Assembly: GCA_944325605.1 (NCBI GenBank)
Contig: CALVAX010000005.1
Coordinates: forward strand, 62,001 to 126,000
Origin: Candidatus Gastranaerophilales bacterium
GTDB taxonomy: Bacteria; Cyanobacteriota; Vampirovibrionia; Gastranaerophilales; Gastranaerophilaceae
Direction of reading: 5' to 3'
DNA: 64,000 nucleotides
In this document: positions 1 through 64,000 of the stretch, piece after piece
Position numbering within the stretch: the first letter of the stretch is position 1
Layout of the letters: every line of letters begins with the position of its first letter
Position numbers and translations under genes: made by a program
Notes under the pieces: generated by a model
What the model was told of the DNA's origin: nothing
Seen by the model: only the letters and a program-made list of their open reading frames with translations
Databases searched by the model: none

Positions 1-164
1 ACAACCTTAAATCCGCTTGCATCCTCTATCATTTTCACAATCTCTGCATTATGGGATTTTAGATATAAATTAACAAACAAAGGAGCTGCAAGAAATAAAA
101 CATATAAAACCGCTAAAATTCCTAAAATACTAATTCCAGCTATTTTTAAACCTTTTTTACTCAT
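1..164 (-). CDS. Membrane-anchored protein, N-terminal part only
   Basis: This gene reads leftwards off the window edge. ATG at 164 follows a GAGAGGG ribosome site. Only 54 residues are visible: a lysine-rich start (MSKKGLK), a hydrophobic segment at about residues 7-30, then a soluble beginning YLKSHNAEIVKMIEDASGF. It looks like the signal anchor of an envelope protein of the AsmA/TamB kind, but with only the anchor visible that is a guess. It lies downstream of miaA on the same strand. Confidence 0.6.
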   Translation of the reverse strand, partial: MSKKGLKIAGISILGILAVLYVLFLAAPLFVNLYLKSHNAEIVKMIEDASGFKV

Positions 165-230
165 TTCATCCCTCTCTAAATTTAACAAGGACATATCCCT
201 TAATATAATATTATCATAAATAAAATTTTA

Positions 231-1100
231 TCATTTTTTCAGTCTTACAGGCTCTATATTCCACTGTATAGCCTTATTTTTCCGGAACCACGTAAGCTGG
301 CGCTTGGCATAATTTCTGGTGTTTTGTTTTAACTTATCTTTTGCTTCTTCTAAAGTTAAAATACCGTCCAGATATGCAATAATCTCCTGATATCCGATTG
401 TGCAGACAAGATTTTTAATTCTTCCATGTTTTGCCAGAAGATTTCTGGTTTCATCAACCAGCCCGTCATTTATCATTTTATCAACACGACGATTTATCCT
501 GTCATACAAATCACTCCGGTCAAAATTAAGCCCTATCCATTCAACCTCATATAAAGGTTCTTTTTTATATTCTGAAAGAGGCTTTTCAAGATGCTCTGCC
601 ATTTCTAAGGCTCTGATAATCTTTTTCTTGTCGTTTGGGTCTATTTCAGCGGCTCTTTGCATGGATTTAGACTTGAGCATGCTGTAAAGTTCTTCAGCAG
701 GATATTCTCTCAACTTATCTCTAAATTCGTAATCCGGTTCAATCTTCGGGACATCATAATTTTCCAGCAGCAGCCGGAAATAAAGCCCTGTTCCGCCAAC
801 AACAACCGGCACATGCCCTCTTTCTATAATACTATCAATCGCCCGCGAAGCATCCTCAGCATAAAGCCCAGCAGAATAATCAACCTCGGGTTCTGCAATA
901 TCAATCATGTAATGAGGAATTGATTTTCTTTCCTCTAATGTTGGTTTGGCTGTACCTATATCAAAGCCTTTATACACAAGCCGCGAATCAGCTGAAACAA
1001 TTTCACCGGATATTCTTTCCGCAAGTTCCAGTGCATAATCCGTTTTACCCGAAGCGGTCGGGCCGACAACAGCTATTACTCTAGGCTTTTTTATCTTCAC
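231..1100 (-). CDS. miaA: tRNA dimethylallyltransferase MiaA
   Basis: MiaA transfers a dimethylallyl group to N6 of A37 in tRNAs that read UNN codons. The 289-residue protein has the family P-loop GPTASGKT at residues 13-20, the substrate motif DSRLVYKGFDIGTAKP near 38-53 and GGTGLYFRLLL near 102. The C-terminus carries the family pattern around QNTRNYAKRQLTWFRK. It is slightly shorter than the usual 300-315 residues but appears complete. Its start overlaps the end of the upstream membrane-protein gene by 20 bp, so the two are probably translationally coupled. Confidence 0.95.
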   Translation of the reverse strand: MKIKKPRVIAVVGPTASGKTDYALELAERISGEIVSADSRLVYKGFDIGTAKPTLEERKSIPHYMIDIAEPEVDYSAGLYAEDASRAIDSIIERGHVPVVVGGTGLYFRLLLENYDVPKIEPDYEFRDKLREYPAEELYSMLKSKSMQRAAEIDPNDKKKIIRALEMAEHLEKPLSEYKKEPLYEVEWIGLNFDRSDLYDRINRRVDKMINDGLVDETRNLLAKHGRIKNLVCTIGYQEIIAYLDGILTLEEAKDKLKQNTRNYAKRQLTWFRKNKAIQWNIEPVRLKK

Positions 1101-1929
1101 CGTCTTCCGCTCCGCAAAATTCGCTTTCGTAATACAGAAACAGCAATATTACAACATAAATAATGAAATAGAAATAAAGCACCATTATTAAAATGTACAG
1201 CAGAGGATGTACAAGCGTGAATGTTCCGATAAATGACATTATTAAATTTAATACAGATATATATATAAATACCACTAATGATGTCTTAAATCTTACAAAA
1301 ACTTTTTTTATTGCTCTGAAAAGTGCTAATAACGGATTTACAGTTTTATAAATAATTTCCGGAATCCACAGCATAAATATAAAAGATAAAATTGTTGTCG
1401 TACCCATAATAAGCAGATTCCATAAATTAAGTTTTATAAGCTGATCATTATCCAGTGAATCAAGGAAAATCTTCATATCCTGAGTCGAAGACAATGCAGC
1501 ACTCAGCTGTTCAGGCGTAAAAACATTCCCGATATACATATCGCCTATCAAATATACAAGCATCGCAGCAATTGAAACTATTAACAAGAATGTAAGAGAC
1601 ATCAAGACAAATGATAAAAAATATTGGCCGATACCGTACGGAATATCTTTAAAAAGATTCATCGTCGCCTTTGCTCTATCGGCGTCCATTACAAATACTT
1701 TATGCGAAATACCTATAGCATTTTTGACCATATAAAACCAGCCTGATAAAAAAGCACCTGTCATAAATAAAACCGTTATAAATGCAAGAATAAATTCTGC
1801 AGGTGAATTCACAACTGTATTTGAAAAGCCGAAATAAAAGGACAAAATCCACATAAACAAAACAAGCGGGATTGCAAGTATTATACAGTCATTTGCCGTT
1901 TTAAAAGCCTCTTTAAAAAGTTTAAACAT
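1081..1929 (-). CDS. Polytopic membrane protein of unknown function
   Basis: The 282-residue protein has about six hydrophobic segments (roughly residues 15-35, 45-70, 103-130, 168-192, 213-235 and 240-268) and an acidic cytoplasmic tail ending EDGEDKKA. There is a short soluble loop at about 135-165. The layout resembles bacterial DUF975/YciC-type integral membrane proteins, but I see no diagnostic motif. It overlaps miaA downstream and starts behind a GAGG site. Function unknown. Confidence 0.75.
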   Translation of the reverse strand: MFKLFKEAFKTANDCIILAIPLVLFMWILSFYFGFSNTVVNSPAEFILAFITVLFMTGAFLSGWFYMVKNAIGISHKVFVMDADRAKATMNLFKDIPYGIGQYFLSFVLMSLTFLLIVSIAAMLVYLIGDMYIGNVFTPEQLSAALSSTQDMKIFLDSLDNDQLIKLNLWNLLIMGTTTILSFIFMLWIPEIIYKTVNPLLALFRAIKKVFVRFKTSLVVFIYISVLNLIMSFIGTFTLVHPLLYILIMVLYFYFIIYVVILLFLYYESEFCGAEDGEDKKA

Positions 1930-1974
1930 ATAATTATATTAACCTCGCAATTTTTAAATTAAATATCCGGCTGT

Positions 1975-3135
1975 TTACTTAAGAACTTCTTCCGGTTTTT
2001 CATCTGCATTTTTCTTATTAAGCCCCATAGCTCTTTTGCGTTTGCGACGCCTCATTAAATCAACGAACGCCTCCAAACGTGTCAGATATCCGGCTTTTCC
2101 GGTCTGTTCATCCATTATCAGCGGAAGAATCGGAATATCACAATTTTCTCTCATTGCAGGGAAAATGTTCTGTGACATTATCTCCGGCATACAGGTAAAC
2201 GGACTTATATGAATTATACCGTCAATTCCTCTTTCATTGGCATACGCCACGTCTGACACACATTCAAGCGCATCTCCGCCAATATCCCTCATCAAATAAG
2301 GTTTTGCAAGACGATTTGCTCTTTGAAGATGGGTTTCACCTTTGCGGAAAATTTTAGGAATTATTGCATCTTTCAAAAATCCGCTTACAGTTAAGCTTTT
2401 TCTTGTTTCAACACCCATTTTCCCGAGTTCTTTCACTATATCCTGATTTGAAAATCTGTCGCACACGAGATAAATTTCGCCGGTAATATCAACATGCAAA
2501 ACTTCTTTATTCGCATCATATTTAACCTTGTCCATTTCAGCAAATGCAAGTTTTTTAGCCTTATTAAGCTGTCGTGTACTCATTGCCTCATCTATTATTT
2601 TCAAAGCTTTATTAAAATGCTTTTCAGCATCACCGAAGTTCAGTTCTCTTGCACGCAAATAGGAGAGCCTTGCCTGCAAATCATCCAGCAAAAACACTTT
2701 TCTTATTGCAAGCACTATTGCTCTTATAAAGAGCACCGGATCATTTTTGTGTGAAACAGCCTTCAAAAAATTGTAAATTCCCTGAACACCGTCGTACAAC
2801 TGCAGCTCTATATAATTAGCATGATATCCTAAATCTGAAAGTGCATTATTAATGCATTTACCGTACTCTCCAAGACGGCAGCAGCCGGGAGATGATATCA
2901 TTGCAACATAATCTGCCCCGCCTTCTATTGCTTCAATAAAATTTCCCATGATTAATTTATAAGGAAGGCATATGGCTTCCGGCGAATATTTTGTTCCAAG
3001 AGAAAGAGTTCTTTTACTTGTATATGGCGGAATAAACGGTTCAACTCCGACTTTTCTCAATGCTGCCGACCAAGCTATATATATTGTTCCCATGTGGGGA
3101 AATGCAACTTTTATTTTTTTATCTTTATTAGTCAA
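1975..3135 (-). CDS. Acyl-CoA dehydratase/activase-related protein
   Basis: This resembles the C-terminal domain family found with 2-hydroxyacyl-CoA dehydratase activases (DUF2229-like). Visible support is the start KIKVAFPHMG followed by conserved cysteines at about residues 56 (ICLPYK), 85-86 (SPGCCRLGEYG) and 94, the pattern expected of [4Fe-4S] ligands. The C-terminal half includes GIIHISPFTCMPE, also family-like. The start is TTG at 3135 with an AAGG site; no in-frame ATG precedes it. The electron-transfer or enzyme role is inferred from family resemblance, and no partner ATPase subunit is visible next to it. Confidence 0.75.
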   Translation of the reverse strand: MTNKDKKIKVAFPHMGTIYIAWSAALRKVGVEPFIPPYTSKRTLSLGTKYSPEAICLPYKLIMGNFIEAIEGGADYVAMISSPGCCRLGEYGKCINNALSDLGYHANYIELQLYDGVQGIYNFLKAVSHKNDPVLFIRAIVLAIRKVFLLDDLQARLSYLRARELNFGDAEKHFNKALKIIDEAMSTRQLNKAKKLAFAEMDKVKYDANKEVLHVDITGEIYLVCDRFSNQDIVKELGKMGVETRKSLTVSGFLKDAIIPKIFRKGETHLQRANRLAKPYLMRDIGGDALECVSDVAYANERGIDGIIHISPFTCMPEIMSQNIFPAMRENCDIPILPLIMDEQTGKAGYLTRLEAFVDLMRRRKRKRAMGLNKKNADEKPEEVLK

Positions 3136-3175
3136 TTCATTCTGCCTTTCGTTTTCTTAGTTAAGTTATATGTCT

Positions 3176-4603
3176 TTAATTATTTTTGAAGCACAAATCC
3201 GGATGCCTTGCCGCAAGTGTTTCATCTACCCGTTTAACCGGAGTTTTGTGCGGGGCACCGGCTAAATTTCCAGAATCTGATTTGGCCTCATTGCAAATTT
3301 TTATCATTACATCAACAAACTCATCCAGACGTTCTTTAGTTTCACTTTCCGTCGGCTCAATCATCATTGCTTCATGCACAATCAGCGGAAAATAAACCGT
3401 TGGAGGATGAGTGTTTTCATCCATCAAAGCTTTTGCTATATTAAGAGCAGAAACCCCTGTGTTATGTTTCAAATCTTCTGCTGAAAGCACAAATTCATGC
3501 TTACAGAGAACATCATAAGGAAGTTTAAAATCTTTTTTTAGTTTTTCTTTAAGATAATTTGCATTCAAAACCGCATTTTCGCTTGCTTCTTTAAGATTTC
3601 TGCCCATCATAAGAATATAAGCATAAGCTTTCACAAGAACGCCGAAACTTCCGCTAAAATCCCGCACCTGCCCTATTGAATGCTTCAGGTCAAATTTTTT
3701 GAAATATTTTTGCCCGTCAAAATCAATAACCGGAACCGGCAAAAACTCCTTTAATTCTTCAACGACACCGACAGGGCCTGCACCCGGCCCGCCTCCGCCA
3801 TGTGGAGTTGCGAAAGTTTTATGAAGATTAAGATGTACAACATCAAACCCCATAAGCTTCGGATTAGTATAACCCATTATTGCATTGAAATTAGCTCCGT
3901 CATAGTACAATAATGATCCGTTTTTGTGCATTAAATCTGAAATTTCAAGCACTTTTTCTTCAAAAATTCCGAGAGTATTAGGATTTGTCATCATTATTGC
4001 GGCAACATCAGGCGCTATAAGTTTTTTCAAATCATCTATATCAACCTGACCTTTTGAATTTGACTTTACAGAAATTATTTCAAACCCGCAAAGAGCCGCA
4101 CTTGCAGGATTTGTACCATGCGCTGAATCCGGAACTATAACCTTTGTTCTTGTTTCACCCTTTGTTTCAAAATATTTTTTGATAATCATCATTCCGGTTA
4201 ATTCACCGTGCGCACCGGCAGCCGGCTGGAGTGAAACAGCATCCATTCCGGTAATTTTTTTTAAGGCTTCCGTTAGCCTGTACATCAATTCCAGAGCACC
4301 TTGAGCATCGTCATCCGGCTGCAGAGGATGAAGATTTGCAAACCCTTCCAAAGATGCCAGAAACTCCCCGACTTTTGGATTATATTTCATTGTACAGGAA
4401 CCCAGAGGATAAAAGCCTTTTTCTATACAAAAATTTCTGTCCGAAAGCTCTTTATAATGCCTCATTACTTCCAGTTCACTGATATCAGGCAAACCGCAGG
4501 ATTTTTTTCTTAAAAACACTTCATCAATGAAATCAGTTTTGATTTCTCCATCCGTAAGAGAGATACCGCCTGTACTATTATTTTTTTCGAAAATTGTTTT
4601 CAT
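3176..4603 (-). CDS. gcvPB: Glycine dehydrogenase (decarboxylating) subunit 2, GcvPB
   Basis: This is the PLP-binding half of the split P-protein of the glycine cleavage system, which decarboxylates glycine and passes the aminomethyl group to the H protein. Residues around 260-280 carry the PLP-lysine motif NLHKTFATPHGGGGPG. Other family blocks are FYPLGSCTMKYNP (near 62), GAHGELTGMMIIK and DSAHGTNPASA. Length (475) fits the subunit-2 family. Neither gcvPA, gcvT nor gcvH is visible nearby. The start lies 5 bp after the sigma-factor gene, suggesting a two-gene transcript. Confidence 0.95.
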   Translation of the reverse strand: MKTIFEKNNSTGGISLTDGEIKTDFIDEVFLRKKSCGLPDISELEVMRHYKELSDRNFCIEKGFYPLGSCTMKYNPKVGEFLASLEGFANLHPLQPDDDAQGALELMYRLTEALKKITGMDAVSLQPAAGAHGELTGMMIIKKYFETKGETRTKVIVPDSAHGTNPASAALCGFEIISVKSNSKGQVDIDDLKKLIAPDVAAIMMTNPNTLGIFEEKVLEISDLMHKNGSLLYYDGANFNAIMGYTNPKLMGFDVVHLNLHKTFATPHGGGGPGAGPVGVVEELKEFLPVPVIDFDGQKYFKKFDLKHSIGQVRDFSGSFGVLVKAYAYILMMGRNLKEASENAVLNANYLKEKLKKDFKLPYDVLCKHEFVLSAEDLKHNTGVSALNIAKALMDENTHPPTVYFPLIVHEAMMIEPTESETKERLDEFVDVMIKICNEAKSDSGNLAGAPHKTPVKRVDETLAARHPDLCFKNN

Positions 4604-4608
4604 AAACT

Positions 4609-5220
4609 TCAGATAATCCCCTGCTTTTTCAAATCTTTTTTAATTTTATCAAGTCCGGATTGGATAATTCTTGAAATTCTTGATTGAGAAATATCAAATT
4701 CTTCCGCAATTTCCCGAAGTTTTTTTTCTTTGAAAAATTTATATTCAATTAATTCACGCTCACGGCTTGGAAGATGTTTCATCGCTTCAAGAATTTGAGC
4801 CTTCAACTCTGCGAATTCTATAGACTCTTCCGGCGTTTTATCTTCGGCCTTAATTTGTGTCGGCATGTCAGATTCCTGCATCTCGTCTATAGAAAGAATC
4901 GTCTTATAGACTTCGACACGAAGTTCATTTGCCTCTTCAGCTTCCAGCAGCTGCTGCTTACGATTTTTTAAGGTGTACCATTTGTAACGGCGTCTGACTT
5001 CATTTCTTATTGCCCATTTGATTGCTGTTGAAAGATAAGTGCTGTTGTAGTTTTCCGGTGAGTTGTTTTTAAAAAGTATGTATAGTGTATGATTTCCGAT
5101 ATTTATTAATTCCGGAAGCTCAATCAAATGCGAAACTGAAAATTTTTGATATTCAACCTTTGCAATTGTTTCAATTAAATTTTTGTAATCCTTAAGGTTA
5201 ACCTTCTGTTCAGCAGTCAT
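4609..5220 (-). CDS. Sigma-70 family RNA polymerase sigma factor
   Basis: The 203-residue alternative sigma factor has a region-2-like helix block at about 30-100 (STAIKWAIRNEVRRRYKW) and a clear region 4 at about 145-200 (LPSRERELIEYKFFKEKKL then REIAEEFDISQSRISRIIQ). There is no region 1.1. An acidic linker lies at about 110-135. It most resembles FliA/SigB-like group 3 factors, but I cannot name the regulon. It directly precedes gcvPB. Upstream TTGTCA-17-TAAAGT at about 5229-5257 could be its promoter, leaving a very short leader. Confidence 0.9.
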   Translation of the reverse strand: MTAEQKVNLKDYKNLIETIAKVEYQKFSVSHLIELPELINIGNHTLYILFKNNSPENYNSTYLSTAIKWAIRNEVRRRYKWYTLKNRKQQLLEAEEANELRVEVYKTILSIDEMQESDMPTQIKAEDKTPEESIEFAELKAQILEAMKHLPSRERELIEYKFFKEKKLREIAEEFDISQSRISRIIQSGLDKIKKDLKKQGII

Positions 5221-5359
5221 AACTACAACACTTTATCCTAGAAACTAATTTCTGACAATATGATAACAAAAAAAAATATAGAATACCAGATAATTTAATT
5301 TTCCTTAACATAATTTATATTAAATAAAACAAACAATACGGAAATTATGGAGAAATTTT

Positions 5360-6223
5360 ATGAAAGTTTTATTCTGCACAGACGGATCAAAAATAAGCTA
5401 TAATGCTCTTCACAACTTTTCAAAATGGGCAAAAAATGTAATTATGGACACTATATGCGTAATTGACTGGAGTTTTCTTCCGGATAACGTTATTGTTGAA
5501 GCCGATGGGTTTAACAATACCTGTGCTAACATTGCCGATGATATTCTGACATTTACCAAAAAAGAAATTGAAGCAAACGGAATACTTTGCGGTGAAACAA
5601 TTAAACAATGCGGAAGTGCTGTTGAGAGCATTATTGAACAAAGCACTAAAGAAAAATATGATTTAATACTTATGGGTTCTCACGGCAAAAAAGGAATACA
5701 AAAATGGCTGGGTTCTGTATCCAGAGAAATTGCCTACAGTGAAGGGCTTTCTACATACATTTCGAAGAAAGAAAACAGCGGCAGAAAAATTCTTTTTGCA
5801 ACAGACGGAACAGACAGCGCAAACCTTGCAATTACAAGAGCACTTGCTGACTTAAACCTTGAGGATAAAGAAATATATTTATGCACCGTAAACGAAACCG
5901 CCGATATGCTTTTTTTAAACGGAACGCTTGATTCTAACTGGATTCTGGCAATAGAAGAGCAGCAGCAAAAGTTTTCGCAAAAGACGCTGCAGAATTTGAT
6001 TGAAAGATTCAAACACAAAGGCTTTTTTGTAAGCGAAGGCGTTGTTCTCAGCGGAAACCCAGCACAAAAAATTCTTGACTATGCAGCAGCTAAAGAAGCC
6101 GACTTAATTGTTACCGGAAGCAGAGGAAAAACAAAAATGCAGGATTTTCTTCTTGGCTCAGTTAGTAAAAAAATTCTGGAAAATTCACAAAGTGATGTAT
6201 TGATTGTGAAGGACGAGATTTGA
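5360..6223 (+). CDS. Tandem universal stress protein (two UspA domains)
   Basis: The 287 residues form two UspA domains: residues 1-135, and 143-287 starting KILFATDGT. Each contains the nucleotide-binding pattern G-x2-G-x9-G-S: GSHGKKGIQKWLGSVS near 106 and GSRGKTKMQDFLLGSVS near 252. These are cytoplasmic ATP-binding stress proteins. The start is supported by GGAG eight bases upstream of ATG. It is a monocistronic gene, divergent from the sigma-factor gene and followed by the octamer repeat element. Confidence 0.93.
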   Translation: MKVLFCTDGSKISYNALHNFSKWAKNVIMDTICVIDWSFLPDNVIVEADGFNNTCANIADDILTFTKKEIEANGILCGETIKQCGSAVESIIEQSTKEKYDLILMGSHGKKGIQKWLGSVSREIAYSEGLSTYISKKENSGRKILFATDGTDSANLAITRALADLNLEDKEIYLCTVNETADMLFLNGTLDSNWILAIEEQQQKFSQKTLQNLIERFKHKGFFVSEGVVLSGNPAQKILDYAAAKEADLIVTGSRGKTKMQDFLLGSVSKKILENSQSDVLIVKDEI

Positions 6224-6240
6224 AGGGTGAAGTTTTTTAA

Positions 6241-6576
6241 GTGAATAAGTGAATAGGTGATGAAGTTAATAAGTTATTTTCGGCGCTGCGTGCAAATTTT
6301 AATTAAACGTTACGCACTTATTCACCTATTCACTTATTTACTTATTCACTTTGTTTTGAACTTTTCGTCTTAACGCATTATCGTCTTATCGCCTTTATTT
6401 AAAGTGAATAAGTGAACAGGTGATGAAGTTAATAAGTTCTTTTCGGCGCTCAGCGCTAATTTTAATTAAACGTTACGCACTTATTCACCTATTCACTTAT
6501 TCACTCATTCACTTTGTTTTGAACTTTTCGTCTTAACGCCTTATCGTCCTATCGCCCTAACGTCCTATCGTCTTTC
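6241..6576. repeat. Two-unit, octamer-periodic inverted repeat element
   Basis: Two direct copies (6241-6403 and 6404-6576, period 163) fill the gap between convergent genes. Each copy opens with degenerate octamers of GTGAATAA type and continues with the inverted version of CACTTATT type, so each folds into a long hairpin (arms 6241-6260/6322-6341 and 6404-6423/6485-6504). Each copy ends with octamers of CYTAWCGY type: three in copy 1 and five in copy 2 (about 6533-6572). No coding potential is evident. Confidence 0.85.
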
Positions 6577-8241
6577 CTACGAGAATATCTTGAAGCTTCT
6601 TTCTACGTTCTTTTCGATTACGCTCTTGATGCTGTCATATTCCGTCTGCAAGGCGTTGTGCTCTGTATCAAGCTTCTTGATCTGGGTATCATATTCTTTG
6701 TCTTTCGCTTCGATTTCTCTTAACGTCTGGTTGTATTCTGTTTCTGCTATTGTTATGGCTACCTGATCTTTTTGTTCGGTTATGTCCTGCGCGCTGGAAA
6801 ATACGATCGATGTCCAGACGGCATTTTCTATCCCGCTGCCGCTTTCGGAAGGATCGGTAAACTGTACCTGTTCGATTGTGATTAGACCGTTTTCTATTGC
6901 GTATTTAAGGTATTCAGGGCTGTTCATATCTCCGTCTTTCAATACTGCCCAGTTCTGGTCGGTTTCCGATTTACTTGCCCAGCCGTTGCCTGCTATATAG
7001 TCTTCGCTGTTGCCGAATCCCGCTTTAAAGTCGCTTGTACCGTTCATTCTGTGCCAAAGGTTTACGTACCATTGTGCTTTGTCAAGGTCTTCTATCTTGC
7101 GCACTTCCTGATCGATAAATTGTGGTACGTCAGGCTCTTTTATCTCTTCGCCTTTTGCTTCCCATTCCGCTAGATCTTTTTCATATTGTTCGTAGTCAAT
7201 TTGGTCCTCGGTTTTGGCAATACTCTTTAAATCATGTTCAATAAAATACCAAAATTTCTTTAGAGTTTCAGGTTGAGCTGGGCCACCAAAGCCTCTATCA
7301 CCATTTACGCCATACTCATCATGTACTTCCCAAAGTAAATCTACTGCACGTTGATAAACCGTCATATTTGGATCTGATGTAGGACCACCAACAGTCACTG
7401 TCCCATATGAAGTTGTTATGGTCTCTTCTCCGTTTGGAATAACATCACCGGAACAATAACTATTTTTAGCCTCTTCAGTGACTTCCTCCGATAAACTGGT
7501 ACGAGCATGAGAATTTCTATTCCAATCAAACCCAACACTATCAGGAAATGCTTCAAAAGTTTCACCGGTAGAGGTAGTATGTTCGCCAGGTCCTATTATA
7601 TCTACAAGAACATGCATAAAACAATTTGTCGGGGTATCCGGATATCTTGATGCGCCATCTCCGAGATTATTACCAGCCGCATTATTAAAACAATCAGCCG
7701 TTGTTTCCAAAAATTTGTCGTATAAAGAATTTTCAATAATAGTTCCCGGAATTATATACTTTTCATCATTAGGATCAGGCTTTTTTCCCATCCATTTGTT
7801 GTATTCGTCGTAGTATTTATCCCATGCAGTAGTGTATTCAGGATTGGTTACCTGAATTATGTCGCCTTCACCAAGCTCGCCTAACACGCCGTATTTTTCA
7901 AGAAATTCTTCAAGAGTGTTGGAATTTTCAAAGTTTGCTGCGTCGGTTTCGCTTACTAATATTTGACCTGCTGAATTGATTAAGCCATACTGGTTCTTTA
8001 ATTCCCCGTATTCTGTCAAAGCGGCGCCTGTCAAATCCATTGTTATTTTTTCACCGGCGGCGTTGTAGTAATTGTACTGGTATTCGGTCTTGTTTAAGGC
8101 GGCAACGTATTTGTCGCTTGCTTTTTGGGTGCTGTCTGAAAGGCGTATTTTTGCGTTTGACAAATATTGCGTTTCAAGCTCGACGTGATTTATTCGCGCC
8201 GTTATTGACAACAATCTCGCTTGTGAGGCTGACATTCCCAT
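6577..8241 (-). CDS. Large MGMSASQARLLS-type protein, paralogue 1
   Basis: Not recognised as a characterised family. The 554-residue protein has an N-terminal helical segment (MGMSASQARLLSITARIN, residues 1-18) and a C-terminal coiled-coil segment (about 500-554). Both are closely shared with the protein at 11310-12971, while the middle (about 180-400) is divergent. Shared internal marks include WYVNLWHRMNG near 405. Conserved terminal helices around a variable centre recall flagellin or hook-type secreted structural proteins, but no homology to these is claimed. No Sec signal peptide. The start has an AAAGGA site. It converges on the uspA gene through the octamer repeat. Confidence 0.85.
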   Translation of the reverse strand: MGMSASQARLLSITARINHVELETQYLSNAKIRLSDSTQKASDKYVAALNKTEYQYNYYNAAGEKITMDLTGAALTEYGELKNQYGLINSAGQILVSETDAANFENSNTLEEFLEKYGVLGELGEGDIIQVTNPEYTTAWDKYYDEYNKWMGKKPDPNDEKYIIPGTIIENSLYDKFLETTADCFNNAAGNNLGDGASRYPDTPTNCFMHVLVDIIGPGEHTTSTGETFEAFPDSVGFDWNRNSHARTSLSEEVTEEAKNSYCSGDVIPNGEETITTSYGTVTVGGPTSDPNMTVYQRAVDLLWEVHDEYGVNGDRGFGGPAQPETLKKFWYFIEHDLKSIAKTEDQIDYEQYEKDLAEWEAKGEEIKEPDVPQFIDQEVRKIEDLDKAQWYVNLWHRMNGTSDFKAGFGNSEDYIAGNGWASKSETDQNWAVLKDGDMNSPEYLKYAIENGLITIEQVQFTDPSESGSGIENAVWTSIVFSSAQDITEQKDQVAITIAETEYNQTLREIEAKDKEYDTQIKKLDTEHNALQTEYDSIKSVIEKNVERSFKIFS

Positions 8242-8381
8242 TTTTTACGCGTCCTTTCGCCTTAATTCTCGACCTTTTATATTATTTGTCGGTTTTTTCG
8301 GGGCTAAAATTCAGTTTTTCTATAAATTTGTTACATTACTTAATACTTTAAAATTGCCTGAAAATTAATTAATTTTACAAC

Positions 8382-8410
8382 TTGACCAGGGTTTAAAATA
8401 GTGGGATAAT
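8382..8410 (+). promoter_or_regulatory. Sigma-70 promoter for the permease operon (leaderless)
   Basis: TTGACC (8382-8387), a 17-bp spacer and GATAAT (8405-8410). The ATG of the first permease follows only 6 bases after the -10 box, and no Shine-Dalgarno sequence is present. Transcription should therefore start at or next to the start codon. Confidence 0.65.
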
Positions 8411-8416
8411 CAAGCT

Positions 8417-9289
8417 ATGTTTAAATACTATGGCAAATACGCTCCATATCTGTTTTTACTGCCGGCAGCAATTGTGCTTGTTATATTCTTTTTTATCCCT
8501 TTCTTTCAAACTTTTGCACTGAGCTTTATGGATTATTCAAACAGCATTTACAATGCCGGTTTTGCCGGATTTGAAAATTATATAAAACTATTTCACAGTC
8601 AGGTTTTCTACAAAGTTTTGCTGAATACATTTATCTATCTTATTGTTGCAGTTCCAATTCTGGCTATTGTACCTCTGTTTCTTGCTGTACTTTTAAACAG
8701 AGAGATACGCGGGCTGACTTTATACAAAATTCTGATTTACCTGCCGGTAATCGTGTCGATAGTTGTTGCGGCGATAGCTTTCAAATGGCTTTATGCAGAT
8801 GAAGGTATTTTGAATTTTATTGTCACTACATTCGGGCTTTCTAAAATAGGGTGGCTGACAGATCCAAAATGGGCTTTATATTCGGTAATCATCGTTACTA
8901 TCTGGAAGGGTATCGGATATTATATGATGATTTATCTTGCGGCTCTTATGAGTGTGCCTAAAGAATTATACGAAGCCTGCGAAATTGACGGTGCCGGATT
9001 TTTTAGAAAGCATCTGACTGTAACAATTCCGCATATTATGCCGACAATTGCTCTTGTCACTACAATCAGCGCAATTTCTGCGATGAAAGTATTTGCTGAA
9101 ATATACGTTATGACAAAAGGCGGGCCTTTAAACTCCAGTAAAACAATTGTTTATTATATTTACGAAAGGGCATTTGAAAATCTTGATCTGGGTTTTGCTT
9201 CTGCAATGGCGGTGGTGCTTCTTGTAATTGTACTTGCTCTGTCGCTTGTTAATATTTTATTCTTCGAGAAAAACAGGTATCAAATATGA
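8417..9289 (+). CDS. ABC sugar transporter permease, MalF/UgpA type
   Basis: Inner-membrane permease of a carbohydrate-uptake ABC transporter (290 residues, six predicted transmembrane segments starting at about residue 10). The cytoplasmic EAA loop that docks on the ATPase is visible near 187-210 as EACEIDGAGFFRKHLTVTIP. The next permease overlaps by 4 bp (ATGA), so the pair are co-translated and probably form a heterodimer. No solute-binding protein or ATPase is in the window. The substrate cannot be assigned; sugar or glycerol-3-phosphate is typical for the family. Confidence 0.92.
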   Translation: MFKYYGKYAPYLFLLPAAIVLVIFFFIPFFQTFALSFMDYSNSIYNAGFAGFENYIKLFHSQVFYKVLLNTFIYLIVAVPILAIVPLFLAVLLNREIRGLTLYKILIYLPVIVSIVVAAIAFKWLYADEGILNFIVTTFGLSKIGWLTDPKWALYSVIIVTIWKGIGYYMMIYLAALMSVPKELYEACEIDGAGFFRKHLTVTIPHIMPTIALVTTISAISAMKVFAEIYVMTKGGPLNSSKTIVYYIYERAFENLDLGFASAMAVVLLVIVLALSLVNILFFEKNRYQI

Positions 9290-10128
9290 GAAAAATATTC
9301 AAAAATTTGCCTATACATTTGATTTTAATAATAACATCTCTTTTATCGGTATTTCCTTTTATATGGCTGATATCAACATCTTTAAAAGGGAACAGCGAAA
9401 ACATTTTTGCATATCCGCCGACGATTATACCGACGGATTTCACCTGGGCAAACTACACCGGAGTCTGGGACAAGGTTAATTTCATCGGATATTTTCTGAA
9501 CTCTATGATTGTTGCCGGCGGAACCGTAATTTTAAATCTTATACTGTCTTCAATGGCGGGGTACCCGCTTGCAAGAATGGAATTTAAGGGTAAAAAAATA
9601 ACCTTCTTTGCAATACTTGCAACAATAATGATTCCATTTCAGGCGATTATGCTTCCCGTGTATTTGATAACATTAAAGCTTCACCTTGTTGACAGCGTAA
9701 ATAATTTTGCAGGATATGTCGGATTGATTATGCCGTTTGCTGTCAGTGCATTCGGGATATTTCTTATGCGTCAGGCGTTTCTCGGAATTCCAAAAGAAAT
9801 GGAAGAGGCTGCAATTGTTGACGGGTGCAATGTATTTCAAATTTTCACTAAAGTTTTATTACCAATGGTTAAGCCTTCTCTTGCTGTTCTTGCAATTTTC
9901 ACATTTATTGGAAGCTGGGGAGAATTTTTGTGGCCGAGCATTGTACTTACAAAAGATGCGATGTACACTCTGCCTGTCGGGGTTAACAATCTTCAGGGGA
10001 TGTTCAGCTCAAACTGGAGATTTATAGCTGCAGGCTCAATTCTTTCTACTATTCCGATTATAATTTTCTTTCTTTGCATGCAGAAATACTTTATTTCCGG
10101 AGAAAATGAAGGAGCCGTAAAAGGATAA
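9286..10128 (+). CDS. ABC sugar transporter permease, MalG/UgpE type
   Basis: Second inner-membrane permease (280 residues, six predicted transmembrane segments), matching the MalG side of the pair. The EAA loop reads EEAAIVDGCNVFQIFTKVLL near 175-195. The N-terminus has the typical first membrane segment and the periplasmic SLKGNSENIFAYPP. It overlaps the first permease by 4 bp. It ends 5 bp before the convergent TPR gene, with no clear terminator between them. The ATPase may be supplied from elsewhere, as is common for this family. Confidence 0.92.
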   Translation: MRKIFKNLPIHLILIITSLLSVFPFIWLISTSLKGNSENIFAYPPTIIPTDFTWANYTGVWDKVNFIGYFLNSMIVAGGTVILNLILSSMAGYPLARMEFKGKKITFFAILATIMIPFQAIMLPVYLITLKLHLVDSVNNFAGYVGLIMPFAVSAFGIFLMRQAFLGIPKEMEEAAIVDGCNVFQIFTKVLLPMVKPSLAVLAIFTFIGSWGEFLWPSIVLTKDAMYTLPVGVNNLQGMFSSNWRFIAAGSILSTIPIIIFFLCMQKYFISGENEGAVKG

Positions 10129-10133
10129 TAACT

Positions 10134-11237
10134 TTAGAAAGTCTGACGCGTCAGAATTTCGTCCACATCAACACCCTCTTCTATAAACAACTTGAGCGAC
10201 CCGCATTTTCTGAAGTTTTTATACATTGATTGATCAAAATCACTATCCATTGAAAAATGTCCGTTATCAAAATTTACAGACTTTGCGGCAGCCTCCATTG
10301 TTGACTCATTCTCATTTTCATTTTCAACAAGATAATTAATTCTGCCTTTGGTTTCCATATATCTTCTGGAAATATCGTTCAACACTTGAAATACATACTG
10401 CTGCCGGTATGATGACCTGTCTGTTTCTGTTATCAGAAGAGTTGCTTTCTGCATTTCAACAATGGCTTCTTTATAAAATTTAAGTTCTCTTAACAATAAG
10501 GCCAGATTATAATGAGCATCATAATTCAGAGGTTCAACTTCAATAGCCCTGCAATACGCAAGCCCTGCACTCCTTAAATCGCCATAAAGCTGAAATGCCA
10601 GACCTAAATTGTAATAAGCATCATAATTATCTTTTAATATTTTAATTGCTTCCTTATAATATGTGATTGATTTTTTAAGGTTCAATTCTTCCTGATAGCC
10701 TCTTGCGTTTTCCTCGTAAATAGATTTTTGCCTGTAAGCCACCCCCATATTATAATAGGCCAGTCCGATATTAGTTTTATAACTTTTGAGGTTGTTAAAG
10801 ACATAAGGGATATAGACGAGTTTTCTCCTGATACCGAGAATTGTGTTATACTGCTCGATTGCACCGTCAAAATCGCCAAGACGTTCTGCGGATATAATAC
10901 CGTAATTCATTCTTGCAATCACGTAATTAGGATTATATTTAATTGCGTTTTCGTATGCATCTGCCGCAGAGTAATAATCTTCATACAAAACGTAAATATT
11001 ACCAAGGTTAAACCATGCACTGTAATGTCCCGGATAAAATTCCAGACCTTTCAGATAATAGCCGATTGCGTCTTGAATTTCCAACTTTCTTAACGCCCTG
11101 TCGCCCTTCCATACCAGATACATTCCGCGGACTTTGTTAATCTGTGTCACATACCAGTTCGGAAAAAGGAAAACCGTTACAACAAAAGCGATAACAAACA
11201 GTATTGAAAATATTTTTGAAAATATGCGCCTGTTCAC
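10134..11237 (-). CDS. Membrane-anchored TPR protein
   Basis: A signal anchor (residues about 8-30: IFSILFVIAFVVTVFLF) is followed by tandem tetratricopeptide repeats (about 50-265; for example YSAWFNLGNIYVLYEDYYSA and YDAYYNLGLAFQLYGDLRSA). The acidic tail ends GVDVDEILTRQTF. I choose GTG at 11237 because GAGG sits 5 bases upstream; a GTG at 11252 would add five residues without a good ribosome site. TPRs mediate protein interactions, so it is probably an envelope scaffold. It lies between the permeases and the second MGLSATQARLLS paralogue. Confidence 0.85.
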   Translation of the reverse strand: MNRRIFSKIFSILFVIAFVVTVFLFPNWYVTQINKVRGMYLVWKGDRALRKLEIQDAIGYYLKGLEFYPGHYSAWFNLGNIYVLYEDYYSAADAYENAIKYNPNYVIARMNYGIISAERLGDFDGAIEQYNTILGIRRKLVYIPYVFNNLKSYKTNIGLAYYNMGVAYRQKSIYEENARGYQEELNLKKSITYYKEAIKILKDNYDAYYNLGLAFQLYGDLRSAGLAYCRAIEVEPLNYDAHYNLALLLRELKFYKEAIVEMQKATLLITETDRSSYRQQYVFQVLNDISRRYMETKGRINYLVENENENESTMEAAAKSVNFDNGHFSMDSDFDQSMYKNFRKCGSLKLFIEEGVDVDEILTRQTF

Positions 11238-11309
11238 TAAAACCTCACTCACTATATGATAATGCCTTTGTGATTATTTCGCAAGTATATTAATTTTTAT
11301 TCTGAATGG

Positions 11310-12971
11310 TTATGAATATATTTTCAAATTTCTCTCAACAGTTTTTTCAATAATAGACTTGATGCTGTCGTATTCTGTTTGCAAGGCATTATGCTCAGTA
11401 TCCAGTATTTTCAGCTGGTTGTCATACTGCTTATCTTTTGCCTGAATGTCGTTCAAGGCCTGTTCGTATTCTATTTCGGCCTTTGTTATAGCGGCTTCAT
11501 TCTGGCTTTCTGAAATATCTGACGCGTTTGACCAGACTATTGAAGTCCATTCGCAGTCTGCAAGACCGGTGCCGACTTCGGCTTCTTCTACGAATTCGAC
11601 TTTCTCTAAGGTCACTGTGCCGTTTTCAAGGGCATATTGAAGCCATTCGGCATTGTCCATCAGACCGTCTTCTAGAACTTTATACAATGGCAGGCCGCTT
11701 GAGGTTTTGCCGCCTTCCACGACTGTCCCGTCTTCAAGTGTTGTGCCGGCTTTTTCCTGACTCGGGCCGTTCATTCTGTGCCACAAATTGATGTACCACT
11801 GGCCTTTATCTTTGTTTTCTACAGTAGGGACGGTTTCATCGATATAATAATCCACTGTCGGTTTGGGCGGTTCTTCTGCAAGCCATTTGTTCCGATCCTC
11901 ATTATATAAGTCTTCGTTAAACTCTTTAAATGCTTGTTCCATATCTTTTTGGAAAGATAACAATAAATTTTTCATATCTGGATCATAAGGAATGCCCATT
12001 GTATTGAAATTATCGTTATTTAGAATATAAAACATATCTATAATTTTTTGGGTAAGAGGTTTTAATTGAATATCGCCATTATTATCATAATAGTAGTTAT
12101 TCATCAATTGCACATTTATTTTATCTTGTTCAGTGGCGTTTGGATCTGACATTATATCTATCAATTCCTGTTTCATATCTTCGTTTTCTGCACAATAAAT
12201 TACTTTAGACGGATCGCAAACTTCTTCAGATACAATTAACATATCAGGTGTCTTCCCCTGTGAATTAATATTTGAAGGTATGAAATTATATCCTATACCA
12301 ACTTTATAACCTAATGTAGTAGTATATTCTTTTAATGATTCTTCTCCAAAATCAGCCAACAAAAGATGAGCCAAAACGTGTCTATAGCAGCCGGCACCAC
12401 CAGCTCCGCTCATTGCCGGGGTATAGCAAGGTTCTGAAGCCGATATAAATTTTCGATACAATTCGTTATTCGTTCCTGCTGTCCAGTATTTGTCTAATGT
12501 TGAATCCGGTTCTTTGGCTTTCCAGTCCTCATATTCTTTATTATATTCATCCCAAGCTACCTGCCATTCAGGATTTTCTACCTGTATGGTTTCCCATTCG
12601 CCTTCAGGAGCCAGAACCCCGTATTTGTCTAGAAAATCGTACATGTCTGTACTTGATTCATAGTTGGCTGCATCAAGTTCTGACACCAAAATCTGGCCGT
12701 GCTGGTTGATTATCCCGTACTGGTTTTTCAGTTCTCCGTACTGGCTTAATGATACGCCAGTAAGCTTCTCGGTCATTTTGTTTCCGCTTGCATCATAGGT
12801 CGAATACAGCAGCTCTGTTGAATTCAGGGCATCCATATACGCCGAACTTGCCGCGGTTGTTTCGTTTGCAAGTGAGGTCTTTGCAGTTGTTATCGTCTGA
12901 CTCCGAAGTTCGTTGTCAGATATCCTGCTTGTTATGCTTAGCAATCTCGCCTGTGTTGCCGATAAGCCCAT
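11310..12971 (-). CDS. Large MGLSATQARLLS-type protein, paralogue 2
   Basis: This 553-residue protein is the paralogue of 6577-8241 and differs from it by one residue in length. The N-terminal 100 residues, WYINLWHRMNG (near 395) and the last 50 residues (DTEHNALQTEYDSIKS) are strongly conserved; the centre, about 170-370, is not. The first and last segments look helical/coiled-coil. No signal peptide. The flagellin-like layout is an observation, not a homology claim. It starts divergently from the gene at 13144, with a palindrome between them. Confidence 0.85.
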   Translation of the reverse strand: MGLSATQARLLSITSRISDNELRSQTITTAKTSLANETTAASSAYMDALNSTELLYSTYDASGNKMTEKLTGVSLSQYGELKNQYGIINQHGQILVSELDAANYESSTDMYDFLDKYGVLAPEGEWETIQVENPEWQVAWDEYNKEYEDWKAKEPDSTLDKYWTAGTNNELYRKFISASEPCYTPAMSGAGGAGCYRHVLAHLLLADFGEESLKEYTTTLGYKVGIGYNFIPSNINSQGKTPDMLIVSEEVCDPSKVIYCAENEDMKQELIDIMSDPNATEQDKINVQLMNNYYYDNNGDIQLKPLTQKIIDMFYILNNDNFNTMGIPYDPDMKNLLLSFQKDMEQAFKEFNEDLYNEDRNKWLAEEPPKPTVDYYIDETVPTVENKDKGQWYINLWHRMNGPSQEKAGTTLEDGTVVEGGKTSSGLPLYKVLEDGLMDNAEWLQYALENGTVTLEKVEFVEEAEVGTGLADCEWTSIVWSNASDISESQNEAAITKAEIEYEQALNDIQAKDKQYDNQLKILDTEHNALQTEYDSIKSIIEKTVERNLKIYS

Positions 12972-13043
12972 AAATACACTTTCTTTCTAAAATACACTTA
13001 TTAAGACGGCAAATACATGTAAAAACTTGAATAATTTTACATT

Positions 13044-13063
13044 TTGTTAAGAATTATTAACAA
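13044..13063. promoter_or_regulatory. Palindrome TTGTTAA-N6-TTAACAA in a divergent promoter region
   Basis: A perfect 7-bp inverted repeat lies in the 172-bp gap between the leftward 11310-12971 gene and the rightward 13144 gene. Its position and symmetry suit an operator for a dimeric regulator of one or both genes. No regulator is identified. Confidence 0.45.
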
Positions 13064-13143
13064 ATCGCGCTGCATAAAGCAATTCTTTTAAAACGAAATT
13101 GTTTATATAAGTAAGGTAGGTAAAATTAATAGGAGGTTAGGTT

Positions 13144-13968
13144 ATGACAGGTATGTTTATGGGCTCGATGTATTCAATGCCTTATATGCCAAGTTATCCT
13201 CTCGGTGAAGATTCATACAGCAATCAGGTGTTTCTGAACGATCTGACAGGACTTAACTGGTTTACACCTCCATTTAATATGCCAATGCACGGTATGGGGA
13301 TGGATGAAAGTTTGTTTGATTATACATACAGCATGCCTATGCCCTATACAATGCCGGGCTTTGACTCATATTATCAGAATATGGATAAGTATTATGAAAA
13401 TATGATGAATAACCAGATTAATTATCAGCAAAAAACAAGAGAAGCTGATATTACTCTAAATGCCGCTCAAAGAAGCCTTAGACAAAACGGTAAAAACCTC
13501 AGAAACAAAATAGTTACAAACGAACAGGATCAAGTTCTGAATGCATTCAACAAATATGTCGAAAGCGTTCAGGAATACTACGGAAACAAAGGCAGCTATG
13601 AAGATTTAAAAAACACTGCTCTTGATACTTATGAACAGCAGTTCGGCAAAGATATTCAGACTGAACTGAAAGAAAACGGCAGTGATTCATACTGGCATGG
13701 TATTAAAAAAGTCGCATCTTTAGGGTTCGCAAGCAAAAGAAGCGCTGAAGATAATATTGCTTTAATTACAGGGCAGCCTAAAGGCAAAACCGAAAAATAC
13801 AAAGAATGGGCAGGAAATGCAACTGCCGGTGTAGGTTTAGGACTTTTAGGCGGACTTACAATACCGAAAATCTTTAAAAATATAAAATCTCCTAAACTCA
13901 AAACAGTAGCACTTGCAGGTGCTGCGGCCGGATGGGTTTACGGCAGAGTTCTCGATTTATTTTCTTAA
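13144..13968 (+). CDS. Met/Tyr/Pro-rich protein with C-terminal membrane-like segment
   Basis: Not recognised. The first 95 residues are rich in Met, Pro, Tyr and Gly (MGSMYSMPYMPSYP; YSMPMPYTMPGFDSYYQNM). A charged helical region follows (100-190), then a Gly/Ala-rich hydrophobic end (about 225-265: AGVGLGLLGG and LAGAAAGWVYG) suggesting membrane insertion. It is preceded by a strong AGGAGG site and followed by a good terminator at 14020, so it is a single-gene transcript. Lying next to the MGLSATQARLLS paralogue, it may share its process, but this is only proximity. Confidence 0.8.
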   Translation: MTGMFMGSMYSMPYMPSYPLGEDSYSNQVFLNDLTGLNWFTPPFNMPMHGMGMDESLFDYTYSMPMPYTMPGFDSYYQNMDKYYENMMNNQINYQQKTREADITLNAAQRSLRQNGKNLRNKIVTNEQDQVLNAFNKYVESVQEYYGNKGSYEDLKNTALDTYEQQFGKDIQTELKENGSDSYWHGIKKVASLGFASKRSAEDNIALITGQPKGKTEKYKEWAGNATAGVGLGLLGGLTIPKIFKNIKSPKLKTVALAGAAAGWVYGRVLDLFS

Positions 13969-14019
13969 TTTTCCTAATTTCCCCAATAGTGTAGATAATA
14001 TGTGTGTGTAATTTTTTTC

Positions 14020-14046
14020 GGAACCTTCCAAAAGGTTCCTTTTTAT
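14020..14046 (+). terminator. Rho-independent terminator
   Basis: Perfect 8-bp stem GGAACCTT / AAGGTTCC with a CCAA loop (14020-14039), followed by a T-rich run. It lies 51 bp after the 13144-13968 stop codon. Confidence 0.85.
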
Positions 14047-14068
14047 TTGCGTCTTTCACAACAAAGAA

Positions 14069-14109
14069 TTCCCGCCCCTCTTTTTATTTGAAGGAGTGAG
14101 GAACGGGAA
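14069..14109. repeat. Imperfect inverted repeat in intergenic DNA
   Basis: TTCCCG (14069-14074) pairs with CGGGAA (14104-14109), with partly complementary CCCTC and GAGTGAGG inside. It sits between the terminator at 14020 and the promoter at 14188. It could be a second structured RNA element; no protein-coding potential. Confidence 0.35.
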
Positions 14110-14187
14110 CTAAATCAGTAAAAGAGACATCACCAACATTATTATTTACTTTTTTTATAAGTCAAATTTTGCGAAATAAATTTGATT

Positions 14188-14215
14188 TTGTTAAATAAAA
14201 AATTTATCATATAAT
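14188..14215 (+). promoter_or_regulatory. Promoter TTGTTA-16-TATAAT, probably leaderless
   Basis: TTGTTA at 14188-14193, 16-bp spacer, TATAAT at 14210-14215. The ATG at 14222 lies 6 bases after the -10 box, at the expected transcription start, with no Shine-Dalgarno sequence. This decides the start of the following gene. Confidence 0.6.
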
Positions 14216-14221
14216 ATGAGT

Positions 14222-14800
14222 ATGAAAAAATTACTATTACTTACGCTGCTAATATTCATATCTATTCCGGCAATTGCCGCAGATGACACTTTGAATGAAC
14301 AGGCTAAACTTCTTTATGCCGACAACAACATTACGGAAAGTTTTAATGCGCTGCTTTCAATTCCGGAAGAAGAAAGGACTGCTGAAAACTGGCTTCTGCT
14401 TGGCAACATTCTTCAGGACAAAGGCAGAAATGACGATGCCGTATTTATGTACACGCAATCAATACTGAAAGATGATAAATTTTACAAAGCCCACTACAAT
14501 CTCGGCAATTGTTATCTGAATGATGACAAACCAAATATGGCAATTGAAGAATACAAAAAAGTTTTAAAAATCCGTCCGGAATACGCTTACGCACATTATA
14601 ATCTGGGTTGCGCTTACATAAAACTCGGCAAGTACAAGAAAGCTAAAAACGCATTTCTTGATGCTATTTACTTCAAAAATACGGAACCGGATTTCTACTA
14701 TAACCTTGCATACGTTTACAAAAAACTAAACAAAGCAAAAGACGCTCAAGCTTATACCGAAATATACAACAAACTTATAGAAACTCAGATAGAAGAATAA
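14222..14800 (+). CDS. Exported TPR protein
   Basis: A Sec signal peptide (MKKLLLLTLLIFISIPAIA, cleavage about residue 19) leads into three or four tetratricopeptide repeats (about 45-185, for example FYKAHYNLGNCYLNDDKPNM and YAYAHYNLGCAYIKLGKYKK). It is probably periplasmic and a protein-interaction module. I use ATG at 14222 rather than 14216 because it restores a standard signal peptide and matches the likely transcription start. It is followed at 12 bp by a HAD gene. Confidence 0.85.
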   Translation: MKKLLLLTLLIFISIPAIAADDTLNEQAKLLYADNNITESFNALLSIPEEERTAENWLLLGNILQDKGRNDDAVFMYTQSILKDDKFYKAHYNLGNCYLNDDKPNMAIEEYKKVLKIRPEYAYAHYNLGCAYIKLGKYKKAKNAFLDAIYFKNTEPDFYYNLAYVYKKLNKAKDAQAYTEIYNKLIETQIEE

Positions 14801-14812
14801 AAATAAAGGGAC

Positions 14813-15508
14813 ATGATGCAATATAAAGGAATAATTTTTGATTTCAACGGAACACTGCTTTTTGACTCGGAAAAACACCTTGAAGCCTGGAGAGAATATT
14901 CAAAACACCTTAGAGGAACCCCGTTTACAGATGAAGAAATGCGGGACTATATGTTCGGACGAACAAATGAAGATATTATCGCCTACGCAATAGGTAAAAA
15001 ACCGGCTCCGGAGCTTGTCGAAAAACTCGGGCTTGAAAAAGAAGCTGTTTACAGAGAAATGTGCCGCAATGACAGGGAAAACTTTAAACTCGCCCCTCAT
15101 GCGGAAGAACTGCTGGACTTTCTCTGTGAAAATAATATTCCTCACACTATTGCAACGATGTCAGGCATTGAAAATGTTGAGTTTTATATTGAAGAATTTA
15201 AACTCCAAAAATGGTTTGATCTGGACAAAATTGTGTATGCGAATGGGAAAATTCCCGGCAAACCCGCTCCTGATATATATCTTATTGCTGCAAAAAATCT
15301 CGGGCTAAAACCTGAAGAATGCATAGTCGTTGAAGATGCAATATCAGGAATTAACGCTGCTAAAAATGCCGGTATCGGTAAAATTATTGCTATTGCATCA
15401 ATGGAACCGGTTGAGCTTTACAAAAAAATACCTGCCGTCGGGGAAGTTATAACAGACTTTTCGCAACTTAACAGAGACCAGTTTTTACTCACAACACCAA
15501 CAAAATAA
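14813..15508 (+). CDS. HAD-family phosphatase, beta-phosphoglucomutase-like
   Basis: The 231-residue HAD hydrolase has an alpha-helical cap. Motif I is DFNGTL (about residues 10-15), motif II TIATMSG (near 117), motif III GKPAPDIYLIAAKNLG and motif IV VVEDAISGINAAKNAG. The second residue of the usual DxD pair is Asn (D-x-N), so the acid/base aspartate is absent in this reading; some HAD proteins share this. Substrate unknown. Likely co-transcribed with its neighbours on both sides (12 and 10 bp gaps). Confidence 0.87.
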   Translation: MMQYKGIIFDFNGTLLFDSEKHLEAWREYSKHLRGTPFTDEEMRDYMFGRTNEDIIAYAIGKKPAPELVEKLGLEKEAVYREMCRNDRENFKLAPHAEELLDFLCENNIPHTIATMSGIENVEFYIEEFKLQKWFDLDKIVYANGKIPGKPAPDIYLIAAKNLGLKPEECIVVEDAISGINAAKNAGIGKIIAIASMEPVELYKKIPAVGEVITDFSQLNRDQFLLTTPTK

Positions 15509-15518
15509 TATTGAGCAT

Positions 15519-16076
15519 ATGGAAAATTTAACCGCACAAATTACAGAAGAATTTCCGGATGACTACACAGTTGTTGATATTGAAACAACCGGACTTTCAC
15601 CTGCAAAAAACAATATTATAGAAATATCTGCACTAAAAGTTCGCAATAACGAAATTACTGAAGAATTTTCACAGCTCATAAAGCCATCAAACCCTATCGG
15701 CAGATTCATAACCTCACTGACAGGCATAACAAACGAAATGGTCGAATTTGCACCTAGTGTTGAAAAAGTTCTGCCTCATTTCACAAACTTTATTTCTGAC
15801 GACATAATCTTAGGCCATAACATTAGATTTGATATTAATTTTATCAGGACAAATCTTAAGAAATCAGGTTTTCAGCCTATTTCAAACAAAACAATTGATA
15901 CGATGCTTATTGCAAGACGGCGCTGCAAACTCAAAAGCCACAGTCTTAAAAACCTTGCGCTTCACTACAATCTCAGTACAGAAGGCCATCACAGAGCCTT
16001 AAATGACTGTATTATCACGCATAAGGTTTACCAGAACATCAAAAAACAGGCACTGTCGGAAAATTCTGAGGTCTAA
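15519..16076 (+). CDS. DnaQ-like DEDDh 3'-5' exonuclease
   Basis: The single exonuclease domain (185 residues) has all DEDDh motifs: ExoI VVDIETTGLS (about 18-27), ExoII LGHNIRFDINFI (about 97-108) and ExoIII HRALNDCIITHKV (about 158-170) with catalytic His and Asp. It resembles the DNA polymerase III epsilon subunit or a PolC-type proofreading domain, but no polymerase-binding tail is evident. It could be a proofreading or RNase T-like enzyme. It overlaps the convergent 16073 gene by 4 bp. Confidence 0.9.
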   Translation: MENLTAQITEEFPDDYTVVDIETTGLSPAKNNIIEISALKVRNNEITEEFSQLIKPSNPIGRFITSLTGITNEMVEFAPSVEKVLPHFTNFISDDIILGHNIRFDINFIRTNLKKSGFQPISNKTIDTMLIARRRCKLKSHSLKNLALHYNLSTEGHHRALNDCIITHKVYQNIKKQALSENSEV

Positions 16077-16726
16077 ACCTTCGCATTATAATTTTGAGTT
16101 GATTTGAAAAGCTCCGGATACTCAGATGGCAAGACTTCTTTCTTACCGACAAAAAGCCTGTCGCCGTCAGCTATTGAAATAGTCTTAAAACATTTTAAAA
16201 GCTGCCCTATTGTTCTTACAGAATTTAATCTTGAGTCGTCATTTTTTATGTAAGTTGTGCAAAGCGTCCAGGTATCATCTTTCAAAGAATAATGATAGTC
16301 TGTTCCAGAATTTTCGAAAACGTGCTGCTCAAACAGCGATACATTTTTAACACGTTCAAGAAAAGCTTTTTTAAAATTCTGAAACTGCGGAATAGAATAT
16401 ACAGACCCTTTCAGCTCCTTGCTTCCGACAAGAAGCCCGCGTTCGGGATCTTTCACAAACCTGAAAAGAGAATTAATCAACTGCGGGAATTTTTTTGCAT
16501 TAACCATATCGTCCCAAAAATGGAACCCTTCAGCTTCAACTAAAGGATTAACAAGCCCTCCGCCGGTGCAGGTACGGATACCGGGCGAATAAAATTCGTC
16601 AGCTTTCAATATATTTGATGACTGATGGGTATAATCAATCAGATTATTTTTTTTAAGCATGGCAAAAGCCGTACGATCAACAAAGCGGATTTTTGAGGTA
16701 AATGATATTGAAGAATTGTTTTGCAT
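16073..16726 (-). CDS. Conserved hypothetical protein, last host gene before the prophage
   Basis: Not recognised. Reading from ATG at 16726 (MQNNSSISFTSKIRFVD) it is 217 residues, soluble, mixed alpha/beta, with a glycine/cysteine motif RTCTGGGLVNPL near residue 52. A GTG at 16747 would add seven residues; neither start has a strong ribosome site. It lies just left of attL, so in the uninfected chromosome it would be the neighbour of tRNA-His. Confidence 0.7.
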   Translation of the reverse strand: MQNNSSISFTSKIRFVDRTAFAMLKKNNLIDYTHQSSNILKADEFYSPGIRTCTGGGLVNPLVEAEGFHFWDDMVNAKKFPQLINSLFRFVKDPERGLLVGSKELKGSVYSIPQFQNFKKAFLERVKNVSLFEQHVFENSGTDYHYSLKDDTWTLCTTYIKNDDSRLNSVRTIGQLLKCFKTISIADGDRLFVGKKEVLPSEYPELFKSTQNYNAKV

Positions 16727-16836
16727 ATTCACATAAAAACGAAACACATATTTTTTTGCTTTAAAAAGTAAAATTTTTACAAAGTTGCAAGCTAGTTTTT
16801 CTTAAAAAATTCAATTATATCATAAACACTTTCCGC

Positions 16837-16943
16837 ACATAAAAGTAAAAAGCGCCTTTATGACGCTCTTTCGGACTTTTGTATTTGATTGTGATTTGTC
16901 CGATTTTGAACCGGATTCACTTGTTTTTGAAAATGGGGCGCCT
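16837..16943. other. attL: left 107-bp prophage direct repeat
   Basis: This copy matches 57343-57449 at 103 of 107 positions (differences near positions 12, 15, 86 and 94 of the repeat). Its last 10 bp reproduce the 3' end of tRNA-His including CCA on the complementary strand. As tRNA-His is intact on the right, this copy should be the displaced host 3' end plus downstream sequence. Confidence 0.88.
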
Positions 16944-17078
16944 TGTAGGACGATGCTCGAAATTTTAACACATAACAAAAAATTTGCAACTTTTTATCAA
17001 AATAACGTCAAAAATATAATCTGTCAGACTGAAAATATTTTACTAATTGAAGAAATCGCGAATTTTCTTGCCGCATAA
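16944..17078 (+). other. Stranded alternative C-terminal exon of the recombinase
   Basis: Immediately after attL the frame of the recombinase (encoded across the repeat) stays open for 44 more codons (CRTMLEILTHNKKF... to FLAA) and stops at 17076-17078. In the excised circle this DNA would follow the right repeat copy in frame. In the prophage state it lacks a promoter or ribosome site and is probably silent, so I do not call it an independent gene. Confidence 0.65.
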
Positions 17079-17168
17079 GAACTTAATTAATCTTTACAAA
17101 AAGTTTATTGTTCAAACAAAAAAGATACAATAAGAGTATAGTAGATTTACATTTAAGAGAGGTTAACT

Positions 17169-18002
17169 ATGACACAAAAAAGCCCTAGTAAACTATACAA
17201 ATACACAACAGTCGATGCAGCACTTAAAATTTTAACTACTTCTACCGTGCGCTTTTCATCACCAAATTGTTTCAATGATCCATACGACTCTCGTCCGCCA
17301 ATATATTTAAAATGCGATAATAAAAACACAAAACAAAAACTTTATAATGCAGGGATTAACATAAAAGAAGACTCCATGGTATTAAATAAAAAGACAACAT
17401 CCATAAGCAACTTTTTTACAAAACAACATAAATATTATCGCATATTCTGTTTATCAAAAACAAACAAAAGTATTCTTATGTGGTCGCATTATGCAAACTG
17501 TCACCGTGGTGTAGTAATTGAGTTCAATTCAAATACCCCAATAATAAAAGAAGCTGAACCAATAAAATACCAAAAAAGTATGACCATCGATTTTGACATT
17601 TTAAAAGATTTTCCAAAACTGCAAAATAAAAAGGCACAAAAAACACAAGAAAAATTATACCTTATTAAATTCACTGATTGGCAATATGAACAAGAGTATA
17701 GATGTTCATTCATAACAGAAGATTCGGAAAACTTCAAAAAGAAATTCCATAGTAAAGATGTCAATAATAAAACTTGGGAAAACTGCTCTAAAGAATTTGA
17801 AAAAATGAAAGAACACATTCATATTCCTATACCTGTAAATGCAATAAAAGCTGTTTATCTCGGCTGCAATATTAATCCTATTGACAAAACAGCAATTATT
17901 GAAATTTTAAAAACAAAATATCCACGTGCAAAATGTTACGAAGCAAAAAAGTTTGAAAATTCTTTTGAACTAAAGTTCAATGAAATAACATTAAATCCTT
18001 AA
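17169..18002 (+). CDS. DUF2971-like protein, prophage cargo
   Basis: The 277-residue soluble protein fits the DUF2971 pattern: LYKYTTVDAALKILTTST (residues 9-26), SSPNCFNDPYDSR (near 32), RIFCLSKTNKSILMWSHYA (near 91) and GVVIEF. A later part has WQYEQEYRC (near 178) and VYLGCNINP. The biochemical role of DUF2971 is not established as far as I know. It has a GAGAGG ribosome site. It is transcribed rightwards, against the late genes, from the attL edge, and pairs with the next gene. Position suggests lysogen-expressed cargo such as defence. Confidence 0.8.
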   Translation: MTQKSPSKLYKYTTVDAALKILTTSTVRFSSPNCFNDPYDSRPPIYLKCDNKNTKQKLYNAGINIKEDSMVLNKKTTSISNFFTKQHKYYRIFCLSKTNKSILMWSHYANCHRGVVIEFNSNTPIIKEAEPIKYQKSMTIDFDILKDFPKLQNKKAQKTQEKLYLIKFTDWQYEQEYRCSFITEDSENFKKKFHSKDVNNKTWENCSKEFEKMKEHIHIPIPVNAIKAVYLGCNINPIDKTAIIEILKTKYPRAKCYEAKKFENSFELKFNEITLNP

Positions 18003-18032
18003 GATGATACTATAAATAGAACAGGAGGTATT

Positions 18033-18458
18033 ATGGAATATAGCGAAATCATCAATATAATTTTAACAATAATAATAGCAGGAAGTGCCGTCTGGCAAAA
18101 TACTATTGCAAATAGACAGAAAAACATTGCCTTGTTTGATATTAGATTAGAACATTACAAACAATTTGCCAAAATAATAAAAGAATTCATTAAGCTCGGC
18201 AAAAGCTCCACATATAATCTTCATAATACGATAGACGAAATAGATTTAGAACTAAAGATTTGTTCAGATGAAGCCCAATTTTTATTCAATGATGAAATTT
18301 ATAAATTAGAAAACGAATTACATGAACAATTTAACCAATATAGATTGGCATCAGGGGATTCTGAAGAAATAAAAGACGAAATCTTTAATGAGATTGTCAG
18401 GACAAAATATCCGGAATGCCAACAGGAAATGCAAAAATTTCTTAAACGAATGGTATAA
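18033..18458 (+). CDS. Small membrane protein, prophage cargo partner
   Basis: The 141-residue protein has one N-terminal membrane segment (about 5-24, IINIILTIIIAGSAVWQN) and a charged helical cytoplasmic domain (about 30-141). Not recognised. A strong AGGAGG site precedes it, 31 bp after the DUF2971-like gene, and a strong terminator follows, so the two form a self-contained operon. A membrane tether or effector for the DUF2971 partner is a hypothesis. Confidence 0.78.
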   Translation: MEYSEIINIILTIIIAGSAVWQNTIANRQKNIALFDIRLEHYKQFAKIIKEFIKLGKSSTYNLHNTIDEIDLELKICSDEAQFLFNDEIYKLENELHEQFNQYRLASGDSEEIKDEIFNEIVRTKYPECQQEMQKFLKRMV

Positions 18459-18463
18459 CAAAA

Positions 18464-18491
18464 CCGCCCCGTCAAATGAATGACGGGGCGG
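18464..18491. terminator. Strong terminator between the cargo operon and the late operon
   Basis: Perfect 10-bp GC-rich stem CCGCCCCGTC / GACGGGGCGG with an 8-base loop. On the minus strand it is followed by TTTTGTT, so it should end the leftward late transcript; on the plus strand it can stop the cargo operon. It sits between the convergent genes. Confidence 0.85.
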
Positions 18492-18519
18492 ACACCGTTT
18501 AAAAAAGAAGAGAGAGAGC

Positions 18520-19038
18520 TTAACTTATATAATCTTTTATCCCTGCAAATATTCCATCCGCAAATATTTCAGGTCTGCTTTTCAAAAGTTTTTCTTCCTC
18601 CGGATTTGATATAAATGCAGTTTCTACAAGCACTGCCGGCGCTTTTGTCGCCTTCAGAACATGCAAATCACGGCGCATCTTACATCCGCGATCCACAAGA
18701 CCGGTATAATTTATCAATTCTTTTTGAATACATCCTGCAAGTCTTTTGCCGTTTGCCGACGTCGGAAAATAACACGTTTCAACACCGCAGGCAGCAGCGT
18801 TTGAAAAAGAATTGCAGTGCACCGAAACAAACAGATCAGCCCCGCTTTTGTTTTCAGCTTTTGAAATCTCAAAATAAGAGTTTTGTTCCTGGAACTCAAT
18901 TACCTCAACACCGAAATGGCGAAGTTTTTCGGCCAGTATTTCACAAATCCGCTTAGTAACATCTTTTTCTTTTAATCCACTCTTAGAGACAGCACCCGGA
19001 TCAGGGCCGCCATGTCCTGCATTTAAAAATATTTTCAT
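18520..19038 (-). CDS. N-acetylmuramoyl-L-alanine amidase (endolysin)
   Basis: Amidase_3-type zinc enzyme that cuts the MurNAc-L-Ala bond of peptidoglycan at lysis. The 172 residues cover just the catalytic domain: NAGHGGPDPGA (first His ligand near 9), a downstream Glu, SVHCNSF (His near 73) and VETAFIS (catalytic Glu near 143). No signal peptide or cell-wall binding domain, so it needs a holin for export. Its ATG overlaps the stop of the upstream gene (ATGA). Last gene of the late operon. Confidence 0.92.
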   Translation of the reverse strand: MKIFLNAGHGGPDPGAVSKSGLKEKDVTKRICEILAEKLRHFGVEVIEFQEQNSYFEISKAENKSGADLFVSVHCNSFSNAAACGVETCYFPTSANGKRLAGCIQKELINYTGLVDRGCKMRRDLHVLKATKAPAVLVETAFISNPEEEKLLKSRPEIFADGIFAGIKDYIS

Positions 19039-19409
19039 AATTCATCACTCTTTCTGTATTCCATACGTTCAAACCTTGCAAGCTCATACTCGACATTTAT
19101 AAGCCGTTTTTCATACTGCCGCAGCTGCGCCTCCGAATGCTCAATATGCTTATCCAGTGCAATATTCATATTTTGAATTTCATTAAGCTGCGCTCCGACT
19201 TTTACCGAAAGGCTTATCACTCCGCCCAACACCGCCAAAGATGACGTTGCGAGAAAAGCAAGTATTGAAAACATTATTGTTACTTTTGTTGCGATCGGGA
19301 TGTAATTGGGTTTTTCCGGGCACCCGAACAGCAGACAGCAAATTTCATCGATTCTTTCCTTCAATGTCTGATGATCTTCATGGCATTCGTAAGATTGTTC
19401 TACTGTCAT
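19035..19409 (-). CDS. Single-pass membrane/coiled-coil protein of the lysis cassette
   Basis: The 124-residue protein has a cysteine-containing N-terminus, one transmembrane segment at about 43-68 (TIMFSILAFLATSSLAVLGG) and a long C-terminal coiled coil. Resembles XhlA-type or spanin-like lysis proteins in layout only. I place the start at ATG 19409 (AAGGA six bases upstream) instead of TTG 19415. It overlaps the endolysin gene by 4 bp, which supports a lysis role. Confidence 0.72.
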   Translation of the reverse strand: MTVEQSYECHEDHQTLKERIDEICCLLFGCPEKPNYIPIATKVTIMFSILAFLATSSLAVLGGVISLSVKVGAQLNEIQNMNIALDKHIEHSEAQLRQYEKRLINVEYELARFERMEYRKSDEL

Positions 19410-19411
19410 AT

Positions 19412-19657
19412 TCAATCCTTATTATTAAAATCTTTTTTTAAGTCGAGATAAGCATCCCAATCTTTATCTGAAAACCCGTAACGGCATTTATCCACGAGCA
19501 AAAATATTTCTTCCGCTATATTATTTGCACGTTCCGCTTTCCGTTTATCTTTTATAACTTCAGATTCAGACTGGGCCTCTTTAGACTTTGAAAAATAGTT
19601 GAAAAGGCTTGTAAAAGCCTCTCCAACTGATTTTACTGCATCTGCAAAGTCAAACAT
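19412..19657 (-). CDS. Small lysis-cassette protein
   Basis: Not recognised. From ATG 19657 (AGGAAGG seven bases upstream) the product is 81 residues: an amphipathic start MFDFADAVKSVGEAFTSLFN, then a charged helix, ending DAYLDLKKDFNNKD. A longer reading from 19675 would start inside the upstream gene. It lies between two membrane proteins in the lysis module and may be a holin-associated factor. Confidence 0.65.
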   Translation of the reverse strand: MFDFADAVKSVGEAFTSLFNYFSKSKEAQSESEVIKDKRKAERANNIAEEIFLLVDKCRYGFSDKDWDAYLDLKKDFNNKD

Positions 19658-19658
19658 T

Positions 19659-19883
19659 CTAGCCTTCCTTACCATCTATTTTGTCAGCGGCAGAAAGAAG
19701 ATATTCTTCAACCGGTGTTAAAATCGGCACCAGTGCTATCAACCACGCTATACCGCTTTTGGTAAGCGCCGTTCTTGCAAAGTTAAAAACATGCTGAATA
19801 CCTTCAATTGTCACGTCTTCAGCTAATTCTAAACCTTCAGTCTTTGCAGCTTCTTTAATTTCTTCTTTTACTGTTTCTTCCAT
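19659..19883 (-). CDS. Putative holin-like membrane protein
   Basis: The 74-residue protein has an acidic N-terminal helix and one hydrophobic segment at about 41-58 (SGIAWLIALVPILTPVEEYL). Small size, one membrane span and location three genes upstream of the endolysin suggest a holin or holin regulator, but no family motif is visible. A strong AGGAGG site precedes the ATG. Confidence 0.6.
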   Translation of the reverse strand: MEETVKEEIKEAAKTEGLELAEDVTIEGIQHVFNFARTALTKSGIAWLIALVPILTPVEEYLLSAADKIDGKEG

Positions 19884-19895
19884 TGTTTCCTCCTT

Positions 19896-20519
19896 TTAAT
19901 CTTGTACTGTATTTGTTAACAATTCCGTATAATCCCCTGTTTCAAAGAACTCATCCAGCTGTTTGGACGTAAACCCGAGAATTGTGCCGATTGCGTCAAT
20001 GTAGGGGTTCCCGCGGTAAAAGTTGTTGGCTTTGAGTTCTATTTTCAAAGCCTTGATGTCGATTGCAGCACTCTGCCCTTCTGCGTCCAGTAGGGCGGTT
20101 TGGTTGTACTGTTCAACAAGAGCAATAACATCGTCAAAGTCCATTCCCTTTGCCTTGTAAATCGCACGTTCCACATCTGCCGCCGTCAGGTTCAGCATTG
20201 CTTTTCTTTGGGCAATCTCCTCTGCTGTCGGCTCGGGATTTTTAACTATTTGAAAACGCTTATTGCCTTCTGTGTCAGGCTCGATTTCTTCAATGTGGTG
20301 TGTTCCGCCTTCGTTGCACCAGACCGCCGCCTGAGGAGGATATTCGTTCGTAAAAATTTCACCTTCTGAAAATTCGTGTTCATCCCATTCGCTCCAGTCC
20401 TTCGGTTCGACAATCTCTTCCTCTTCCTGAGGAATATCTATCTCCGGAATTTCTTCCGCAGGCTCGTTTGTTGTTTCTGGCTGTTCTTCAGCTGGTATTT
20501 CCGTTATTTCTTCTGTCAT
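19896..20519 (-). CDS. Acidic tail-fibre-associated protein (possible assembly chaperone)
   Basis: The 207-residue protein begins with a Glu/Pro-rich tail (about 1-45), then a WSEWDEHEF...FTNEYPPQAAVW segment and a helical C-terminal domain (NLTAADVERAIYKAKGMDFD). Its place directly after the fibre genes matches phage tail-fibre assembly proteins, but the sequence match is not decisive. It overlaps the upstream small fibre-like gene by 4 bp. Confidence 0.65.
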   Translation of the reverse strand: MTEEITEIPAEEQPETTNEPAEEIPEIDIPQEEEEIVEPKDWSEWDEHEFSEGEIFTNEYPPQAAVWCNEGGTHHIEEIEPDTEGNKRFQIVKNPEPTAEEIAQRKAMLNLTAADVERAIYKAKGMDFDDVIALVEQYNQTALLDAEGQSAAIDIKALKIELKANNFYRGNPYIDAIGTILGFTSKQLDEFFETGDYTELLTNTVQD

Positions 20520-20749
20520 TTTGCATACCTCCGGTTTATTTTTATTGTATTTCCGCTTTTTATTCCCTCTTCAACAAGCCCATCTGACCAAATTCGCTTA
20601 AATCCATTTTGGTCGTAGTAACTGTGTATAAGAACAGGATTGTTTTTTATAAAATCACATTCTTGCTGCTCTTCGATAAATTCAGGTTTATTATTAGATA
20701 ATCTTCGGGCTTTTTCTCCCGGAATAAAACTATATGGAATTATGCTCAT
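20516..20749 (-). CDS. Short protein sharing the tail-fibre tip motif
   Basis: From ATG 20749, behind AGGAGAGGAAA, the product is 77 residues. Its end (NGFKRIWSDGLVEEG) mirrors the main fibre's NGTSWYRVWSDGWIEQGG, so it carries a detached copy of the WSDGxxExG motif. The longer frame from 20821 would overlap the fibre gene. It could be a second fibre subunit or a remnant of a fibre C-terminus. Confidence 0.65.
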   Translation of the reverse strand: MSIIPYSFIPGEKARRLSNNKPEFIEEQQECDFIKNNPVLIHSYYDQNGFKRIWSDGLVEEGIKSGNTIKINRRYAK

Positions 20750-20762
20750 TTTCCTCTCCTTT

Positions 20763-22883
20763 CTAATATCCGCAGGCGCTCCATCTGAGATATGTGTTAT
20801 ATTTATTTCCCCCTCCGTCAAAGCAGAAAACTGTCACCGAGTTTGTCGCGATTGCGTTAATCAGCGCTGTTGTATCATCTGTTCGGCCCTGGTCAGCGCT
20901 TGAATATCTTTCAAAAGTAAAACTTGTAAAGTAATTTGCGTTTGAAAAAGCTTTTAAAAGATTTATGACAGTGACGTTTTCAGTTCCGGGATACACAGAG
21001 GCCGCGCTAACTACGACCTGCGCCCTTCCGCCTTGTTCAATCCAGCCGTCTGACCAAACACGATACCAGCTTGTGCCATTTACATAGTTTTGAATAACAA
21101 CTGCGGGACGGGCTTTTGAAGCGCTTGAGGTTGTTGTTGCTCTGGATGTTGTCCAGCGGTTGGTGAGGAATTGTGTTGTTACTATTTTCACTGAGCTGTC
21201 AGCGTAGTTGGCTGTATAGGTGGGGCAGGTTGCATAAGCCGTTGTGTTAGAGTTATACAAAATTATTGAGTTGCTGGTGCCATCTTCAGCAGCAGCAATC
21301 AACATTGCATGATTGTATCCGTCACCGTTCTGAAACCTTAATGACCCACAGCGTATGCCTGTATCACTGTTTATTGCTATAACTGCATCTGTTCCTATCC
21401 CGTCTGCGGTTTTTACAATGAAATTTCCGGTTGATAAAACCCCGTTAGCTGTCGAGACTATAGGCTGATTAAAGGTCTTATTTCCATATATTGTTTCATC
21501 TCCCCATTTATGCATGACTGTCTGGTCATCGGCCACAGAAACTGTGCCGAAGGGTTGAAAATCTGTGATAACTCCGTCAGAGAGTGTGCCAAAACCCAGA
21601 TGAACTTGAGGGTCTAATCTCCACACCCCGTTTTTTAATAGATAAAACAAGCCGTTTTGACTGTTTAGCCATCTGGCAGTTTCAGGTGGAACAGGGCTTA
21701 TGGAGTAAGATGAATAAGTGACCAAATAAGCGAATTTCCCTGTGTTGAAAGAATTAGGGGTTATTGCAATAACAAACTCTATATTTGAGGCAGATGAAGT
21801 CGCAAGATACACGGAGTCTGTTGTGTATTCTGTATTTACTTTGCTACCGTCATCGTTTACGGCCGTTGTTATAAGAACTTTCACATCAGGGTTAACAAAA
21901 ACAGTCTTGCCGATATACCCCATGCCGTTAAAGACATTAAGAACATTTGTCCACTCTTGATTTGCTCTTTCTGCGAGCAGTAGCGGCAAGCACCAATAGC
22001 TTTCATCCCAACTTTCGCCGCTGTTATCGGTTTGTTTGATAACATTATTTGTGGTATCGTACCATATTGCTAAGGTTGCTGTAGCTGTAGGTGCTGTAGC
22101 GCCCGAATAGCAAGCGGTATCCGTAAAGTTGTATGTCCCATTACTTTGAGGTGCTAAACCTACCAGCCTATTGCTGTCAGCAGCAGACGACGAAACACTT
22201 AAATCCGCCTGCACCTCCGCCTGCACAAAGAATTTGTTGTTAGTGAAATAAGTCTTAACGACCTTGAAATTGTTGTTAAGGAAGGTCGCTCCGACGGGAT
22301 ACGTCGAACTCTGGTCTGTCGTACCGTATGGAACGGTCACAATAGTGCCCGCTTTAATCGTCAAAGTTCCATCTTCAAGCGTGTACTTGATATTCTGAGG
22401 TATTTCAAGTATGCAGTTGGTTAGATAGCTTTCAACAGAATTCTCAATCTCAATATTTGTATCTACAGCAAATTTTAGTACATTATCAGAGCCAATCTCA
22501 AGAATTTTTTGCCAAGATGACGCATCATTCAGCTCTGCACTATTTTCATCTTTGATAGATCTGTATAAAACAAAATCATTCCCTAAAATCGTCCAGACAA
22601 AAACTGATTTGTTATAAACAACCTTATCCGAATGCCTACAGATGCCAATATTAGTCAAAGCCTGAATAAACTGGGTTTTATTATTTCCGTCCTCAAGCTC
22701 TCCGTTTGGAGTTACACCTGCCAATTGAAGCACCTGATATAACGGATAGGCAATATCTTGAATATGCGCTGCTACAATATCCGTTCCATTCTGCTGGCCT
22801 GGTGCACTTTCATCTTTAAATGCACCAAACGGTAAATCCGCAGTTGCAGACTGCGTTTTTTCATAATCAAATAAATTTTTCAT
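20763..22883 (-). CDS. Tail fibre protein
   Basis: The 706-residue fibre has an N-terminal virion-attachment-like region (SATADLPFGAFKDESAPG, then VAAHIQDIAYPLYQVLQLAG near 35-60), typical of myovirus fibres. A long Ser/Thr/Asn-rich shaft follows, then a distal segment with VWSDGWIEQGG (near 625) and a C-terminus ending NTYLRWSACGY. It likely binds the host surface. A GAGAGG site precedes it and it lies directly after the gp48-like baseplate gene, the usual order. Confidence 0.85.
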   Translation of the reverse strand: MKNLFDYEKTQSATADLPFGAFKDESAPGQQNGTDIVAAHIQDIAYPLYQVLQLAGVTPNGELEDGNNKTQFIQALTNIGICRHSDKVVYNKSVFVWTILGNDFVLYRSIKDENSAELNDASSWQKILEIGSDNVLKFAVDTNIEIENSVESYLTNCILEIPQNIKYTLEDGTLTIKAGTIVTVPYGTTDQSSTYPVGATFLNNNFKVVKTYFTNNKFFVQAEVQADLSVSSSAADSNRLVGLAPQSNGTYNFTDTACYSGATAPTATATLAIWYDTTNNVIKQTDNSGESWDESYWCLPLLLAERANQEWTNVLNVFNGMGYIGKTVFVNPDVKVLITTAVNDDGSKVNTEYTTDSVYLATSSASNIEFVIAITPNSFNTGKFAYLVTYSSYSISPVPPETARWLNSQNGLFYLLKNGVWRLDPQVHLGFGTLSDGVITDFQPFGTVSVADDQTVMHKWGDETIYGNKTFNQPIVSTANGVLSTGNFIVKTADGIGTDAVIAINSDTGIRCGSLRFQNGDGYNHAMLIAAAEDGTSNSIILYNSNTTAYATCPTYTANYADSSVKIVTTQFLTNRWTTSRATTTSSASKARPAVVIQNYVNGTSWYRVWSDGWIEQGGRAQVVVSAASVYPGTENVTVINLLKAFSNANYFTSFTFERYSSADQGRTDDTTALINAIATNSVTVFCFDGGGNKYNTYLRWSACGY

Positions 22884-22892
22884 ATATCCTCT

Positions 22893-23549
22893 CTAATACA
22901 AAGTAATTTTACAAAGACATACATATTCGGCCGGTCTGACTTTCAACAACAAATCCATAAAAATCTTATACTGCCCGTATGTCATAGGGTTCACAACTGT
23001 TATAATTAAAACCTTATCCCATCTTGTTATTTGCGCCGGATCTTCATAGTTGTCACCATAATAAAGCGCACCATTACAGATCAGTTTATAACCTGAGGCA
23101 CCGTATTGTATTTTTGAATCATTAACAACAGAACCGTATTGGTTTTGCCCGTATTCAAAAGTGCCAAGATAGGTCAAATCCTTCATTGGGATATTTTCAA
23201 CAACTTTAACCTCCAGCCCGGCACGCGCCATAACCTGTTCTATATAACCAAATCCTTGCCCGCCACGAAGTGCCCACTGCACTTCAGCATTTGCCTGACG
23301 TTCCGCAAGACTGTCCGAAATAACATCTATATCAAACAGCTCTTCATAATTTTCGACATCTGCAAGCTGCTCATCCTCATCTGCATATATGTTTGATGTT
23401 AAAAACGGTGCATAAACAATGCGGTAACCGGCACGTCTTATATCCTCAAACGGAGTGACTAAAGCATGCACCAATGCAGAAATATTTGCATTCACCAGCC
23501 GCCAAGCACGTCCGGATCCAAGAAGGCTTTTAAAACTCTGAAAAATCAT
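22893..23549 (-). CDS. Mu gp48-like / tail protein I-type baseplate protein
   Basis: This protein (218 residues) has the hallmarks of the YmfQ/DUF2313-type baseplate protein that connects the baseplate to the fibres: FQSFKSLLGSGRAWRL (2-17), a helical N-domain, and QNQYGSV/IQYGASGYKL repeats near 135-155. It sits between baseplate J and the fibre as in Mu. Overlaps the J gene by 4 bp. Confidence 0.8.
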   Translation of the reverse strand: MIFQSFKSLLGSGRAWRLVNANISALVHALVTPFEDIRRAGYRIVYAPFLTSNIYADEDEQLADVENYEELFDIDVISDSLAERQANAEVQWALRGGQGFGYIEQVMARAGLEVKVVENIPMKDLTYLGTFEYGQNQYGSVVNDSKIQYGASGYKLICNGALYYGDNYEDPAQITRWDKVLIITVVNPMTYGQYKIFMDLLLKVRPAEYVCLCKITLY

Positions 23550-24769
23550 AATACAACATCCACACCGTTTATCTTCAGCTTTTCAAGATATGCAAGACAT
23601 CCAATTCCGAGAATATCCTCATTGATAGTTTCACCTGCAGAATTTTTCAGAACAAAAGAGTTATAAGTTCCGCCTTCAGTATCTATTGCGTTCTGGACTG
23701 CTGCGTTCAATTTGCTTGTGTTTATTGTTGCATCCTGCTTTGTATAACCCAATGCTAAAAGATTTGGTTTTTTAGCATCTAAATACGCAACAATGGCCGC
23801 TTTTATTTTGGCATTAATATCATTAGTCGCCGGGGTTAATTCTGTTATTTCAACCCTGTATCCGGTATAATTCGGTTCATGAAGCTCTACAACAGCCCCT
23901 GCAGGTCTTCTTGTATTTTTCATGTCACCAGTTCCGTTAATAGCCATTGCCGCCTGATAAAACAAGCCTGAACCCGATATCTCTTTCATATTTCCGAATT
24001 CCCATTCGGGAAAAGGATTAGGATTAACACTGCCGGATGGTGTTCTGTCTGTTCCGCTGCCAGATGCGACAATATATAAATCAATTATTCCGGATTCAAG
24101 AACATACGGAAAAGCATCTGCAATCCCTGCAACTTCAGTTACCCATAAAAAATAATCAACTAAACTGCCGCCCTGTGCTTTACGTTTAAATGCAACCAGT
24201 ACTCTTCGGCGGTAATCTTCAACATCTTCATCATTACTTCCGGTCACAAGAACCGATTTCACAACCGCCTTGTCAGGTATTCCGTCAAACGGATTTGTTA
24301 TATTCAGCTCATCACCGGGATCTAAATTGCCCGCCGGCCCTGAAGTTTTTGCTTCCAGAGACAGAGTTGCGACGTTTGCAACAGGATAAACCGTTGACAA
24401 AGAAGAATAAACAACCCCGTTTTTAGTGTTTTTCCACAGCGTGCCGGCAACAATAGATGATGCCGTTACATTATTAATTACAACCTGAATAGTTGTTTTT
24501 GTTCCTGTTTTATATTCAACGCCAAGCAGACTACCCCACATTTTTAAGACAGGCAGTGAACATGTCTGCGGCAAAATCTGTAAATACACCCAGGCAAGAT
24601 AATTTTGAAACATAGAGGCAACCCCTGCAACTGCCCAAGCCATTGATCTTACCACTGCTTTTGGAAGCAGCGGAGCATCCACTCCGGTCTCTTTTTTTAT
24701 TCTTGTTGTGTAGTCACTTACTATATCAGATTGAATTTCTTTTAACGTTTTCTTTTTATATCCGGCCAT
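23546..24769 (-). CDS. Baseplate J-like protein (Mu gp47)
   Basis: Baseplate wedge protein of contractile tails, 407 residues. Characteristic blocks are IQSDIVSDYTTRIKKETG near 10-28, the DEDVEDYRRRVLVAFKRKAQGGSLVDYF-type region (about 177-205), GIADAFPYV, and a C-terminal segment KIKAAIVAYLDAKKPN. The start at 24769 has GGAG seven bases upstream and overlaps the gp46-like gene by 14 bp. Confidence 0.9.
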   Translation of the reverse strand: MAGYKKKTLKEIQSDIVSDYTTRIKKETGVDAPLLPKAVVRSMAWAVAGVASMFQNYLAWVYLQILPQTCSLPVLKMWGSLLGVEYKTGTKTTIQVVINNVTASSIVAGTLWKNTKNGVVYSSLSTVYPVANVATLSLEAKTSGPAGNLDPGDELNITNPFDGIPDKAVVKSVLVTGSNDEDVEDYRRRVLVAFKRKAQGGSLVDYFLWVTEVAGIADAFPYVLESGIIDLYIVASGSGTDRTPSGSVNPNPFPEWEFGNMKEISGSGLFYQAAMAINGTGDMKNTRRPAGAVVELHEPNYTGYRVEITELTPATNDINAKIKAAIVAYLDAKKPNLLALGYTKQDATINTSKLNAAVQNAIDTEGGTYNSFVLKNSAGETINEDILGIGCLAYLEKLKINGVDVVL

Positions 24770-25187
24770 AAATCGCTCCGTAATGCTTTAGTTCCGATTT
24801 TTCACAATCCCAAATAATACTGTATTTTTCCGTTGTGTCATCCGGCTGCGTTATTGTCAGAATAACTTCAGTATTTTTATCTAACGAAGTTGATGCCGTT
24901 GCATCAGCATTTTTTATCAGACCCGAATTACTCATCCAGTTCAATTTTGAGGAAATCAAGGCTGCAAGATTTTTCAAATTATCCGGTGTGGCCGGCTTGT
25001 TAAATTCAGCCTCAATATCTATATCATCCCCATCTTCCCCTTCTATATCTATACCGTCATAAAAGGCCTTGCCTCCAAACAAGCTCAAATAAACAGTATT
25101 ATACAGCGTGTAATTTAACTTGACATCCCCGTCATCCGCTATATCTAATTCGCCGCCGTCGCCGTTTTCTATCATCAAAAAATCCAT
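24756..25187 (-). CDS. Mu gp46-like baseplate protein
   Basis: The 143-residue acidic protein fits the Mu gp46 family at the baseplate (ENGDGGELDIADDGDVKL near 7-24, then LYNTVYLSLFGGKAFYDG). Order gp45-46-47-48 is conserved here, which supports the call. Ribosome site weak; translation may be coupled to the upstream gene. Confidence 0.8.
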   Translation of the reverse strand: MDFLMIENGDGGELDIADDGDVKLNYTLYNTVYLSLFGGKAFYDGIDIEGEDGDDIDIEAEFNKPATPDNLKNLAALISSKLNWMSNSGLIKNADATASTSLDKNTEVILTITQPDDTTEKYSIIWDCEKSELKHYGAIYGRI

Positions 25188-25224
25188 AACATCTCAATCC
25201 ATTCAAAGAATAACAAAATTAAAT

Positions 25225-25704
25225 TTAACTTCCGCCCGTTACAATACCATCCTGAGCTACAACAGAGTTTGAGAACGTGCCGCTTGAACCGTTTTGCGCG
25301 ACAACAACTCCGCCCGTTATCGTTCCTGATACATTCAAATCTCCGGTATGCTCCCAAACACCTGATGTTAAAATTTTTCCGGATGGAATTATTACAATAT
25401 CACCGTTATTTTTAAGGTGAATTTCCGCTGTCACAGAGCTCCCATCTGCAGATACAGAATAAAGTCTCTTTTCACCCGGTGCTGATTTTCTTTCAGTATT
25501 ATCCTGAAATAAAAATATAATGCCATCCCTCGGGTTATTTCCTAAAGAGTCATACAGCGCCTTTACACCTTCCGGAGGGTTGTAATCGTCCCCGCCGCCA
25601 TGGAACTGCTGAAGATAAACAGCATCCGATCCGTAAGGTGTTGTTTTGAATTTTCGGATAAATCCGACTATTGTTTTTTCAAGTATTTTGGCAATTCTTA
25701 GCAT
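25225..25704 (-). CDS. Baseplate assembly/spike protein V (Mu gp45-like)
   Basis: The tail-spike hub protein (159 residues from ATG 25704, MLRIAKILEK) has QQFHGGGDDYNPPEGVKALY near 30-50, an OB-like region and a repetitive Gly/Val/Thr C-terminus (TGDLNVSGTITGGVVV) typical of beta-helical spikes. An extension to TTG 25752 would run into the divergent promoter of the toxin gene, so I reject it. It lies immediately before the rightward toxin-antitoxin insertion. Confidence 0.85.
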   Translation of the reverse strand: MLRIAKILEKTIVGFIRKFKTTPYGSDAVYLQQFHGGGDDYNPPEGVKALYDSLGNNPRDGIIFLFQDNTERKSAPGEKRLYSVSADGSSVTAEIHLKNNGDIVIIPSGKILTSGVWEHTGDLNVSGTITGGVVVAQNGSSGTFSNSVVAQDGIVTGGS

Positions 25705-25739
25705 ATTTAAAAAAAATATATTTTTATTTTTGAAAAATG

Positions 25740-25767
25740 TTGCATTTTTCAAAAACTATGTTATAAT
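25740..25767 (+). promoter_or_regulatory. Promoter of the toxin-antitoxin pair, leaderless
   Basis: TTGCAT (25740-25745), 16-bp spacer, TATAAT (25762-25767), then 6 bases and the toxin ATG. No ribosome site lies between. It overlaps the region upstream of the leftward spike gene. Confidence 0.7.
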
Positions 25768-25773
25768 ATTTAT

Positions 25774-26076
25774 ATGAGATACGAAATTGAAATAATGCCT
25801 GAAGCTCAAAAGGAATTTGATGACCTGGATGAAGATCAACAAATTCTACTGCTAAAAGACTACAACACTATCCAAAATCACGGTCTTGAATATGTTTTGA
25901 CCCGTCCTATAGAAGACAAAATCTTTGAGATTAAAACCCAAAATCTGCGTTCATTATTCATTTATCAAAAAGATCAAATAATCATTGTCGGTTTAATTTA
26001 TATCAAAGAAACTCAAAAAATGCCGCTCAATATCAAGAAACAAGCAATTAAAAGATTTAAAAAATTTAACAAATAA
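25774..26076 (+). CDS. HigB/Gp49-like (RelE superfamily) toxin
   Basis: The 100-residue basic protein has the Gp49/HigB fold signature: EIMPEAQKEFDDLDEDQQ (5-22), FEIKTQNLRSLFIYQKDQ (near 48) and a KETQKMPLNIKKQAIKR end matching the family K-K-T-Q-K-T-P segment. Known members are ribosome-dependent mRNA endonucleases. The gene is on the opposite strand to all surrounding tail genes and is followed 19 bp later by a probable antitoxin. It is read from its own promoter, so it should be expressed in the lysogen. Confidence 0.82.
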   Translation: MRYEIEIMPEAQKEFDDLDEDQQILLLKDYNTIQNHGLEYVLTRPIEDKIFEIKTQNLRSLFIYQKDQIIIVGLIYIKETQKMPLNIKKQAIKRFKKFNK

Positions 26077-26095
26077 AAATATAAGGAAAAACTAT

Positions 26096-26446
26096 ATGAG
26101 AACTATCAAATTAAACGAACTTAAAATGACTGTAGAAACAAAACCGCTTTCCGTTAAATCAGGCAAATACGTCTATGTAAAAGATTCTGAAGGATATGTA
26201 AAAAAAATTCCACAACAGGAACTTACAGATGAATATACCGTTATAACTAAAAAAGAATGGGAAGACCTTAGCGGAGAAACTTACTACAAAGAAACATTTA
26301 CACATGGCGGTGCCCGCGAAGGTTCAGGCAGAAAAAAACTTCACAGGAACATCAGCATTCGTGTTACCATTGGAGAAAAAGATCTGCTTGATTTCATCAG
26401 GCAGCACTCAATTGATCCGGTCGAAGCAAAAAAACAATTAGCATAA
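26096..26446 (+). CDS. Probable antitoxin with GGARxGSGRKK tail and RHH-like domain
   Basis: The 116-residue product has an N-terminal region (about 1-70) of unknown fold and then HGGAREGSGRKKLHRNISI followed by RVTIGEKDLLDFIRQHSID. This is a basic linker plus a ribbon-helix-helix-like segment that would bind DNA. HigB toxins usually pair with HTH (Xre) antitoxins, so this pairing is unusual. AGGAAA precedes ATG. The end overlaps the convergent tail gene by 9 bp. Confidence 0.7.
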   Translation: MRTIKLNELKMTVETKPLSVKSGKYVYVKDSEGYVKKIPQQELTDEYTVITKKEWEDLSGETYYKETFTHGGAREGSGRKKLHRNISIRVTIGEKDLLDFIRQHSIDPVEAKKQLA

Positions 26447-27574
26447 CGGGAGGCTCTCCGGAATAACTCCAGTATAAGCACACGGGAGTGTTAAAACAAT
26501 CGAATTTCCTTTATCCCCGTCCTGCTCGAATTCTTCAACAATCACTTTGGTTTCTTCAAATAAATAACAGGATGGCGATTTTAAATAAACAAAATCCCCC
26601 TTTTTTAAATTAAAAAAGTCATTAACACTCAATTTAAACTTAATCGCACTTCCAATTGAACGGCAGGCGTACCAGTTTGCAAACTCTTCCAAACTCCCGG
26701 AATATGCATCATCAGCCGGTACACGCTTTGTCACAGGTAAATCATAAGGAATTTCTGCAGTAGCTTGCGCAGGCTCCGGATATTGCGTTAATGCTACATA
26801 ATACCTTGCCAGATCCTCAGTCAAAAATTCTGCTTTCCAATCCGTAACCCCTACAGCTTCACCTTCCAGAAACGACATCTTTGCTTCATCATCCTGAATG
26901 GTACCCACATAAAGTTTTGTTCCGTCATCATCAATTATAAACCCTCTTGATGATGCGATTCTGGTTATAAATTCCCAGCAGGTTTCATCTTCCCTTGCAG
27001 CATAGCTGTTCCCTATTTCTGTTTGAGAAACATAATCCAAATTCGGATTATCTTCAAATTCCACTGCAAGCCCGAAATAGTCACAAATAGTCTGTATAAT
27101 TGACCTTATGCTTAAATACGAAAAGTTCAACGGTTCCGGAACAACTGTATCCAATAAAATTCCGGCAGATGACATTACGTAAAGGCGGGTTGTACAGCCG
27201 GTATCACTTTTTTCTGGTCTTACATCTGATATATACCCGTTTAAAAATAAGCCTTCATTATCGTAAACCGCAACACTCTGCCCTCTTTTAAACGGAAATT
27301 CATCAGGGTTTGAATCGAAATCAAATATTACCCCCTTGACGGCTCCGAGCATATTCAGCAAAAGATAATAATAAAACCTGTGATAAACAATACCGTCAAT
27401 ATTACAGCGAACCCCCTCACCCTCTGCAGGTAAATCTTCATCCATAGGTGCCATAATATACCCGTCAGTATTATTATTGATCTTAGATAAATTACCAGCT
27501 TTATCAGGTGTGCCGTAGAGCTTACGCGATATGTTGTCATAATCCTCTTCACCTTTTAAAATCTTTTTAAACAT
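26438..27574 (-). CDS. Late control protein D-type baseplate hub (Mu gp44)
   Basis: The 378-residue hub protein of the P2 gpD/Mu gp44 group forms the central baseplate ring around the spike. Visible family features include FKRGQSVAVYDNEGLFLNGYI-type text near 94-112, IRSIIQTICDYFGLAVEF (near 152) and EDETCWEFITRIASSRGF (near 185). The start overlaps the end of the DNA-circulation gene by 8 bp, showing coupling. The toxin-antitoxin pair separates it from the spike gene. Confidence 0.85.
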   Translation of the reverse strand: MFKKILKGEEDYDNISRKLYGTPDKAGNLSKINNNTDGYIMAPMDEDLPAEGEGVRCNIDGIVYHRFYYYLLLNMLGAVKGVIFDFDSNPDEFPFKRGQSVAVYDNEGLFLNGYISDVRPEKSDTGCTTRLYVMSSAGILLDTVVPEPLNFSYLSIRSIIQTICDYFGLAVEFEDNPNLDYVSQTEIGNSYAAREDETCWEFITRIASSRGFIIDDDGTKLYVGTIQDDEAKMSFLEGEAVGVTDWKAEFLTEDLARYYVALTQYPEPAQATAEIPYDLPVTKRVPADDAYSGSLEEFANWYACRSIGSAIKFKLSVNDFFNLKKGDFVYLKSPSCYLFEETKVIVEEFEQDGDKGNSIVLTLPCAYTGVIPESLPLC

Positions 27575-28829
27575 AAATTACGATTTTCCGTCCTTTTTCC
27601 AAAAAGAAGAAATCATCTCCGGCAAAATTGTTTGTTTTATTCACATACTCTACAGCTGCATCAGGATCAGATACAAACATATCCGGATAATATTGAAAAG
27701 CCACCATAAGCGGATTTGAATGCTCTTTCAAGAAAATCGTTTTTTCAATCTTCAGATTATCTATTTTGTCAATAATAGATGTAATCGTCTGGTTTACGAT
27801 TTCTGTTGTATCAACTTCAGTAATGATTGTATCTTCCAGATTTACATTGATAATCTCTTCAACTTCCTGTGACTGTTCGATATAAGTATCATTTATTTCC
27901 TGAATTGTTTCTGCCGCAACAAGAGCATCCTTGCGCAGTTCAAATTCCGCACTGCTCACAACATCACATCCGGCCAGTATAGTTGATTTTAAATATACAT
28001 CATCTGCAATATACTCGGATTTTGAAACGTTCCCGGATGATGACGGCATTACATCATCAATAATATCAGCAACGGAAGTTATAACATCATAAGCTGTTGT
28101 ATAAGTTAGAAATCCCTTTTTCAGCAGCATTCCTATCTGAGTAGACATAACAAGCGGATTGTTTAAAATATTTTGAGCTCTGATATCTTCTAAAATACCA
28201 ATAAAATCCGAATTTTGAATATCATTGAATTTTTGGGCAATCTTATCCAGGTTAGAACTCCACCGAGCCACAAATGACTGCTGATCAGATACCGTGCTAA
28301 CAGCCTCAGCAAAATTCTCAGACATAGTTTCCTGCATCTGGCTTATGTTCTTCTTGACTGCTGTTGTTTTTGTCGTCTTTGCAGTCGGATATGTTGTATT
28401 GCCGCATTGATGAAAAGACAGATTTACTTCCGTCAATGAAGCTCTGCCTACCATATCCTGTTCAAAATCAATATCAAGCGCCTGAACCGTTATTACATTC
28501 CCGTATGAAAGCTGCAGTTTACTTTTGCCATGTTCGCAATATGCAGCTTCAAACTCTTCGGCCTCAATATCATGATCATCACCGAAAAAGTATATTTTCA
28601 AAGAAAAATCACGTCCGGATACCCCCATATCCTGAAACGTGTCATCTGACATATTGACAGTTTTATATGATGTTTTACTGTTCTTTTCACCGTAACTTCG
28701 GGTAGGGTTATTTTTTACTTCACCTTTCCTTTTACGGGAAAATTTTATTCTTCCATCTGTCAAAAGTGTAAAACGCTTTCCTGACGGGGAAGTCCATATA
28801 ATCTGCTTTTGCCTGTCCAGATAACTCAT
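27567..28829 (-). CDS. DNA circularisation/tail protein N (Mu gp43-like)
   Basis: The 420-residue protein has the DNA-circulation N-terminal domain pattern (RQKQIIWTSPSGKRFTLL near 6; DDTFQDMGVSGRDFSLKIYF near 62; ASLTEVNLSFHQCG near 128). A long helical region and a C-terminal peptide follow. In Mu the homologue N/gp43 belongs to the tail/baseplate. It overlaps the tape-measure stop by one base, typical of this order. Confidence 0.85.
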   Translation of the reverse strand: MSYLDRQKQIIWTSPSGKRFTLLTDGRIKFSRKRKGEVKNNPTRSYGEKNSKTSYKTVNMSDDTFQDMGVSGRDFSLKIYFFGDDHDIEAEEFEAAYCEHGKSKLQLSYGNVITVQALDIDFEQDMVGRASLTEVNLSFHQCGNTTYPTAKTTKTTAVKKNISQMQETMSENFAEAVSTVSDQQSFVARWSSNLDKIAQKFNDIQNSDFIGILEDIRAQNILNNPLVMSTQIGMLLKKGFLTYTTAYDVITSVADIIDDVMPSSSGNVSKSEYIADDVYLKSTILAGCDVVSSAEFELRKDALVAAETIQEINDTYIEQSQEVEEIINVNLEDTIITEVDTTEIVNQTITSIIDKIDNLKIEKTIFLKEHSNPLMVAFQYYPDMFVSDPDAAVEYVNKTNNFAGDDFFFLEKGRKIVIYV

Positions 28830-30679
28830 TATTGTCTCCGTTTACCCCTCAGTTTTACCTTGAAGGCTCTGCCGTCAGATGTTCTTGCATTGACAACTTT
28901 CGCCTGATATCCTTCAGGTGCAATCAATTCAATAGTCAAAACTCCGCCGTTTTTTTCATTTGAACTGTCATTCACTTCAGCCGTATTTACATCATTTTCA
29001 TTATCCTGATTCAGTTTGGCAGGTTTAACTTCGATCCGCCGGTCAAGATATTTGCCAAAATCAATAACATTATTAAAGCGGGGCTGCGACATACGCTCAA
29101 TCATTTTCACAGTGCTGCTATTGTTATAAATCTTTGTCGCAGAAGGCAATTGAACCAATTCCGGGCCCTTTTCTCCAACAAGCGCAAGGCCGCCTGAAAA
29201 ATAGTTTGTTCCGGATGCAAAACCAGGTATTTCATTTTTAATTTTTGTTCCGTGTGTCTTATTATATGCATCGAGTTTCTTTTGCTCCTCCGGAGTCAAA
29301 TCCTTTAATGGATTTTTAAATTTTTGATTAAATCTCCAGGTTAATTCATCCCAATATCTAATCAAAGTAACAACTAATGCAATTACACCTGCTATCGCAA
29401 CCGCCACTGCCGTAAATGGATTTGCAAGAAGAGCAGTTGTTTGCGCCCAAATAGCTCTTACACTGGCCCATGTAGTTGCAGCAAAGAGCCGCAAAGACGC
29501 TATTAATTTTCCTTGTGCCAACAACATTAAAGGTGTTATAGCCTGTCCGTTAAGCATTGCTATATTGGCCAAGTATTGCTGATACCTAAAAAATTCAACG
29601 GCCGCAGCAACAGCATAATAAGTCTTAATAAGCGTAACAAGAGTGGCAACAAATGCAAGCACTCCGATATATTCAGAAACAAACTTTTGAACAGCTTTAT
29701 AAATACGGACGGTTGTTGTATAAAAATCAACCATCATGTGATAACACATCTTCAAAGCACCGTAAAAATCCTCAAACGCTTGCTGTATCTGCGGCATATT
29801 ATCAACAAGAAGCTGGTTTGCTTTTGACAGGAGTTTTGTATATTCAGGCAGAATAATCATCCCCCAATTTGTCTGAATTTCTTTCAGCATTTCAGAATGC
29901 ATACGCATCTGGTTTGCGGCATTTCCGCCGGTTCTCAAAAAATCCCCCTGCGCATTTCTGGTTCTGTCCATTACATAAAGATAACGAAGTTCAACCTTTT
30001 CAGCTTCCTTCATATCTTTTATTTTTTTACGTATTCCTTTACTGCGGGCAAATTCTTCAAGGTTGGCCTGCGTCATAACAACACCTAGATTTTTTAATGA
30101 CTCAGTTTCACCTGTATAAACAGATTTTAAAGCTGTTGTTGCAATATCATTCGATATATTCTTAAATGATGCCATATCTGCACCGAGCTGCGTTAAAGAC
30201 ATCGCCATTTCAGCAGCTCGTTTCTGCGACATCCCCATACCGGTTCCCATATCACCAAACAAAGCAGCGCTATCCAAGGCCGTCTGCTGTGCCAACCCCA
30301 TACTTTTTACAGAAGATTTTGCCCATTCTGAAACCTGTTTACTCATTGAGCCAAATACAACATCAATTTTACCGCGCGTTTCAGTTAAATCGGACGCAAA
30401 ATCAATCCACGCTTTGCCTAATGCAGCAATCTTTTGAACAACAACCCCGGCAACAACACCCATAATTGCATTTTTGACCGTAAAAATTTTATCTGTAACA
30501 GAAGTAAAACCGTTACCTACAGACCTGAGTCCGTTGCCAACCGTCCGAAATGCTTTTGAAAAAGCATTCTGAATACGTCCTGCCTCCTGCCTAAATCGAT
30601 TTCCGGTTTCAATCATACTTTTAAAAGCAGGTGTTACTCCGTCATTAGCTTTAAATTGAGTAAAAACAGAAAAAGACAT
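28829..30679 (-). CDS. Tail tape measure protein (Mu gp42-like)
   Basis: The 616-residue protein sets tail length. It begins MSFSVFTQFKANDGVTPAFK, has the helical TMP domain (about 70-290; FASDLTETRGKIDVVFGSMS, ALFGDMGTGMGMSQKRAAEM) and several hydrophobic segments at about 335-360 and 415-440. It is directly preceded by the frameshifted chaperone pair, as in most tailed phages. Confidence 0.9.
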   Translation of the reverse strand: MSFSVFTQFKANDGVTPAFKSMIETGNRFRQEAGRIQNAFSKAFRTVGNGLRSVGNGFTSVTDKIFTVKNAIMGVVAGVVVQKIAALGKAWIDFASDLTETRGKIDVVFGSMSKQVSEWAKSSVKSMGLAQQTALDSAALFGDMGTGMGMSQKRAAEMAMSLTQLGADMASFKNISNDIATTALKSVYTGETESLKNLGVVMTQANLEEFARSKGIRKKIKDMKEAEKVELRYLYVMDRTRNAQGDFLRTGGNAANQMRMHSEMLKEIQTNWGMIILPEYTKLLSKANQLLVDNMPQIQQAFEDFYGALKMCYHMMVDFYTTTVRIYKAVQKFVSEYIGVLAFVATLVTLIKTYYAVAAAVEFFRYQQYLANIAMLNGQAITPLMLLAQGKLIASLRLFAATTWASVRAIWAQTTALLANPFTAVAVAIAGVIALVVTLIRYWDELTWRFNQKFKNPLKDLTPEEQKKLDAYNKTHGTKIKNEIPGFASGTNYFSGGLALVGEKGPELVQLPSATKIYNNSSTVKMIERMSQPRFNNVIDFGKYLDRRIEVKPAKLNQDNENDVNTAEVNDSSNEKNGGVLTIELIAPEGYQAKVVNARTSDGRAFKVKLRGKRRQ

Positions 30680-30682
30680 CTA

Positions 30683-31257
30683 TTATCCCTTTTTTATCGT
30701 GTTTTTCTTTTTTTCATACCTATATGCAACAGGTGCACATTCAATTACAGCCGAAATATTCATATTATCAACATTTGTAATCGTATCGAATCGCTCAAGC
30801 CACAAAAAGTCAGCCATTGCAAGAATTTTGGGCAGTTTTATTTCAAGAAAAAATCCAGACACCCCATTGCTATGTCAAGATTTGTTCCGTGCATTTCATT
30901 AATAATCGCATCCGGGACATCACACACCTGAGACAACATCCTGACTGACGCGTCAAAGCCGCCTTCTTTCAACTTTTTCGCATCTCTGACTTTGAATTTG
31001 GTTTTGTAATAAAGAGTATCCCTTTCATAGTCTCCTGCTTTTATAACTCTGGTCAGTTTTTGCACCAGGCATCTCTTTTCTTCATCATAAAAGACTAAAC
31101 CGCTCATTACTCCTTGCAGAAGCATAGCCTCGGATTTTTTCTCAAGCTCACTTTTTACTTTTACATCAAAATCAAGTATATCTATTTCTAATTTGTCAGC
31201 CATTTCGTCAATGTATTTTTCGGCCTCTTCTTTTGTCATTATCTGTTGTAATCTCAT
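30683..31257 (-). CDS. Tail assembly chaperone fusion by -1 frameshift (G-T analogue)
   Basis: Ribosomes that slip -1 at the T_TTT_TTC site (30847-30853) leave the chaperone frame after residue 137 and read 54 more residues (LEIKLPKILAMADFLWLERF...KKNTIKKG), stopping at 30685-30683, just before the tape-measure ATG. The fusion is 191 residues. The extension contains a Trp/Leu-rich helix, as expected for the part that binds the tape measure. The extension has no plausible start of its own in the right place, which favours frameshifting. Confidence 0.8.
30838..31257 (-). CDS. Tail assembly chaperone, unshifted form (G analogue, Mu gp41-like)
   Basis: The 139-residue cytoplasmic chaperone ends at a TAA three codons after the slippery site. 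It is mixed helical/charged (MTKEEAEKYIDEMADKLEID near 7; FKVRDAKKLKEGGFDASVRM near 88). Place between tube and tape measure identifies it; sequence alone would not. GGGAAAAGAAT precedes ATG. The shifted form shares all but its last residues. Confidence 0.82.
   Translation of the reverse strand: MRLQQIMTKEEAEKYIDEMADKLEIDILDFDVKVKSELEKKSEAMLLQGVMSGLVFYDEEKRCLVQKLTRVIKAGDYERDTLYYKTKFKVRDAKKLKEGGFDASVRMLSQVCDVPDAIINEMHGTNLDIAMGCLDFFLK
30847..30853 (-). other. Programmed -1 frameshift heptamer T_TTT_TTC
   Basis: On the coding strand the heptamer is in the canonical X_XXY_YYZ register with the chaperone frame (GAT TTT TTC). The zero-frame stop follows two codons later and the -1 frame stays open for 54 codons up to the tape-measure gene. 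Confidence 0.82.
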
Positions 31258-31319
31258 ATTCTTTTCCCTTCTTTTTATTAACAGTGAGGCTGTTAATACA
31301 GCCTCACTTACGCATAATA

Positions 31320-31688
31320 CTAACCTTCTTTTATTGCACCAGAATTAGAAACAATATCAAAAGGTTCAGTAACCTTTGTTTTTCCTGCCACATTCAATGA
31401 TTCTGCTTCAATCATCCCATCACAGGTATATGATCTATCATCTGTTTCAACTCTTACTGGCATATTTTCTCTTCCTAACAAATTTCTTATTGCAGAGAGT
31501 TCTGATGCATCGACTTGTAAGCCCTCTATTTTACCAGGTACAACGCCTTTAATCCCCCTAGATTCATTATTACCAAAGGTAATATGACCTGTAATCTGTA
31601 CACCACCTATATGTATTTTAGGTTCACAATCGCTTGGCACCGCAAACGTATATCCGTCTATTGTCAATGATTTTAAATATCCTGCCAT
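31320..31688 (-). CDS. Tail tube protein (Mu gp40-like)
   Basis: The 122-residue protein follows the sheath gene by 2 bp and has the tube-family style beta-rich sequence: GVQITGHITFGNNESRGIKG and TYTCDGMIEAESLNVAGK-like strands. The sheath-tube-chaperone-TMP order makes the call secure. It polymerises inside the contractile sheath. Confidence 0.87.
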   Translation of the reverse strand: MAGYLKSLTIDGYTFAVPSDCEPKIHIGGVQITGHITFGNNESRGIKGVVPGKIEGLQVDASELSAIRNLLGRENMPVRVETDDRSYTCDGMIEAESLNVAGKTKVTEPFDIVSNSGAIKEG

Positions 31689-31690
31689 TT

Positions 31691-33553
31691 TTAACCTCCG
31701 TAATTAAATCCGACCATATTGCAAACATCAACAATTCGATTTACACTCGACAGATCGGGGAATGAATTGAGATTTATTCTGTCCGGATTTGTATTATCAA
31801 TTTCGCCTATTGTATAACCGATACAATTTTCAACGTTTGCAAGAATCGCAGCCTTGCCGAGTGCCCTTATTACACTATTGAGCTTATCAACAAAGGCACT
31901 GACCTTTCTCGCCTTAGGATTTGTAGAAACATCATCCTCCCCGATAACAATAACGGATTTCCAGTTTTCATCATATTTAAACGGGTACATTATATTGTAA
32001 GCAATATTTCCAAGGCAGCATACATCCCTGTCAAACATATACAGAGTTTTCTTACTTCCCTGAGGATGATAGAACGTACACAAATCACCTATCTGATATC
32101 CGCCGTCTGCAAGCGGCTCAAGATTTGGAATTCCGGATTTTAAAAGTTTATCCCTCAATTCCCACTTTAAAGGTCTAAGTTTTCCGTAATCACCATAAAT
32201 TTGAACGTTTATCTGATCATCACGATGTCCGTTGCCAAACGTGACAAGCGCATCAACATCAACCGTGCCGGGAACAAGTTTGTTTTCCGGAAATTCTTTC
32301 GCTGTGTAACAGGTTACATACTGCGCAATCTTTGTGTCTGTTCGCCAGCCCTGAAAATACTCTCTCATTGCATCAAGCGCATTATCATCATTAAACTGAG
32401 AACAAACTCTTGTAATTCCGAGTTCTTCCGTTATATCCTCCAGATAATCATCAATTTTTACAAGTCCTGCTGCTTCACTCACAACAGCAACGGAAAAACT
32501 AACGCCGTAATCAGCAGATATTACCGGTTTGTATTCTGAATTTACAACATCTATTTCAAATTTTGCGGATTCACCTTTAACTTTTGATTCAAACGCCAGT
32601 ACAACACTTGAGGTTCCAACTGCTGATCCGGAAAGCCCCAAAGCCGCAAACAAATCTGTACCAGATGACGGAACAGCAATCTCTATCTTAGATGTTGATC
32701 CGCTTGTCTGCGAAGTAAGCGTATATGTTGAACTTGCTTCTTCAGGGCTGTCTGCACTCAGTGTCAAACCTGTTAAATGTCCGCTCAATGCGGTTATTAC
32801 ATCTTCAGCCGCTTCTGCAGAAACAGTTCCGACTGAAACTTCCTGTTTTTCACCACCATCCACTGAATATGCAACATAATAATCATCTTCCGTTAATGTA
32901 GTACAATCAATCGGGCTTGAAGATTGAATTTTTGCCGCAGTTGCCGAAGCCTTATCATCAACTGCATAAGTAAAAGGCACCTCTACATACTCGTCAAGCA
33001 CTTCTTTTATTGCAGTCAAAATATCTTTTACGGACTTACCCTTTTGAAGAGTAAACGGGATATTTTCATAATTATATGCATTTAATTTTATCCCTTTTGG
33101 ATCCAAAGCCGGATTACTATGCGCAGATGTTGCAACTTTTGAAGCCGCATCTGCAGCTGCTTCAAACAACTGTTCTTTGTATCTCAAATAAAGCGTTGCA
33201 TTGGCCGTTGGTGTGCCACTAACAGACAACGAAACTTTATGTTTTGTACCTGTTTCAACTTCCGGCACAGGCAAAAAGAAAGTTTCAACGTTTGCCCCGC
33301 TGCCGTCTGCCGGAAATGCCTTCAATGCCATCCTGTGAAGAGGGGAGCCGAAACCAAACATTGTTCCGGCATCATCAGCATTTCCTGAGCCTGAATAAAT
33401 AGTTTTTTCCTCAATAGTCTTTCCGGCCTGATAATTGCCTAAAAATAACAATCTTTCAGGCCGTAAATATGCACCGGTTGTCTGCTCTCTTTGATAAAAA
33501 GCAACACCGGTCGCAGATGCTCTTGCATCTGATGCAATAGATTTTACAGTCAT
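31691..33553 (-). CDS. Contractile tail sheath protein (Mu gp39-like)
   Basis: The 620-residue sheath protein has the family N-terminus with VAFYQREQTTGAYLRPERLL (near 17-36), a large inserted beta domain (about 150-350) and the conserved C-terminal part from about 400 (KIAQYVTCYTAKEFPENKLV, then CVGYTIGEIDNTNPDRINLN-like text). It drives tail contraction and proves that the virion is a myovirus. GGAGG precedes ATG. Confidence 0.92.
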   Translation of the reverse strand: MTVKSIASDARASATGVAFYQREQTTGAYLRPERLLFLGNYQAGKTIEEKTIYSGSGNADDAGTMFGFGSPLHRMALKAFPADGSGANVETFFLPVPEVETGTKHKVSLSVSGTPTANATLYLRYKEQLFEAAADAASKVATSAHSNPALDPKGIKLNAYNYENIPFTLQKGKSVKDILTAIKEVLDEYVEVPFTYAVDDKASATAAKIQSSSPIDCTTLTEDDYYVAYSVDGGEKQEVSVGTVSAEAAEDVITALSGHLTGLTLSADSPEEASSTYTLTSQTSGSTSKIEIAVPSSGTDLFAALGLSGSAVGTSSVVLAFESKVKGESAKFEIDVVNSEYKPVISADYGVSFSVAVVSEAAGLVKIDDYLEDITEELGITRVCSQFNDDNALDAMREYFQGWRTDTKIAQYVTCYTAKEFPENKLVPGTVDVDALVTFGNGHRDDQINVQIYGDYGKLRPLKWELRDKLLKSGIPNLEPLADGGYQIGDLCTFYHPQGSKKTLYMFDRDVCCLGNIAYNIMYPFKYDENWKSVIVIGEDDVSTNPKARKVSAFVDKLNSVIRALGKAAILANVENCIGYTIGEIDNTNPDRINLNSFPDLSSVNRIVDVCNMVGFNYGG

Positions 33554-33565
33554 TAATTATCCTCC

Positions 33566-34216
33566 TTATGAATCCGTGATTAATACTGATACGATTGCGT
33601 CACGGATATGATTCTGTATATATAATTCTTTAATTTGTGTTCCTGTCAGATATTTTGTTTTTTCATCAAACTCAAGCTCAAATATTATTTTTTGTCCTAT
33701 AGCACTCTGGGCCATATTTTCTTTTTCAGGATAAAAAATACGTTCGGTCGATTTTAAAATAGTGGATGATATTCCCGACTTTATCCTAATATTTTCAGCA
33801 GCTTCACTCATCATAATCTGCTTAAGCTGCGCAACAAGATAATCAAGACGTACATCAGCAATAACATCAGCGGACATTTCAACCGAGCACTTGTCATTCA
33901 ATTTGTTATCGCCATACGCATAGGCTTCAATTACAAGCTGATTGGTTGAAGGTAATTTTGACATTGTTTGATTACCGTCATAATCAGATCTTTCAAAATA
34001 GATATATACACAGGCCATTTCGTGTATATGCGGACTTCGGAACTCATGATTTTTTACCTCAAAATCAATACATCTCCTGATCCAATCTTTTTCCTTGCCG
34101 AGTTTGCAGGCAATCTCAATCTGATTATCACGTTCGGAGCTGATAATTTCCGCTATTAAATCAACTGCAAACGTTTGCATCATTGGCGGAATTAATTCAT
34201 CAAATATCGGCTTCAT
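33566..34216 (-). CDS. Head-tail joining/tail completion protein
   Basis: The 216-residue protein lies between the head genes and the sheath, where Mu has gp36-38. No clear motif; contains IEIACKLGKEKDWIRRCIDF and a C-terminal IIFELEFDEKTKYLTG strand pair. ATG 34216 overlaps the preceding stop (TGATG). It may be the tail terminator. Function inferred from position. Confidence 0.7.
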   Translation of the reverse strand: MKPIFDELIPPMMQTFAVDLIAEIISSERDNQIEIACKLGKEKDWIRRCIDFEVKNHEFRSPHIHEMACVYIYFERSDYDGNQTMSKLPSTNQLVIEAYAYGDNKLNDKCSVEMSADVIADVRLDYLVAQLKQIMMSEAAENIRIKSGISSTILKSTERIFYPEKENMAQSAIGQKIIFELEFDEKTKYLTGTQIKELYIQNHIRDAIVSVLITDS

Positions 34217-34653
34217 CAAAATTTACCCGTTCTTAAACTTGTTATATCCGGTATATCTTTCGCTATACTCGGTTTTATAAGATAAAGGCCGAGCATTCTG
34301 TCAATAGCAACATGCTCACACTTAAATTTTTTCCATGTCTTAACGCTTGGAAAATAAACATCTATGAGCCATTTTTCATCAATTATCCCTATAGTCACAC
34401 TGGATATATTTATGGTAACTTCAGCTCTGTCTGCAAAAATCCCGAGTCCGGTATCCGTACTTATGTCAATACCAATAAAAGGCGCAAAACATCCTACCTT
34501 ATCATCCTTGTCATAATCCGGATCATCTTCAGTTAAAGTTGAACCTCTGCCTTGCACTTTGCCGTCCGGACTGTATAAAATACACTTTGTAGAAAACAGG
34601 CCATTATCAACAATGGCCTGTTTATCATTTTCGAGCATCTCAAATCCATTCAT
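34216..34653 (-). CDS. Head-tail connector protein
   Basis: The 145-residue protein follows the major capsid gene by 6 bp. Beta-rich, with FADRAEVTINISSVTIG and WLIDVYFPSVKTWKKFK. Position matches head-completion/head-tail connector proteins; no family signature recognised with certainty. Confidence 0.68.
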   Translation of the reverse strand: MNGFEMLENDKQAIVDNGLFSTKCILYSPDGKVQGRGSTLTEDDPDYDKDDKVGCFAPFIGIDISTDTGLGIFADRAEVTINISSVTIGIIDEKWLIDVYFPSVKTWKKFKCEHVAIDRMLGLYLIKPSIAKDIPDITSLRTGKF

Positions 34654-34659
34654 AAAACC

Positions 34660-35733
34660 CTACTTAAGATTTGAATATGACACATAAGCATCCGGATTTG
34701 TAGGCACAAACAACGGAGCAGATTTAACACCATGTTCAAGTGTTGTTGAACCTGCAGAAGTTTTCGGATAGCAATATGCATATTCTTTAGCCTTTATAAT
34801 CTGAATTGAGTTAAAGATATCCTGCATATTCGGTGTCATATTCGGACAAGTTACAAGTCCGCCGTAAAACATTTTCAATCCATGCGTTTTCGGAAGCAAA
34901 AATCCTCGACCGTCAGGAATAAAACTTGATGTTGTCCCTTCGTTTGCCAGTCCGAAGCCTGAAGGGATTGTAAATGTACCGTCATAACTCCAGATATTAA
35001 CTATATAAGCCCCGCAGACAACACGGCCAGACAAAGTTGCTCCGGGAGTTTTTTCAACCGGCATTCCTAAAGCAGCCAGATCAATACCATCAAGTTTTTT
35101 AGCTACCTTTTGAACTTGATCATTTGTCGCAATAGCATTTGTAATCGTACCGTTTGTTATAAAATGGAATTCATTATCTGCAATCTTTCCATCTGTTTTT
35201 ATTAATCTGCAGCCTTTTTCCAAATCGTCAAGAATTGTCGCTGTTGCACTTGTAAATTTGGTTGTTACCGTTATATCATGAGTCGATTTTTTGTTAAATT
35301 TAATTTTATCGCCATTGACTAACGTAAGTTCACCATTTAACAAACCGTCTGCAACCTGCTTGCTTTTTGCATTTCCCTGGTATTCAGAAAAAATTCCCTG
35401 ATTACGTGAAACTTCATCAACTGCATCCGCAACTCTGTCACCATAAGGGATTGCTCCGAACGGACGTTCTAAAAACCATTTGTCTGTTATTGCAGTATAA
35501 TCATTGTACTGCGGTATTTTATATTCAAAACTTTCATATCCGGTTAAATCATGAAAACGCCCGCCAGTGCATTGTGGCAGATCAATAGAATATAAAGATT
35601 TAATTGTGCGGCTGTCTAATTTGATTTTTGCTTTATTTGTCAAAACCTCTTCACAAAGTCCGCTTAAAAATTGAGGCTGAGCTTTACGTTTTTCAAACCC
35701 ACCTGCAAAATATGTATTCAAATCCATCGGCAT
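34660..35733 (-). CDS. Major capsid protein, lambda gpE type
   Basis: The 357-residue capsid protein resembles the lambda gpE family: FLSGLCEEVLTNKAKIKLDS near 22-41, ITDKWFLERPFGAIPYGD near 82 and a C-terminal LFVPTNPDAYVSYSNLK. It follows a decoration protein and a ClpP-type protease as in lambda. Its own 6-bp gap to the connector suggests one transcript. Confidence 0.9.
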   Translation of the reverse strand: MPMDLNTYFAGGFEKRKAQPQFLSGLCEEVLTNKAKIKLDSRTIKSLYSIDLPQCTGGRFHDLTGYESFEYKIPQYNDYTAITDKWFLERPFGAIPYGDRVADAVDEVSRNQGIFSEYQGNAKSKQVADGLLNGELTLVNGDKIKFNKKSTHDITVTTKFTSATATILDDLEKGCRLIKTDGKIADNEFHFITNGTITNAIATNDQVQKVAKKLDGIDLAALGMPVEKTPGATLSGRVVCGAYIVNIWSYDGTFTIPSGFGLANEGTTSSFIPDGRGFLLPKTHGLKMFYGGLVTCPNMTPNMQDIFNSIQIIKAKEYAYCYPKTSAGSTTLEHGVKSAPLFVPTNPDAYVSYSNLK

Positions 35734-36087
35734 TTATTCACCTACTCCTTCCTGAACATTCATCACTAAGATTCCATTGTTCTTTAATGTAGTTTTTATT
35801 GCTTCAACAGTATCACCGCTTTTTACTAAAGTTAAAGCATTTGCATTAACCTGACCGTATGCAACAACTCTGGCATTTTTAACATCCAAACTTGCATCTG
35901 TTGTATTTTCTACATCTTCAGCCAGAACATAGCATGGAATTTCACTTCCATCCTCCGCACTTGATTGATACGGAACTAATACATTAGCCGCCGTAATTTC
36001 ACCCAAAACAGTACCGGCCAATACTGTCCCTTTTGTTGCAATCCTTAATGTTGCATCCGTATAAATACAATTAATTCCTGTTATCAT
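35734..36087 (-). CDS. Head decoration protein, lambda gpD type
   Basis: The 117-residue beta-rich protein (GTVLAGTVLGEITAANVLVP; ARVVAYGQVNANALTLV) sits between protease/scaffold and major capsid and matches the gpD pattern that stabilises expanded capsids. Overlaps the upstream stop by one base. Confidence 0.83.
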   Translation of the reverse strand: MITGINCIYTDATLRIATKGTVLAGTVLGEITAANVLVPYQSSAEDGSEIPCYVLAEDVENTTDASLDVKNARVVAYGQVNANALTLVKSGDTVEAIKTTLKNNGILVMNVQEGVGE

Positions 36088-36461
36088 TATTTAACCTCCA
36101 TCAATCCACGTTCCTGAAGAGCAGCTTCTATCTCTTTCTGTCTTGCCGTATCCGCAGGATTTTCATCTCCCGGCTTTGTTGGATCATCAGTGTTAACTGC
36201 GGAGGGAGAAGCGCTTTGCATTGCCTGAATAGTGTTTACGCATACCTGTTTATGAGTATAAGCTGACATCATATCAGCAAAAGTTTTACCCTCTTTAATT
36301 GCAGCTGTTGCTTCATCTTTTGCTATGTCCAAAAAACGTAAATGATCTTCCACTCTTTTACGCTCATCATTGCATCCTGCCTTTACACCCTCCGTGTACC
36401 CCTCTGCCCTTGCCTGAGCATAAACGTCAGGGTGTTTTGCTTTCAATTCGTTTAAATCCAT
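36087..36461 (-). CDS. Nested scaffolding protein (Nu3-like), in frame within the protease gene
   Basis: Inside the protease gene an AGGAGG is followed five to six bases later by ATG 36461, in the same frame. The product (124 residues, MDLNELKAKHPDVYAQARAE...) would be a free copy of the scaffold domain, as lambda Nu3 is to gpC. It is rich in charged helices and ends ALQERGLMEVK. The ribosome site is one of the strongest in the head operon. Confidence 0.75.
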   Translation of the reverse strand: MDLNELKAKHPDVYAQARAEGYTEGVKAGCNDERKRVEDHLRFLDIAKDEATAAIKEGKTFADMMSAYTHKQVCVNTIQAMQSASPSAVNTDDPTKPGDENPADTARQKEIEAALQERGLMEVK

Positions 36462-37151
36462 TTTTTCCTCCTGTTTTTTGTTTTTTATACCTTCTTGTAT
36501 CTGCAATTCAGATTCAGATTTCATAACTGTCATCGCCGGCAATAACATTTTGGCGACTTTATCAAGGTCTGCTTTCACAGAATCGTTTGTCATTTTTGAT
36601 TTTAAGAGCTGAATACGCTCTTTTGCCGAGGCCTTTAAAATATCCGCATCAGTTTCAGCTTCACCATCAGAATCAATAATTTTTCCCCAGGCTTTGAGCT
36701 CGTCCTGTCCGACAAAATAGGTTGTATCATCCATCATCGTTTTAATTTCGTCGTAACTTAAACCTGTCTCCTCAGCGTATTTGTTTCTAAAGTGATTGGC
36801 TAATTTCTCCAGAAGGACTCCATAGCTCTGAATTTCTCTATAATCACCCCATACAGCACCGGAAGGATTATGAATCATAACAACGCCGTTTTTCTCAAAT
36901 AACAATTCATTACCCGGAAGTTTACCCGCAAGCATTATGTAACTACCCATAGACGCTGCAAGCGTAACTATAACCCTGATTTTACCTTTAGTATAATTTT
37001 TTAGAGCGTTGTAAATAGAAAATCCTTCATAAATCCAACCGCCCGGAGTGTCTATCAGAACGTCAATATCTCCATCTGCAAACTTTAGCTGGCGTTCTAT
37101 ATCACTTGACAGAACGTCCCAGCCTATTTCGCCTTTAATTTTTAATTGCAT
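36087..37151 (-). CDS. ClpP-like head maturation protease with scaffold domain (gpC-like)
   Basis: From ATG 37151 (GGGAGG eight bases upstream) the protein is 354 residues; longer readings from 37178 lack a ribosome site. Residues 1-180 form a ClpP/S14 domain with oxyanion text DTPGGWIYEG (34-43), catalytic Ser67 in AASMGSYIML and His94 in VMIHNPSG. Residues 231-354 are a helical, charged scaffold domain that also has its own start. The protease likely cleaves portal, scaffold and itself during prohead maturation. Confidence 0.9.
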   Translation of the reverse strand: MQLKIKGEIGWDVLSSDIERQLKFADGDIDVLIDTPGGWIYEGFSIYNALKNYTKGKIRVIVTLAASMGSYIMLAGKLPGNELLFEKNGVVMIHNPSGAVWGDYREIQSYGVLLEKLANHFRNKYAEETGLSYDEIKTMMDDTTYFVGQDELKAWGKIIDSDGEAETDADILKASAKERIQLLKSKMTNDSVKADLDKVAKMLLPAMTVMKSESELQIQEGIKNKKQEEKMDLNELKAKHPDVYAQARAEGYTEGVKAGCNDERKRVEDHLRFLDIAKDEATAAIKEGKTFADMMSAYTHKQVCVNTIQAMQSASPSAVNTDDPTKPGDENPADTARQKEIEAALQERGLMEVK

Positions 37152-37567
37152 TAATACAGCCTCCCGCATCCGGAACAAACACCATCATAAACTTTTGAAT
37201 AACAACTAATACAAAGCCCGTCACATTTTTTGTCCTTAGGCAAAGCGTCAGCAGGCATATTTTCTGTATCGTTTTCAATATCGGAATTATTTTCAGGCGC
37301 ATTTTCAATTTCCGAATTTACACCCTCCGAATTTTCTATATCTTTTGGCTCTGTTGCTGCAACTTCTTCAGCTGGCTCCACATTACTTACCGTTTGTTCA
37401 TCGATATTCTCTGAATTGTTTTTACCAGAGGCATTTTCGATAAGTTCATAAAGCGCACCGGCCGTCATTTTTTTAGGTTCACAAGTGAGCTTAAGCGTTT
37501 TAATCTCATCCATAATCAATTGTTGTTCATCCAGTGGTATATCCACAAACATTCTTTCATCTGCCAT
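37151..37567 (-). CDS. Acidic protein with C-terminal zinc ribbon
   Basis: From ATG 37567 (GAGG upstream; start overlaps the portal stop) the product is 138 residues. It has a structured N-terminus (FVDIPLDEQQLIMDEIKTLK), a Glu/Asn-rich linker and four cysteines in CDGLCISCYSKV...CSGCG, a probable zinc ribbon. Not recognised. Located between portal and protease, possibly an assembly factor. Confidence 0.7.
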   Translation of the reverse strand: MADERMFVDIPLDEQQLIMDEIKTLKLTCEPKKMTAGALYELIENASGKNNSENIDEQTVSNVEPAEEVAATEPKDIENSEGVNSEIENAPENNSDIENDTENMPADALPKDKKCDGLCISCYSKVYDGVCSGCGRLY

Positions 37568-39149
37568 TTTTCTTATCCTCATCTTCATCTATATCAACAT
37601 TGTCTGTTATCCCTTGTAACTCAATTCCGGCCTCTTTTAGACTCGTAATTTGTTCGGATAACCTTTTACTCAATGTTTCAAAATTCGTTTTACTACCAAG
37701 TTCCTGTAGAGCGCCTTCAAAATCTGTCAAACCGTTCTTCAGCTTAGTTACAACCGCATTAACTTCCTTAAGCGGATCAATATGAGGAATCGGCATTCCC
37801 TCAAATTTGGCAAGTAAATAGGCATTATCCGCATAACCAGGTTTATTTCTCAATTCAATATATTTTGGAGCTTCAAGATTCCCTTTTAACACTTCCAAAT
37901 CAAAAAATTGTTCATAAGCAGGTTTATAAAATCCGTCTACGCAAAGATACTTACTGGTAAATTTTAAAATTGCCTCAAACATTTTCAAAGATGCTCTGGA
38001 AGCTGAAAAATTGTTTTGAAAAACCATTAATACAACTTCATACGGCAGACCCATTGACGCATAATCGTATTTCATATTTGCATCAAGAAAGACTCCAAAA
38101 TTTACATTAGGCCGCTTGGTATCATAAGCCTGAAGTTTTTGGCCTCTTGGCATATGCAGAACCAAACCGTTTGTAAAACGTCTTAATTGAGTAAACATCT
38201 TATCCAATAAAGACTTCTCTTCAAATTTTTCTTTTGAAAGCTCGGGCAAAACTTTTGATGCGCCCCCCAGCGTTTTGTTATTAAAAGGATTAATACCGGT
38301 AGAAGTTGAATCCTGATCTATAGTAGCAACAAATTTACCATTCAACGCACTTGCCTGGACTTCATTTTCGGTGTAATCCCCGATTTTGTCCATCTTTTGC
38401 ATTATCGCACCAAGGATTGAATATCCTCTGGTTGATCCTAAACGGATTTTATTCGCATAGGCAAGCCACGCATACATATTGCCGCTATCATCATATGCCT
38501 TTATTCGATGTTCCTTGCCGTCATCATCTAATACATAATAAGCAACATGACGACCGCATTCATCAACTTCAACACCGTTTTTGATTTTATTCCCGGTATC
38601 ACTGTTTAATGTTTTACTTGAAAATACATTGCGGCCATCAACAAGCTGATATTTGTTATATCCGTTTTCAACACGGCGCACAACAAGAACATCACCACCG
38701 ACAACCGCATTAAAGGCGATTTCCTTCGCCAATTGATGAATATTGCTTTGTCCATCAGCCGAAACATCTTTTTCCGTACAATAGAGCTCCCATAAATCCT
38801 TTATATCTTTTGCAAAATCCTCTTCAAGCTCTATACCGTATTTACGTTTTAAAAAATCAGTTTTTGGTGTCGGATAAAGTTCCAATCCTGTACCAACTAA
38901 AAATTGTACTAATCTATCAACACCAGCTTTTACAAATTCATTTGTAACGTACAAATTGTATGCACGTTTTGACATCTCATAATAATTGACATTATATTCC
39001 TTGCCGCTACCTGACATTGCGAAAAAATCCTTTTCGCCGTTAAAATAATCATACAAAGAATAACTTCCCGAATATGCCTGAGGTTCAATATTTACATGAG
39101 CTTGTATATCTTTATTTTTTGACCTGTTAAAAATGTCCAGAATTAACAT
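37557..39149 (-). CDS. Portal protein, lambda family
   Basis: The 530-residue portal forms the dodecameric DNA channel. Lambda-family signs are GVDRLVQFLVGTGLELYPTP near 77-96, DVLVVRRVENGYNKYQLVDG near 152, GYSILGAIMQKMDKIGDYTE (near 240) and a downstream MGLPYEVVLMVFQNNFSASR (near 358). It overlaps gpW upstream and the zinc-ribbon gene downstream. Confidence 0.92.
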   Translation of the reverse strand: MLILDIFNRSKNKDIQAHVNIEPQAYSGSYSLYDYFNGEKDFFAMSGSGKEYNVNYYEMSKRAYNLYVTNEFVKAGVDRLVQFLVGTGLELYPTPKTDFLKRKYGIELEEDFAKDIKDLWELYCTEKDVSADGQSNIHQLAKEIAFNAVVGGDVLVVRRVENGYNKYQLVDGRNVFSSKTLNSDTGNKIKNGVEVDECGRHVAYYVLDDDGKEHRIKAYDDSGNMYAWLAYANKIRLGSTRGYSILGAIMQKMDKIGDYTENEVQASALNGKFVATIDQDSTSTGINPFNNKTLGGASKVLPELSKEKFEEKSLLDKMFTQLRRFTNGLVLHMPRGQKLQAYDTKRPNVNFGVFLDANMKYDYASMGLPYEVVLMVFQNNFSASRASLKMFEAILKFTSKYLCVDGFYKPAYEQFFDLEVLKGNLEAPKYIELRNKPGYADNAYLLAKFEGMPIPHIDPLKEVNAVVTKLKNGLTDFEGALQELGSKTNFETLSKRLSEQITSLKEAGIELQGITDNVDIDEDEDKKNGR

Positions 39150-39393
39150 TGCTATTCCTTATGATTGAAATGTTCTCTCCTGAGTAATGCTCTCTTTTCT
39201 CGTTGTATAAATATTCAAGATTATTCCGCATATCAATCAACTCTTTTAAAGTTGCCCGTTTTACTGATGTCGAACCTTGACCGCTATTTAATGTGTAACT
39301 ACTGACCCCGCCATTCAAAGCTGCCTGCTCTATAGCAAGATCAATATTTTTTATATTTTGGGCCAAGCGTTGAATTTCATCTAAAGTTGTCAT
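39127..39393 (-). CDS. gpW-like head-completion protein
   Basis: The 88-residue protein lies between terminase and portal as lambda gpW does. It has a helix MTTLDEIQRLAQNIKN, then GVSSYTLNSGQGSTSVKRAT and a second helix, the alpha-beta-alpha gpW layout. It joins the portal to the tail connector. Confidence 0.82.
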   Translation of the reverse strand: MTTLDEIQRLAQNIKNIDLAIEQAALNGGVSSYTLNSGQGSTSVKRATLKELIDMRNNLEYLYNEKREHYSGENISIIRNSNVNSGHF

Positions 39394-39394
39394 A

Positions 39395-41311
39395 TTAAGC
39401 CGCCTTTAAAATTTTAAATACTTCCCCTGCATTTGATGCAGGCAAGTTCAATGCATTTTTTGATATTTCACTTATTACAAGTTCTGCTGCGCACAGATTA
39501 TAAACATTAAGGTCAAAAGCCTCATTTCTTCCGTGGGCAACCCAATTTATACTGACCATACCGCTATCAGATACTTTTTTTACTCTATGTTCTGTTGTCA
39601 GCTGTCTTAAATATTCATCAGAATATCCATTTGCAATTGTTGCCCAACCGTCAGGATAATCATCATCCGATTCACGCCATTCCTGATTAAACCATGCAGC
39701 AAGTTGATTTTTATAAGAATCAACGTAAATTTCCACAAGTTTGATTGAATAATTATCCAATGAACGAATTTTATATTTATCACCGGTCTTGGATGTTGAC
39801 CCGATACCTTTTAATGGGAAAATAATGCCTTCCCCGTATTGCTCGCAAAATCTATAGATAAGATCAGTTTTCTCGCCATCTCCGGAATCAATTAACATGT
39901 AAAAAATTTGTTTCCCTGCCCAAATTTTATCTTTTATGTCTATCAATTCCTGCCAGCAAGGATCCATAGGATTTGAAGTATCACCCGGAATAACAATATG
40001 ATTGATTCCCCAATTACGAAATCTATCGCCCCAGGCTTTTATTTCAACTTCAAGTCTGTTATCCTGAACATCACATGCAGCTGTCAAAAATAACGCTTCA
40101 TCCGGAACAACATCATTATTATATTTACCGTCTCTTAATTTTGTAATTGAAACAGAATTGACGCCTGCAGTTGTATCCTCAAACGGTAAACCGAGATCCA
40201 GATTATAAAAAACACGCAGCAACTCCGGATTATTACCTGCATGCAAAAATCTGGATACTATTTCCCACCATTCACGTGCCGGCGAATATAATGCCGAAAT
40301 TTGATAAGACTGAAAATAAGGGATTTGACTTACAGCTGTGGGCTTCCAGTACCCTTTCTTCAACATTGAAGGTTTATAATACTCATTGATTAATTCCCCG
40401 CAATGCATACACTTATAAGCCACCGAATCATAACACCCGCATTTACATTCCTTCGTGTCAAATACCAAACCATATGGTTTAAAAACAACTCCGTCCCGCT
40501 CAATTCCTTTTTCTTCAGGATATAATCCCCCATTTTTTGAATAAAAAATTAATTCTTGATATTCACCGCAAAATGGACACGGAACGTAATATTTTCGCTT
40601 ATCGCCTTTTTCATAATATTTGAATATACGACTGCTATGCTTTAATAGCGGTGTTGAAATATACCCGATTCTTTTATCTTTACCAAACGAATCCGCTCTT
40701 GATACAGCAAGTTCAACAGGATCACCTTCGTCTGGTAATTTATCTGGATATGCATCAAGTTCATCTAATAATAATATTTTTATAGGAAAACTTTTTAAAT
40801 CATCAGCGCTTTTGGCGCCTACAATTCTTAAAAAACCGCCGATAAATTCAATTAATGTAGAAGTATCACCTTGACGACGACTGTTCTTATTGCCTGTATC
40901 CGCAACAATCCTGCCTCTCAATCCGGAATCATCTATCAATTGATCTATTTTTACTTTTTTATAATCCTTCAAAAGGCTTTTACTACTTGAAACCAACATA
41001 ATTCCTGAAGGATTTTCAGCAATGTGATATCCTATTGCATTATCATAAATAGAAGTAGTAAAACCCAGCTGTACACCTTTCATTACAGCTACACTGCGAA
41101 CTCGACTTGTTCTGGAAAAACAATCAGCAATTTCTCTGGTGTATGGCATATAGTCAAAGCTGAAATTACCAGGTTTCTTCGTTACCTTACTGCTTAAATA
41201 CCGATTAGCTTCAGCCCATTCAGAAACAGTAGGCAAAATTTCCTTTTTGGAAAAACTTAAAGCTAAATCAATTATTCTATCAATTTGTCTTTCACAAGAT
41301 TCAGCTATCAT
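39395..41311 (-). CDS. Terminase large subunit, lambda GpA family
   Basis: The 638-residue packaging ATPase-nuclease has a variant Walker A segment KGVQLGFTTS (near 79-88), Walker B KILLLDELDAYP (near 180), a zinc-like CPFCGEYQ (near 246) and the nuclease part beginning LTAACDVQDNRLEVEIKAWG (near 415). GpA-type terminases cut at cos, so this phage probably has cohesive ends. It overlaps the small subunit gene by 11 bp. Confidence 0.93.
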   Translation of the reverse strand: MIAESCERQIDRIIDLALSFSKKEILPTVSEWAEANRYLSSKVTKKPGNFSFDYMPYTREIADCFSRTSRVRSVAVMKGVQLGFTTSIYDNAIGYHIAENPSGIMLVSSSKSLLKDYKKVKIDQLIDDSGLRGRIVADTGNKNSRRQGDTSTLIEFIGGFLRIVGAKSADDLKSFPIKILLLDELDAYPDKLPDEGDPVELAVSRADSFGKDKRIGYISTPLLKHSSRIFKYYEKGDKRKYYVPCPFCGEYQELIFYSKNGGLYPEEKGIERDGVVFKPYGLVFDTKECKCGCYDSVAYKCMHCGELINEYYKPSMLKKGYWKPTAVSQIPYFQSYQISALYSPAREWWEIVSRFLHAGNNPELLRVFYNLDLGLPFEDTTAGVNSVSITKLRDGKYNNDVVPDEALFLTAACDVQDNRLEVEIKAWGDRFRNWGINHIVIPGDTSNPMDPCWQELIDIKDKIWAGKQIFYMLIDSGDGEKTDLIYRFCEQYGEGIIFPLKGIGSTSKTGDKYKIRSLDNYSIKLVEIYVDSYKNQLAAWFNQEWRESDDDYPDGWATIANGYSDEYLRQLTTEHRVKKVSDSGMVSINWVAHGRNEAFDLNVYNLCAAELVISEISKNALNLPASNAGEVFKILKAA

Positions 41312-41885
41312 AAAATCTTTTTAACGCTTTACGTGCTTGCTCAAGCCCGTTTTTATAAATTTCTTCATTTTTAGTAATCATCAGTTTTAAATCCAAATCC
41401 TCTTGATGCTGGCCTGTTAATATCAAATCGCGGATTTCATCAATTATTTGGGTTGGAGCCTCTAAGAGCAAATTATGAAAAATATCATAAGACTGGATTA
41501 TAATTTTGTTTAAAATTTCAGTTTCTACGACTTCCTTTTTTGCGGCCGCCAACTTTAAATCAAGAAGTTCATTTTCTTTTCGATACTTTTTTACCTTTTC
41601 TGCATACAGAGGATCATTTTTAGTTACACCCGGCTTTTTTATAAGATCTTCATCTTCAATATCATCTTCGTCTAACAAATCTTCTTTGGTTGGAATTCCT
41701 GTATATTTAGGAACAGTCTCTTTTCTTCTTTCTATATACGCTTGATTACGTGGGTCAGATAAATCAATCAAACCATCTTCGGCCTCAAAAATTTTTTTCT
41801 CTGACAGAAGTGCATTAATTCTTGACTGGTTGACACCAAAACGTCTGGCAAGTTCAGCTTTTGTTATTCTATTCATGGTATTCAT
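41301..41885 (-). CDS. Terminase small subunit (Nu1-like)
   Basis: The 194-residue DNA-recognition subunit has an N-terminal helix-turn-helix (ITKAELARRFGVNQSRINAL, residues 6-25) and a helical oligomerisation region (about 80-190). Nu1 homologues bind repeated sites beside cos. The gap upstream holds repeated TTCATG hexamers. Confidence 0.85.
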   Translation of the reverse strand: MNTMNRITKAELARRFGVNQSRINALLSEKKIFEAEDGLIDLSDPRNQAYIERRKETVPKYTGIPTKEDLLDEDDIEDEDLIKKPGVTKNDPLYAEKVKKYRKENELLDLKLAAAKKEVVETEILNKIIIQSYDIFHNLLLEAPTQIIDEIRDLILTGQHQEDLDLKLMITKNEEIYKNGLEQARKALKRFYDS

Positions 41886-42078
41886 GCTTTCTTCATGGAT
41901 TTAAAATAAAAAAGCCCAATATATAAGGATTTAAGCCCTACTATTTCATGATTTCATGCCTTTTTAACATATGGGGGAGCTCAAAAAGCTCGGAGATCGC
42001 AAAAATAACCCCGATCGTTGATGAGACCGAGGGAGTACCTTTTCCAGCTAAAGATCCTATTTGTATGTATAGACAAAA
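41872..42078. other. Candidate cos/terminase-binding region
   Basis: The 193-bp gap upstream of the small terminase (41886-42078) has no gene. TTCATG occurs five times (41872, 41881, 41892, 41945, 41953), the first two overlapping the small-subunit start. It also holds a GAGCT-N5-AGCTC hairpin (41977-41991) and a GC-richer stretch (42008-42033). In lambda-type phages cos lies exactly here. The exact cut site cannot be read from one copy. Confidence 0.5.
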
Positions 42079-42816
42079 TCATCTCTTCTGTAACCCGGCC
42101 ATCATCACCTTTTCAAAACGTTTTACAGCTTCAGAAATATAAATATCTTCGACTTTTGTAATAGTCCTATCAGTTGCAGTTTTTAACCACTGAGTTCTGT
42201 CAATATCCGTTTTTCGTTCATTCAACCGGTACAACAACTCTACACTCTTTTTTGATATTGCATAAATACCCTTTTTGCCTTTTGCATTTGAAAGCAGGAC
42301 ATTTACCTTCTTTCCTTTTGAGATCGCAAAGGCTTTTGATTGCCTGATTTCCTTATGGGTTTCGCGTGTTGGGTTTTCAACAAAATCTGACAACTTTTTA
42401 ACATCAAGCCGATTAAACCGCATACTTCTTAAAATTGTTTTATTATAACTACCTCCACGGGCTGTCGGGGTTGCAACAAATGTGTGCTTACCTTTTGCAA
42501 AAACAGGTTTTCCGTATTCCTGTTTTTCAAGCTGACCTGTTGGCTTTCCTTTCCATTCAGAAACCTGCCCTGCATAACTGGACATTGATGCAATATTAAA
42601 AGTATTGTCACATCTTTTATATCCTACTGTACCCTGAATATATTTATTTCTCAGAGTAAAAACTTTAGGTAAAACATCCTTTTTAGCAGTATTGGAAGTT
42701 TCAAAAGCCATTCGATTAAGAGTTGAACGGACGGTGAGGGGGTATGCTGATTTGCTGCATTTTCGTAAATTATCCGTAAGTTTTTTCAAATCTTTTGTAT
42801 CTATTTTAAACATCAA
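42079..42816 (-). CDS. Putative virion morphogenesis (minor tail/neck) protein
   Basis: The 245-residue basic protein (KIDTKDLKKLTDNLRKCSKS near 4; ARGGSYNKTILRSMRFNRL near 118) resembles phage gpZ/virion-morphogenesis proteins. Oddly, it sits upstream of the terminase and the presumed cos site, apart from the other structural genes. ATG overlaps the methylase end by 11 bp. Function tentative. Confidence 0.6.
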   Translation of the reverse strand: MMFKIDTKDLKKLTDNLRKCSKSAYPLTVRSTLNRMAFETSNTAKKDVLPKVFTLRNKYIQGTVGYKRCDNTFNIASMSSYAGQVSEWKGKPTGQLEKQEYGKPVFAKGKHTFVATPTARGGSYNKTILRSMRFNRLDVKKLSDFVENPTRETHKEIRQSKAFAISKGKKVNVLLSNAKGKKGIYAISKKSVELLYRLNERKTDIDRTQWLKTATDRTITKVEDIYISEAVKRFEKVMMAGLQKR

Positions 42817-43402
42817 AAAAACTCCCCTGTTCAGCAGAGCTGCTTTTTACTCTGTAAAAATCACCCGAAATATCCACATCATAGTTACAAATCAAAAGCT
42901 CATTATAAACATTATTACGTATATTTTTTCTGTTTATACCATTAGCACGTGAAATTTCAATTATATTAAAGTCTTTATACAGTTCACGAACCCTGGCCGA
43001 ATCATCATAACTTAACAGAAATCTGCCTTTAATATTCTTCAGAACATCGCAAAGCTGCTCGTGTTTAAACTTAGCAGTACTGACAACTTCATAACCTGCA
43101 CCGGAACTATAAGGCGGATCACAATAGAAAAAAGCGGTTTCCAGATCATAGCGCTGAATCAATTCCATTGCCGATAAGTTTTCAATAATAACCCTGTCAA
43201 GTCTTTTTGAAATCCTGTCAATTCTTTCAATAAGTCCACCGGCAGATTTAATGGAACAGCTGTAAGATACACCGAAACTCTTTCCTTTACCGCCAAATGA
43301 ACGAGAAAGCAAAAACATAAATCTTGCAGCCCTTTGGATATCAGTTTCACCTGAAGTCTGCGATAATGTCAAAATTGCTCTCTTGAATAGAGTAAATAAC
43401 AC
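42806..43402 (-). pseudogene. DNA adenine methylase, C-terminal part after frameshift
   Basis: Contains DPPY catalytic motif IV (FYCDPPYSSGAGYEV) and TDIQRAARFMFLL-S-FGGKG of D12-class (Dam-type) N6-adenine methylases. It is one base out of frame with the N-terminal part at 43369-43653. Adding one T to the TTTT run (complement of 43371-43374) gives the smooth junction SREQF-LTLSQTSGETDIQ. The combined product would be about 280 residues. Either an inactivating indel, a sequencing error or a phase switch. Confidence 0.78.
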
Positions 43403-43653
43403 ATTTCACGGGCAAGTTCACAGGGGTGATATTTAACAACTCTGAAAAGATTTACAAGACGACCATCCAGATCGTTGTAAACTTCAAGTTCAGCCCATTT
43501 TTGATAATAAAATAAAACCCATCCGCCGCCGCCAAAAGGTTCAATATAGCTTGTGATATTTTCAGGAATAAGTTTTGAAACAGCCTCTCTTAGCTGTCTT
43601 TTCCCTCCGATCCAGTTTATCAAATAACCGCCAAAAGTTCGTCTTTCAATCAT
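43369..43653 (-). pseudogene. DNA adenine methylase, N-terminal part before frameshift
   Basis: Carries motif X/I of D12-class methylases: LINWIGGKRQLREAV and the AdoMet-binding IEPFGGGGWVLFYY. The reading stops at TGA (43369-43371) directly after SREQF, where the methylase should continue in the -1 frame. ATG 43653 follows AGGAGG. First gene of the late operon, behind the palindrome cluster. Phage adenine methylation typically protects DNA from host restriction. Confidence 0.78.
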
Positions 43654-43699
43654 ATACACCTCCTGACACCTTAAGATTTACAAATTTGCATAAAATTAA

Positions 43700-43782
43700 C
43701 ATGACAATTTAATATAGTCATGCAGGTAATCATAAGTAGGTTTTATGATTGAATATATTATCGTTGCAGCGGTAATATATTC
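43700..43782. promoter_or_regulatory. Three consecutive palindromes upstream of the late operon
   Basis: CATGAC-N11-GTCATG (43700-43722), TCATAA-N7-TTATGA (43730-43748) and GAATATATTA-N12-TAATATATTC (43751-43782) follow one another in the 230-bp gap between early and late genes. All arms are perfect. They likely contain the late promoter and its regulator sites. Confidence 0.6.
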
Positions 43783-43820
43783 GGGGCTTTAAGCTCTGCC
43801 TGCTCTTTCCCCAACGCAAA

Positions 43821-43854
43821 TACAAAAACAAAAACGAAGGGCTGCATAAAGCCC
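43821..43854 (-). terminator. Terminator after the early operon
   Basis: On the minus strand, GGGCT / AGCCC (43839-43854) forms a hairpin followed by TTCGTTTTTGTTTTTGT (from 43821-43837). It lies 35 bp after the 43890 stop, before the late control region. Confidence 0.7.
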
Positions 43855-43889
43855 CTCGAACAATATAATATTAGGGAGCTTTAAAACAC

Positions 43890-44438
43890 TCAGCTATACA
43901 AAAAGGTTCTTTTTCTATCTTCCAAATCCTCGAAATTAGATTTCATCCGGCCGAGCATCAGGCTTGAAAGATTAGAATAACAGCGCTTAATTGTGCCGTA
44001 TTCCGAATAATTCAAATAAAAGCCCGATTTGTGATTTGCGGATTCTTTTACAACTTCAAACAGAACAGCTTTTTGTTTTTCAAAAACATCTTCAAAAATC
44101 CTGTCAGCGTCACTTCCTGAGAACAATCTGTAAACAGGTGCAAAGCAGCCGAAGGCTCTTTTAGCTTTATCACATCCCTCTTTTACAAACCTGAAGTTTG
44201 AAATAAGAGTAAAATGTCTGCCGCACAGCGGACAATGTGCCGTGTACATAAATGCAAAAGCGAACCGGCGGTTTTTCGGAACAATAACAAAAGTCTGGTC
44301 AATAACGCATTTGTGACGCAGACACTTTTTTGAATCGCAGAAAATTTTTGCCATACCAAGCCTCTCTTCCGGTTTGTAACAAGCCCCTTTAATGCCGGAA
44401 CTGTAAGGGCACAGTTCGGCAGGGGTGAAGTTGTACAA
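43890..44438 (-). CDS. Cys-rich protein, possible zinc binder, end of early operon
   Basis: Not recognised. From TTG 44438 the 182 residues include CPYSSGIKGAC, CDSKKCLRHKC and a treble-clef-like CPLCGRHF (near 71), suggesting one or two zinc sites. A shorter start at ATG 44354 is possible and would lose the first cysteines. Being the last early gene before the late control region, it holds the position of a late regulator, a tentative idea. Confidence 0.62.
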   Translation of the reverse strand: MYNFTPAELCPYSSGIKGACYKPEERLGMAKIFCDSKKCLRHKCVIDQTFVIVPKNRRFAFAFMYTAHCPLCGRHFTLISNFRFVKEGCDKAKRAFGCFAPVYRLFSGSDADRIFEDVFEKQKAVLFEVVKESANHKSGFYLNYSEYGTIKRCYSNLSSLMLGRMKSNFEDLEDRKRTFLYS

Positions 44439-44737
44439 ACTTCAATATTCCTTTTTTCTGATATCGGAAGACCCGCTTGCCTTGTTTTTTATTCAAAAAA
44501 CCTGAAGGTTCAGAAGGCAAAATTACTTTTGCCGGGAATATTTGCTCCGGGAACTTAAATCATTCAGCCTGTCCTGTTAATCATTCAGTTTTCCCTTCAA
44601 CGCAATCTCAATATAACCGATTTTTTTGTAAAAAAAATATGGGGGTAAACCATGATTTTAAAAACAGCTTCTAAACAAGTCACCTAAAGGCATACATGCC
44701 AAAATTTTTGAATTTTTCAATGTGCGGATATCATTTT
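44439..44737. other. 299-bp intergenic stretch with a hairpin
   Basis: No credible gene is seen. It holds a perfect hairpin GGCAAAA-TTAC-TTTTGCC (44516-44533) and, on the minus strand, CTGAACCTTCAG followed by GTTTTTT (about 44494-44512), a weak terminator-like pattern. Two TTCCCGG direct repeats lie just upstream on the minus strand. It separates the replication gene from the Cys-rich gene and could hold an RNA or a promoter. Confidence 0.4.
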
Positions 44738-45808
44738 TCATCTAATTGGTGTATATAACCGCCTTAAATCGTTAAATAACGCTCTTGCTTTTTCCCTTGC
44801 CTCTTCAATATCACCGGCATCCTCAAAGATTTCAGGCTCTAAAGGCAGTTCCGGTTTCGGGGCATCTTTTTTAGGCGGCAAGAGCCCCAATTCATTGGCT
44901 TTTATCCTTGAATGTTCTTTTAACACCTTGTCAAGAGAACATGGCACAATGCGGACAAGATCTTTTTCAACGATTTTCCACCCGCGGGCAGCCTTTTTAA
45001 AAACGTCACACCAGTATTCACGTTTTCGTGCATCATAACCACCGTTTTTTGACAAAACTTTCGCAATTTCAATTTTGTCTTCATCCGACGGCTCGAACTC
45101 CGGATTTTTAAATTCTTTGTAATCCCTGCAAAATTCAGTAACTTCCGGACTGTTTGGCGTTACATTACACGCCGTATGCTTGGTCTGCTTATCCGGACTC
45201 ATGCTTTCGGGTGCGCCCGCTTTTGGTTCGTTTGAAAATTCATCACACACACTCTTTTGTGTATGTGTGTTTACACATGGTTTACTATTTGTGTTTACAC
45301 ATGGTATAGGTTTGGCAAATTTGCCAAATCGATCCGGCAAATTTACCATATCGATTTGGTAATTTTGCAACATCGATTTGGCATTTTCAACATATCGATT
45401 TGGTAAATTCAACAAATCGACCGTTTCGGTACTTTCAGCTGCTTTTTGTATCTCGTCGTCACAAATTTTATTTTCTCCTGACAAACTTTCATCTTTAAGA
45501 TACGAATTCAGGACTTCATCATCTATCGAATACCATATCGTTTTGTCGTAAGGATTTTTATTAAAATTACCTTTAATTAATATTCCGCAGGTCGTCAGTT
45601 TTTTGAGAATATTCCGTATCTGGTATTCTGTCCAGAACGGGAATATTTTACAAAATGCAGCAATTGAATTATAAGTCCAGTACCGGCCGTCATAAAAATT
45701 TGCATTATTAACTTTGTTTTTCTGGAGCCAGTGCTGAAAATTACGAATAATAATCGCCTCGTTTACGCCCAATTTTTGTGCTATTTCTACATTAAATCCA
45801 TATTCCAT
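44738..45808 (-). CDS. Phage replication initiator (winged-helix, lambda O-like role)
   Basis: The 356-residue protein has an N-terminal winged-helix domain (NVEIAQKLGVNEAIIIRNFQ at 5-24; RYWTYNSIAAFCKIFPFWT near 42; LKKLTTCGILIKGNF near 70) seen in phage replication proteins. A low-complexity middle (about 125-220) is followed by a conserved C-terminal helical domain (KNGGYDARKREYWCDVFKKA). The middle is encoded by 22-bp iterons, so the gene probably contains the origin. No helicase gene is visible; the C-terminus may recruit the host helicase. Confidence 0.78.
   Translation of the reverse strand: MEYGFNVEIAQKLGVNEAIIIRNFQHWLQKNKVNNANFYDGRYWTYNSIAAFCKIFPFWTEYQIRNILKKLTTCGILIKGNFNKNPYDKTIWYSIDDEVLNSYLKDESLSGENKICDDEIQKAAESTETVDLLNLPNRYVENAKSMLQNYQIDMVNLPDRFGKFAKPIPCVNTNSKPCVNTHTQKSVCDEFSNEPKAGAPESMSPDKQTKHTACNVTPNSPEVTEFCRDYKEFKNPEFEPSDEDKIEIAKVLSKNGGYDARKREYWCDVFKKAARGWKIVEKDLVRIVPCSLDKVLKEHSRIKANELGLLPPKKDAPKPELPLEPEIFEDAGDIEEAREKARALFNDLRRLYTPIR
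45267..45421. other. Iteron array, candidate phage replication origin
   Basis: ATCGAT-type cores recur with an exact 22-bp period at 45328, 45350, 45372, 45394 and 45416 (last ATCGAC), plus a degenerate unit at 45306. Consensus ATCGATTTGGYAAWTT. Directly beside lie two copies of GTGTTTACACATGGT (45267 and 45291, 24 bp apart). The period is not a multiple of three, so it is a DNA-level repeat, not a protein repeat. Confidence 0.8.
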
Positions 45809-45863
45809 TTTTACCTCAATCGTCTTGAATTTCGAACAAAGTCCTCACTCTTGCCAAAATCCG

Positions 45864-46046
45864 TTAGTTCTGGCTTTCAACATGTTTTTCAAGGTTGTTT
45901 TCCTTAAGCTGCAGTGAAGCCTGCAGGGCCGCAAGATATCCGCGTTTGTAATGAAAATTTGCGACAGCATCCTGCATCCACAAAGCAGCATTGGCAAGTT
46001 CCTGCTGCGCCTTGTTTATTTGAGCTATCAATAAATCTTTATTCAT
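45864..46046 (-). CDS. Small helical early protein
   Basis: The 60-residue protein is almost entirely helical (INKAQQELANAALWMQDAVA), with no recognisable motif. It follows the next upstream gene without a gap and starts at ATG 46046. Probably an early phage protein; function unknown. Confidence 0.6.
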   Translation of the reverse strand: MNKDLLIAQINKAQQELANAALWMQDAVANFHYKRGYLAALQASLQLKENNLEKHVESQN

Positions 46047-46232
46047 CTAACCGTCCTCATCGTCAACAGGTTTCAAATTATCCAGTTCATCACATTTCCG
46101 TTTACCTTTTTGATCGACCCAGACGGCATACATAACACTGTCGTCAGCAAATTTATTAAGATAAGTTCGAATCAATAAACCTAATTCACCTGTTCTAATA
46201 TTTCTAATTTTTGTTCCGAATCCCGGATCCAT
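46047..46232 (-). CDS. Small early protein, SH3-like pattern
   Basis: The 61-residue protein (GTKIRNIRTGELGLLIRTYL...YAVWVDQKGKRKCDEL) has the strand-turn pattern of small SH3/KOW-like barrels. Unknown function. It abuts 45864-46046. Confidence 0.55.
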   Translation of the reverse strand: MDPGFGTKIRNIRTGELGLLIRTYLNKFADDSVMYAVWVDQKGKRKCDELDNLKPVDDEDG

Positions 46233-46273
46233 TTTTGCAAGCCTTTCTTTGTTTAGTAACCTTTACACACACA

Positions 46274-46807
46274 TTAATTGCTCTGAATATCAGACACAGC
46301 AAGCATTTCACTACATTTAGCAACATTTGGACATATTTCGCCTTCAGCATTTAAAACATGTAGAACCGGAATACCGTGTTTTGCATACATCTCACAATTT
46401 TTGATATCATCATCAAGCGCAAATTCAACCTCAAAAAGCGGCAAAACATCATCAAGAAGAATTTCTTCTTTGACAATATCACTCGGGCGCTTGTCGCCAG
46501 GTTTGCGCATATACAAATCAAAATATGTTATATGCAACCCCTTCGCTATACTCATAAATGTTTCAAGCCATATTTCTTCACTTCTGGCTGTAACAAAAAC
46601 CGGTGAAATTCCTTTTCTTATATAAAGACCAATCATATCACGTGCCCAACGATTCACAGAACATTCTTTTACTTTTTCATGAAAAAATTTCCACAAATCA
46701 TCACCTGACAAATTCATTTCTGCAGCTTTTTTGAAAATCGGATTTGTATAAAAAAGCACATCATCTAAATCAACTACTATTGCTCTGTATTTACCATCTC
46801 GAAACAT
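46274..46807 (-). CDS. HAD-like phosphatase, phage early gene
   Basis: The 177-residue HAD-fold protein has DxD motif I (IVVDLDDVLFY near 11-21), motif II FVTARSEE (near 72) and an acidic motif FALDDDIKN (near 130). Resembles phage polynucleotide-kinase-type 3'-phosphatases or 5'-nucleotidases, without a kinase domain. ATG 46807 is chosen because GGAG lies five bases upstream. Possible role in nucleotide or DNA-end metabolism. Confidence 0.75.
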   Translation of the reverse strand: MFRDGKYRAIVVDLDDVLFYTNPIFKKAAEMNLSGDDLWKFFHEKVKECSVNRWARDMIGLYIRKGISPVFVTARSEEIWLETFMSIAKGLHITYFDLYMRKPGDKRPSDIVKEEILLDDVLPLFEVEFALDDDIKNCEMYAKHGIPVLHVLNAEGEICPNVAKCSEMLAVSDIQSN

Positions 46808-47060
46808 TACTTCTCCCATCTCCTAACAAAATCTTTCCCAATATACTGGCTGAACGGAGATCCAACAAATCTTCTACTGGAGCCTCCGTAACTCCCGGGG
46901 TATGAGTTTTATTAACCCAAAGTCTTACGCCGCCATTTGGAGTAACAGAATAACATAGCTTACGCCTCTGTATTTGAAGCCTAGACTTAGCAAGCTCAAA
47001 ATTACAAACTTCATCAAGCGGCTCATATCCTACAGCAAATAGACATAAATTTTCAATCAT
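46791..47060 (-). CDS. Small early protein of unknown function
   Basis: The 89-residue product from ATG 47060 (GAGGTGG upstream) has a basic centre (LAKSRLQIQRRKLCYSVTPN) and a strand GGVRLWVNKTHTPG. Not recognised. A GTG at 47072 is an alternative start. Overlaps both neighbours by a few bases. Confidence 0.55.
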   Translation of the reverse strand: MIENLCLFAVGYEPLDEVCNFELAKSRLQIQRRKLCYSVTPNGGVRLWVNKTHTPGVTEAPVEDLLDLRSASILGKILLGDGRSNVSRW

Positions 47061-47632
47061 TCTACTTTCCACCTCGTTTTATCAATAATATCTTCAACTG
47101 TCCTTGATATTTCATCAAGAAAGCATCCGTTATTGCAATAATCTGTTTCTTGCCTTCTATTCGGACATAAATTACAAAAATTATTTAGCTGAACCTCAAT
47201 ATCAGTCAAAGCAGTTTTGCAACGGCTTAATTCTATATCTTTTTTGCTAATATCAATTTGAAGTCTGTTTATTTTTGATTGACTCGAAAGATCCGGATAA
47301 ATCCAGTCCGCCTCTCTAATAGCCTGTTTTATACTTTCTAAAGTTGATTTATCACAGAATTTTACTACTTCACTTAGAATCAAATAAATCGTTTTTAATA
47401 CGGTTTTTCTTTGAGCCATAAAAACGCCTTGTGCCGAGAGCCATCCCCACAGAGTAGCACCGGTTAATATTTTTAACTCGAGCAAACGAACGAAATTTTC
47501 CGGTTCATAAAAATCAGGGAAAATTTTCTTGACACCTGAATTAACACAGCCGTCAAAGGTTTCCATTTTATACTCAATCCATTTGCCCTCAATTCCGCAA
47601 ACTTTGCATAGTTCTTCTGATAAGTTAGTCAT
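47057..47632 (-). CDS. Cys-rich early protein of unknown function
   Basis: The 191-residue protein has a compact N-domain (FVRLLELKILTGATLWGW near 48), a coiled coil near 120-150 and a Cys cluster CNLCPNRRQETDYCNNGC near 155-172 that may bind zinc. Not recognised. Overlaps the upstream gene by 8 bp. Confidence 0.6.
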   Translation of the reverse strand: MTNLSEELCKVCGIEGKWIEYKMETFDGCVNSGVKKIFPDFYEPENFVRLLELKILTGATLWGWLSAQGVFMAQRKTVLKTIYLILSEVVKFCDKSTLESIKQAIREADWIYPDLSSQSKINRLQIDISKKDIELSRCKTALTDIEVQLNNFCNLCPNRRQETDYCNNGCFLDEISRTVEDIIDKTRWKVE

Positions 47633-48047
47633 TTGATACCGCCTTCACTACTAAAATTCCTCTGACCAAATCCGAAAATGCGTAACGGTCACTTAAGCTC
47701 TCTATCTTCTGAATATTGAAATATAAACCTTTCAAATCGCCAATTTCAGTCATATATTCTATTAAAGTATTATGCACTCTTTTTAAACTTTCTAGAATTT
47801 CCTGTTCTGTCGCTTCATCCGACTTTTTGAAAGCAAAAAACTTCTTTTTATCTGTTGTGTTATTACCTGTTGCGTTCCATTCACACTCCAGTGTAGGGTC
47901 ATATTTTGCTCCAGCTTGTTCAAGTTTTGAAATCAAAGCAAGTTTAAAAATCCAACAAAATACTGCCGCCGAAATTTTAATCCGATTTTCTTCAATTATG
48001 TAACTTACTTTCCTATCAATTTCGTCAATTATTTGCCTAACATTCAT
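47625..48047 (-). CDS. Helical early protein of unknown function
   Basis: The 140-residue soluble, mostly helical protein starts MNVRQIIDEIDRKVSYIIEE. Contains SKLEQAGAKYDPTLECEW near 57. No family recognised. The start overlaps the preceding stop by 4 bp, typical of this packed early operon. Confidence 0.6.
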   Translation of the reverse strand: MNVRQIIDEIDRKVSYIIEENRIKISAAVFCWIFKLALISKLEQAGAKYDPTLECEWNATGNNTTDKKKFFAFKKSDEATEQEILESLKRVHNTLIEYMTEIGDLKGLYFNIQKIESLSDRYAFSDLVRGILVVKAVSND

Positions 48048-48322
48048 ATATGGTTTCCTTTAGCTTTATCTTTCATATATCTACATATTGCATTTTTGGC
48101 TTTCATCTGTTGTTCTTTTCTATATAACTTGATATTTAAGCTCAAAATATCCTGAGAAATTTCAAATTTTTCGCATATCATTGCCCTTAAACAAATATTT
48201 TCACTTTGTAATTCATTATTTTTTTTATGTAATTCTTTATTTATTACACCTTTATGTAAATATTTTCGTTTTAGCAATTCATAACGTTTAGCAATTTTAA
48301 CAAGTTCATCTACAACAGCCAT
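48044..48322 (-). CDS. Basic coiled-coil early protein
   Basis: The 92-residue Lys-rich protein (KRYELLKRKYLHKGVINKEL) is predicted coiled coil. ATG 48322 is preferred (AGGGGG upstream; TGATG overlap with the preceding gene) over TTG 48325. Function unknown; its charge would suit nucleic-acid binding. Confidence 0.58.
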   Translation of the reverse strand: MAVVDELVKIAKRYELLKRKYLHKGVINKELHKKNNELQSENICLRAMICEKFEISQDILSLNIKLYRKEQQMKAKNAICRYMKDKAKGNHI

Positions 48323-48855
48323 CAATCCCCCTTGACCTTGCTGATAACCTTGAGGATTTGTTTCATGGCCTTACATGCAAAACAACAATTGTCCTTTGCT
48401 CCCGCAATAGTTTCAATTTCCTCTAGAGCCTTGCGGTAGCTGTTAATCGTTTTCAAATTGTCTAGGATTATGTTTTGGTGACAATTTTCTTTATCGTTAT
48501 GTTTACAAAATTCACAATGGTCGCCCCATACTTCTCTTTCTTGGATATACTCTTTCAGCTCCTCGCACTCCTTCTTTATTGTTAGATATTTGTAGCCTAG
48601 TTGTTTATTGACATCCTTAAAATCAGCTGCCAGTTTTTTATATTCTTCGCATTCCTGCGTCATACAGGCGAGTTGCTTGAAATCTTCATAAATTTGACAA
48701 TTATCATCACAAATTGGCAAATCCTCACAAAACTTACTAAAGCAAGTACAATATTTATCTCGAAATTTATATTTGCATTTTATACGTTCTTGACAAAGGG
48801 AACGGCTAAGCTCCTGCGAAGCCTGTGCCCCTGTCTGCGTTAGCTTACCTGTCAT
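48322..48855 (-). CDS. Cys-rich coiled-coil early protein
   Basis: The 177-residue protein holds three Cys clusters: CKYKFRDKYCTCFSKFC (23-39), CEFCKHNDKENCHQ (near 117) and CCFACKAM (near 160), around coiled coils. This suggests metal binding. Not recognised. GGAGG precedes ATG. Confidence 0.62.
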   Translation of the reverse strand: MTGKLTQTGAQASQELSRSLCQERIKCKYKFRDKYCTCFSKFCEDLPICDDNCQIYEDFKQLACMTQECEEYKKLAADFKDVNKQLGYKYLTIKKECEELKEYIQEREVWGDHCEFCKHNDKENCHQNIILDNLKTINSYRKALEEIETIAGAKDNCCFACKAMKQILKVISKVKGD

Positions 48856-49062
48856 TTATACCTCCGTAAAATCCATTCTGGCAGCACGTATATATTCAAA
48901 AGTTATGTCTTGACTGCGCAGATCTCGCTTCAAATCCCACACAGTACCGAATATGTCCGAACGTATAAGCCGGTCATCAGCAAAATACAAATAATCTCCA
49001 AAGACTGGATAATCATCATCCAGAACCTCTCCAGGCACCCATTTAATCTCTTTTTCAGCCAC
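48856..49062 (-). CDS. Small early protein
   Basis: 68 residues from GTG 49062 (AGAGAGG upstream). Beta-rich with WVPGEVLDDDYPVFGDYLYF and WDLKRDLRSQDITFEYI. Function unknown; no motif seen. It ends right before the ATG region of the next gene. Confidence 0.55.
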   Translation of the reverse strand: MAEKEIKWVPGEVLDDDYPVFGDYLYFADDRLIRSDIFGTVWDLKRDLRSQDITFEYIRAARMDFTEV

Positions 49063-49078
49063 TTTTACCTCTCTTTCG

Positions 49079-49288
49079 TTAAAACAGTTTCATTTGTTCC
49101 GAATCATCAGACACTACAGGCAAATTGCCCGAAATCAGACGTTCTATAATGTTCTGGCGCTCCTGCCATGTTTTAAATTCAGGCAATACCGTTTCACACT
49201 GCAGACTTCTGCCGCACCACGTGCAAAATTCCGGTACAACACTGCTTGTTACTATTCTTTTGCATGCAGAACACCATTTGCTTGTCAT
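49079..49288 (-). CDS. Small zinc-ribbon protein
   Basis: The 69-residue protein has a rubredoxin-like zinc ribbon: CSACKRIV at 6-13 and CTWCGRSL at 22-29. A helix and an acidic end (DDSEQMKLF) follow. The QxKLF-type ending resembles a beta-clamp-binding peptide, notable given the clamp gene nearby, though this is only a motif resemblance. Overlaps the next gene by 4 bp. Confidence 0.65.
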   Translation of the reverse strand: MTSKWCSACKRIVTSSVVPEFCTWCGRSLQCETVLPEFKTWQERQNIIERLISGNLPVVSDDSEQMKLF

Positions 49289-49602
49289 TGAGCATCGCCG
49301 TCCTTTACTACCACCTCAAACCAGCTCCCTTCCTTAGCCAAAAACTTAGTCATATTCTCTGCCGAAGGTGTGCGAAAAGTCGAAAACATAATTCCCTTAT
49401 CGCCGACAAAAAATAACAACAAATAAGTTGTTCGTTTGAGTTTAAGATAACTTCCGTCAGGCTTTTTGGTGTCATACTCAACAAGAGCCTGATATTTTAG
49501 ACTGTCCGGAAGCAGATAAACTTCCTCTACCTTCACAAGCTTTGCTCTTGCCTGATTGCATAATTTCGGATAATTACAATCAAATTCGATTACATTTGCC
49601 AT
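49285..49602 (-). CDS. Early protein beside ssb
   Basis: From ATG 49602 (GGGAGG upstream) the protein is 105 residues. Beta-rich: MANVIEFDCNYPKL, VEEVYLLPDSLKYQALVEYD, TTYLLLFFVGDKGIMF. Not recognised; might be another OB-like DNA-binding protein, without evidence. It lies 1 bp from ssb, so is probably co-translated. Confidence 0.58.
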   Translation of the reverse strand: MANVIEFDCNYPKLCNQARAKLVKVEEVYLLPDSLKYQALVEYDTKKPDGSYLKLKRTTYLLLFFVGDKGIMFSTFRTPSAENMTKFLAKEGSWFEVVVKDGDAQ

Positions 49603-49603
49603 T

Positions 49604-49942
49604 TTATTCCTCCCTGTCCTTTGGCTTTGGATCCGCAAGTTTTAAAAACTCTCTTACAAAAAATTCTGTATAAATATTTGAATTATATTCATACTGATAA
49701 AAACGGCCGGACACTTTAACCAGACATCCTTTACTGCAGACTTCACAAAAGGCCTCGGCGGTTTCTTTATAAGTCTTACAATTCAGCCATAGAGTTTCTT
49801 TGTTATCCTTGCTTTCCTTTAAAGGAATTGAAAATTTACAGCTTACCGAGCCGGAATCCGAATATTTTATCTCCGGTTCTGTACAAAACCCGACAAAAGT
49901 CTTTTCTGCATATTTTTCAAATTTTTCAAGCAGATTTTGCAT
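49604..49942 (-). CDS. ssb: Single-stranded DNA-binding protein
   Basis: The 112-residue OB-fold protein (from ATG 49942; GGAG upstream) has SSB-like text: FVGFCTEPEIKYSDSGSVS, LWLNCKTYKETAEAFCEV and GCLVKVSGRFYQYEY. Shorter than cellular SSB and without a DDDIPF-type tail, so it may not recruit host partners in the usual way. Coats ssDNA in replication. Overlaps the DnaN stop region. Confidence 0.8.
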   Translation of the reverse strand: MQNLLEKFEKYAEKTFVGFCTEPEIKYSDSGSVSCKFSIPLKESKDNKETLWLNCKTYKETAEAFCEVCSKGCLVKVSGRFYQYEYNSNIYTEFFVREFLKLADPKPKDREE

Positions 49943-51032
49943 CACTCTCTCCATTCTTTTCAGATATCGGCATAATCAAATATTTGTGCTCCATATCTCT
50001 GAACACAACAGCCGCACGGGAATTTTCAGTGAGTTCAAATTTAACCGTATCGCCAGTAATAACACTCATCAGAATTTCCAAATATATACGGTTTAAAACA
50101 AAGGATACTGCCCCGCCTTCATGTTCAATATCAAGAGTATCAGAGGATTTTGCATTTTTTGCCTCGATTTTTAAACTTTTTCCGGAGGCCATGAAACAGA
50201 CAGAATTATAAAGATCTTCTCCCCCTACGGCCTTGATACGGTCAAGGACTTTTGAAAGTTCGGATTTATTTACAAAAAGTTTTACAGGACTTTCTTCTCG
50301 AATCAGTTCCAAATACTTCGGGAATTTCCCCTGCAAAAGCCTTGTACAATATTCGGCTCCGGAATATTCAAACAGGCACAGGCTGTTATTTGCAACAACA
50401 CTAATATTATCTTCCGGCTTTATGACAGGCAAAAGATTATCTATCGAAAACTTTGGAATCGTAAAATTAAGTTTTATCTTATCATCGCCGATGCATTTAA
50501 CCACAACTGCGAGCCGGTTGCCGTCAGTGGCAGCAAAAGTCATAAGAGTTTTTTCAATATTGATATTAACCCCGCTTAAAATACTGCCTTCAGTGTTACC
50601 AACAAACTTTTTAGCTTTTTTAAGCCCCTCAATAAGCGCGGCAGCCGGCATCTCAAAGTAAGTACCCTTTTCAATATCAAAACTGTCGACAGGAAAATCC
50701 TCGACAGGCATTGTATCAAGTTTACACACCGCGCTGTCCTGTTTCACCTGAATAGTGCCGTCTTTATCCGTAATCAAAACATCCCCGTTCATCGTATCAA
50801 GGATAGAATAAAGTTTTACAGCCTCAATCAGACACGCTCCGGGTTGAATAACCTCGGCTCCAACTGTCACCGATGCACGATTTGTTAAACTTGTCACTGT
50901 TATTTTTATTTCATCATCCATGGTTTCAAACAAACCGAACGAAAGTATAAGAGCGTTTTTGTCCTCTTTTGCAATATGTTTGATTTTTGCAAGCACAGAT
51001 TTTAGTTCTTCAGCACTGATTTTTATTTTCAC
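49926..51032 (-). CDS. dnaN: DNA polymerase III beta subunit (sliding clamp), phage-encoded
   Basis: The 368-residue protein matches DnaN across three domains: MKIKISAEELKSVLAKIKHI start, KLYSILDTMNGDVLI, the domain-2 mark FAATDGNRLAVVV (near 169), CTRLLQGKFPKYLELI (near 225) and the C-terminal KYLIMPIS, the counterpart of the usual LMPMR end. It would tether polymerase to DNA. No polymerase or clamp loader is encoded in the prophage, so it must work with host enzymes. Its start overlaps the upstream gene by 23 bp. Confidence 0.92.
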   Translation of the reverse strand: MKIKISAEELKSVLAKIKHIAKEDKNALILSFGLFETMDDEIKITVTSLTNRASVTVGAEVIQPGACLIEAVKLYSILDTMNGDVLITDKDGTIQVKQDSAVCKLDTMPVEDFPVDSFDIEKGTYFEMPAAALIEGLKKAKKFVGNTEGSILSGVNINIEKTLMTFAATDGNRLAVVVKCIGDDKIKLNFTIPKFSIDNLLPVIKPEDNISVVANNSLCLFEYSGAEYCTRLLQGKFPKYLELIREESPVKLFVNKSELSKVLDRIKAVGGEDLYNSVCFMASGKSLKIEAKNAKSSDTLDIEHEGGAVSFVLNRIYLEILMSVITGDTVKFELTENSRAAVVFRDMEHKYLIMPISEKNGESDAKSA

Positions 51033-51786
51033 GAATGTCCCCCTTTTTACATGTCATTTGTTTCAATTCCAGATCAATTACCTTGAGTGCCGTGTTATAT
51101 CTTGTGGCCCAGATATAAGTTTCACTGCTGTCAATTCCTTTTTTACCTTCGGACAACAGCTCCTGCCCTATTGCAAGAGCTAATTTGTCACATTTTCTTT
51201 TAAGGTGTTCACGAGTTTGGGTAAATGAATTTATAAGTCCTGCTGCCGAAACCGCATCCGAATCAGCAGATTTCTTAATGCTTTTTGCAACAGTTTTAGC
51301 AGCTTTAGCAGTTTTGGCCCGTCCGGAAAGAGTCTGCTCAATTATTACATCACCTTTTCGGAACATCAGTGTTCCAAAAAGATAGTCCAGCAAATCAAGC
51401 ATTTTGCGTCCGCCGTTGTAGCTGACAATATCTTTTGTTTTTCGATAAATTCCGGTCATATAGACAGAATATGATTTGTCGGATATCCCGATTTTTGCAG
51501 GAATATCTTTAACCGGAGTTTCATTCACCAGCTCTTGAACAACCCGCTTTTCGCCGGGTGTTAAAAGTTTTAAAAATTTACTTTTCTCTTCCATAATAAT
51601 TTTTACCTTCAGTTGAGTTTGCACCACTTCCATATAATTTTTAATTTTTCCGGATTTGATTAATGTTTCAATTTGATCAAGATTTTGTCTTTCATCTTCC
51701 GTCAATAATGTAGACTGCCAGATGAAATCAAGAACATAATCGTAAATATTAATATCATTTACTTTTGCCAGTTCATAAGGTCTCAT
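51010..51786 (-). CDS. Putative regulator with LuxR/sigma-4-like HTH
   Basis: The 258-residue protein carries LLTPGEKRVVQELVNETPVK followed by DIPAKIGISDKSYSVYMTGI (about 74-113). This is a helix-turn-helix of the GerE/LuxR kind. A KRAAKAAKTVAKS-type basic linker and C-terminal helices follow. It could control early or late transcription. ATG overlaps the small upstream gene (ATGA). Exact family not recognised. Confidence 0.65.
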   Translation of the reverse strand: MRPYELAKVNDINIYDYVLDFIWQSTLLTEDERQNLDQIETLIKSGKIKNYMEVVQTQLKVKIIMEEKSKFLKLLTPGEKRVVQELVNETPVKDIPAKIGISDKSYSVYMTGIYRKTKDIVSYNGGRKMLDLLDYLFGTLMFRKGDVIIEQTLSGRAKTAKAAKTVAKSIKKSADSDAVSAAGLINSFTQTREHLKRKCDKLALAIGQELLSEGKKGIDSSETYIWATRYNTALKVIDLELKQMTCKKGDIRENKNQC

Positions 51787-51941
51787 TCAGTCTTTATCTC
51801 TTTTTTGGTATCTTCACCCTGCACACCGTCAACATGTCGCTTGCAATATTCATGAATAACTTCTACAAATACACACCCTGCAAGCACTAAAACAACCGCG
51901 CTTGCAAGCATTAATTTAAAAATAAAAATCGATATTGTCAC
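51783..51941 (-). CDS. Tiny membrane protein with lipobox-like LAGC
   Basis: This 52-residue gene fills an otherwise empty gap. GTG 51941 follows GAGG by five bases; the stop overlaps the next gene as ATGA. The sequence has a hydrophobic segment (KLMLASAVVLVLAGCVFVEV) with a lipobox-like LAGC, then a charged tail. It may be a lipoprotein or membrane peptide, for example in superinfection exclusion or lysis control; unproven. Confidence 0.6.
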   Translation of the reverse strand: MTISIFIFKLMLASAVVLVLAGCVFVEVIHEYCKRHVDGVQGEDTKKEIKTE

Positions 51942-51942
51942 A

Positions 51943-52137
51943 CTAACCTCTTTCCTTGAAATACTTAAAAATCAACTCCATCCTGTTTTTTACCTCACAT
52001 TTTTGATAGATTCTTGTAATATGGTTTTCCAGAGTGCTGCGAGAGATATAAAGAGTACAGCAGATTTCTCTATTTGTTTTACCTTCTATTATCAGCTGCC
52101 GTATTTCTTTTTCCCTTTGGCTTAAACGCTTTTTCAC
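51943..52137 (-). CDS. Stand-alone LuxR-type HTH protein
   Basis: The 64 residues are little more than a GerE/LuxR domain: LSQREKEIRQLIIEGKTNRE then ICCTLYISRSTLENHITRIY. There is no receiver or sensor domain, as in GerE itself. GTG 52137 follows AGAGG. Candidate activator of the phage late or early promoter. It overlaps the coiled-coil gene at its start by 59 bp. Confidence 0.78.
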   Translation of the reverse strand: MKKRLSQREKEIRQLIIEGKTNREICCTLYISRSTLENHITRIYQKCEVKNRMELIFKYFKERG

Positions 52138-52297
52138 CCTCTAACCTCTTTTTTAGTTCGAACCTCTCATCAATCAGACTATTATTTTGCTTAATTATGA
52201 CAAGGCAGGCTTTTGACAAATCATCAACGTCCTTTTTGAGTTTTTCAACCTCTGATTTTAAGTCTGCAACAGTCTGTTTTAAATTTTCCGCCATCAC
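52079..52297 (-). CDS. Small coiled-coil protein
   Basis: The 72-residue protein is a heptad-rich coiled coil (LKQTVADLKSEVEKLKKDVD) with a basic tail. Function unknown. Overlaps the LuxR-type gene downstream and the preceding gene by 4 bp. Confidence 0.58.
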   Translation of the reverse strand: MMAENLKQTVADLKSEVEKLKKDVDDLSKACLVIIKQNNSLIDERFELKKRLEGEKAFKPKGKRNTAADNRR

Positions 52298-52761
52298 CGC
52301 CCCGCTTTTTTATACCTTAAATACCTGAATACATTTTTTGGCACTGAAACCATTCCGGACATACCGGCTTCAGATGCCATAAATTCTCTGAGTTTACCTA
52401 TACTCTGCCGATAGATTTTTATAACACTGCCGGATTTGACTTTTACAATAATTTCGTCATTATCCAGCATCTCATCAAGAACAACTTTGCAAACAAAAAT
52501 AAAATCCGGATTATACTCTGATAAAGCGTGAAAGATTACTTTATTGTTTATATTGTCAAAAAACAAAGTTCCGATGTAATCTTTTCCGTGCCAGTATGAG
52601 CAGGGTTTTACATACAACCTTGCATTGCCGTCATAAATCCGGCAGCGGATAGAATATTTTTTGTAATTTCCTGCGACCTGACGGGCAACCATAATATTAC
52701 GTGTTGCCCAGAATTCTTTGCCGTCCAGAATTATTTTTGTTAATGATTCCGTTATTACCAT
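52294..52761 (-). CDS. Early protein of unknown function
   Basis: The 155-residue protein is basic and mixed alpha/beta: DGKEFWATRNIMVARQVAGN near 13, KPCSYWHGKDYIGTLFF near 52, and a C-terminal VPKNVFRYLRYKKAGR. No recognised family. It is the first gene after the internal terminator at 52802, so its expression may depend on read-through. Confidence 0.6.
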   Translation of the reverse strand: MVITESLTKIILDGKEFWATRNIMVARQVAGNYKKYSIRCRIYDGNARLYVKPCSYWHGKDYIGTLFFDNINNKVIFHALSEYNPDFIFVCKVVLDEMLDNDEIIVKVKSGSVIKIYRQSIGKLREFMASEAGMSGMVSVPKNVFRYLRYKKAGR

Positions 52762-52801
52762 AAACCCTCGTTCGTGCAGATACCTTAAAATTTAATGAAA
52801 A

Positions 52802-52826
52802 CCGGGCAAGGGTGAGCCTTGCCCGG
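52802..52826 (-). terminator. Strong hairpin terminator inside the early operon
   Basis: Perfect 10-bp stem CCGGGCAAGG / CCTTGCCCGG with a 5-base loop, followed on the minus strand by TTTTCATTAAATTTT. It lies 16 bp after the 52842 gene, separating the first three early genes from the rest of the operon. Confidence 0.8.
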
Positions 52827-52841
52827 AGCTATGAAAAAAAA

Positions 52842-53087
52842 TTACGAAAAGCATTTTAAATCATCGCAAAGTGCAGGTATTAAAGATCTATTGGTAAAAT
52901 AATAATCCACTCTACGGTTTGCAATCATATACCCCAGAACAGTATTGACCCGCTGAAACAACGGGATTTGCAAACCAGTAGTGTTCTTGCGCAGTACATT
53001 TTCAATAACCACATACAAAACTCGTATTTTCTTTGCATACGGAACTTTTTTCAAATCTTTTTTAAATAAATCTTTTAATCTAAACAT
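52842..53087 (-). CDS. Small basic early protein
   Basis: The 81-residue basic protein (MFRLKDLFKKDLKKVPYAKK) has a helical middle and the end ALCDDLKCFS. It is the third gene from the early promoter and directly before a strong terminator. By position it could be an antiterminator or Cro-like factor, but I see no motif. GAGGAG precedes ATG. Confidence 0.58.
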   Translation of the reverse strand: MFRLKDLFKKDLKKVPYAKKIRVLYVVIENVLRKNTTGLQIPLFQRVNTVLGYMIANRRVDYYFTNRSLIPALCDDLKCFS

Positions 53088-53232
53088 TATTCTCTCCTCT
53101 ATTCGTTAGCATATAAACAAATTCAGCAATCATGGATTTAGACTGCTCCGGTGTATAAACTTCATCATCGAAGCTCGCTATGATTTCAATACCATCTATT
53201 TTTTTACTAAAAATTACTTTATTAGATTTCAC
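53080..53232 (-). CDS. Small early protein downstream of excisionase
   Basis: The 50-residue product starts at GTG 53232, six bases after GGAGG, overlapping the excisionase stop. A longer frame from 53316 would lie wholly within the excisionase gene and is rejected. Sequence KIDGIEIIASFDDEVYTPEQ then helix. Function unknown. Confidence 0.58.
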   Translation of the reverse strand: MKSNKVIFSKKIDGIEIIASFDDEVYTPEQSKSMIAEFVYMLTNRGENNV

Positions 53233-53395
53233 CGGCACCTCCGGAAGAAATGTAATTCTTAATATCTTCATCGGAAAACAGATACTTGCGGCCGGATCTT
53301 TTGAAGGTGATTTCACCGTTTCTGCATTTTCTGGTCAGAACCTCAGGTGCAATATGTAAAATCTTTGCTGCCTCTTCCGTTGAATAAAATGTCAT
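53222..53395 (-). CDS. Excisionase-like HTH protein
   Basis: This 57-residue gene is in a different frame from its neighbours. It has the helix-turn-helix of the HTH_17/excisionase family: FYSTEEAAKILHIAPEVLTR, then CRNGEITFKRSGRKYLFSDE and DIKNYI. AAGG precedes ATG 53395. As the first gene of the early leftward operon it could be the recombination directionality factor for the serine recombinase, or a small regulator. Confidence 0.75.
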   Translation of the reverse strand: MTFYSTEEAAKILHIAPEVLTRKCRNGEITFKRSGRKYLFSDEDIKNYISSGGAGEI

Positions 53396-53606
53396 CTTGT
53401 TACCTTAAACCGTCCTTTGTTTTCGATTTACCATAAATTTTTGTAAACAAAATTTACACAACAGACAACAAAACAGTTGCCTTTGTGTTAATCTGTTTAA
53501 CATAAAGTCATTTAAAAGCATGTAAAATAACTTATAAAAACATTAAACTATACTTTAACAAATTTGTCAAGTAAAAGTTTAACATTTGCGCAAACAGGAG
53601 TAAAAA
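53396..53606. promoter_or_regulatory. Lysogeny switch region: operators and early promoter
   Basis: Between the divergent repressor and early genes lie two perfect operators of one design: TGTAAA-N5-TTTACA (53442-53458) and TGTTAA-N5-TTAACA (53486-53502). A weaker TGTAAA-N5-TTATAA (53521-53537) follows. The leftward early promoter reads TTGACA (complement of 53565-53570), 17 bp, TTTAAT (complement of 53542-53547); its start would fall in the third operator. The repressor's own promoter is not obvious. Confidence 0.72.
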
Positions 53607-54221
53607 TTGAAGTTATCTGAATTCATAAAGGAAACCAATAAACACCTTGAATATAAGCTAACCTACACAAAAGTTGCAGAAATTCTAAATGTGTCAAGAC
53701 AATACTTATCGACAATACGAGATAAAGAACTAAGTGTAAAAAATCTTAACATTCTGACTGAATACTTTAACAAAAATGTAAACAAAAATTTTAATTTCAT
53801 CAAAATTCCGGTTTACGGCAATGTGACCGCAAGCATGGGTTATGGTATTAGTGTATATGACGAAAATCAGACCGGAGTTTATGAAATAAGCCAGAAACTG
53901 GCAAAAGATATCGGCATCATCCCGGGCAAAACAGAGATGATTTTTGCTTCAGGTGACAGCATGTATCCGACAATAGAAGGCGGAGACAGCCTTTTAATAG
54001 ATACGTCCAAAAAAGAAATTCATGACGGCCGGATCTTTTGTGTAAGAGTTGAAGGCCAGCTTTACGCAAAACGCCTTCAAAAAATTCCTCCCAACAAAAT
54101 CAAAGTAATCTCAGACAACGGAAGCAAATATGATGCTTTTTATGTTGATTTTTCAAAAGATATCAATTTTGACTTTGAAGTAATCGGAGAAATCCGCTGG
54201 TGGGGGCGTGTAGCAAGGTAA
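53607..54221 (+). CDS. LexA/CI-type phage repressor with S24 peptidase domain
   Basis: The 204-residue repressor has an N-terminal Xre-like HTH (LTYTKVAEILNVSRQYLSTI near 17-36) and a C-terminal S24 self-cleavage domain. Visible are AS-MGYG as the cleavage-site region (near 75), the serine in FASGDSMYPTIEGGD (near 115) and the lysine in GQLYAKRLQKI (near 152). RecA-stimulated cleavage would induce the phage. The start is TTG with CAGGAG six bases upstream, suggesting modest expression. Confidence 0.9.
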   Translation: MKLSEFIKETNKHLEYKLTYTKVAEILNVSRQYLSTIRDKELSVKNLNILTEYFNKNVNKNFNFIKIPVYGNVTASMGYGISVYDENQTGVYEISQKLAKDIGIIPGKTEMIFASGDSMYPTIEGGDSLLIDTSKKEIHDGRIFCVRVEGQLYAKRLQKIPPNKIKVISDNGSKYDAFYVDFSKDINFDFEVIGEIRWWGRVAR

Positions 54222-54233
54222 AAAGGATTTTTA

Positions 54234-55202
54234 ATGAAAATATGTGAAAAATGCGGATGTGTATATGACGACTCATTCGACAAATGTCCGACATGTAACA
54301 AAACATTTGAACAAGAACTAGGTGCGGGTTGCCTAAACGGCGTTGTAGCAGGTGTAGCCATTACTTTATCAATAGTCAAAATGTCTATAATCCCTTTTGT
54401 TTGCGGGATAGTTATCTGTCTAATAATTTCAATAAAACTAAATAAAAATAAATTAAAAGACGTCAAAAATGAGCAAACAAACTCAAACGAGTCAAAACAA
54501 CAACCAATACAACAAGCAATTAAAACGATTACAGATATCAGCCAGATTGAAAAATATTATTCAATAAACTCAAAAAATGATACAGGAAGAATACTCAGAG
54601 CAAAATATGAGACCTTTACTTTTCAAAATCTAAATAAAGAAAACAAAACAGCCGAAGTTTTAAATCAATCAAAAAATAACGTTTACCATACTACTTTAAC
54701 ATCCTGCACCTGTCAGGACTTTATCAAAAGGAATTTACCATGCAAACACATGTATAGATTAGCTGCAGAACTTGAGATTTTCCCATTGTACAAAGCTGAA
54801 GAGCAAGAGTTAATCTTAAAATTACAAGCAATAAAAGATAATCCTCAATTGATATCAAAATTAATAGATGTCTTTTTTAGAATTCGCGACAAAAAGAACA
54901 AATATTACACAAAAACTTCACCTTTATTAAATAAACTGGCCGATTTAGAACTAATTAGTATTAGCGAAATTCCAACAGAGGAGCTTATTAATTTCAAGTA
55001 CAACACAAATGAATTAAAAGGAATTCTTTCAAATAAAGGCATCAAAAAAAGTGCATCCAAGAAAGAATTAATTGAAATCTTTAAAAACGATGAAAAATTA
55101 ATTAAAAAACTTCCTAGAAATCTGTTTCATATTACTTTAAACTGCACAGAAACACAAAAAGAATATTACACTGAACCGTTATACTATTATTTGAATAACT
55201 AA
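54234..55202 (+). CDS. Zinc-ribbon, membrane, SWIM and SAP-like domain protein
   Basis: The 322-residue protein combines an N-terminal zinc ribbon (CEKCGCVYDD..CPTC, 4-21), a hydrophobic hairpin (about 31-66), a SWIM zinc finger CTCQDFIKRNLPCKHMYRLA (about 158-177) and a SAP-like segment ELKGILSNKGIKKSASKKEL (about 262-281). Metal-binding plus DNA-binding motifs on a membrane anchor are unusual. It follows the repressor by 12 bp (AAGGA site), so is expressed in the lysogen. Function unknown; exclusion of other phages is a possibility. Confidence 0.75.
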   Translation: MKICEKCGCVYDDSFDKCPTCNKTFEQELGAGCLNGVVAGVAITLSIVKMSIIPFVCGIVICLIISIKLNKNKLKDVKNEQTNSNESKQQPIQQAIKTITDISQIEKYYSINSKNDTGRILRAKYETFTFQNLNKENKTAEVLNQSKNNVYHTTLTSCTCQDFIKRNLPCKHMYRLAAELEIFPLYKAEEQELILKLQAIKDNPQLISKLIDVFFRIRDKKNKYYTKTSPLLNKLADLELISISEIPTEELINFKYNTNELKGILSNKGIKKSASKKELIEIFKNDEKLIKKLPRNLFHITLNCTETQKEYYTEPLYYYLNN

Positions 55203-55209
55203 ACATTGT

Positions 55210-55638
55210 ATGAAAAAACTTTTATTTTTAATATGTACAATACTCATAGCAGCCCCCTGTGGCCAGGCAAAACGACTGTATTCAGAGGATACCTATCAAA
55301 CTTTGTGGTGCAGCAAACATAACGGAATAAAAGAGTATCAACTGAATGATAAAACCCGTGTTGACTGCCTGACAAATGAGCTTGCGGTAGAATTTGACTT
55401 TGCGAACAAGTGGGCCGAATGTATCGGACAGGCGCTTTATTACGGCAGACAGACCGGTAAGCAGCCGGCTTGTGTCTTAATTATGGAACGTGGAGAAAAA
55501 GATTTAAAATATTTAAAAAGACTCAGACGCGCAGCATATAAAAAAGGTGTGGATATGCGCACTTTCACAATGAAACCGGAACATATCTGTGATCCGGCCA
55601 AGCAACCTGACTGTCCGCACATGAAGAAAAAGAACTAA
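55210..55638 (+). CDS. Exported protein with PD-(D/E)XK-like pattern
   Basis: A Sec signal peptide (KKLLFLICTILIAAPCGQA, about 1-21) precedes a small domain with KTRVDCLTNELAVEFDFANK, then WAECIGQALYYGRQTGKQ. The order D...E-x-D...K-W-x-E-x-x-G-Q is that of a nuclease-like fold. No start-proximal ribosome site; it begins 7 bp after the SWIM gene. An exported, possibly periplasmic, nuclease-like protein in the lysogeny operon could act on incoming DNA; inference only. Confidence 0.68.
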   Translation: MKKLLFLICTILIAAPCGQAKRLYSEDTYQTLWCSKHNGIKEYQLNDKTRVDCLTNELAVEFDFANKWAECIGQALYYGRQTGKQPACVLIMERGEKDLKYLKRLRRAAYKKGVDMRTFTMKPEHICDPAKQPDCPHMKKKN

Positions 55639-55733
55639 GCTTTATTTCGCATTTTAGCAAGAAGAGCACGAACAGCTTTTTCTTCTTCTTCCGACAACCT
55701 GAAAGTAAACCGTTTTTTTAACTTTTTTGTCAA
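55635..55733 (-). CDS. Possible tiny ribbon-helix-helix peptide
   Basis: A TTG-started 32-residue frame reads TKKLKKRFTFRLSEEEEKAV then RALLAKMRNKA, with the basic-strand/helix look of ribbon-helix-helix proteins. There is no clear ribosome site and a stop blocks any N-terminal extension. It is antisense to the end of the exported-protein gene. It may be a remnant. Confidence 0.35.
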   Translation of the reverse strand: MTKKLKKRFTFRLSEEEEKAVRALLAKMRNKA

Positions 55734-55844
55734 TACTTTTATTCAATAAATACTTAACAAAAATTCATGAATGCTTTATTTGCAACATGTATTTGATAAT
55801 CTTTAACTATCAATATAATTTTACAAAGGGGCAAGAGGAGCATT

Positions 55845-57497
55845 ATGTTTAATTTCGCAGAACAATTTTTCACTCCATCAGGTCGGCCAATATCAAGGGT
55901 CAGATTATACATCAGAGTTTCCGATGATGAACAGGTACTCGGACACAGCTTAGCCATGCAAGAAAAAGAAGACAGCAACTTTGCCAAACGTCACAAATAT
56001 TTAATCACCGGCAAATATGTAGATGCCGGCTATACCGGAAAAAACATGAACCGCCCCCAGCTTAAATTACTTTTGGCCGACATCAAAAACAAGAAAAAAG
56101 ACTTTGATGCGATAATAGTCTGGAGATGTGACAGATTAATCCGAAATAATGATTATTATCATAGTGTCCTAAAACCTATATTCGACAGGGCTGATATTGC
56201 TATTTTATCTGCAACAGAGAACAACGATATGAATAACCCCTACGGAAAATATATGCGAAACATGCAGATCAACAATGCCGAACTTGAATCTGATATCAAT
56301 TCCATAAGAACAATTGCCAATCTTAGAGAAAAGTGTGAACAAGGATTTTCGCCCGTTGCAAGGCCACCTGTTGGCTATATTCGAATTAAAACTAAAGACA
56401 AGAAAAAATTAATAATTCCGGATCCGGAAACCAGTTTTTATGTACAAAAAATATTAAAACTTCACGCAACCGGGATATATAGCGACAGAATGCTTGCGGA
56501 TCTTATGCGCAAAGAAGGATTTAAAAAATGCACAAAAAAAATGGTAGAAAATATCACTAGAAATAATCTAAAATTCTACTCCGGCAAATTTGATTACAGT
56601 CTAAAAGATTACAATGGAAACAGAACAACAAAAGAATATCAGGGAAAACATGAACCTCTAATATCACTTGAACTATATGAAACAATAAAAAGATTACATA
56701 ACGAGCATGCAATCTATGCATCAAAAACAACAAAACACGACTTGTTATATAAAGGCTTAATCAAATGTCCTAAAAATAACAAATTCTTATCCGGAGAAAT
56801 TCAAAAAGGTAAAAATCAAAGCGGGGAATACGAATACTGGCGATGTCACAAACCAATAAAAGGTGATGCAGTTTGTAATGCGTGCAAAAAATGTATCAAA
56901 TCAACAATAATAGATAACGCAGTAATTGAAGTTTTAAAAGAAATTGAAATCACCCCCAAACAACTGGATGAAATCAAAGAGAATTTCAAGATATTTTTTA
57001 ATATACAAACAGACTATGATGAAAAAAAGAAAGAACAAATTGCCGTAAAAATCAAAAAACTTAGAAATCGACTAAATCAATTATACGAAGATAAACTTGA
57101 CGGATTAATAGATCAAGAAATATACATAGAAAAAAGAGACAAATATTCAACTGAATTAAATGAACTTAATATTGAATACAGTGCTTTAAGCAAGACAAAT
57201 CAAATTTTATTTGAACGCTTAGAACAAGCGTTCGAACTCTGCAAAGACTTGACTGGACGCTATTTCCAGCTTTCACATTCAAAAAAGCGGGAATTGCTGA
57301 AATTGTTGTGTTCGAACTTTTTTTATCAGGACTCAAAATTAAACATAAAAGTGAAGAGCGCCTTTATGACGCTCTTTCGGACTTTTGTATTTGATTGTGA
57401 TTTGTCCGATTTTGAACCGGATTCACCTGTTTTTAAAAATGGGGCGCCTGATGGGATTCGAACCCATGCATATCGGAACCACAATCCGAGGTCTTAA
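55845..57497 (+). CDS. Large serine recombinase (phage integrase)
   Basis: The 550-residue recombinase has the resolvase catalytic domain (catalytic Ser26 in LYIRVSDDEQ; AIIVWRCDRLIRN near 99). A recombinase domain (GFSPVARPPVGYIRIKT; ILKLHATGIYSDRMLADLM) is followed by a zinc ribbon (CPKNNKFLSGE, CHKP, CNACKKCI) and a coiled coil (about 385-455). It integrates and, with a partner, excises the prophage. AGAGGAG precedes ATG. The last ~50 codons run across attR and the final 15 are antisense to tRNA-His; the tail differs in the excised form. Confidence 0.93.
   Translation: MFNFAEQFFTPSGRPISRVRLYIRVSDDEQVLGHSLAMQEKEDSNFAKRHKYLITGKYVDAGYTGKNMNRPQLKLLLADIKNKKKDFDAIIVWRCDRLIRNNDYYHSVLKPIFDRADIAILSATENNDMNNPYGKYMRNMQINNAELESDINSIRTIANLREKCEQGFSPVARPPVGYIRIKTKDKKKLIIPDPETSFYVQKILKLHATGIYSDRMLADLMRKEGFKKCTKKMVENITRNNLKFYSGKFDYSLKDYNGNRTTKEYQGKHEPLISLELYETIKRLHNEHAIYASKTTKHDLLYKGLIKCPKNNKFLSGEIQKGKNQSGEYEYWRCHKPIKGDAVCNACKKCIKSTIIDNAVIEVLKEIEITPKQLDEIKENFKIFFNIQTDYDEKKKEQIAVKIKKLRNRLNQLYEDKLDGLIDQEIYIEKRDKYSTELNELNIEYSALSKTNQILFERLEQAFELCKDLTGRYFQLSHSKKRELLKLLCSNFFYQDSKLNIKVKSAFMTLFRTFVFDCDLSDFEPDSPVFKNGAPDGIRTHAYRNHNPRS
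57343..57449. other. attR: right 107-bp prophage direct repeat
   Basis: Counterpart of 16837-16943. It encodes the end of the recombinase on the plus strand and, on the minus strand, the tRNA-His 3' end (57440-57449) and downstream hairpin. A 70-bp identical core lies between the mismatches. Confidence 0.88.
57354..57376 (-). terminator. Hairpin downstream of tRNA-His
   Basis: AAGAGCG / CGCTCTT (7-bp stem, 9-base loop) followed on the minus strand by CACTTTTATGTTT. It could end the tRNA-His transcript. The stem is weakened by a mismatch in the attL copy. It is carried by attP, so integration restores it. Confidence 0.5.
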
Positions 57498-57516
57498 CCG
57501 CTTGACGACAGGCGCC
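57440..57516 (-). tRNA. tRNA-His (GTG), with encoded G-1 and CCA
   Basis: Folds as a cloverleaf: acceptor GCGCCTG/CAGGCGC, anticodon stem TCGGA/TCCGA around TTGTGGT with anticodon GTG, T arm ATGGG-TTCGAAT-CCCAT. The extra 5' G (57516) pairs with C73 and CCA is encoded, both tRNA-His hallmarks. Its 3' end is the prophage attachment site and its antisense strand encodes the recombinase tail. Confidence 0.95.
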
Positions 57517-57642
57517 ATATATTCCTGTTACTTTTCTATACTATCATGAAAATATTTTTTGTCCAGATATTTTATTCGGGATGTATATAGCAAATTTCAC
57601 AAAAAATTCTCAAAACAGAATCATACTGAGCACTCTGCCGAA

Positions 57643-57701
57643 CAAAACGATTAAGTATCGTTTTGTGAGAGTCCGAAGTATCTCAAAAAGACTCTTCGGA
57701 C
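57643..57701. repeat. Two adjacent hairpins in intergenic DNA
   Basis: CAAAACGAT-TAAGT-ATCGTTTTG (57643-57665) and GTCCGAAG-N15-CTTCGGAC (57671-57701), followed by CTCAGAATGACAGG. It looks like a REP/MITE-type mobile hairpin rather than a gene; the open frame on the plus strand here has no coding character. It fills the gap between tRNA-His and the rpaB terminator. Confidence 0.55.
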
Positions 57702-57824
57702 AATATCCTCAGAATGACAGGTTTTTATTGTATCTTATGAATTTGCTATATAAGTCACATTTATTCAGTACTTTGATAGCAAATTTCAGTAATTTTATCA
57801 ATATTTTTAAACTTAATACAACAA

Positions 57825-57851
57825 AAAAGACAGGCTTTATACCTGTCTTTT
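57825..57851 (-). terminator. Terminator of the response-regulator gene
   Basis: AAAAGACAGG / CCTGTCTTTT, 10-bp stem with a 7-base loop, 20 bp beyond the rpaB stop, with T-rich flanks on both strands, so probably bidirectional. Confidence 0.85.
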
Positions 57852-57871
57852 TCAGTGTTTAATTATTTTTA

Positions 57872-58621
57872 TTAGCTGATTCTCTGGAACATATACCCAA
57901 TACCGCGGGCTGTCAAAATAAGTTCCGGATTTGCAGGATCTGATTCAAGTTTTGAACGGAGTCTTGAAATATGCACGTCTACAACTCTTGTATCAATTCT
58001 ATGATCCGGCGGATAAGCCCATACATGCTGCAAGATTTCATTTCTTGAGAATGCCTGTCCTGAATTATTAACAAGAAGTTCAAGCAGACTGAATTCCATA
58101 CCGGTCAGGCGGATTCTTTCATTTTTACGGAATACCTGACGGCGTGCAGTATCAATTTTAATATTTCCTGTTGTGATAACGTTTTTAGTAACTTTTCCTG
58201 CCGGTGTAACCGTTTCGCGGTTATTTGTACGTCTTAAAACGGCTTTTACACGTGCTTCAAGTTCTTTTGGAGAAAAAGGTTTGATAACGTAGTCATCAGC
58301 ACCTAATTCAAGGCCGGTAATTCTTTCAGAAACATCACCCAGAGCGGTCAGGATTATAATCGGAACATCAGCAGTACGTCTGATTTCACGGGTTACGCCG
58401 TAACCGTCCATTTTAGGCATCATTACATCCAGAACTACTAAATCAGGATTATATTTATTGAATGCCGCAACAGCTTCTTCGCCGTCTGCTGCAGTATAAA
58501 CATCGTACCCTGCCATTTTTAAGCGGGTTTCCAATATACGTCTGATACTTGCTTCGTCATCAGCCAGTAAAATTCGCTGACGATCCTCTGTTTCATTTTG
58601 CAATTCAGCATTTTCTGTCAT
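57872..58621 (-). CDS. rpaB: OmpR-family response regulator, RpaB/Ycf27-like
   Basis: The 249-residue regulator has a receiver (residues about 16-130; acidic DD at 21-22, phospho-acceptor D65 in LVVLDVMMPK, IKPFSPKEL switch lysine near 114). A winged-helix DNA-binding domain follows (about 150-249; LTGMEFSLLELLVNNSGQAF, VDVHISRLRSKLE, RGIGYMF). The text closely resembles cyanobacterial RpaB, which in photosynthetic relatives controls light-stress genes. No partner kinase is adjacent. AAGGAAAAG precedes the start. Confidence 0.85.
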   Translation of the reverse strand: MTENAELQNETEDRQRILLADDEASIRRILETRLKMAGYDVYTAADGEEAVAAFNKYNPDLVVLDVMMPKMDGYGVTREIRRTADVPIIILTALGDVSERITGLELGADDYVIKPFSPKELEARVKAVLRRTNNRETVTPAGKVTKNVITTGNIKIDTARRQVFRKNERIRLTGMEFSLLELLVNNSGQAFSRNEILQHVWAYPPDHRIDTRVVDVHISRLRSKLESDPANPELILTARGIGYMFQRIS

Positions 58622-58790
58622 GATTTTTTCTTTTCCTTACTTATGTAAAATCTAACACCTCAACATAAAACATATATAATTATTACAAAATATATACTTT
58701 TTTAAATTTTTATAACGTTATATTAACCTAATTTAAGAAAAATTGCAAGTACTTTTTTTATACTTTAGGTGGAAAAAAATAAGAAAATAT

Positions 58791-59534
58791 TTAAGAAATT
58801 CTGATTTTTGCCTCGACTATTGCCTTAAATTTTTCAAGATCATCGCGCGTATCTATTCCTACAGGCACGAAATCTACTACTGAAGTTTTAATTTTCATTC
58901 CGTTTTCAATCGCACGCAGCTGTTCAAGGCTTTCAGTCGTTTCAAGCGGAGTCTGGGGTAAGGATGTCATTTTTATCAAGGCTTCACGCTTATAGCCGTA
59001 GATGCCAAGGTGTCCGTAAAACTCGCCGCTTATCGGATTTCTTTCGTACGGGATTTTTGAGCGTGAAAAATAAAGCGCATAGCCGTTTTTGTCACGCACG
59101 CATTTGACAAGGTTCGGATTATTTATTTCTTCTTCATCTTTCAGAACTCTGATGAGTGTTGAAATATCCGCATTTGCGTCCTCTTTAACATTTCTTGCAA
59201 CCTCGTCGATTGCAGAAGGTTCAATCAAAGGCTCGTCCCCTTGAAGGTTTACGATATAAGAGATTTCAGGATGTCTGTCCACAACTTCACGAATTCTGTC
59301 GGATCCGCATTTGTGATTGATAGATGTCATTTCTGCAACTCCGCCAAAAGCAGTCACTGCATTGAAAATTCTTTCATCATCCGTCGCTACAATAATAATA
59401 TCCGCCAGTTCAGACATCATCGCTTTTTCATAAACCCATTGTATTACAGGTTTGCCTGCCACTTTCAAAAGAGGTTTCCCTTCTAATCTTGATGACCCGT
59501 ATCTTGCCGGTATTATTATTGCTGTTTTAGACAT
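58791..59534 (-). CDS. kdsB: 3-deoxy-manno-octulosonate cytidylyltransferase KdsB
   Basis: Makes CMP-Kdo for lipopolysaccharide inner core. The 247-residue protein has the signature IIPARYGSSRLEGKPLLKVA (6-25), VATDDERIFNAV, YIVNLQGDEPLIEP (near 95) and HLGIYGYKREALIKM (near 175). Supports a Gram-negative envelope with Kdo. The start overlaps the upstream membrane gene by 8 bp. Last gene of the acc operon. Confidence 0.95.
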   Translation of the reverse strand: MSKTAIIIPARYGSSRLEGKPLLKVAGKPVIQWVYEKAMMSELADIIIVATDDERIFNAVTAFGGVAEMTSINHKCGSDRIREVVDRHPEISYIVNLQGDEPLIEPSAIDEVARNVKEDANADISTLIRVLKDEEEINNPNLVKCVRDKNGYALYFSRSKIPYERNPISGEFYGHLGIYGYKREALIKMTSLPQTPLETTESLEQLRAIENGMKIKTSVVDFVPVGIDTRDDLEKFKAIVEAKIRIS

Positions 59535-59952
59535 TGTGTTCCTCCAAAAATTTCTTTATATATTCATATTCTGCCATGCCTAACGGAAGTTTAATTTTGT
59601 TTTTGCCTGAAGTAACAATTAAAGTAGAGGTAAATTTTCCGGTCAACTTTAATTGAGAAAAATCTCTGATTACTAAGGCTTTCTTGAAAATCTTAAAAAC
59701 TATAAAATCGGAATATATTTCAACATCAGCATAAAAACCTCTGTAAATGAGCCAGTTTATACTGGAAATACGTGCAGTGAATATTTTCAGCGGCTCAGCA
59801 GTTGAATTTGATTTGATTGCATCGTAATAATCACAATCAAATATTGAGTCAAATGAATCTTTTAATATGTTAACCACAAGATAAGCTATTAAACCAAAGA
59901 AGAAGACTACAAAAACTAGTAAAAAAACTATTTCAAACGGTTTTACGAGCAT
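59527..59952 (-). CDS. Single-pass membrane protein with PH-like domain
   Basis: From ATG 59952 the 141-residue protein has a membrane segment at about 8-32 (EIVFLLVFVVFFFGLIAYLV) and a beta-rich domain (AEPLKIFTARISSINWLIYR; YADVEIYSDFIVFKIF), which looks like a small bacterial PH-type domain. The start shares a base with the prmA stop (TGATG). Function unknown. Confidence 0.72.
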   Translation of the reverse strand: MLVKPFEIVFLLVFVVFFFGLIAYLVVNILKDSFDSIFDCDYYDAIKSNSTAEPLKIFTARISSINWLIYRGFYADVEIYSDFIVFKIFKKALVIRDFSQLKLTGKFTSTLIVTSGKNKIKLPLGMAEYEYIKKFLEEHNV

Positions 59953-60887
59953 CAATAACACACCTCCGCATTTTTAACAATCAGCGCAACCCACTGGTCT
60001 TGATGGGCTTCTTCCAGCAATGTCAAATTATATTTTTTTACAGCATCAATGACAACAGGCTTTTTCTCATCCAGAATTCCTGACAGAACCATTGTTGCGC
60101 CGTCTTTCATAATATTTTTTAAATTCCCCATGATTTCAGCAAGGACGTTATGGAGAATATTTGCACAGATAAAGTCATATTTTTCTGTTATTTTGTCCGC
60201 GGTATTAAGTTCAAATGTACACTCTGCATCATTTTTGAAAGCATTTTCTTTTGCAACGTCAATAACAGTCGGGTCGTTGTCGCAGCCGTAGACTTCAGAT
60301 GCGCCGAATTTAGAAGCACAAATTGCCAGAATACCGCTGCCTGTTCCGATGTCAGCCATTTTGGCATTCGAAGGCATGTATTTTTCAATAGCTTTCATGC
60401 ACAACTGAGTTGTCTGGTGGGTTCCGGTGCCGAATGCACAGCCCGGTTCAAGCCTTATAATAACTTCATCTTCTCTATGCGGCGAATATTCAATCCAGTC
60501 AGGCACAACCGTAATCCGGTCAGAAACATGAGTTACGTCCCACTTTTCTTTCCATTTTTTTGACCAGTCTTCGTTTGGCTTTTTTTGAACAGAAAATTCC
60601 CAGCTTCCGAGTTCTTCATCAGATAAACCGCGGGCTCTCAAGAGATTGCGCTGCAAAGTCAGAACATTGCTTATATAATCCTCTGTCAGCATCTCTGCGG
60701 GACTTGAGTCAGGATTTAGAAAGACTTTCAAAGTGCCTTCCGTTGTAGATACCATCTCAAGGTCTTTGTATGTTTCTTCGGCAAGTACAACACCTTCGCA
60801 GGGCAAATTTTCAAAACAAATCTCTGACAGGATATCTTCTATATCAGGATTTATCTTAATTTGAAGTTCGACATAGGTATCTGCCAT
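59952..60887 (-). CDS. prmA: Ribosomal protein L11 methyltransferase PrmA
   Basis: AdoMet-dependent enzyme that trimethylates ribosomal protein L11. The 311-residue protein has the N-terminal substrate-recognition domain and a class I methyltransferase: EPGCAFGTGTHQTTQLCMKA (near 147), ADIGTGSGILAICASKFGA (near 172) and ANILHNVLAEI (near 237). Three bp after accA. Confidence 0.93.
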   Translation of the reverse strand: MADTYVELQIKINPDIEDILSEICFENLPCEGVVLAEETYKDLEMVSTTEGTLKVFLNPDSSPAEMLTEDYISNVLTLQRNLLRARGLSDEELGSWEFSVQKKPNEDWSKKWKEKWDVTHVSDRITVVPDWIEYSPHREDEVIIRLEPGCAFGTGTHQTTQLCMKAIEKYMPSNAKMADIGTGSGILAICASKFGASEVYGCDNDPTVIDVAKENAFKNDAECTFELNTADKITEKYDFICANILHNVLAEIMGNLKNIMKDGATMVLSGILDEKKPVVIDAVKKYNLTLLEEAHQDQWVALIVKNAEVCY

Positions 60888-60890
60888 AAA

Positions 60891-61841
60891 CTACTCCAAA
60901 AAAGCACCCATTTTGCGGAATTTTTCATAACGGGATTTTTTAAGTTCTTCTCCTGACATGCCAGACAGTTCATCAAGAGAAGAAATAATCGTTTTCTTCA
61001 ATTCTTCAGTCATAGCCTTGTAATCATGATGGGCGCCACCTAAAGGTTCTTTGATTTCACCGTCGATAATTCCGAATTTCAGCAAATCCGGAGCCGTAAT
61101 TTTCAAAGCTTCCGCAGCTTCTGCCGCTTTAGAGGCATCACGCCAGAGAATTGATGCGCAGCCTTCCGGTGAAATTACAGTATAGTAAGCATGCTCAAGC
61201 AGATAAACCCTGTTTGCAACGGCAAGCCCGAGAGCGCCTCCTGAGCAACCTTCCCCTGAAATAACAGCAACAACCGGAACTTTTAATTTTGCCATTTCGC
61301 GTAAGTTTACAGCAATTGCCCCGCCCTGATTGGTTTCTTCGGCGCTTATTCCGGGATATGCTCCGGGGGTGTCAATAATCGTCACTATCGGTATATTAAA
61401 TTTATCCGCATGTTTGAACAATCTCAACGCTTTTCTGTACCCTTGAGGCTGAGGCATACCAAAATTATATTCAAGGTTTTCTTTTGTTGATTTACCTTTC
61501 ATTGTGCCTATAATCATAACAGTTCTGCCGTCAATTTTAGCAAGTCCGCCAATTATCGCTCTGTCATCGCAGCCAGTTCTGTCACCGTGAAGCTCAATAA
61601 AATCTTCGCACATAAGGTCAACATAATCCAAAAAGTTCGGTCTTTCCGGATGTCTTGCAATCTGAAGTTTCTGAGAAGGTTTCAAATTTGCATAAAGTTC
61701 TTTTTTGTAATCCTCTGCCTGCTGTTCAAATGTTTCTATTTCCTTATTCAAATCCATGCCGGACTCCAAACTTATTTTTTTTAATTCATCAATTTTTTCT
61801 TGAATTTCCGTAATCGGTTTTTCAAAATCCAAAACTGTCAT
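60891..61841 (-). CDS. accA: Acetyl-CoA carboxylase carboxyltransferase alpha, AccA
   Basis: Alpha subunit of the carboxyltransferase that makes malonyl-CoA for fatty acids. The 316 residues include the helical N-terminus, RHPERPNFLDYVDLMCEDFI (near 63), GDRTGCDDRAIIGGLAKIDG, TIIDTPGAYPGISAEE (near 154) and SGEGCSGGALGLAVANRVYL. Together with AccD it forms the alpha2beta2 enzyme. Follows accD by 48 bp. Confidence 0.96.
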   Translation of the reverse strand: MTVLDFEKPITEIQEKIDELKKISLESGMDLNKEIETFEQQAEDYKKELYANLKPSQKLQIARHPERPNFLDYVDLMCEDFIELHGDRTGCDDRAIIGGLAKIDGRTVMIIGTMKGKSTKENLEYNFGMPQPQGYRKALRLFKHADKFNIPIVTIIDTPGAYPGISAEETNQGGAIAVNLREMAKLKVPVVAVISGEGCSGGALGLAVANRVYLLEHAYYTVISPEGCASILWRDASKAAEAAEALKITAPDLLKFGIIDGEIKEPLGGAHHDYKAMTEELKKTIISSLDELSGMSGEELKKSRYEKFRKMGAFLE

Positions 61842-61889
61842 CTTTTACCTCATTAAATAGTGTTTTAAAAACTGATATTTGCCCTGATT

Positions 61890-62765
61890 TTACCTGATAA
61901 CAGGCTGGTGCATAGAAAGTAAATTACCGATAATCTCCGGCAAATCTTTACGTTTGGCAACCACATCCACCTGACCGTATTTCAGAAGATATTCAGCGGT
62001 CTGAAAATCAGACGGGAGTTTCTGTCTGATGGTTTGTTCAATAACCCTTCTTCCTGCAAAACCGATTCTTGCTCCCTGCTCTGCAATAATTATGTCGCCC
62101 AGCATTCCGAAACTTGCCGTAACTCCGCCGAATGTCGGTTCTGTCAAAAGATTTATGTATAAAAGACCTTCATCATCAAGCTTTGCTGCCGCACAAGAGG
62201 TTTTTGCCATCTGCATAAGGCTCAATGCACTTTCCTGCATTCTGGCCCCGCCTGATGATGTAACTGCAAGAACCGGAAGCCTTAATTCAACAGCTTTTTC
62301 CATAATTCTTGCAACTTTTTCTCCTACAACAGAGCCCATTGAACCGCCCATAAAATCAAAATCCATTATGGCTGCTGCAACTTTATTGCCTTTAATTGTT
62401 CCAATACCGGTTATTACAGCATCATTCAGATTAGTTTTTTCATGCGCTCTCTGCAGTCTGTCTTTGTAACATTCTGTATCGACAAATTCAAGAGGATCTG
62501 TCGGTCTTATATTACCAAATAATTCTTCAAAACTTCCCTCATCAAAAAGCTGGTTAATACGGGTTTTTGCGTTTATCCTGAAATGATAGTCGCATACAGG
62601 ACACACCATAAGATTTTCTGCTAAATCCGATTTTAAAAGCTGCGCATCGCAATGCACACATTTTGTCCATAAATCAGGATTTTTTTCAATCTCAGCTCTT
62701 GCATCTAATGCTCGCCGCTGAATTTGGGCTTCTTTTCTTTTTTCAAACCAGTCTTGAATTGTCAT
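61890..62765 (-). CDS. accD: Acetyl-CoA carboxylase carboxyltransferase beta, AccD
   Basis: Beta subunit with N-terminal zinc ribbon (CVHCDAQL and CPVCDYHF, about 36-62) and crotonase-like domain (FMGGSMGSVVGEKVARIMEK near 138; AVTSSGGARMQES near 165; PTFGGVTASFGMLGDI). 291 residues, normal length. First gene of the acc-prmA-kdsB operon. The C-terminus ends with QPVIR. Confidence 0.96.
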   Translation of the reverse strand: MTIQDWFEKRKEAQIQRRALDARAEIEKNPDLWTKCVHCDAQLLKSDLAENLMVCPVCDYHFRINAKTRINQLFDEGSFEELFGNIRPTDPLEFVDTECYKDRLQRAHEKTNLNDAVITGIGTIKGNKVAAAIMDFDFMGGSMGSVVGEKVARIMEKAVELRLPVLAVTSSGGARMQESALSLMQMAKTSCAAAKLDDEGLLYINLLTEPTFGGVTASFGMLGDIIIAEQGARIGFAGRRVIEQTIRQKLPSDFQTAEYLLKYGQVDVVAKRKDLPEIIGNLLSMHQPVIR

Positions 62766-62803
62766 ATTATTATATCCCTATTAAATTCCTTTATAACAAA
62801 TAC

Positions 62804-62831
62804 ATTATACACTAAAAATAAAACTTGTCAT
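62804..62831 (-). promoter_or_regulatory. Promoter of the accD operon
   Basis: ATGACA (complement of 62826-62831), 16-bp spacer, TATAAT (complement of 62804-62809). The start would lie near 62797, giving a leader of about 30 bases. The -35 box touches the stop of the upstream metalloprotease gene. Confidence 0.55.
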
Positions 62832-63613
62832 TTTTTTCGGGGATTGTTTACAAAAAATTTTCGGATATCGTCGGAAATTTGAAGGTTTTGTAGCGTTAAG
62901 CCGTATTTTTTAAGATTTGCAATATTTTCCTGTTCTTCAAGCAAATCACGTTTCGGCTTAGCATTTACATTATTTTTAACTCTTTCAAATTCGCTTTCGG
63001 CTTTTCCTTCCATAACTTTCGTAATAATTTCGTCAATATCGCTGCCTCCGGTTTTGTACATTGAGGCAACTTCGGCAACAGTCGCCCCCTGCGGAAGTCT
63101 GTAAAGCCAGTTTACGGTCAAAACATCCCCTGTGGAAACTTTGTTTATACCTTTCTGGTGCGGAGTGTACATAATATCTTTTTTATTCGGACTGTGCCCT
63201 AGACCAACGGCATGGCCGATTTCATGCAGAATTGTATGATAAACTTCACTCTCGTCCATATAATCAGCGTGCACTAATCCCTCGGTCAGCCCGATTGAAA
63301 CTTCGGCCCCGTAGAGTCTGTGCTGGGCATCATAAGAAAAATTGCAAAGCCCGAGAGCTTTTCTTTCAACCCTTTTCCACTCTATATTGATATTTGAGTC
63401 AAGAAGAGTATCCGTAATTCTGAAAGAGATTTTTCCTTTTGTTGCGTTTTGCCACTCGTCAAGTGCGCGTTTTACAAGCCCCCGGTATTTGTAATCCTGC
63501 CCTGCTTTAGAATAAAACTTCATCGGCGCAATATAAACCTTCAGCGGCATAAACGTCCACCGCATCAGCCGCCCGTTTTTTAAAGATTCCGAAACATAAG
63601 TGCGCTTTTGCAT
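62828..63613 (-). CDS. Matrixin-like zinc metalloprotease
   Basis: The protein has the metzincin motif HEIGHAVGLGH (three His ligands, catalytic Glu) followed by the Met-turn-like DIMYTP. From ATG 63613 it is 261 residues and starts MQKRTYVSESLKNGRLMRWT with no export signal. An upstream GTG (63712) would add a hydrophobic segment (FLVWLLFFVILLY) that could anchor it, but would overlap ybaB and its ribosome site. C-terminal third helical. Substrate unknown. Confidence 0.82.
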   Translation of the reverse strand: MQKRTYVSESLKNGRLMRWTFMPLKVYIAPMKFYSKAGQDYKYRGLVKRALDEWQNATKGKISFRITDTLLDSNINIEWKRVERKALGLCNFSYDAQHRLYGAEVSIGLTEGLVHADYMDESEVYHTILHEIGHAVGLGHSPNKKDIMYTPHQKGINKVSTGDVLTVNWLYRLPQGATVAEVASMYKTGGSDIDEIITKVMEGKAESEFERVKNNVNAKPKRDLLEEQENIANLKKYGLTLQNLQISDDIRKFFVNNPRKK

Positions 63614-63675
63614 ATATTTATTGTATAATAAAATTACAAAAAAGAGAAGCCAGACTAAAAACGGAGGATTTAAGC

Positions 63676-64000
63676 ATGAATATAATGCAAATGATGAAAC
63701 AGGCACAGACACTACAGAAAAAACTTAAAGATACACAGGAAGAACTTGCCGCTCAGGAAGTAACAGGTGAAGCAGCTAACGGAAAAGTTAAAGTAACTTT
63801 TGACGGGCAGGGCAAATTCAAATCAATCAAACTTACACCTGAGGCAATCAATCCTGAAAATCCGTCATCTGTAGACGCTGATTCTGTTGAAATGCTTGAA
63901 GATTTAATCACAACAGCAATACAAAAAGCCAGTGACAGCGCCGCAGCTCTTATGGAACAGAAAATGAAATCAGTAACCGGCGGAATTAATATTCCGGGCT
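63676..64000 (+). CDS. YbaB/EbfC nucleoid-associated protein (3' end off window)
   Basis: DNA-binding nucleoid protein. Visible: MNIMQMMKQAQTLQKKLKDT (helix 1), GKVKVTFDGQGKFKSIKLTP (strands, near 36-55), then the C-terminal helix TTAIQKASDSAAALMEQKM and a Gly-rich end. GGAGG nine bases before ATG. Nearly complete. Often next to dnaX and recR, which are not visible here. Confidence 0.92.
   Translation, partial: MNIMQMMKQAQTLQKKLKDTQEELAAQEVTGEAANGKVKVTFDGQGKFKSIKLTPEAINPENPSSVDADSVEMLEDLITTAIQKASDSAAALMEQKMKSVTGGINIPG

Follow-up and report, generated by a model that had tools for sequence, protein, structure and literature searches.

The window, a stretch of 64,000 nucleotides from a Candidatus Gastranaerophilales genome, harbors a complete prophage of about 40.5 kb (16944-57436) located at the 3' end of a tRNA-His gene. 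The prophage is of the contractile-tailed type and encodes a terminase, a portal, a major head protein, a sheath, a tape measure protein and a baseplate, together with replication genes. The host tRNA-His (gtg; 57440-57515, reverse strand), whose 3' end is the attB site, is kept in relatives along with its host flank. One of these relatives, G006, displays an empty site in which the left flank (to about window position 16780) is joined to the right flank (from 57450), with a short hairpin region in between. The host flanks of the prophage are genuine, because this empty site continues both of them. The first gene inside the left end (17169-18002, forward strand) adjoins attL and encodes a 277 amino-acid protein that matches the phage family PHROG 1762, whose function is unknown.

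At the right end lies the gene of a large serine recombinase (LSR; 55845-57497, forward strand), 550 amino acids long in its prophage form. Resolvase N-terminal, recombinase and zinc-ribbon domains are all present as profile matches above the curated cut-offs (PF00239, 9e-25; PF07508, 2e-4; PF13408, 5e-6). These domains span residues 21-365, left of the attachment core, which corresponds to residues ~532-534. Beyond the core, the frame passes through attR into the antisense strand of tRNA-His, and the prophage protein terminates as NGAP followed by DGIRTHAYRNHNPRS, a tail of 15 codons plus stop (57450-57497, forward strand). Recomputed coordinates agree with the initial annotation, which had the frame end 15 codons beyond the repeat at a total of 550 residues. 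A CI-like repressor gene (53607-54221, forward strand; PHROG 4 / 6201) precedes the LSR and is read in the same direction; it stands 3 kb from the core, and attP is thus not inside the repressor.

A direct repeat (16840-16943 and 57346-57449; offset 40506, 4 mismatches) flanks the element. The initial annotation had described this repeat, with limits 1-2 bases off; the repeat itself is there, but a reading of its entire length as the att core does not hold. When attL and attR are compared in G059, G011, G046 and the G002 tandem, the sole common block is AAATGGGGC or AAATGGGGCG, about 9-10 bp, the short core expected of an LSR. In the window, the minimal shared core AAATGGGGC lies at 57437-57445 (attR) and 16931-16939 (attL), on the forward strand in both cases. 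On this comparison, the crossover site is not the 107-bp repeat in its entirety, because only ~9 bp are common to the attL and attR of the relatives. Upstream of the core, the right copy of the repeat (57346-57436, forward strand) is the 3' coding region of the LSR, on the P-arm side, and the left copy (16840-16930, forward strand) reproduces it. Most likely, this left copy is a footprint, the LSR 3' end of an earlier element; that it is an LSR 3' end fits with an older element of the same kind having occupied the site and been lost save for its end. A living intermediate of such a history is found in G002, where a younger element lies behind an older one at a single tRNA, and in locus L143 an LSR relic stands ahead of attL. 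A tblastn match seemed to extend the relic in the window back to 16716; it was rejected as mostly alignment run-on, the similarity beginning sharply at 16840.

At attL, the LSR frame is in register with the repeat. In the window, the integrase frame passes across the core at attR and at attL alike, as predicted for an integrase gene that spans attP. On the left, NGAP is followed by 44 codons, CRTMLEILTHNKKFATFYQNNVKNIICQTENILLIEEIANFLAA (CRTMLEIL...IANFLAA), and a TAA stop at 17076-17078 (16944-17078 in full, forward strand). This segment would join the LSR only in the circular phage, in which the predicted enzyme counts 535+44 = 579 amino acids. The earlier claim of a left frame stopping at 17078, with 579 residues in the circle against 550 in the prophage, was reproduced on recomputation. 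Shuffles of the window sequence yield 44 open codons with a probability of about 2%, and the window alone thus merely suggests a coding tail.

The relatives available for comparison are mostly draft assemblies. The closest is G059 (locus L063), whose LSR is 86% identical to that of the window and which has no long repeat. Its attL reads NGAP followed by CRSMFEVIYDTECILLLEGINNFLAA and a stop, as compared to NGAP, CRTMLEIL...TENILLIEEIANFLAA and a stop in the window. The G059 tail is shorter by 18 whole codons, and its last Leu codon and one of its last Ala codons differ synonymously. In G011, with an LSR 49% identical, a homologous 50-codon tail ends in NPDNILLLNMVRNKIA and is preceded by a host-like left flank. 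The search for this lineage-1 tail in 383 genomes returned the window, G011 and noise only, and viral contigs scanned with the window LSR revealed no relatives. Between lineages, these short tails diverge rapidly.

Another LSR lineage found at tRNA-His, the second, has a different conserved tail, exemplified by NGAGNGLISEPLHNIFNIIDNEECQAIFRRIEKLQAA and a stop, in 10 of the 383 genomes of the order, distributed over 8 genera. From NGA to the stop, its frame comprises 37-38 residues (33-34 codons past the core), G046 and G002 included, and in loci L153 and L154 the prophage form of the LSR reads into tRNA-His. Homologous conserved tails at tRNA-His in other genomes thus show that the left tail frame is kept open in related prophages; its loss there, named by the initial annotation as a possible refutation, is not what is seen. 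Counting only codons past the presumed integrase-binding arm, the five element pairs give a pooled pN/pS of 0.26 and a Fisher p of about 2e-7, a value that is approximate because the lineages of these pairs, separate and treated as independent, share an origin. Judging from this substitution pattern, the circular-form tails are under purifying selection at the protein level.

These data bear on two non-coding views of the tail. One of them holds the left frame to be open at random and the antisense-tRNA readthrough to be a trivial by-product; a single 44-codon frame is not exceedingly rare by chance, and antisense-tRNA C-termini are common in the order. Homologous open tails in at least 10 genomes, with the pN/pS value above, refute this view, and chance is ruled out because the tails are conserved. 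According to the other, the tail is kept merely as the P' arm of attP, an integrase-binding DNA whose open frame would be a by-product. The first ~25 bp past the core are indeed conserved as DNA in lineage 2 (ATTTCCGAACC), but past codon 10 the changes concentrate at synonymous sites, the tails differ in length by entire codons and retain their stop. This second view is largely refuted and very improbable.

A different coding solution would be a small stand-alone gene at the left end of the phage, of which the tail would be a part. An ATG does occur at codon 4 of the window tail (CRTM), where a small free-standing ORF is possible, and an in-frame ATG is found a few codons past the core in L063, G046 and G002 as well (CRTM, CRSM or NGM contexts). 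However, G011, G350 and L237 have K or S at that position instead; the conserved frame starts in the core itself, and the LSR is in phase at every natural junction, which makes an independent gene improbable.

Such natural junctions, in which an LSR 3' end is joined in frame to a tail as it would be in the circle, are present in three records. In contig C3 of G002, the LSR of the older element is fused in frame to the left end of the younger one. Contig C4 of G350, 39.8 kb long and hence element-sized, encodes a fused LSR of 528 amino acids and carries no tRNA; its ends do not overlap, leaving its circularity unproven. The viral contig L237 has two fusions, an LSR relic with a tail at 1650 and a fused LSR at the right end; the tails of the left relic (1-1650) and of the right LSR (13182-14138) are near-identical. 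The AlphaFold2 model of the fused form of G002/L064 is poor (pLDDT 50.5) and gives no structural role for the tail.

Taken together, a structural tail swap, in which integration trades the native C-terminus of the LSR for a tail read from antisense tRNA-His, is the preferred reading, with a probability of roughly 0.85. Its bases, all read from DNA sequence, are the frame, its conservation, selection, the natural in-frame LSR-tail junctions and the empty site. The LSR gene would be built over its own attachment site, with the core AAATGGGGC in frame and read as N-G-A, while its native, selected C-terminus would be encoded by the other end of the phage and meet the LSR only in the circle. On infection, the circular phage would produce the full-tail enzyme and insert at the tRNA-His 3' end; integration would then remove the native tail and put the short antisense-tRNA tail in its place, the prophage producing a different enzyme from then on. 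The full tail may serve integration, as a C-terminal helix and/or as a proteolysis signal, and the prophage form may have a changed stability, activity or partner binding. We consider the odds to be even that the 579- and 550-residue forms differ in function. If the two forms do differ in activity or stability, they would constitute a built-in switch coupling the form of the enzyme to the integration state.

Two ideas remain as to what the tail may be: a functional C-terminal helix or a degron. In both lineages, the tail terminates with a comparable hydrophobic pattern (approximately ILxxIxxL). The degron idea is a stricter version of the tail swap, in which the ssrA-like end of the circular tail (-LAA, -IAA) would be read by ClpXP-type proteases; the integrase of an infecting phage would be short-lived, limiting lysogeny, and the prophage form stable. 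The tails of the window and of L063 end in FLAA and those of lineage 2 mostly in LIAA or LQAA, the tmRNA tags of the host order end in ALAA (G007, G039) or AKAA (G000), and just 0.9% of the long ORFs in the examined DNA end in AA. Furthermore, the repressor of phage BPs loses its -LAA-like tag on integration, and the BPs integrase has a tag of its own (PMC9262239). Against these resemblances, G011 and L237, both of lineage 1, end in KIA and LYA, G034 ends in IAT, and the tRNA-Asn tails discussed below end in CL or DF. The ending was also spotted after the fact, in two lineages only and from sequence, and the degron version is rather unlikely.

The IntP integrase of Myxococcus phage Mx8 is a tyrosine recombinase. 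Its attP lies inside int, integration gives the gene a new 3' end, and the prophage form is reported to stay active with a changed specificity (PMC6070905). The window LSR resembles IntP in having attP within the integrase coding sequence and its 3' end exchanged on integration; IntP differs in not being an LSR, and the replacement tail in the window is antisense tRNA-His. The serine recombinase DsiB of the Dehalococcoides ssrA islands has a 3' end that always overlaps the att site and a stop codon outside the island (McMurdie 2011, PMC3146451), and its authors speculated that full function may be confined to the circular form (PMC3146451). As described, DsiB is an att-spanning serine recombinase like the window LSR; however, its target is tmRNA, its tails are divergent and no conserved circular form was seen, whereas the tails of the window group are conserved and selected. 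The swap of an integrase's own tail, which the initial annotation had presented as lacking a familiar precedent, therefore has precedents in Mx8 (PMC6070905) and DsiB (PMC3146451).

In mycobacteriophage BPs and its relatives, integration at a tRNA strips an ssrA-like C-terminal tag (PMC4557955, PMC9262239). The likeness lies in integration at a tRNA and, possibly, in an ssrA-like end of the viral form: the circular tail of the window ends in LAA, some tails of relatives being different. The difference is that in BPs it is the repressor gene that contains attP, and integration is the work of a tyrosine enzyme, while attP is in the integrase gene in the window. The archaeal suicidal integrases (SSV1, pTN3, pT26-2) also carry the att site within their own gene, and integration breaks that gene up (PMC8371274). 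These tyrosine enzymes are split in two and the intact gene is lost, whereas the window LSR exchanges its tail alone: its domains all lie left of the core, and the catalytic domain is not severed. As compared to these precedents, and among open-licence papers, what appears to be new is the existence of conserved, selected circular-form LSR tails, often with an ssrA-like ending (-LAA/-IAA). The serine integrases at tRNA-His would thus possess a selected C-terminus that is confined to the circular phage and swapped when the phage integrates. A practical corollary is that genome-engineering LSRs taken from prophages may carry the wrong tail in their cloned form.

Serine integrases were stated in 2014 as not known to target tRNA genes. 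In 19 of 24 other LSR loci of the order (L006-L031), the LSR frame terminates within, or extends across, the antisense strand of a tRNA or of tmRNA; the tRNAs concerned are those for Asn, Val, Ala, Glu, Asp, Leu, Ile and Arg. For the tRNA-Asn LSRs of G005, two attL copies display a conserved tail with a pN/pS of 0.10. The tRNA-Ala, Asp, Ile and Arg elements show no clear attL within the stretches examined. A tail at tRNA-Val in G020 looked promising and was dropped, its middle being an interspersed repeat: the candidate (L215, G020:C7:80267-80479) overlaps a repeat with 18 matches in G026. This repeat has many copies in some genomes of the order and may represent a repeat family. It is tempting to extend the design to the order, with Gastranaerophilales LSR genes spanning their own tRNA att site, the circle encoding a conserved-tail form for integration and the prophage a tail-swapped form; we put this forward as a tentative possibility. 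If true, the enzyme itself would both report and lock the integration state, with degron-like tails in the tRNA-His lineages.

A few features of the tRNA-His sites deserve separate mention. The G002 region cited above (L096-L100, G002:C3:120001-202204) holds a tandem of two distinct prophages at a single tRNA-His; along much of its length, the outer one matches the window prophage at >90% identity. Contig C6 of the same genome ends inside a repeat copy, which hides the left junction of element B. Within the LSR coding DNA of the window, a hairpin is predicted by folding at 57354-57376 (AAGAGCG/CGCTCTT), and in relatives with an empty site (G006, G009) the same place, downstream of tRNA-His, is taken by a hairpin of their own. 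With its hairpin, the 3' end of the LSR may also act, on the opposite strand, as a substitute terminator of tRNA-His.
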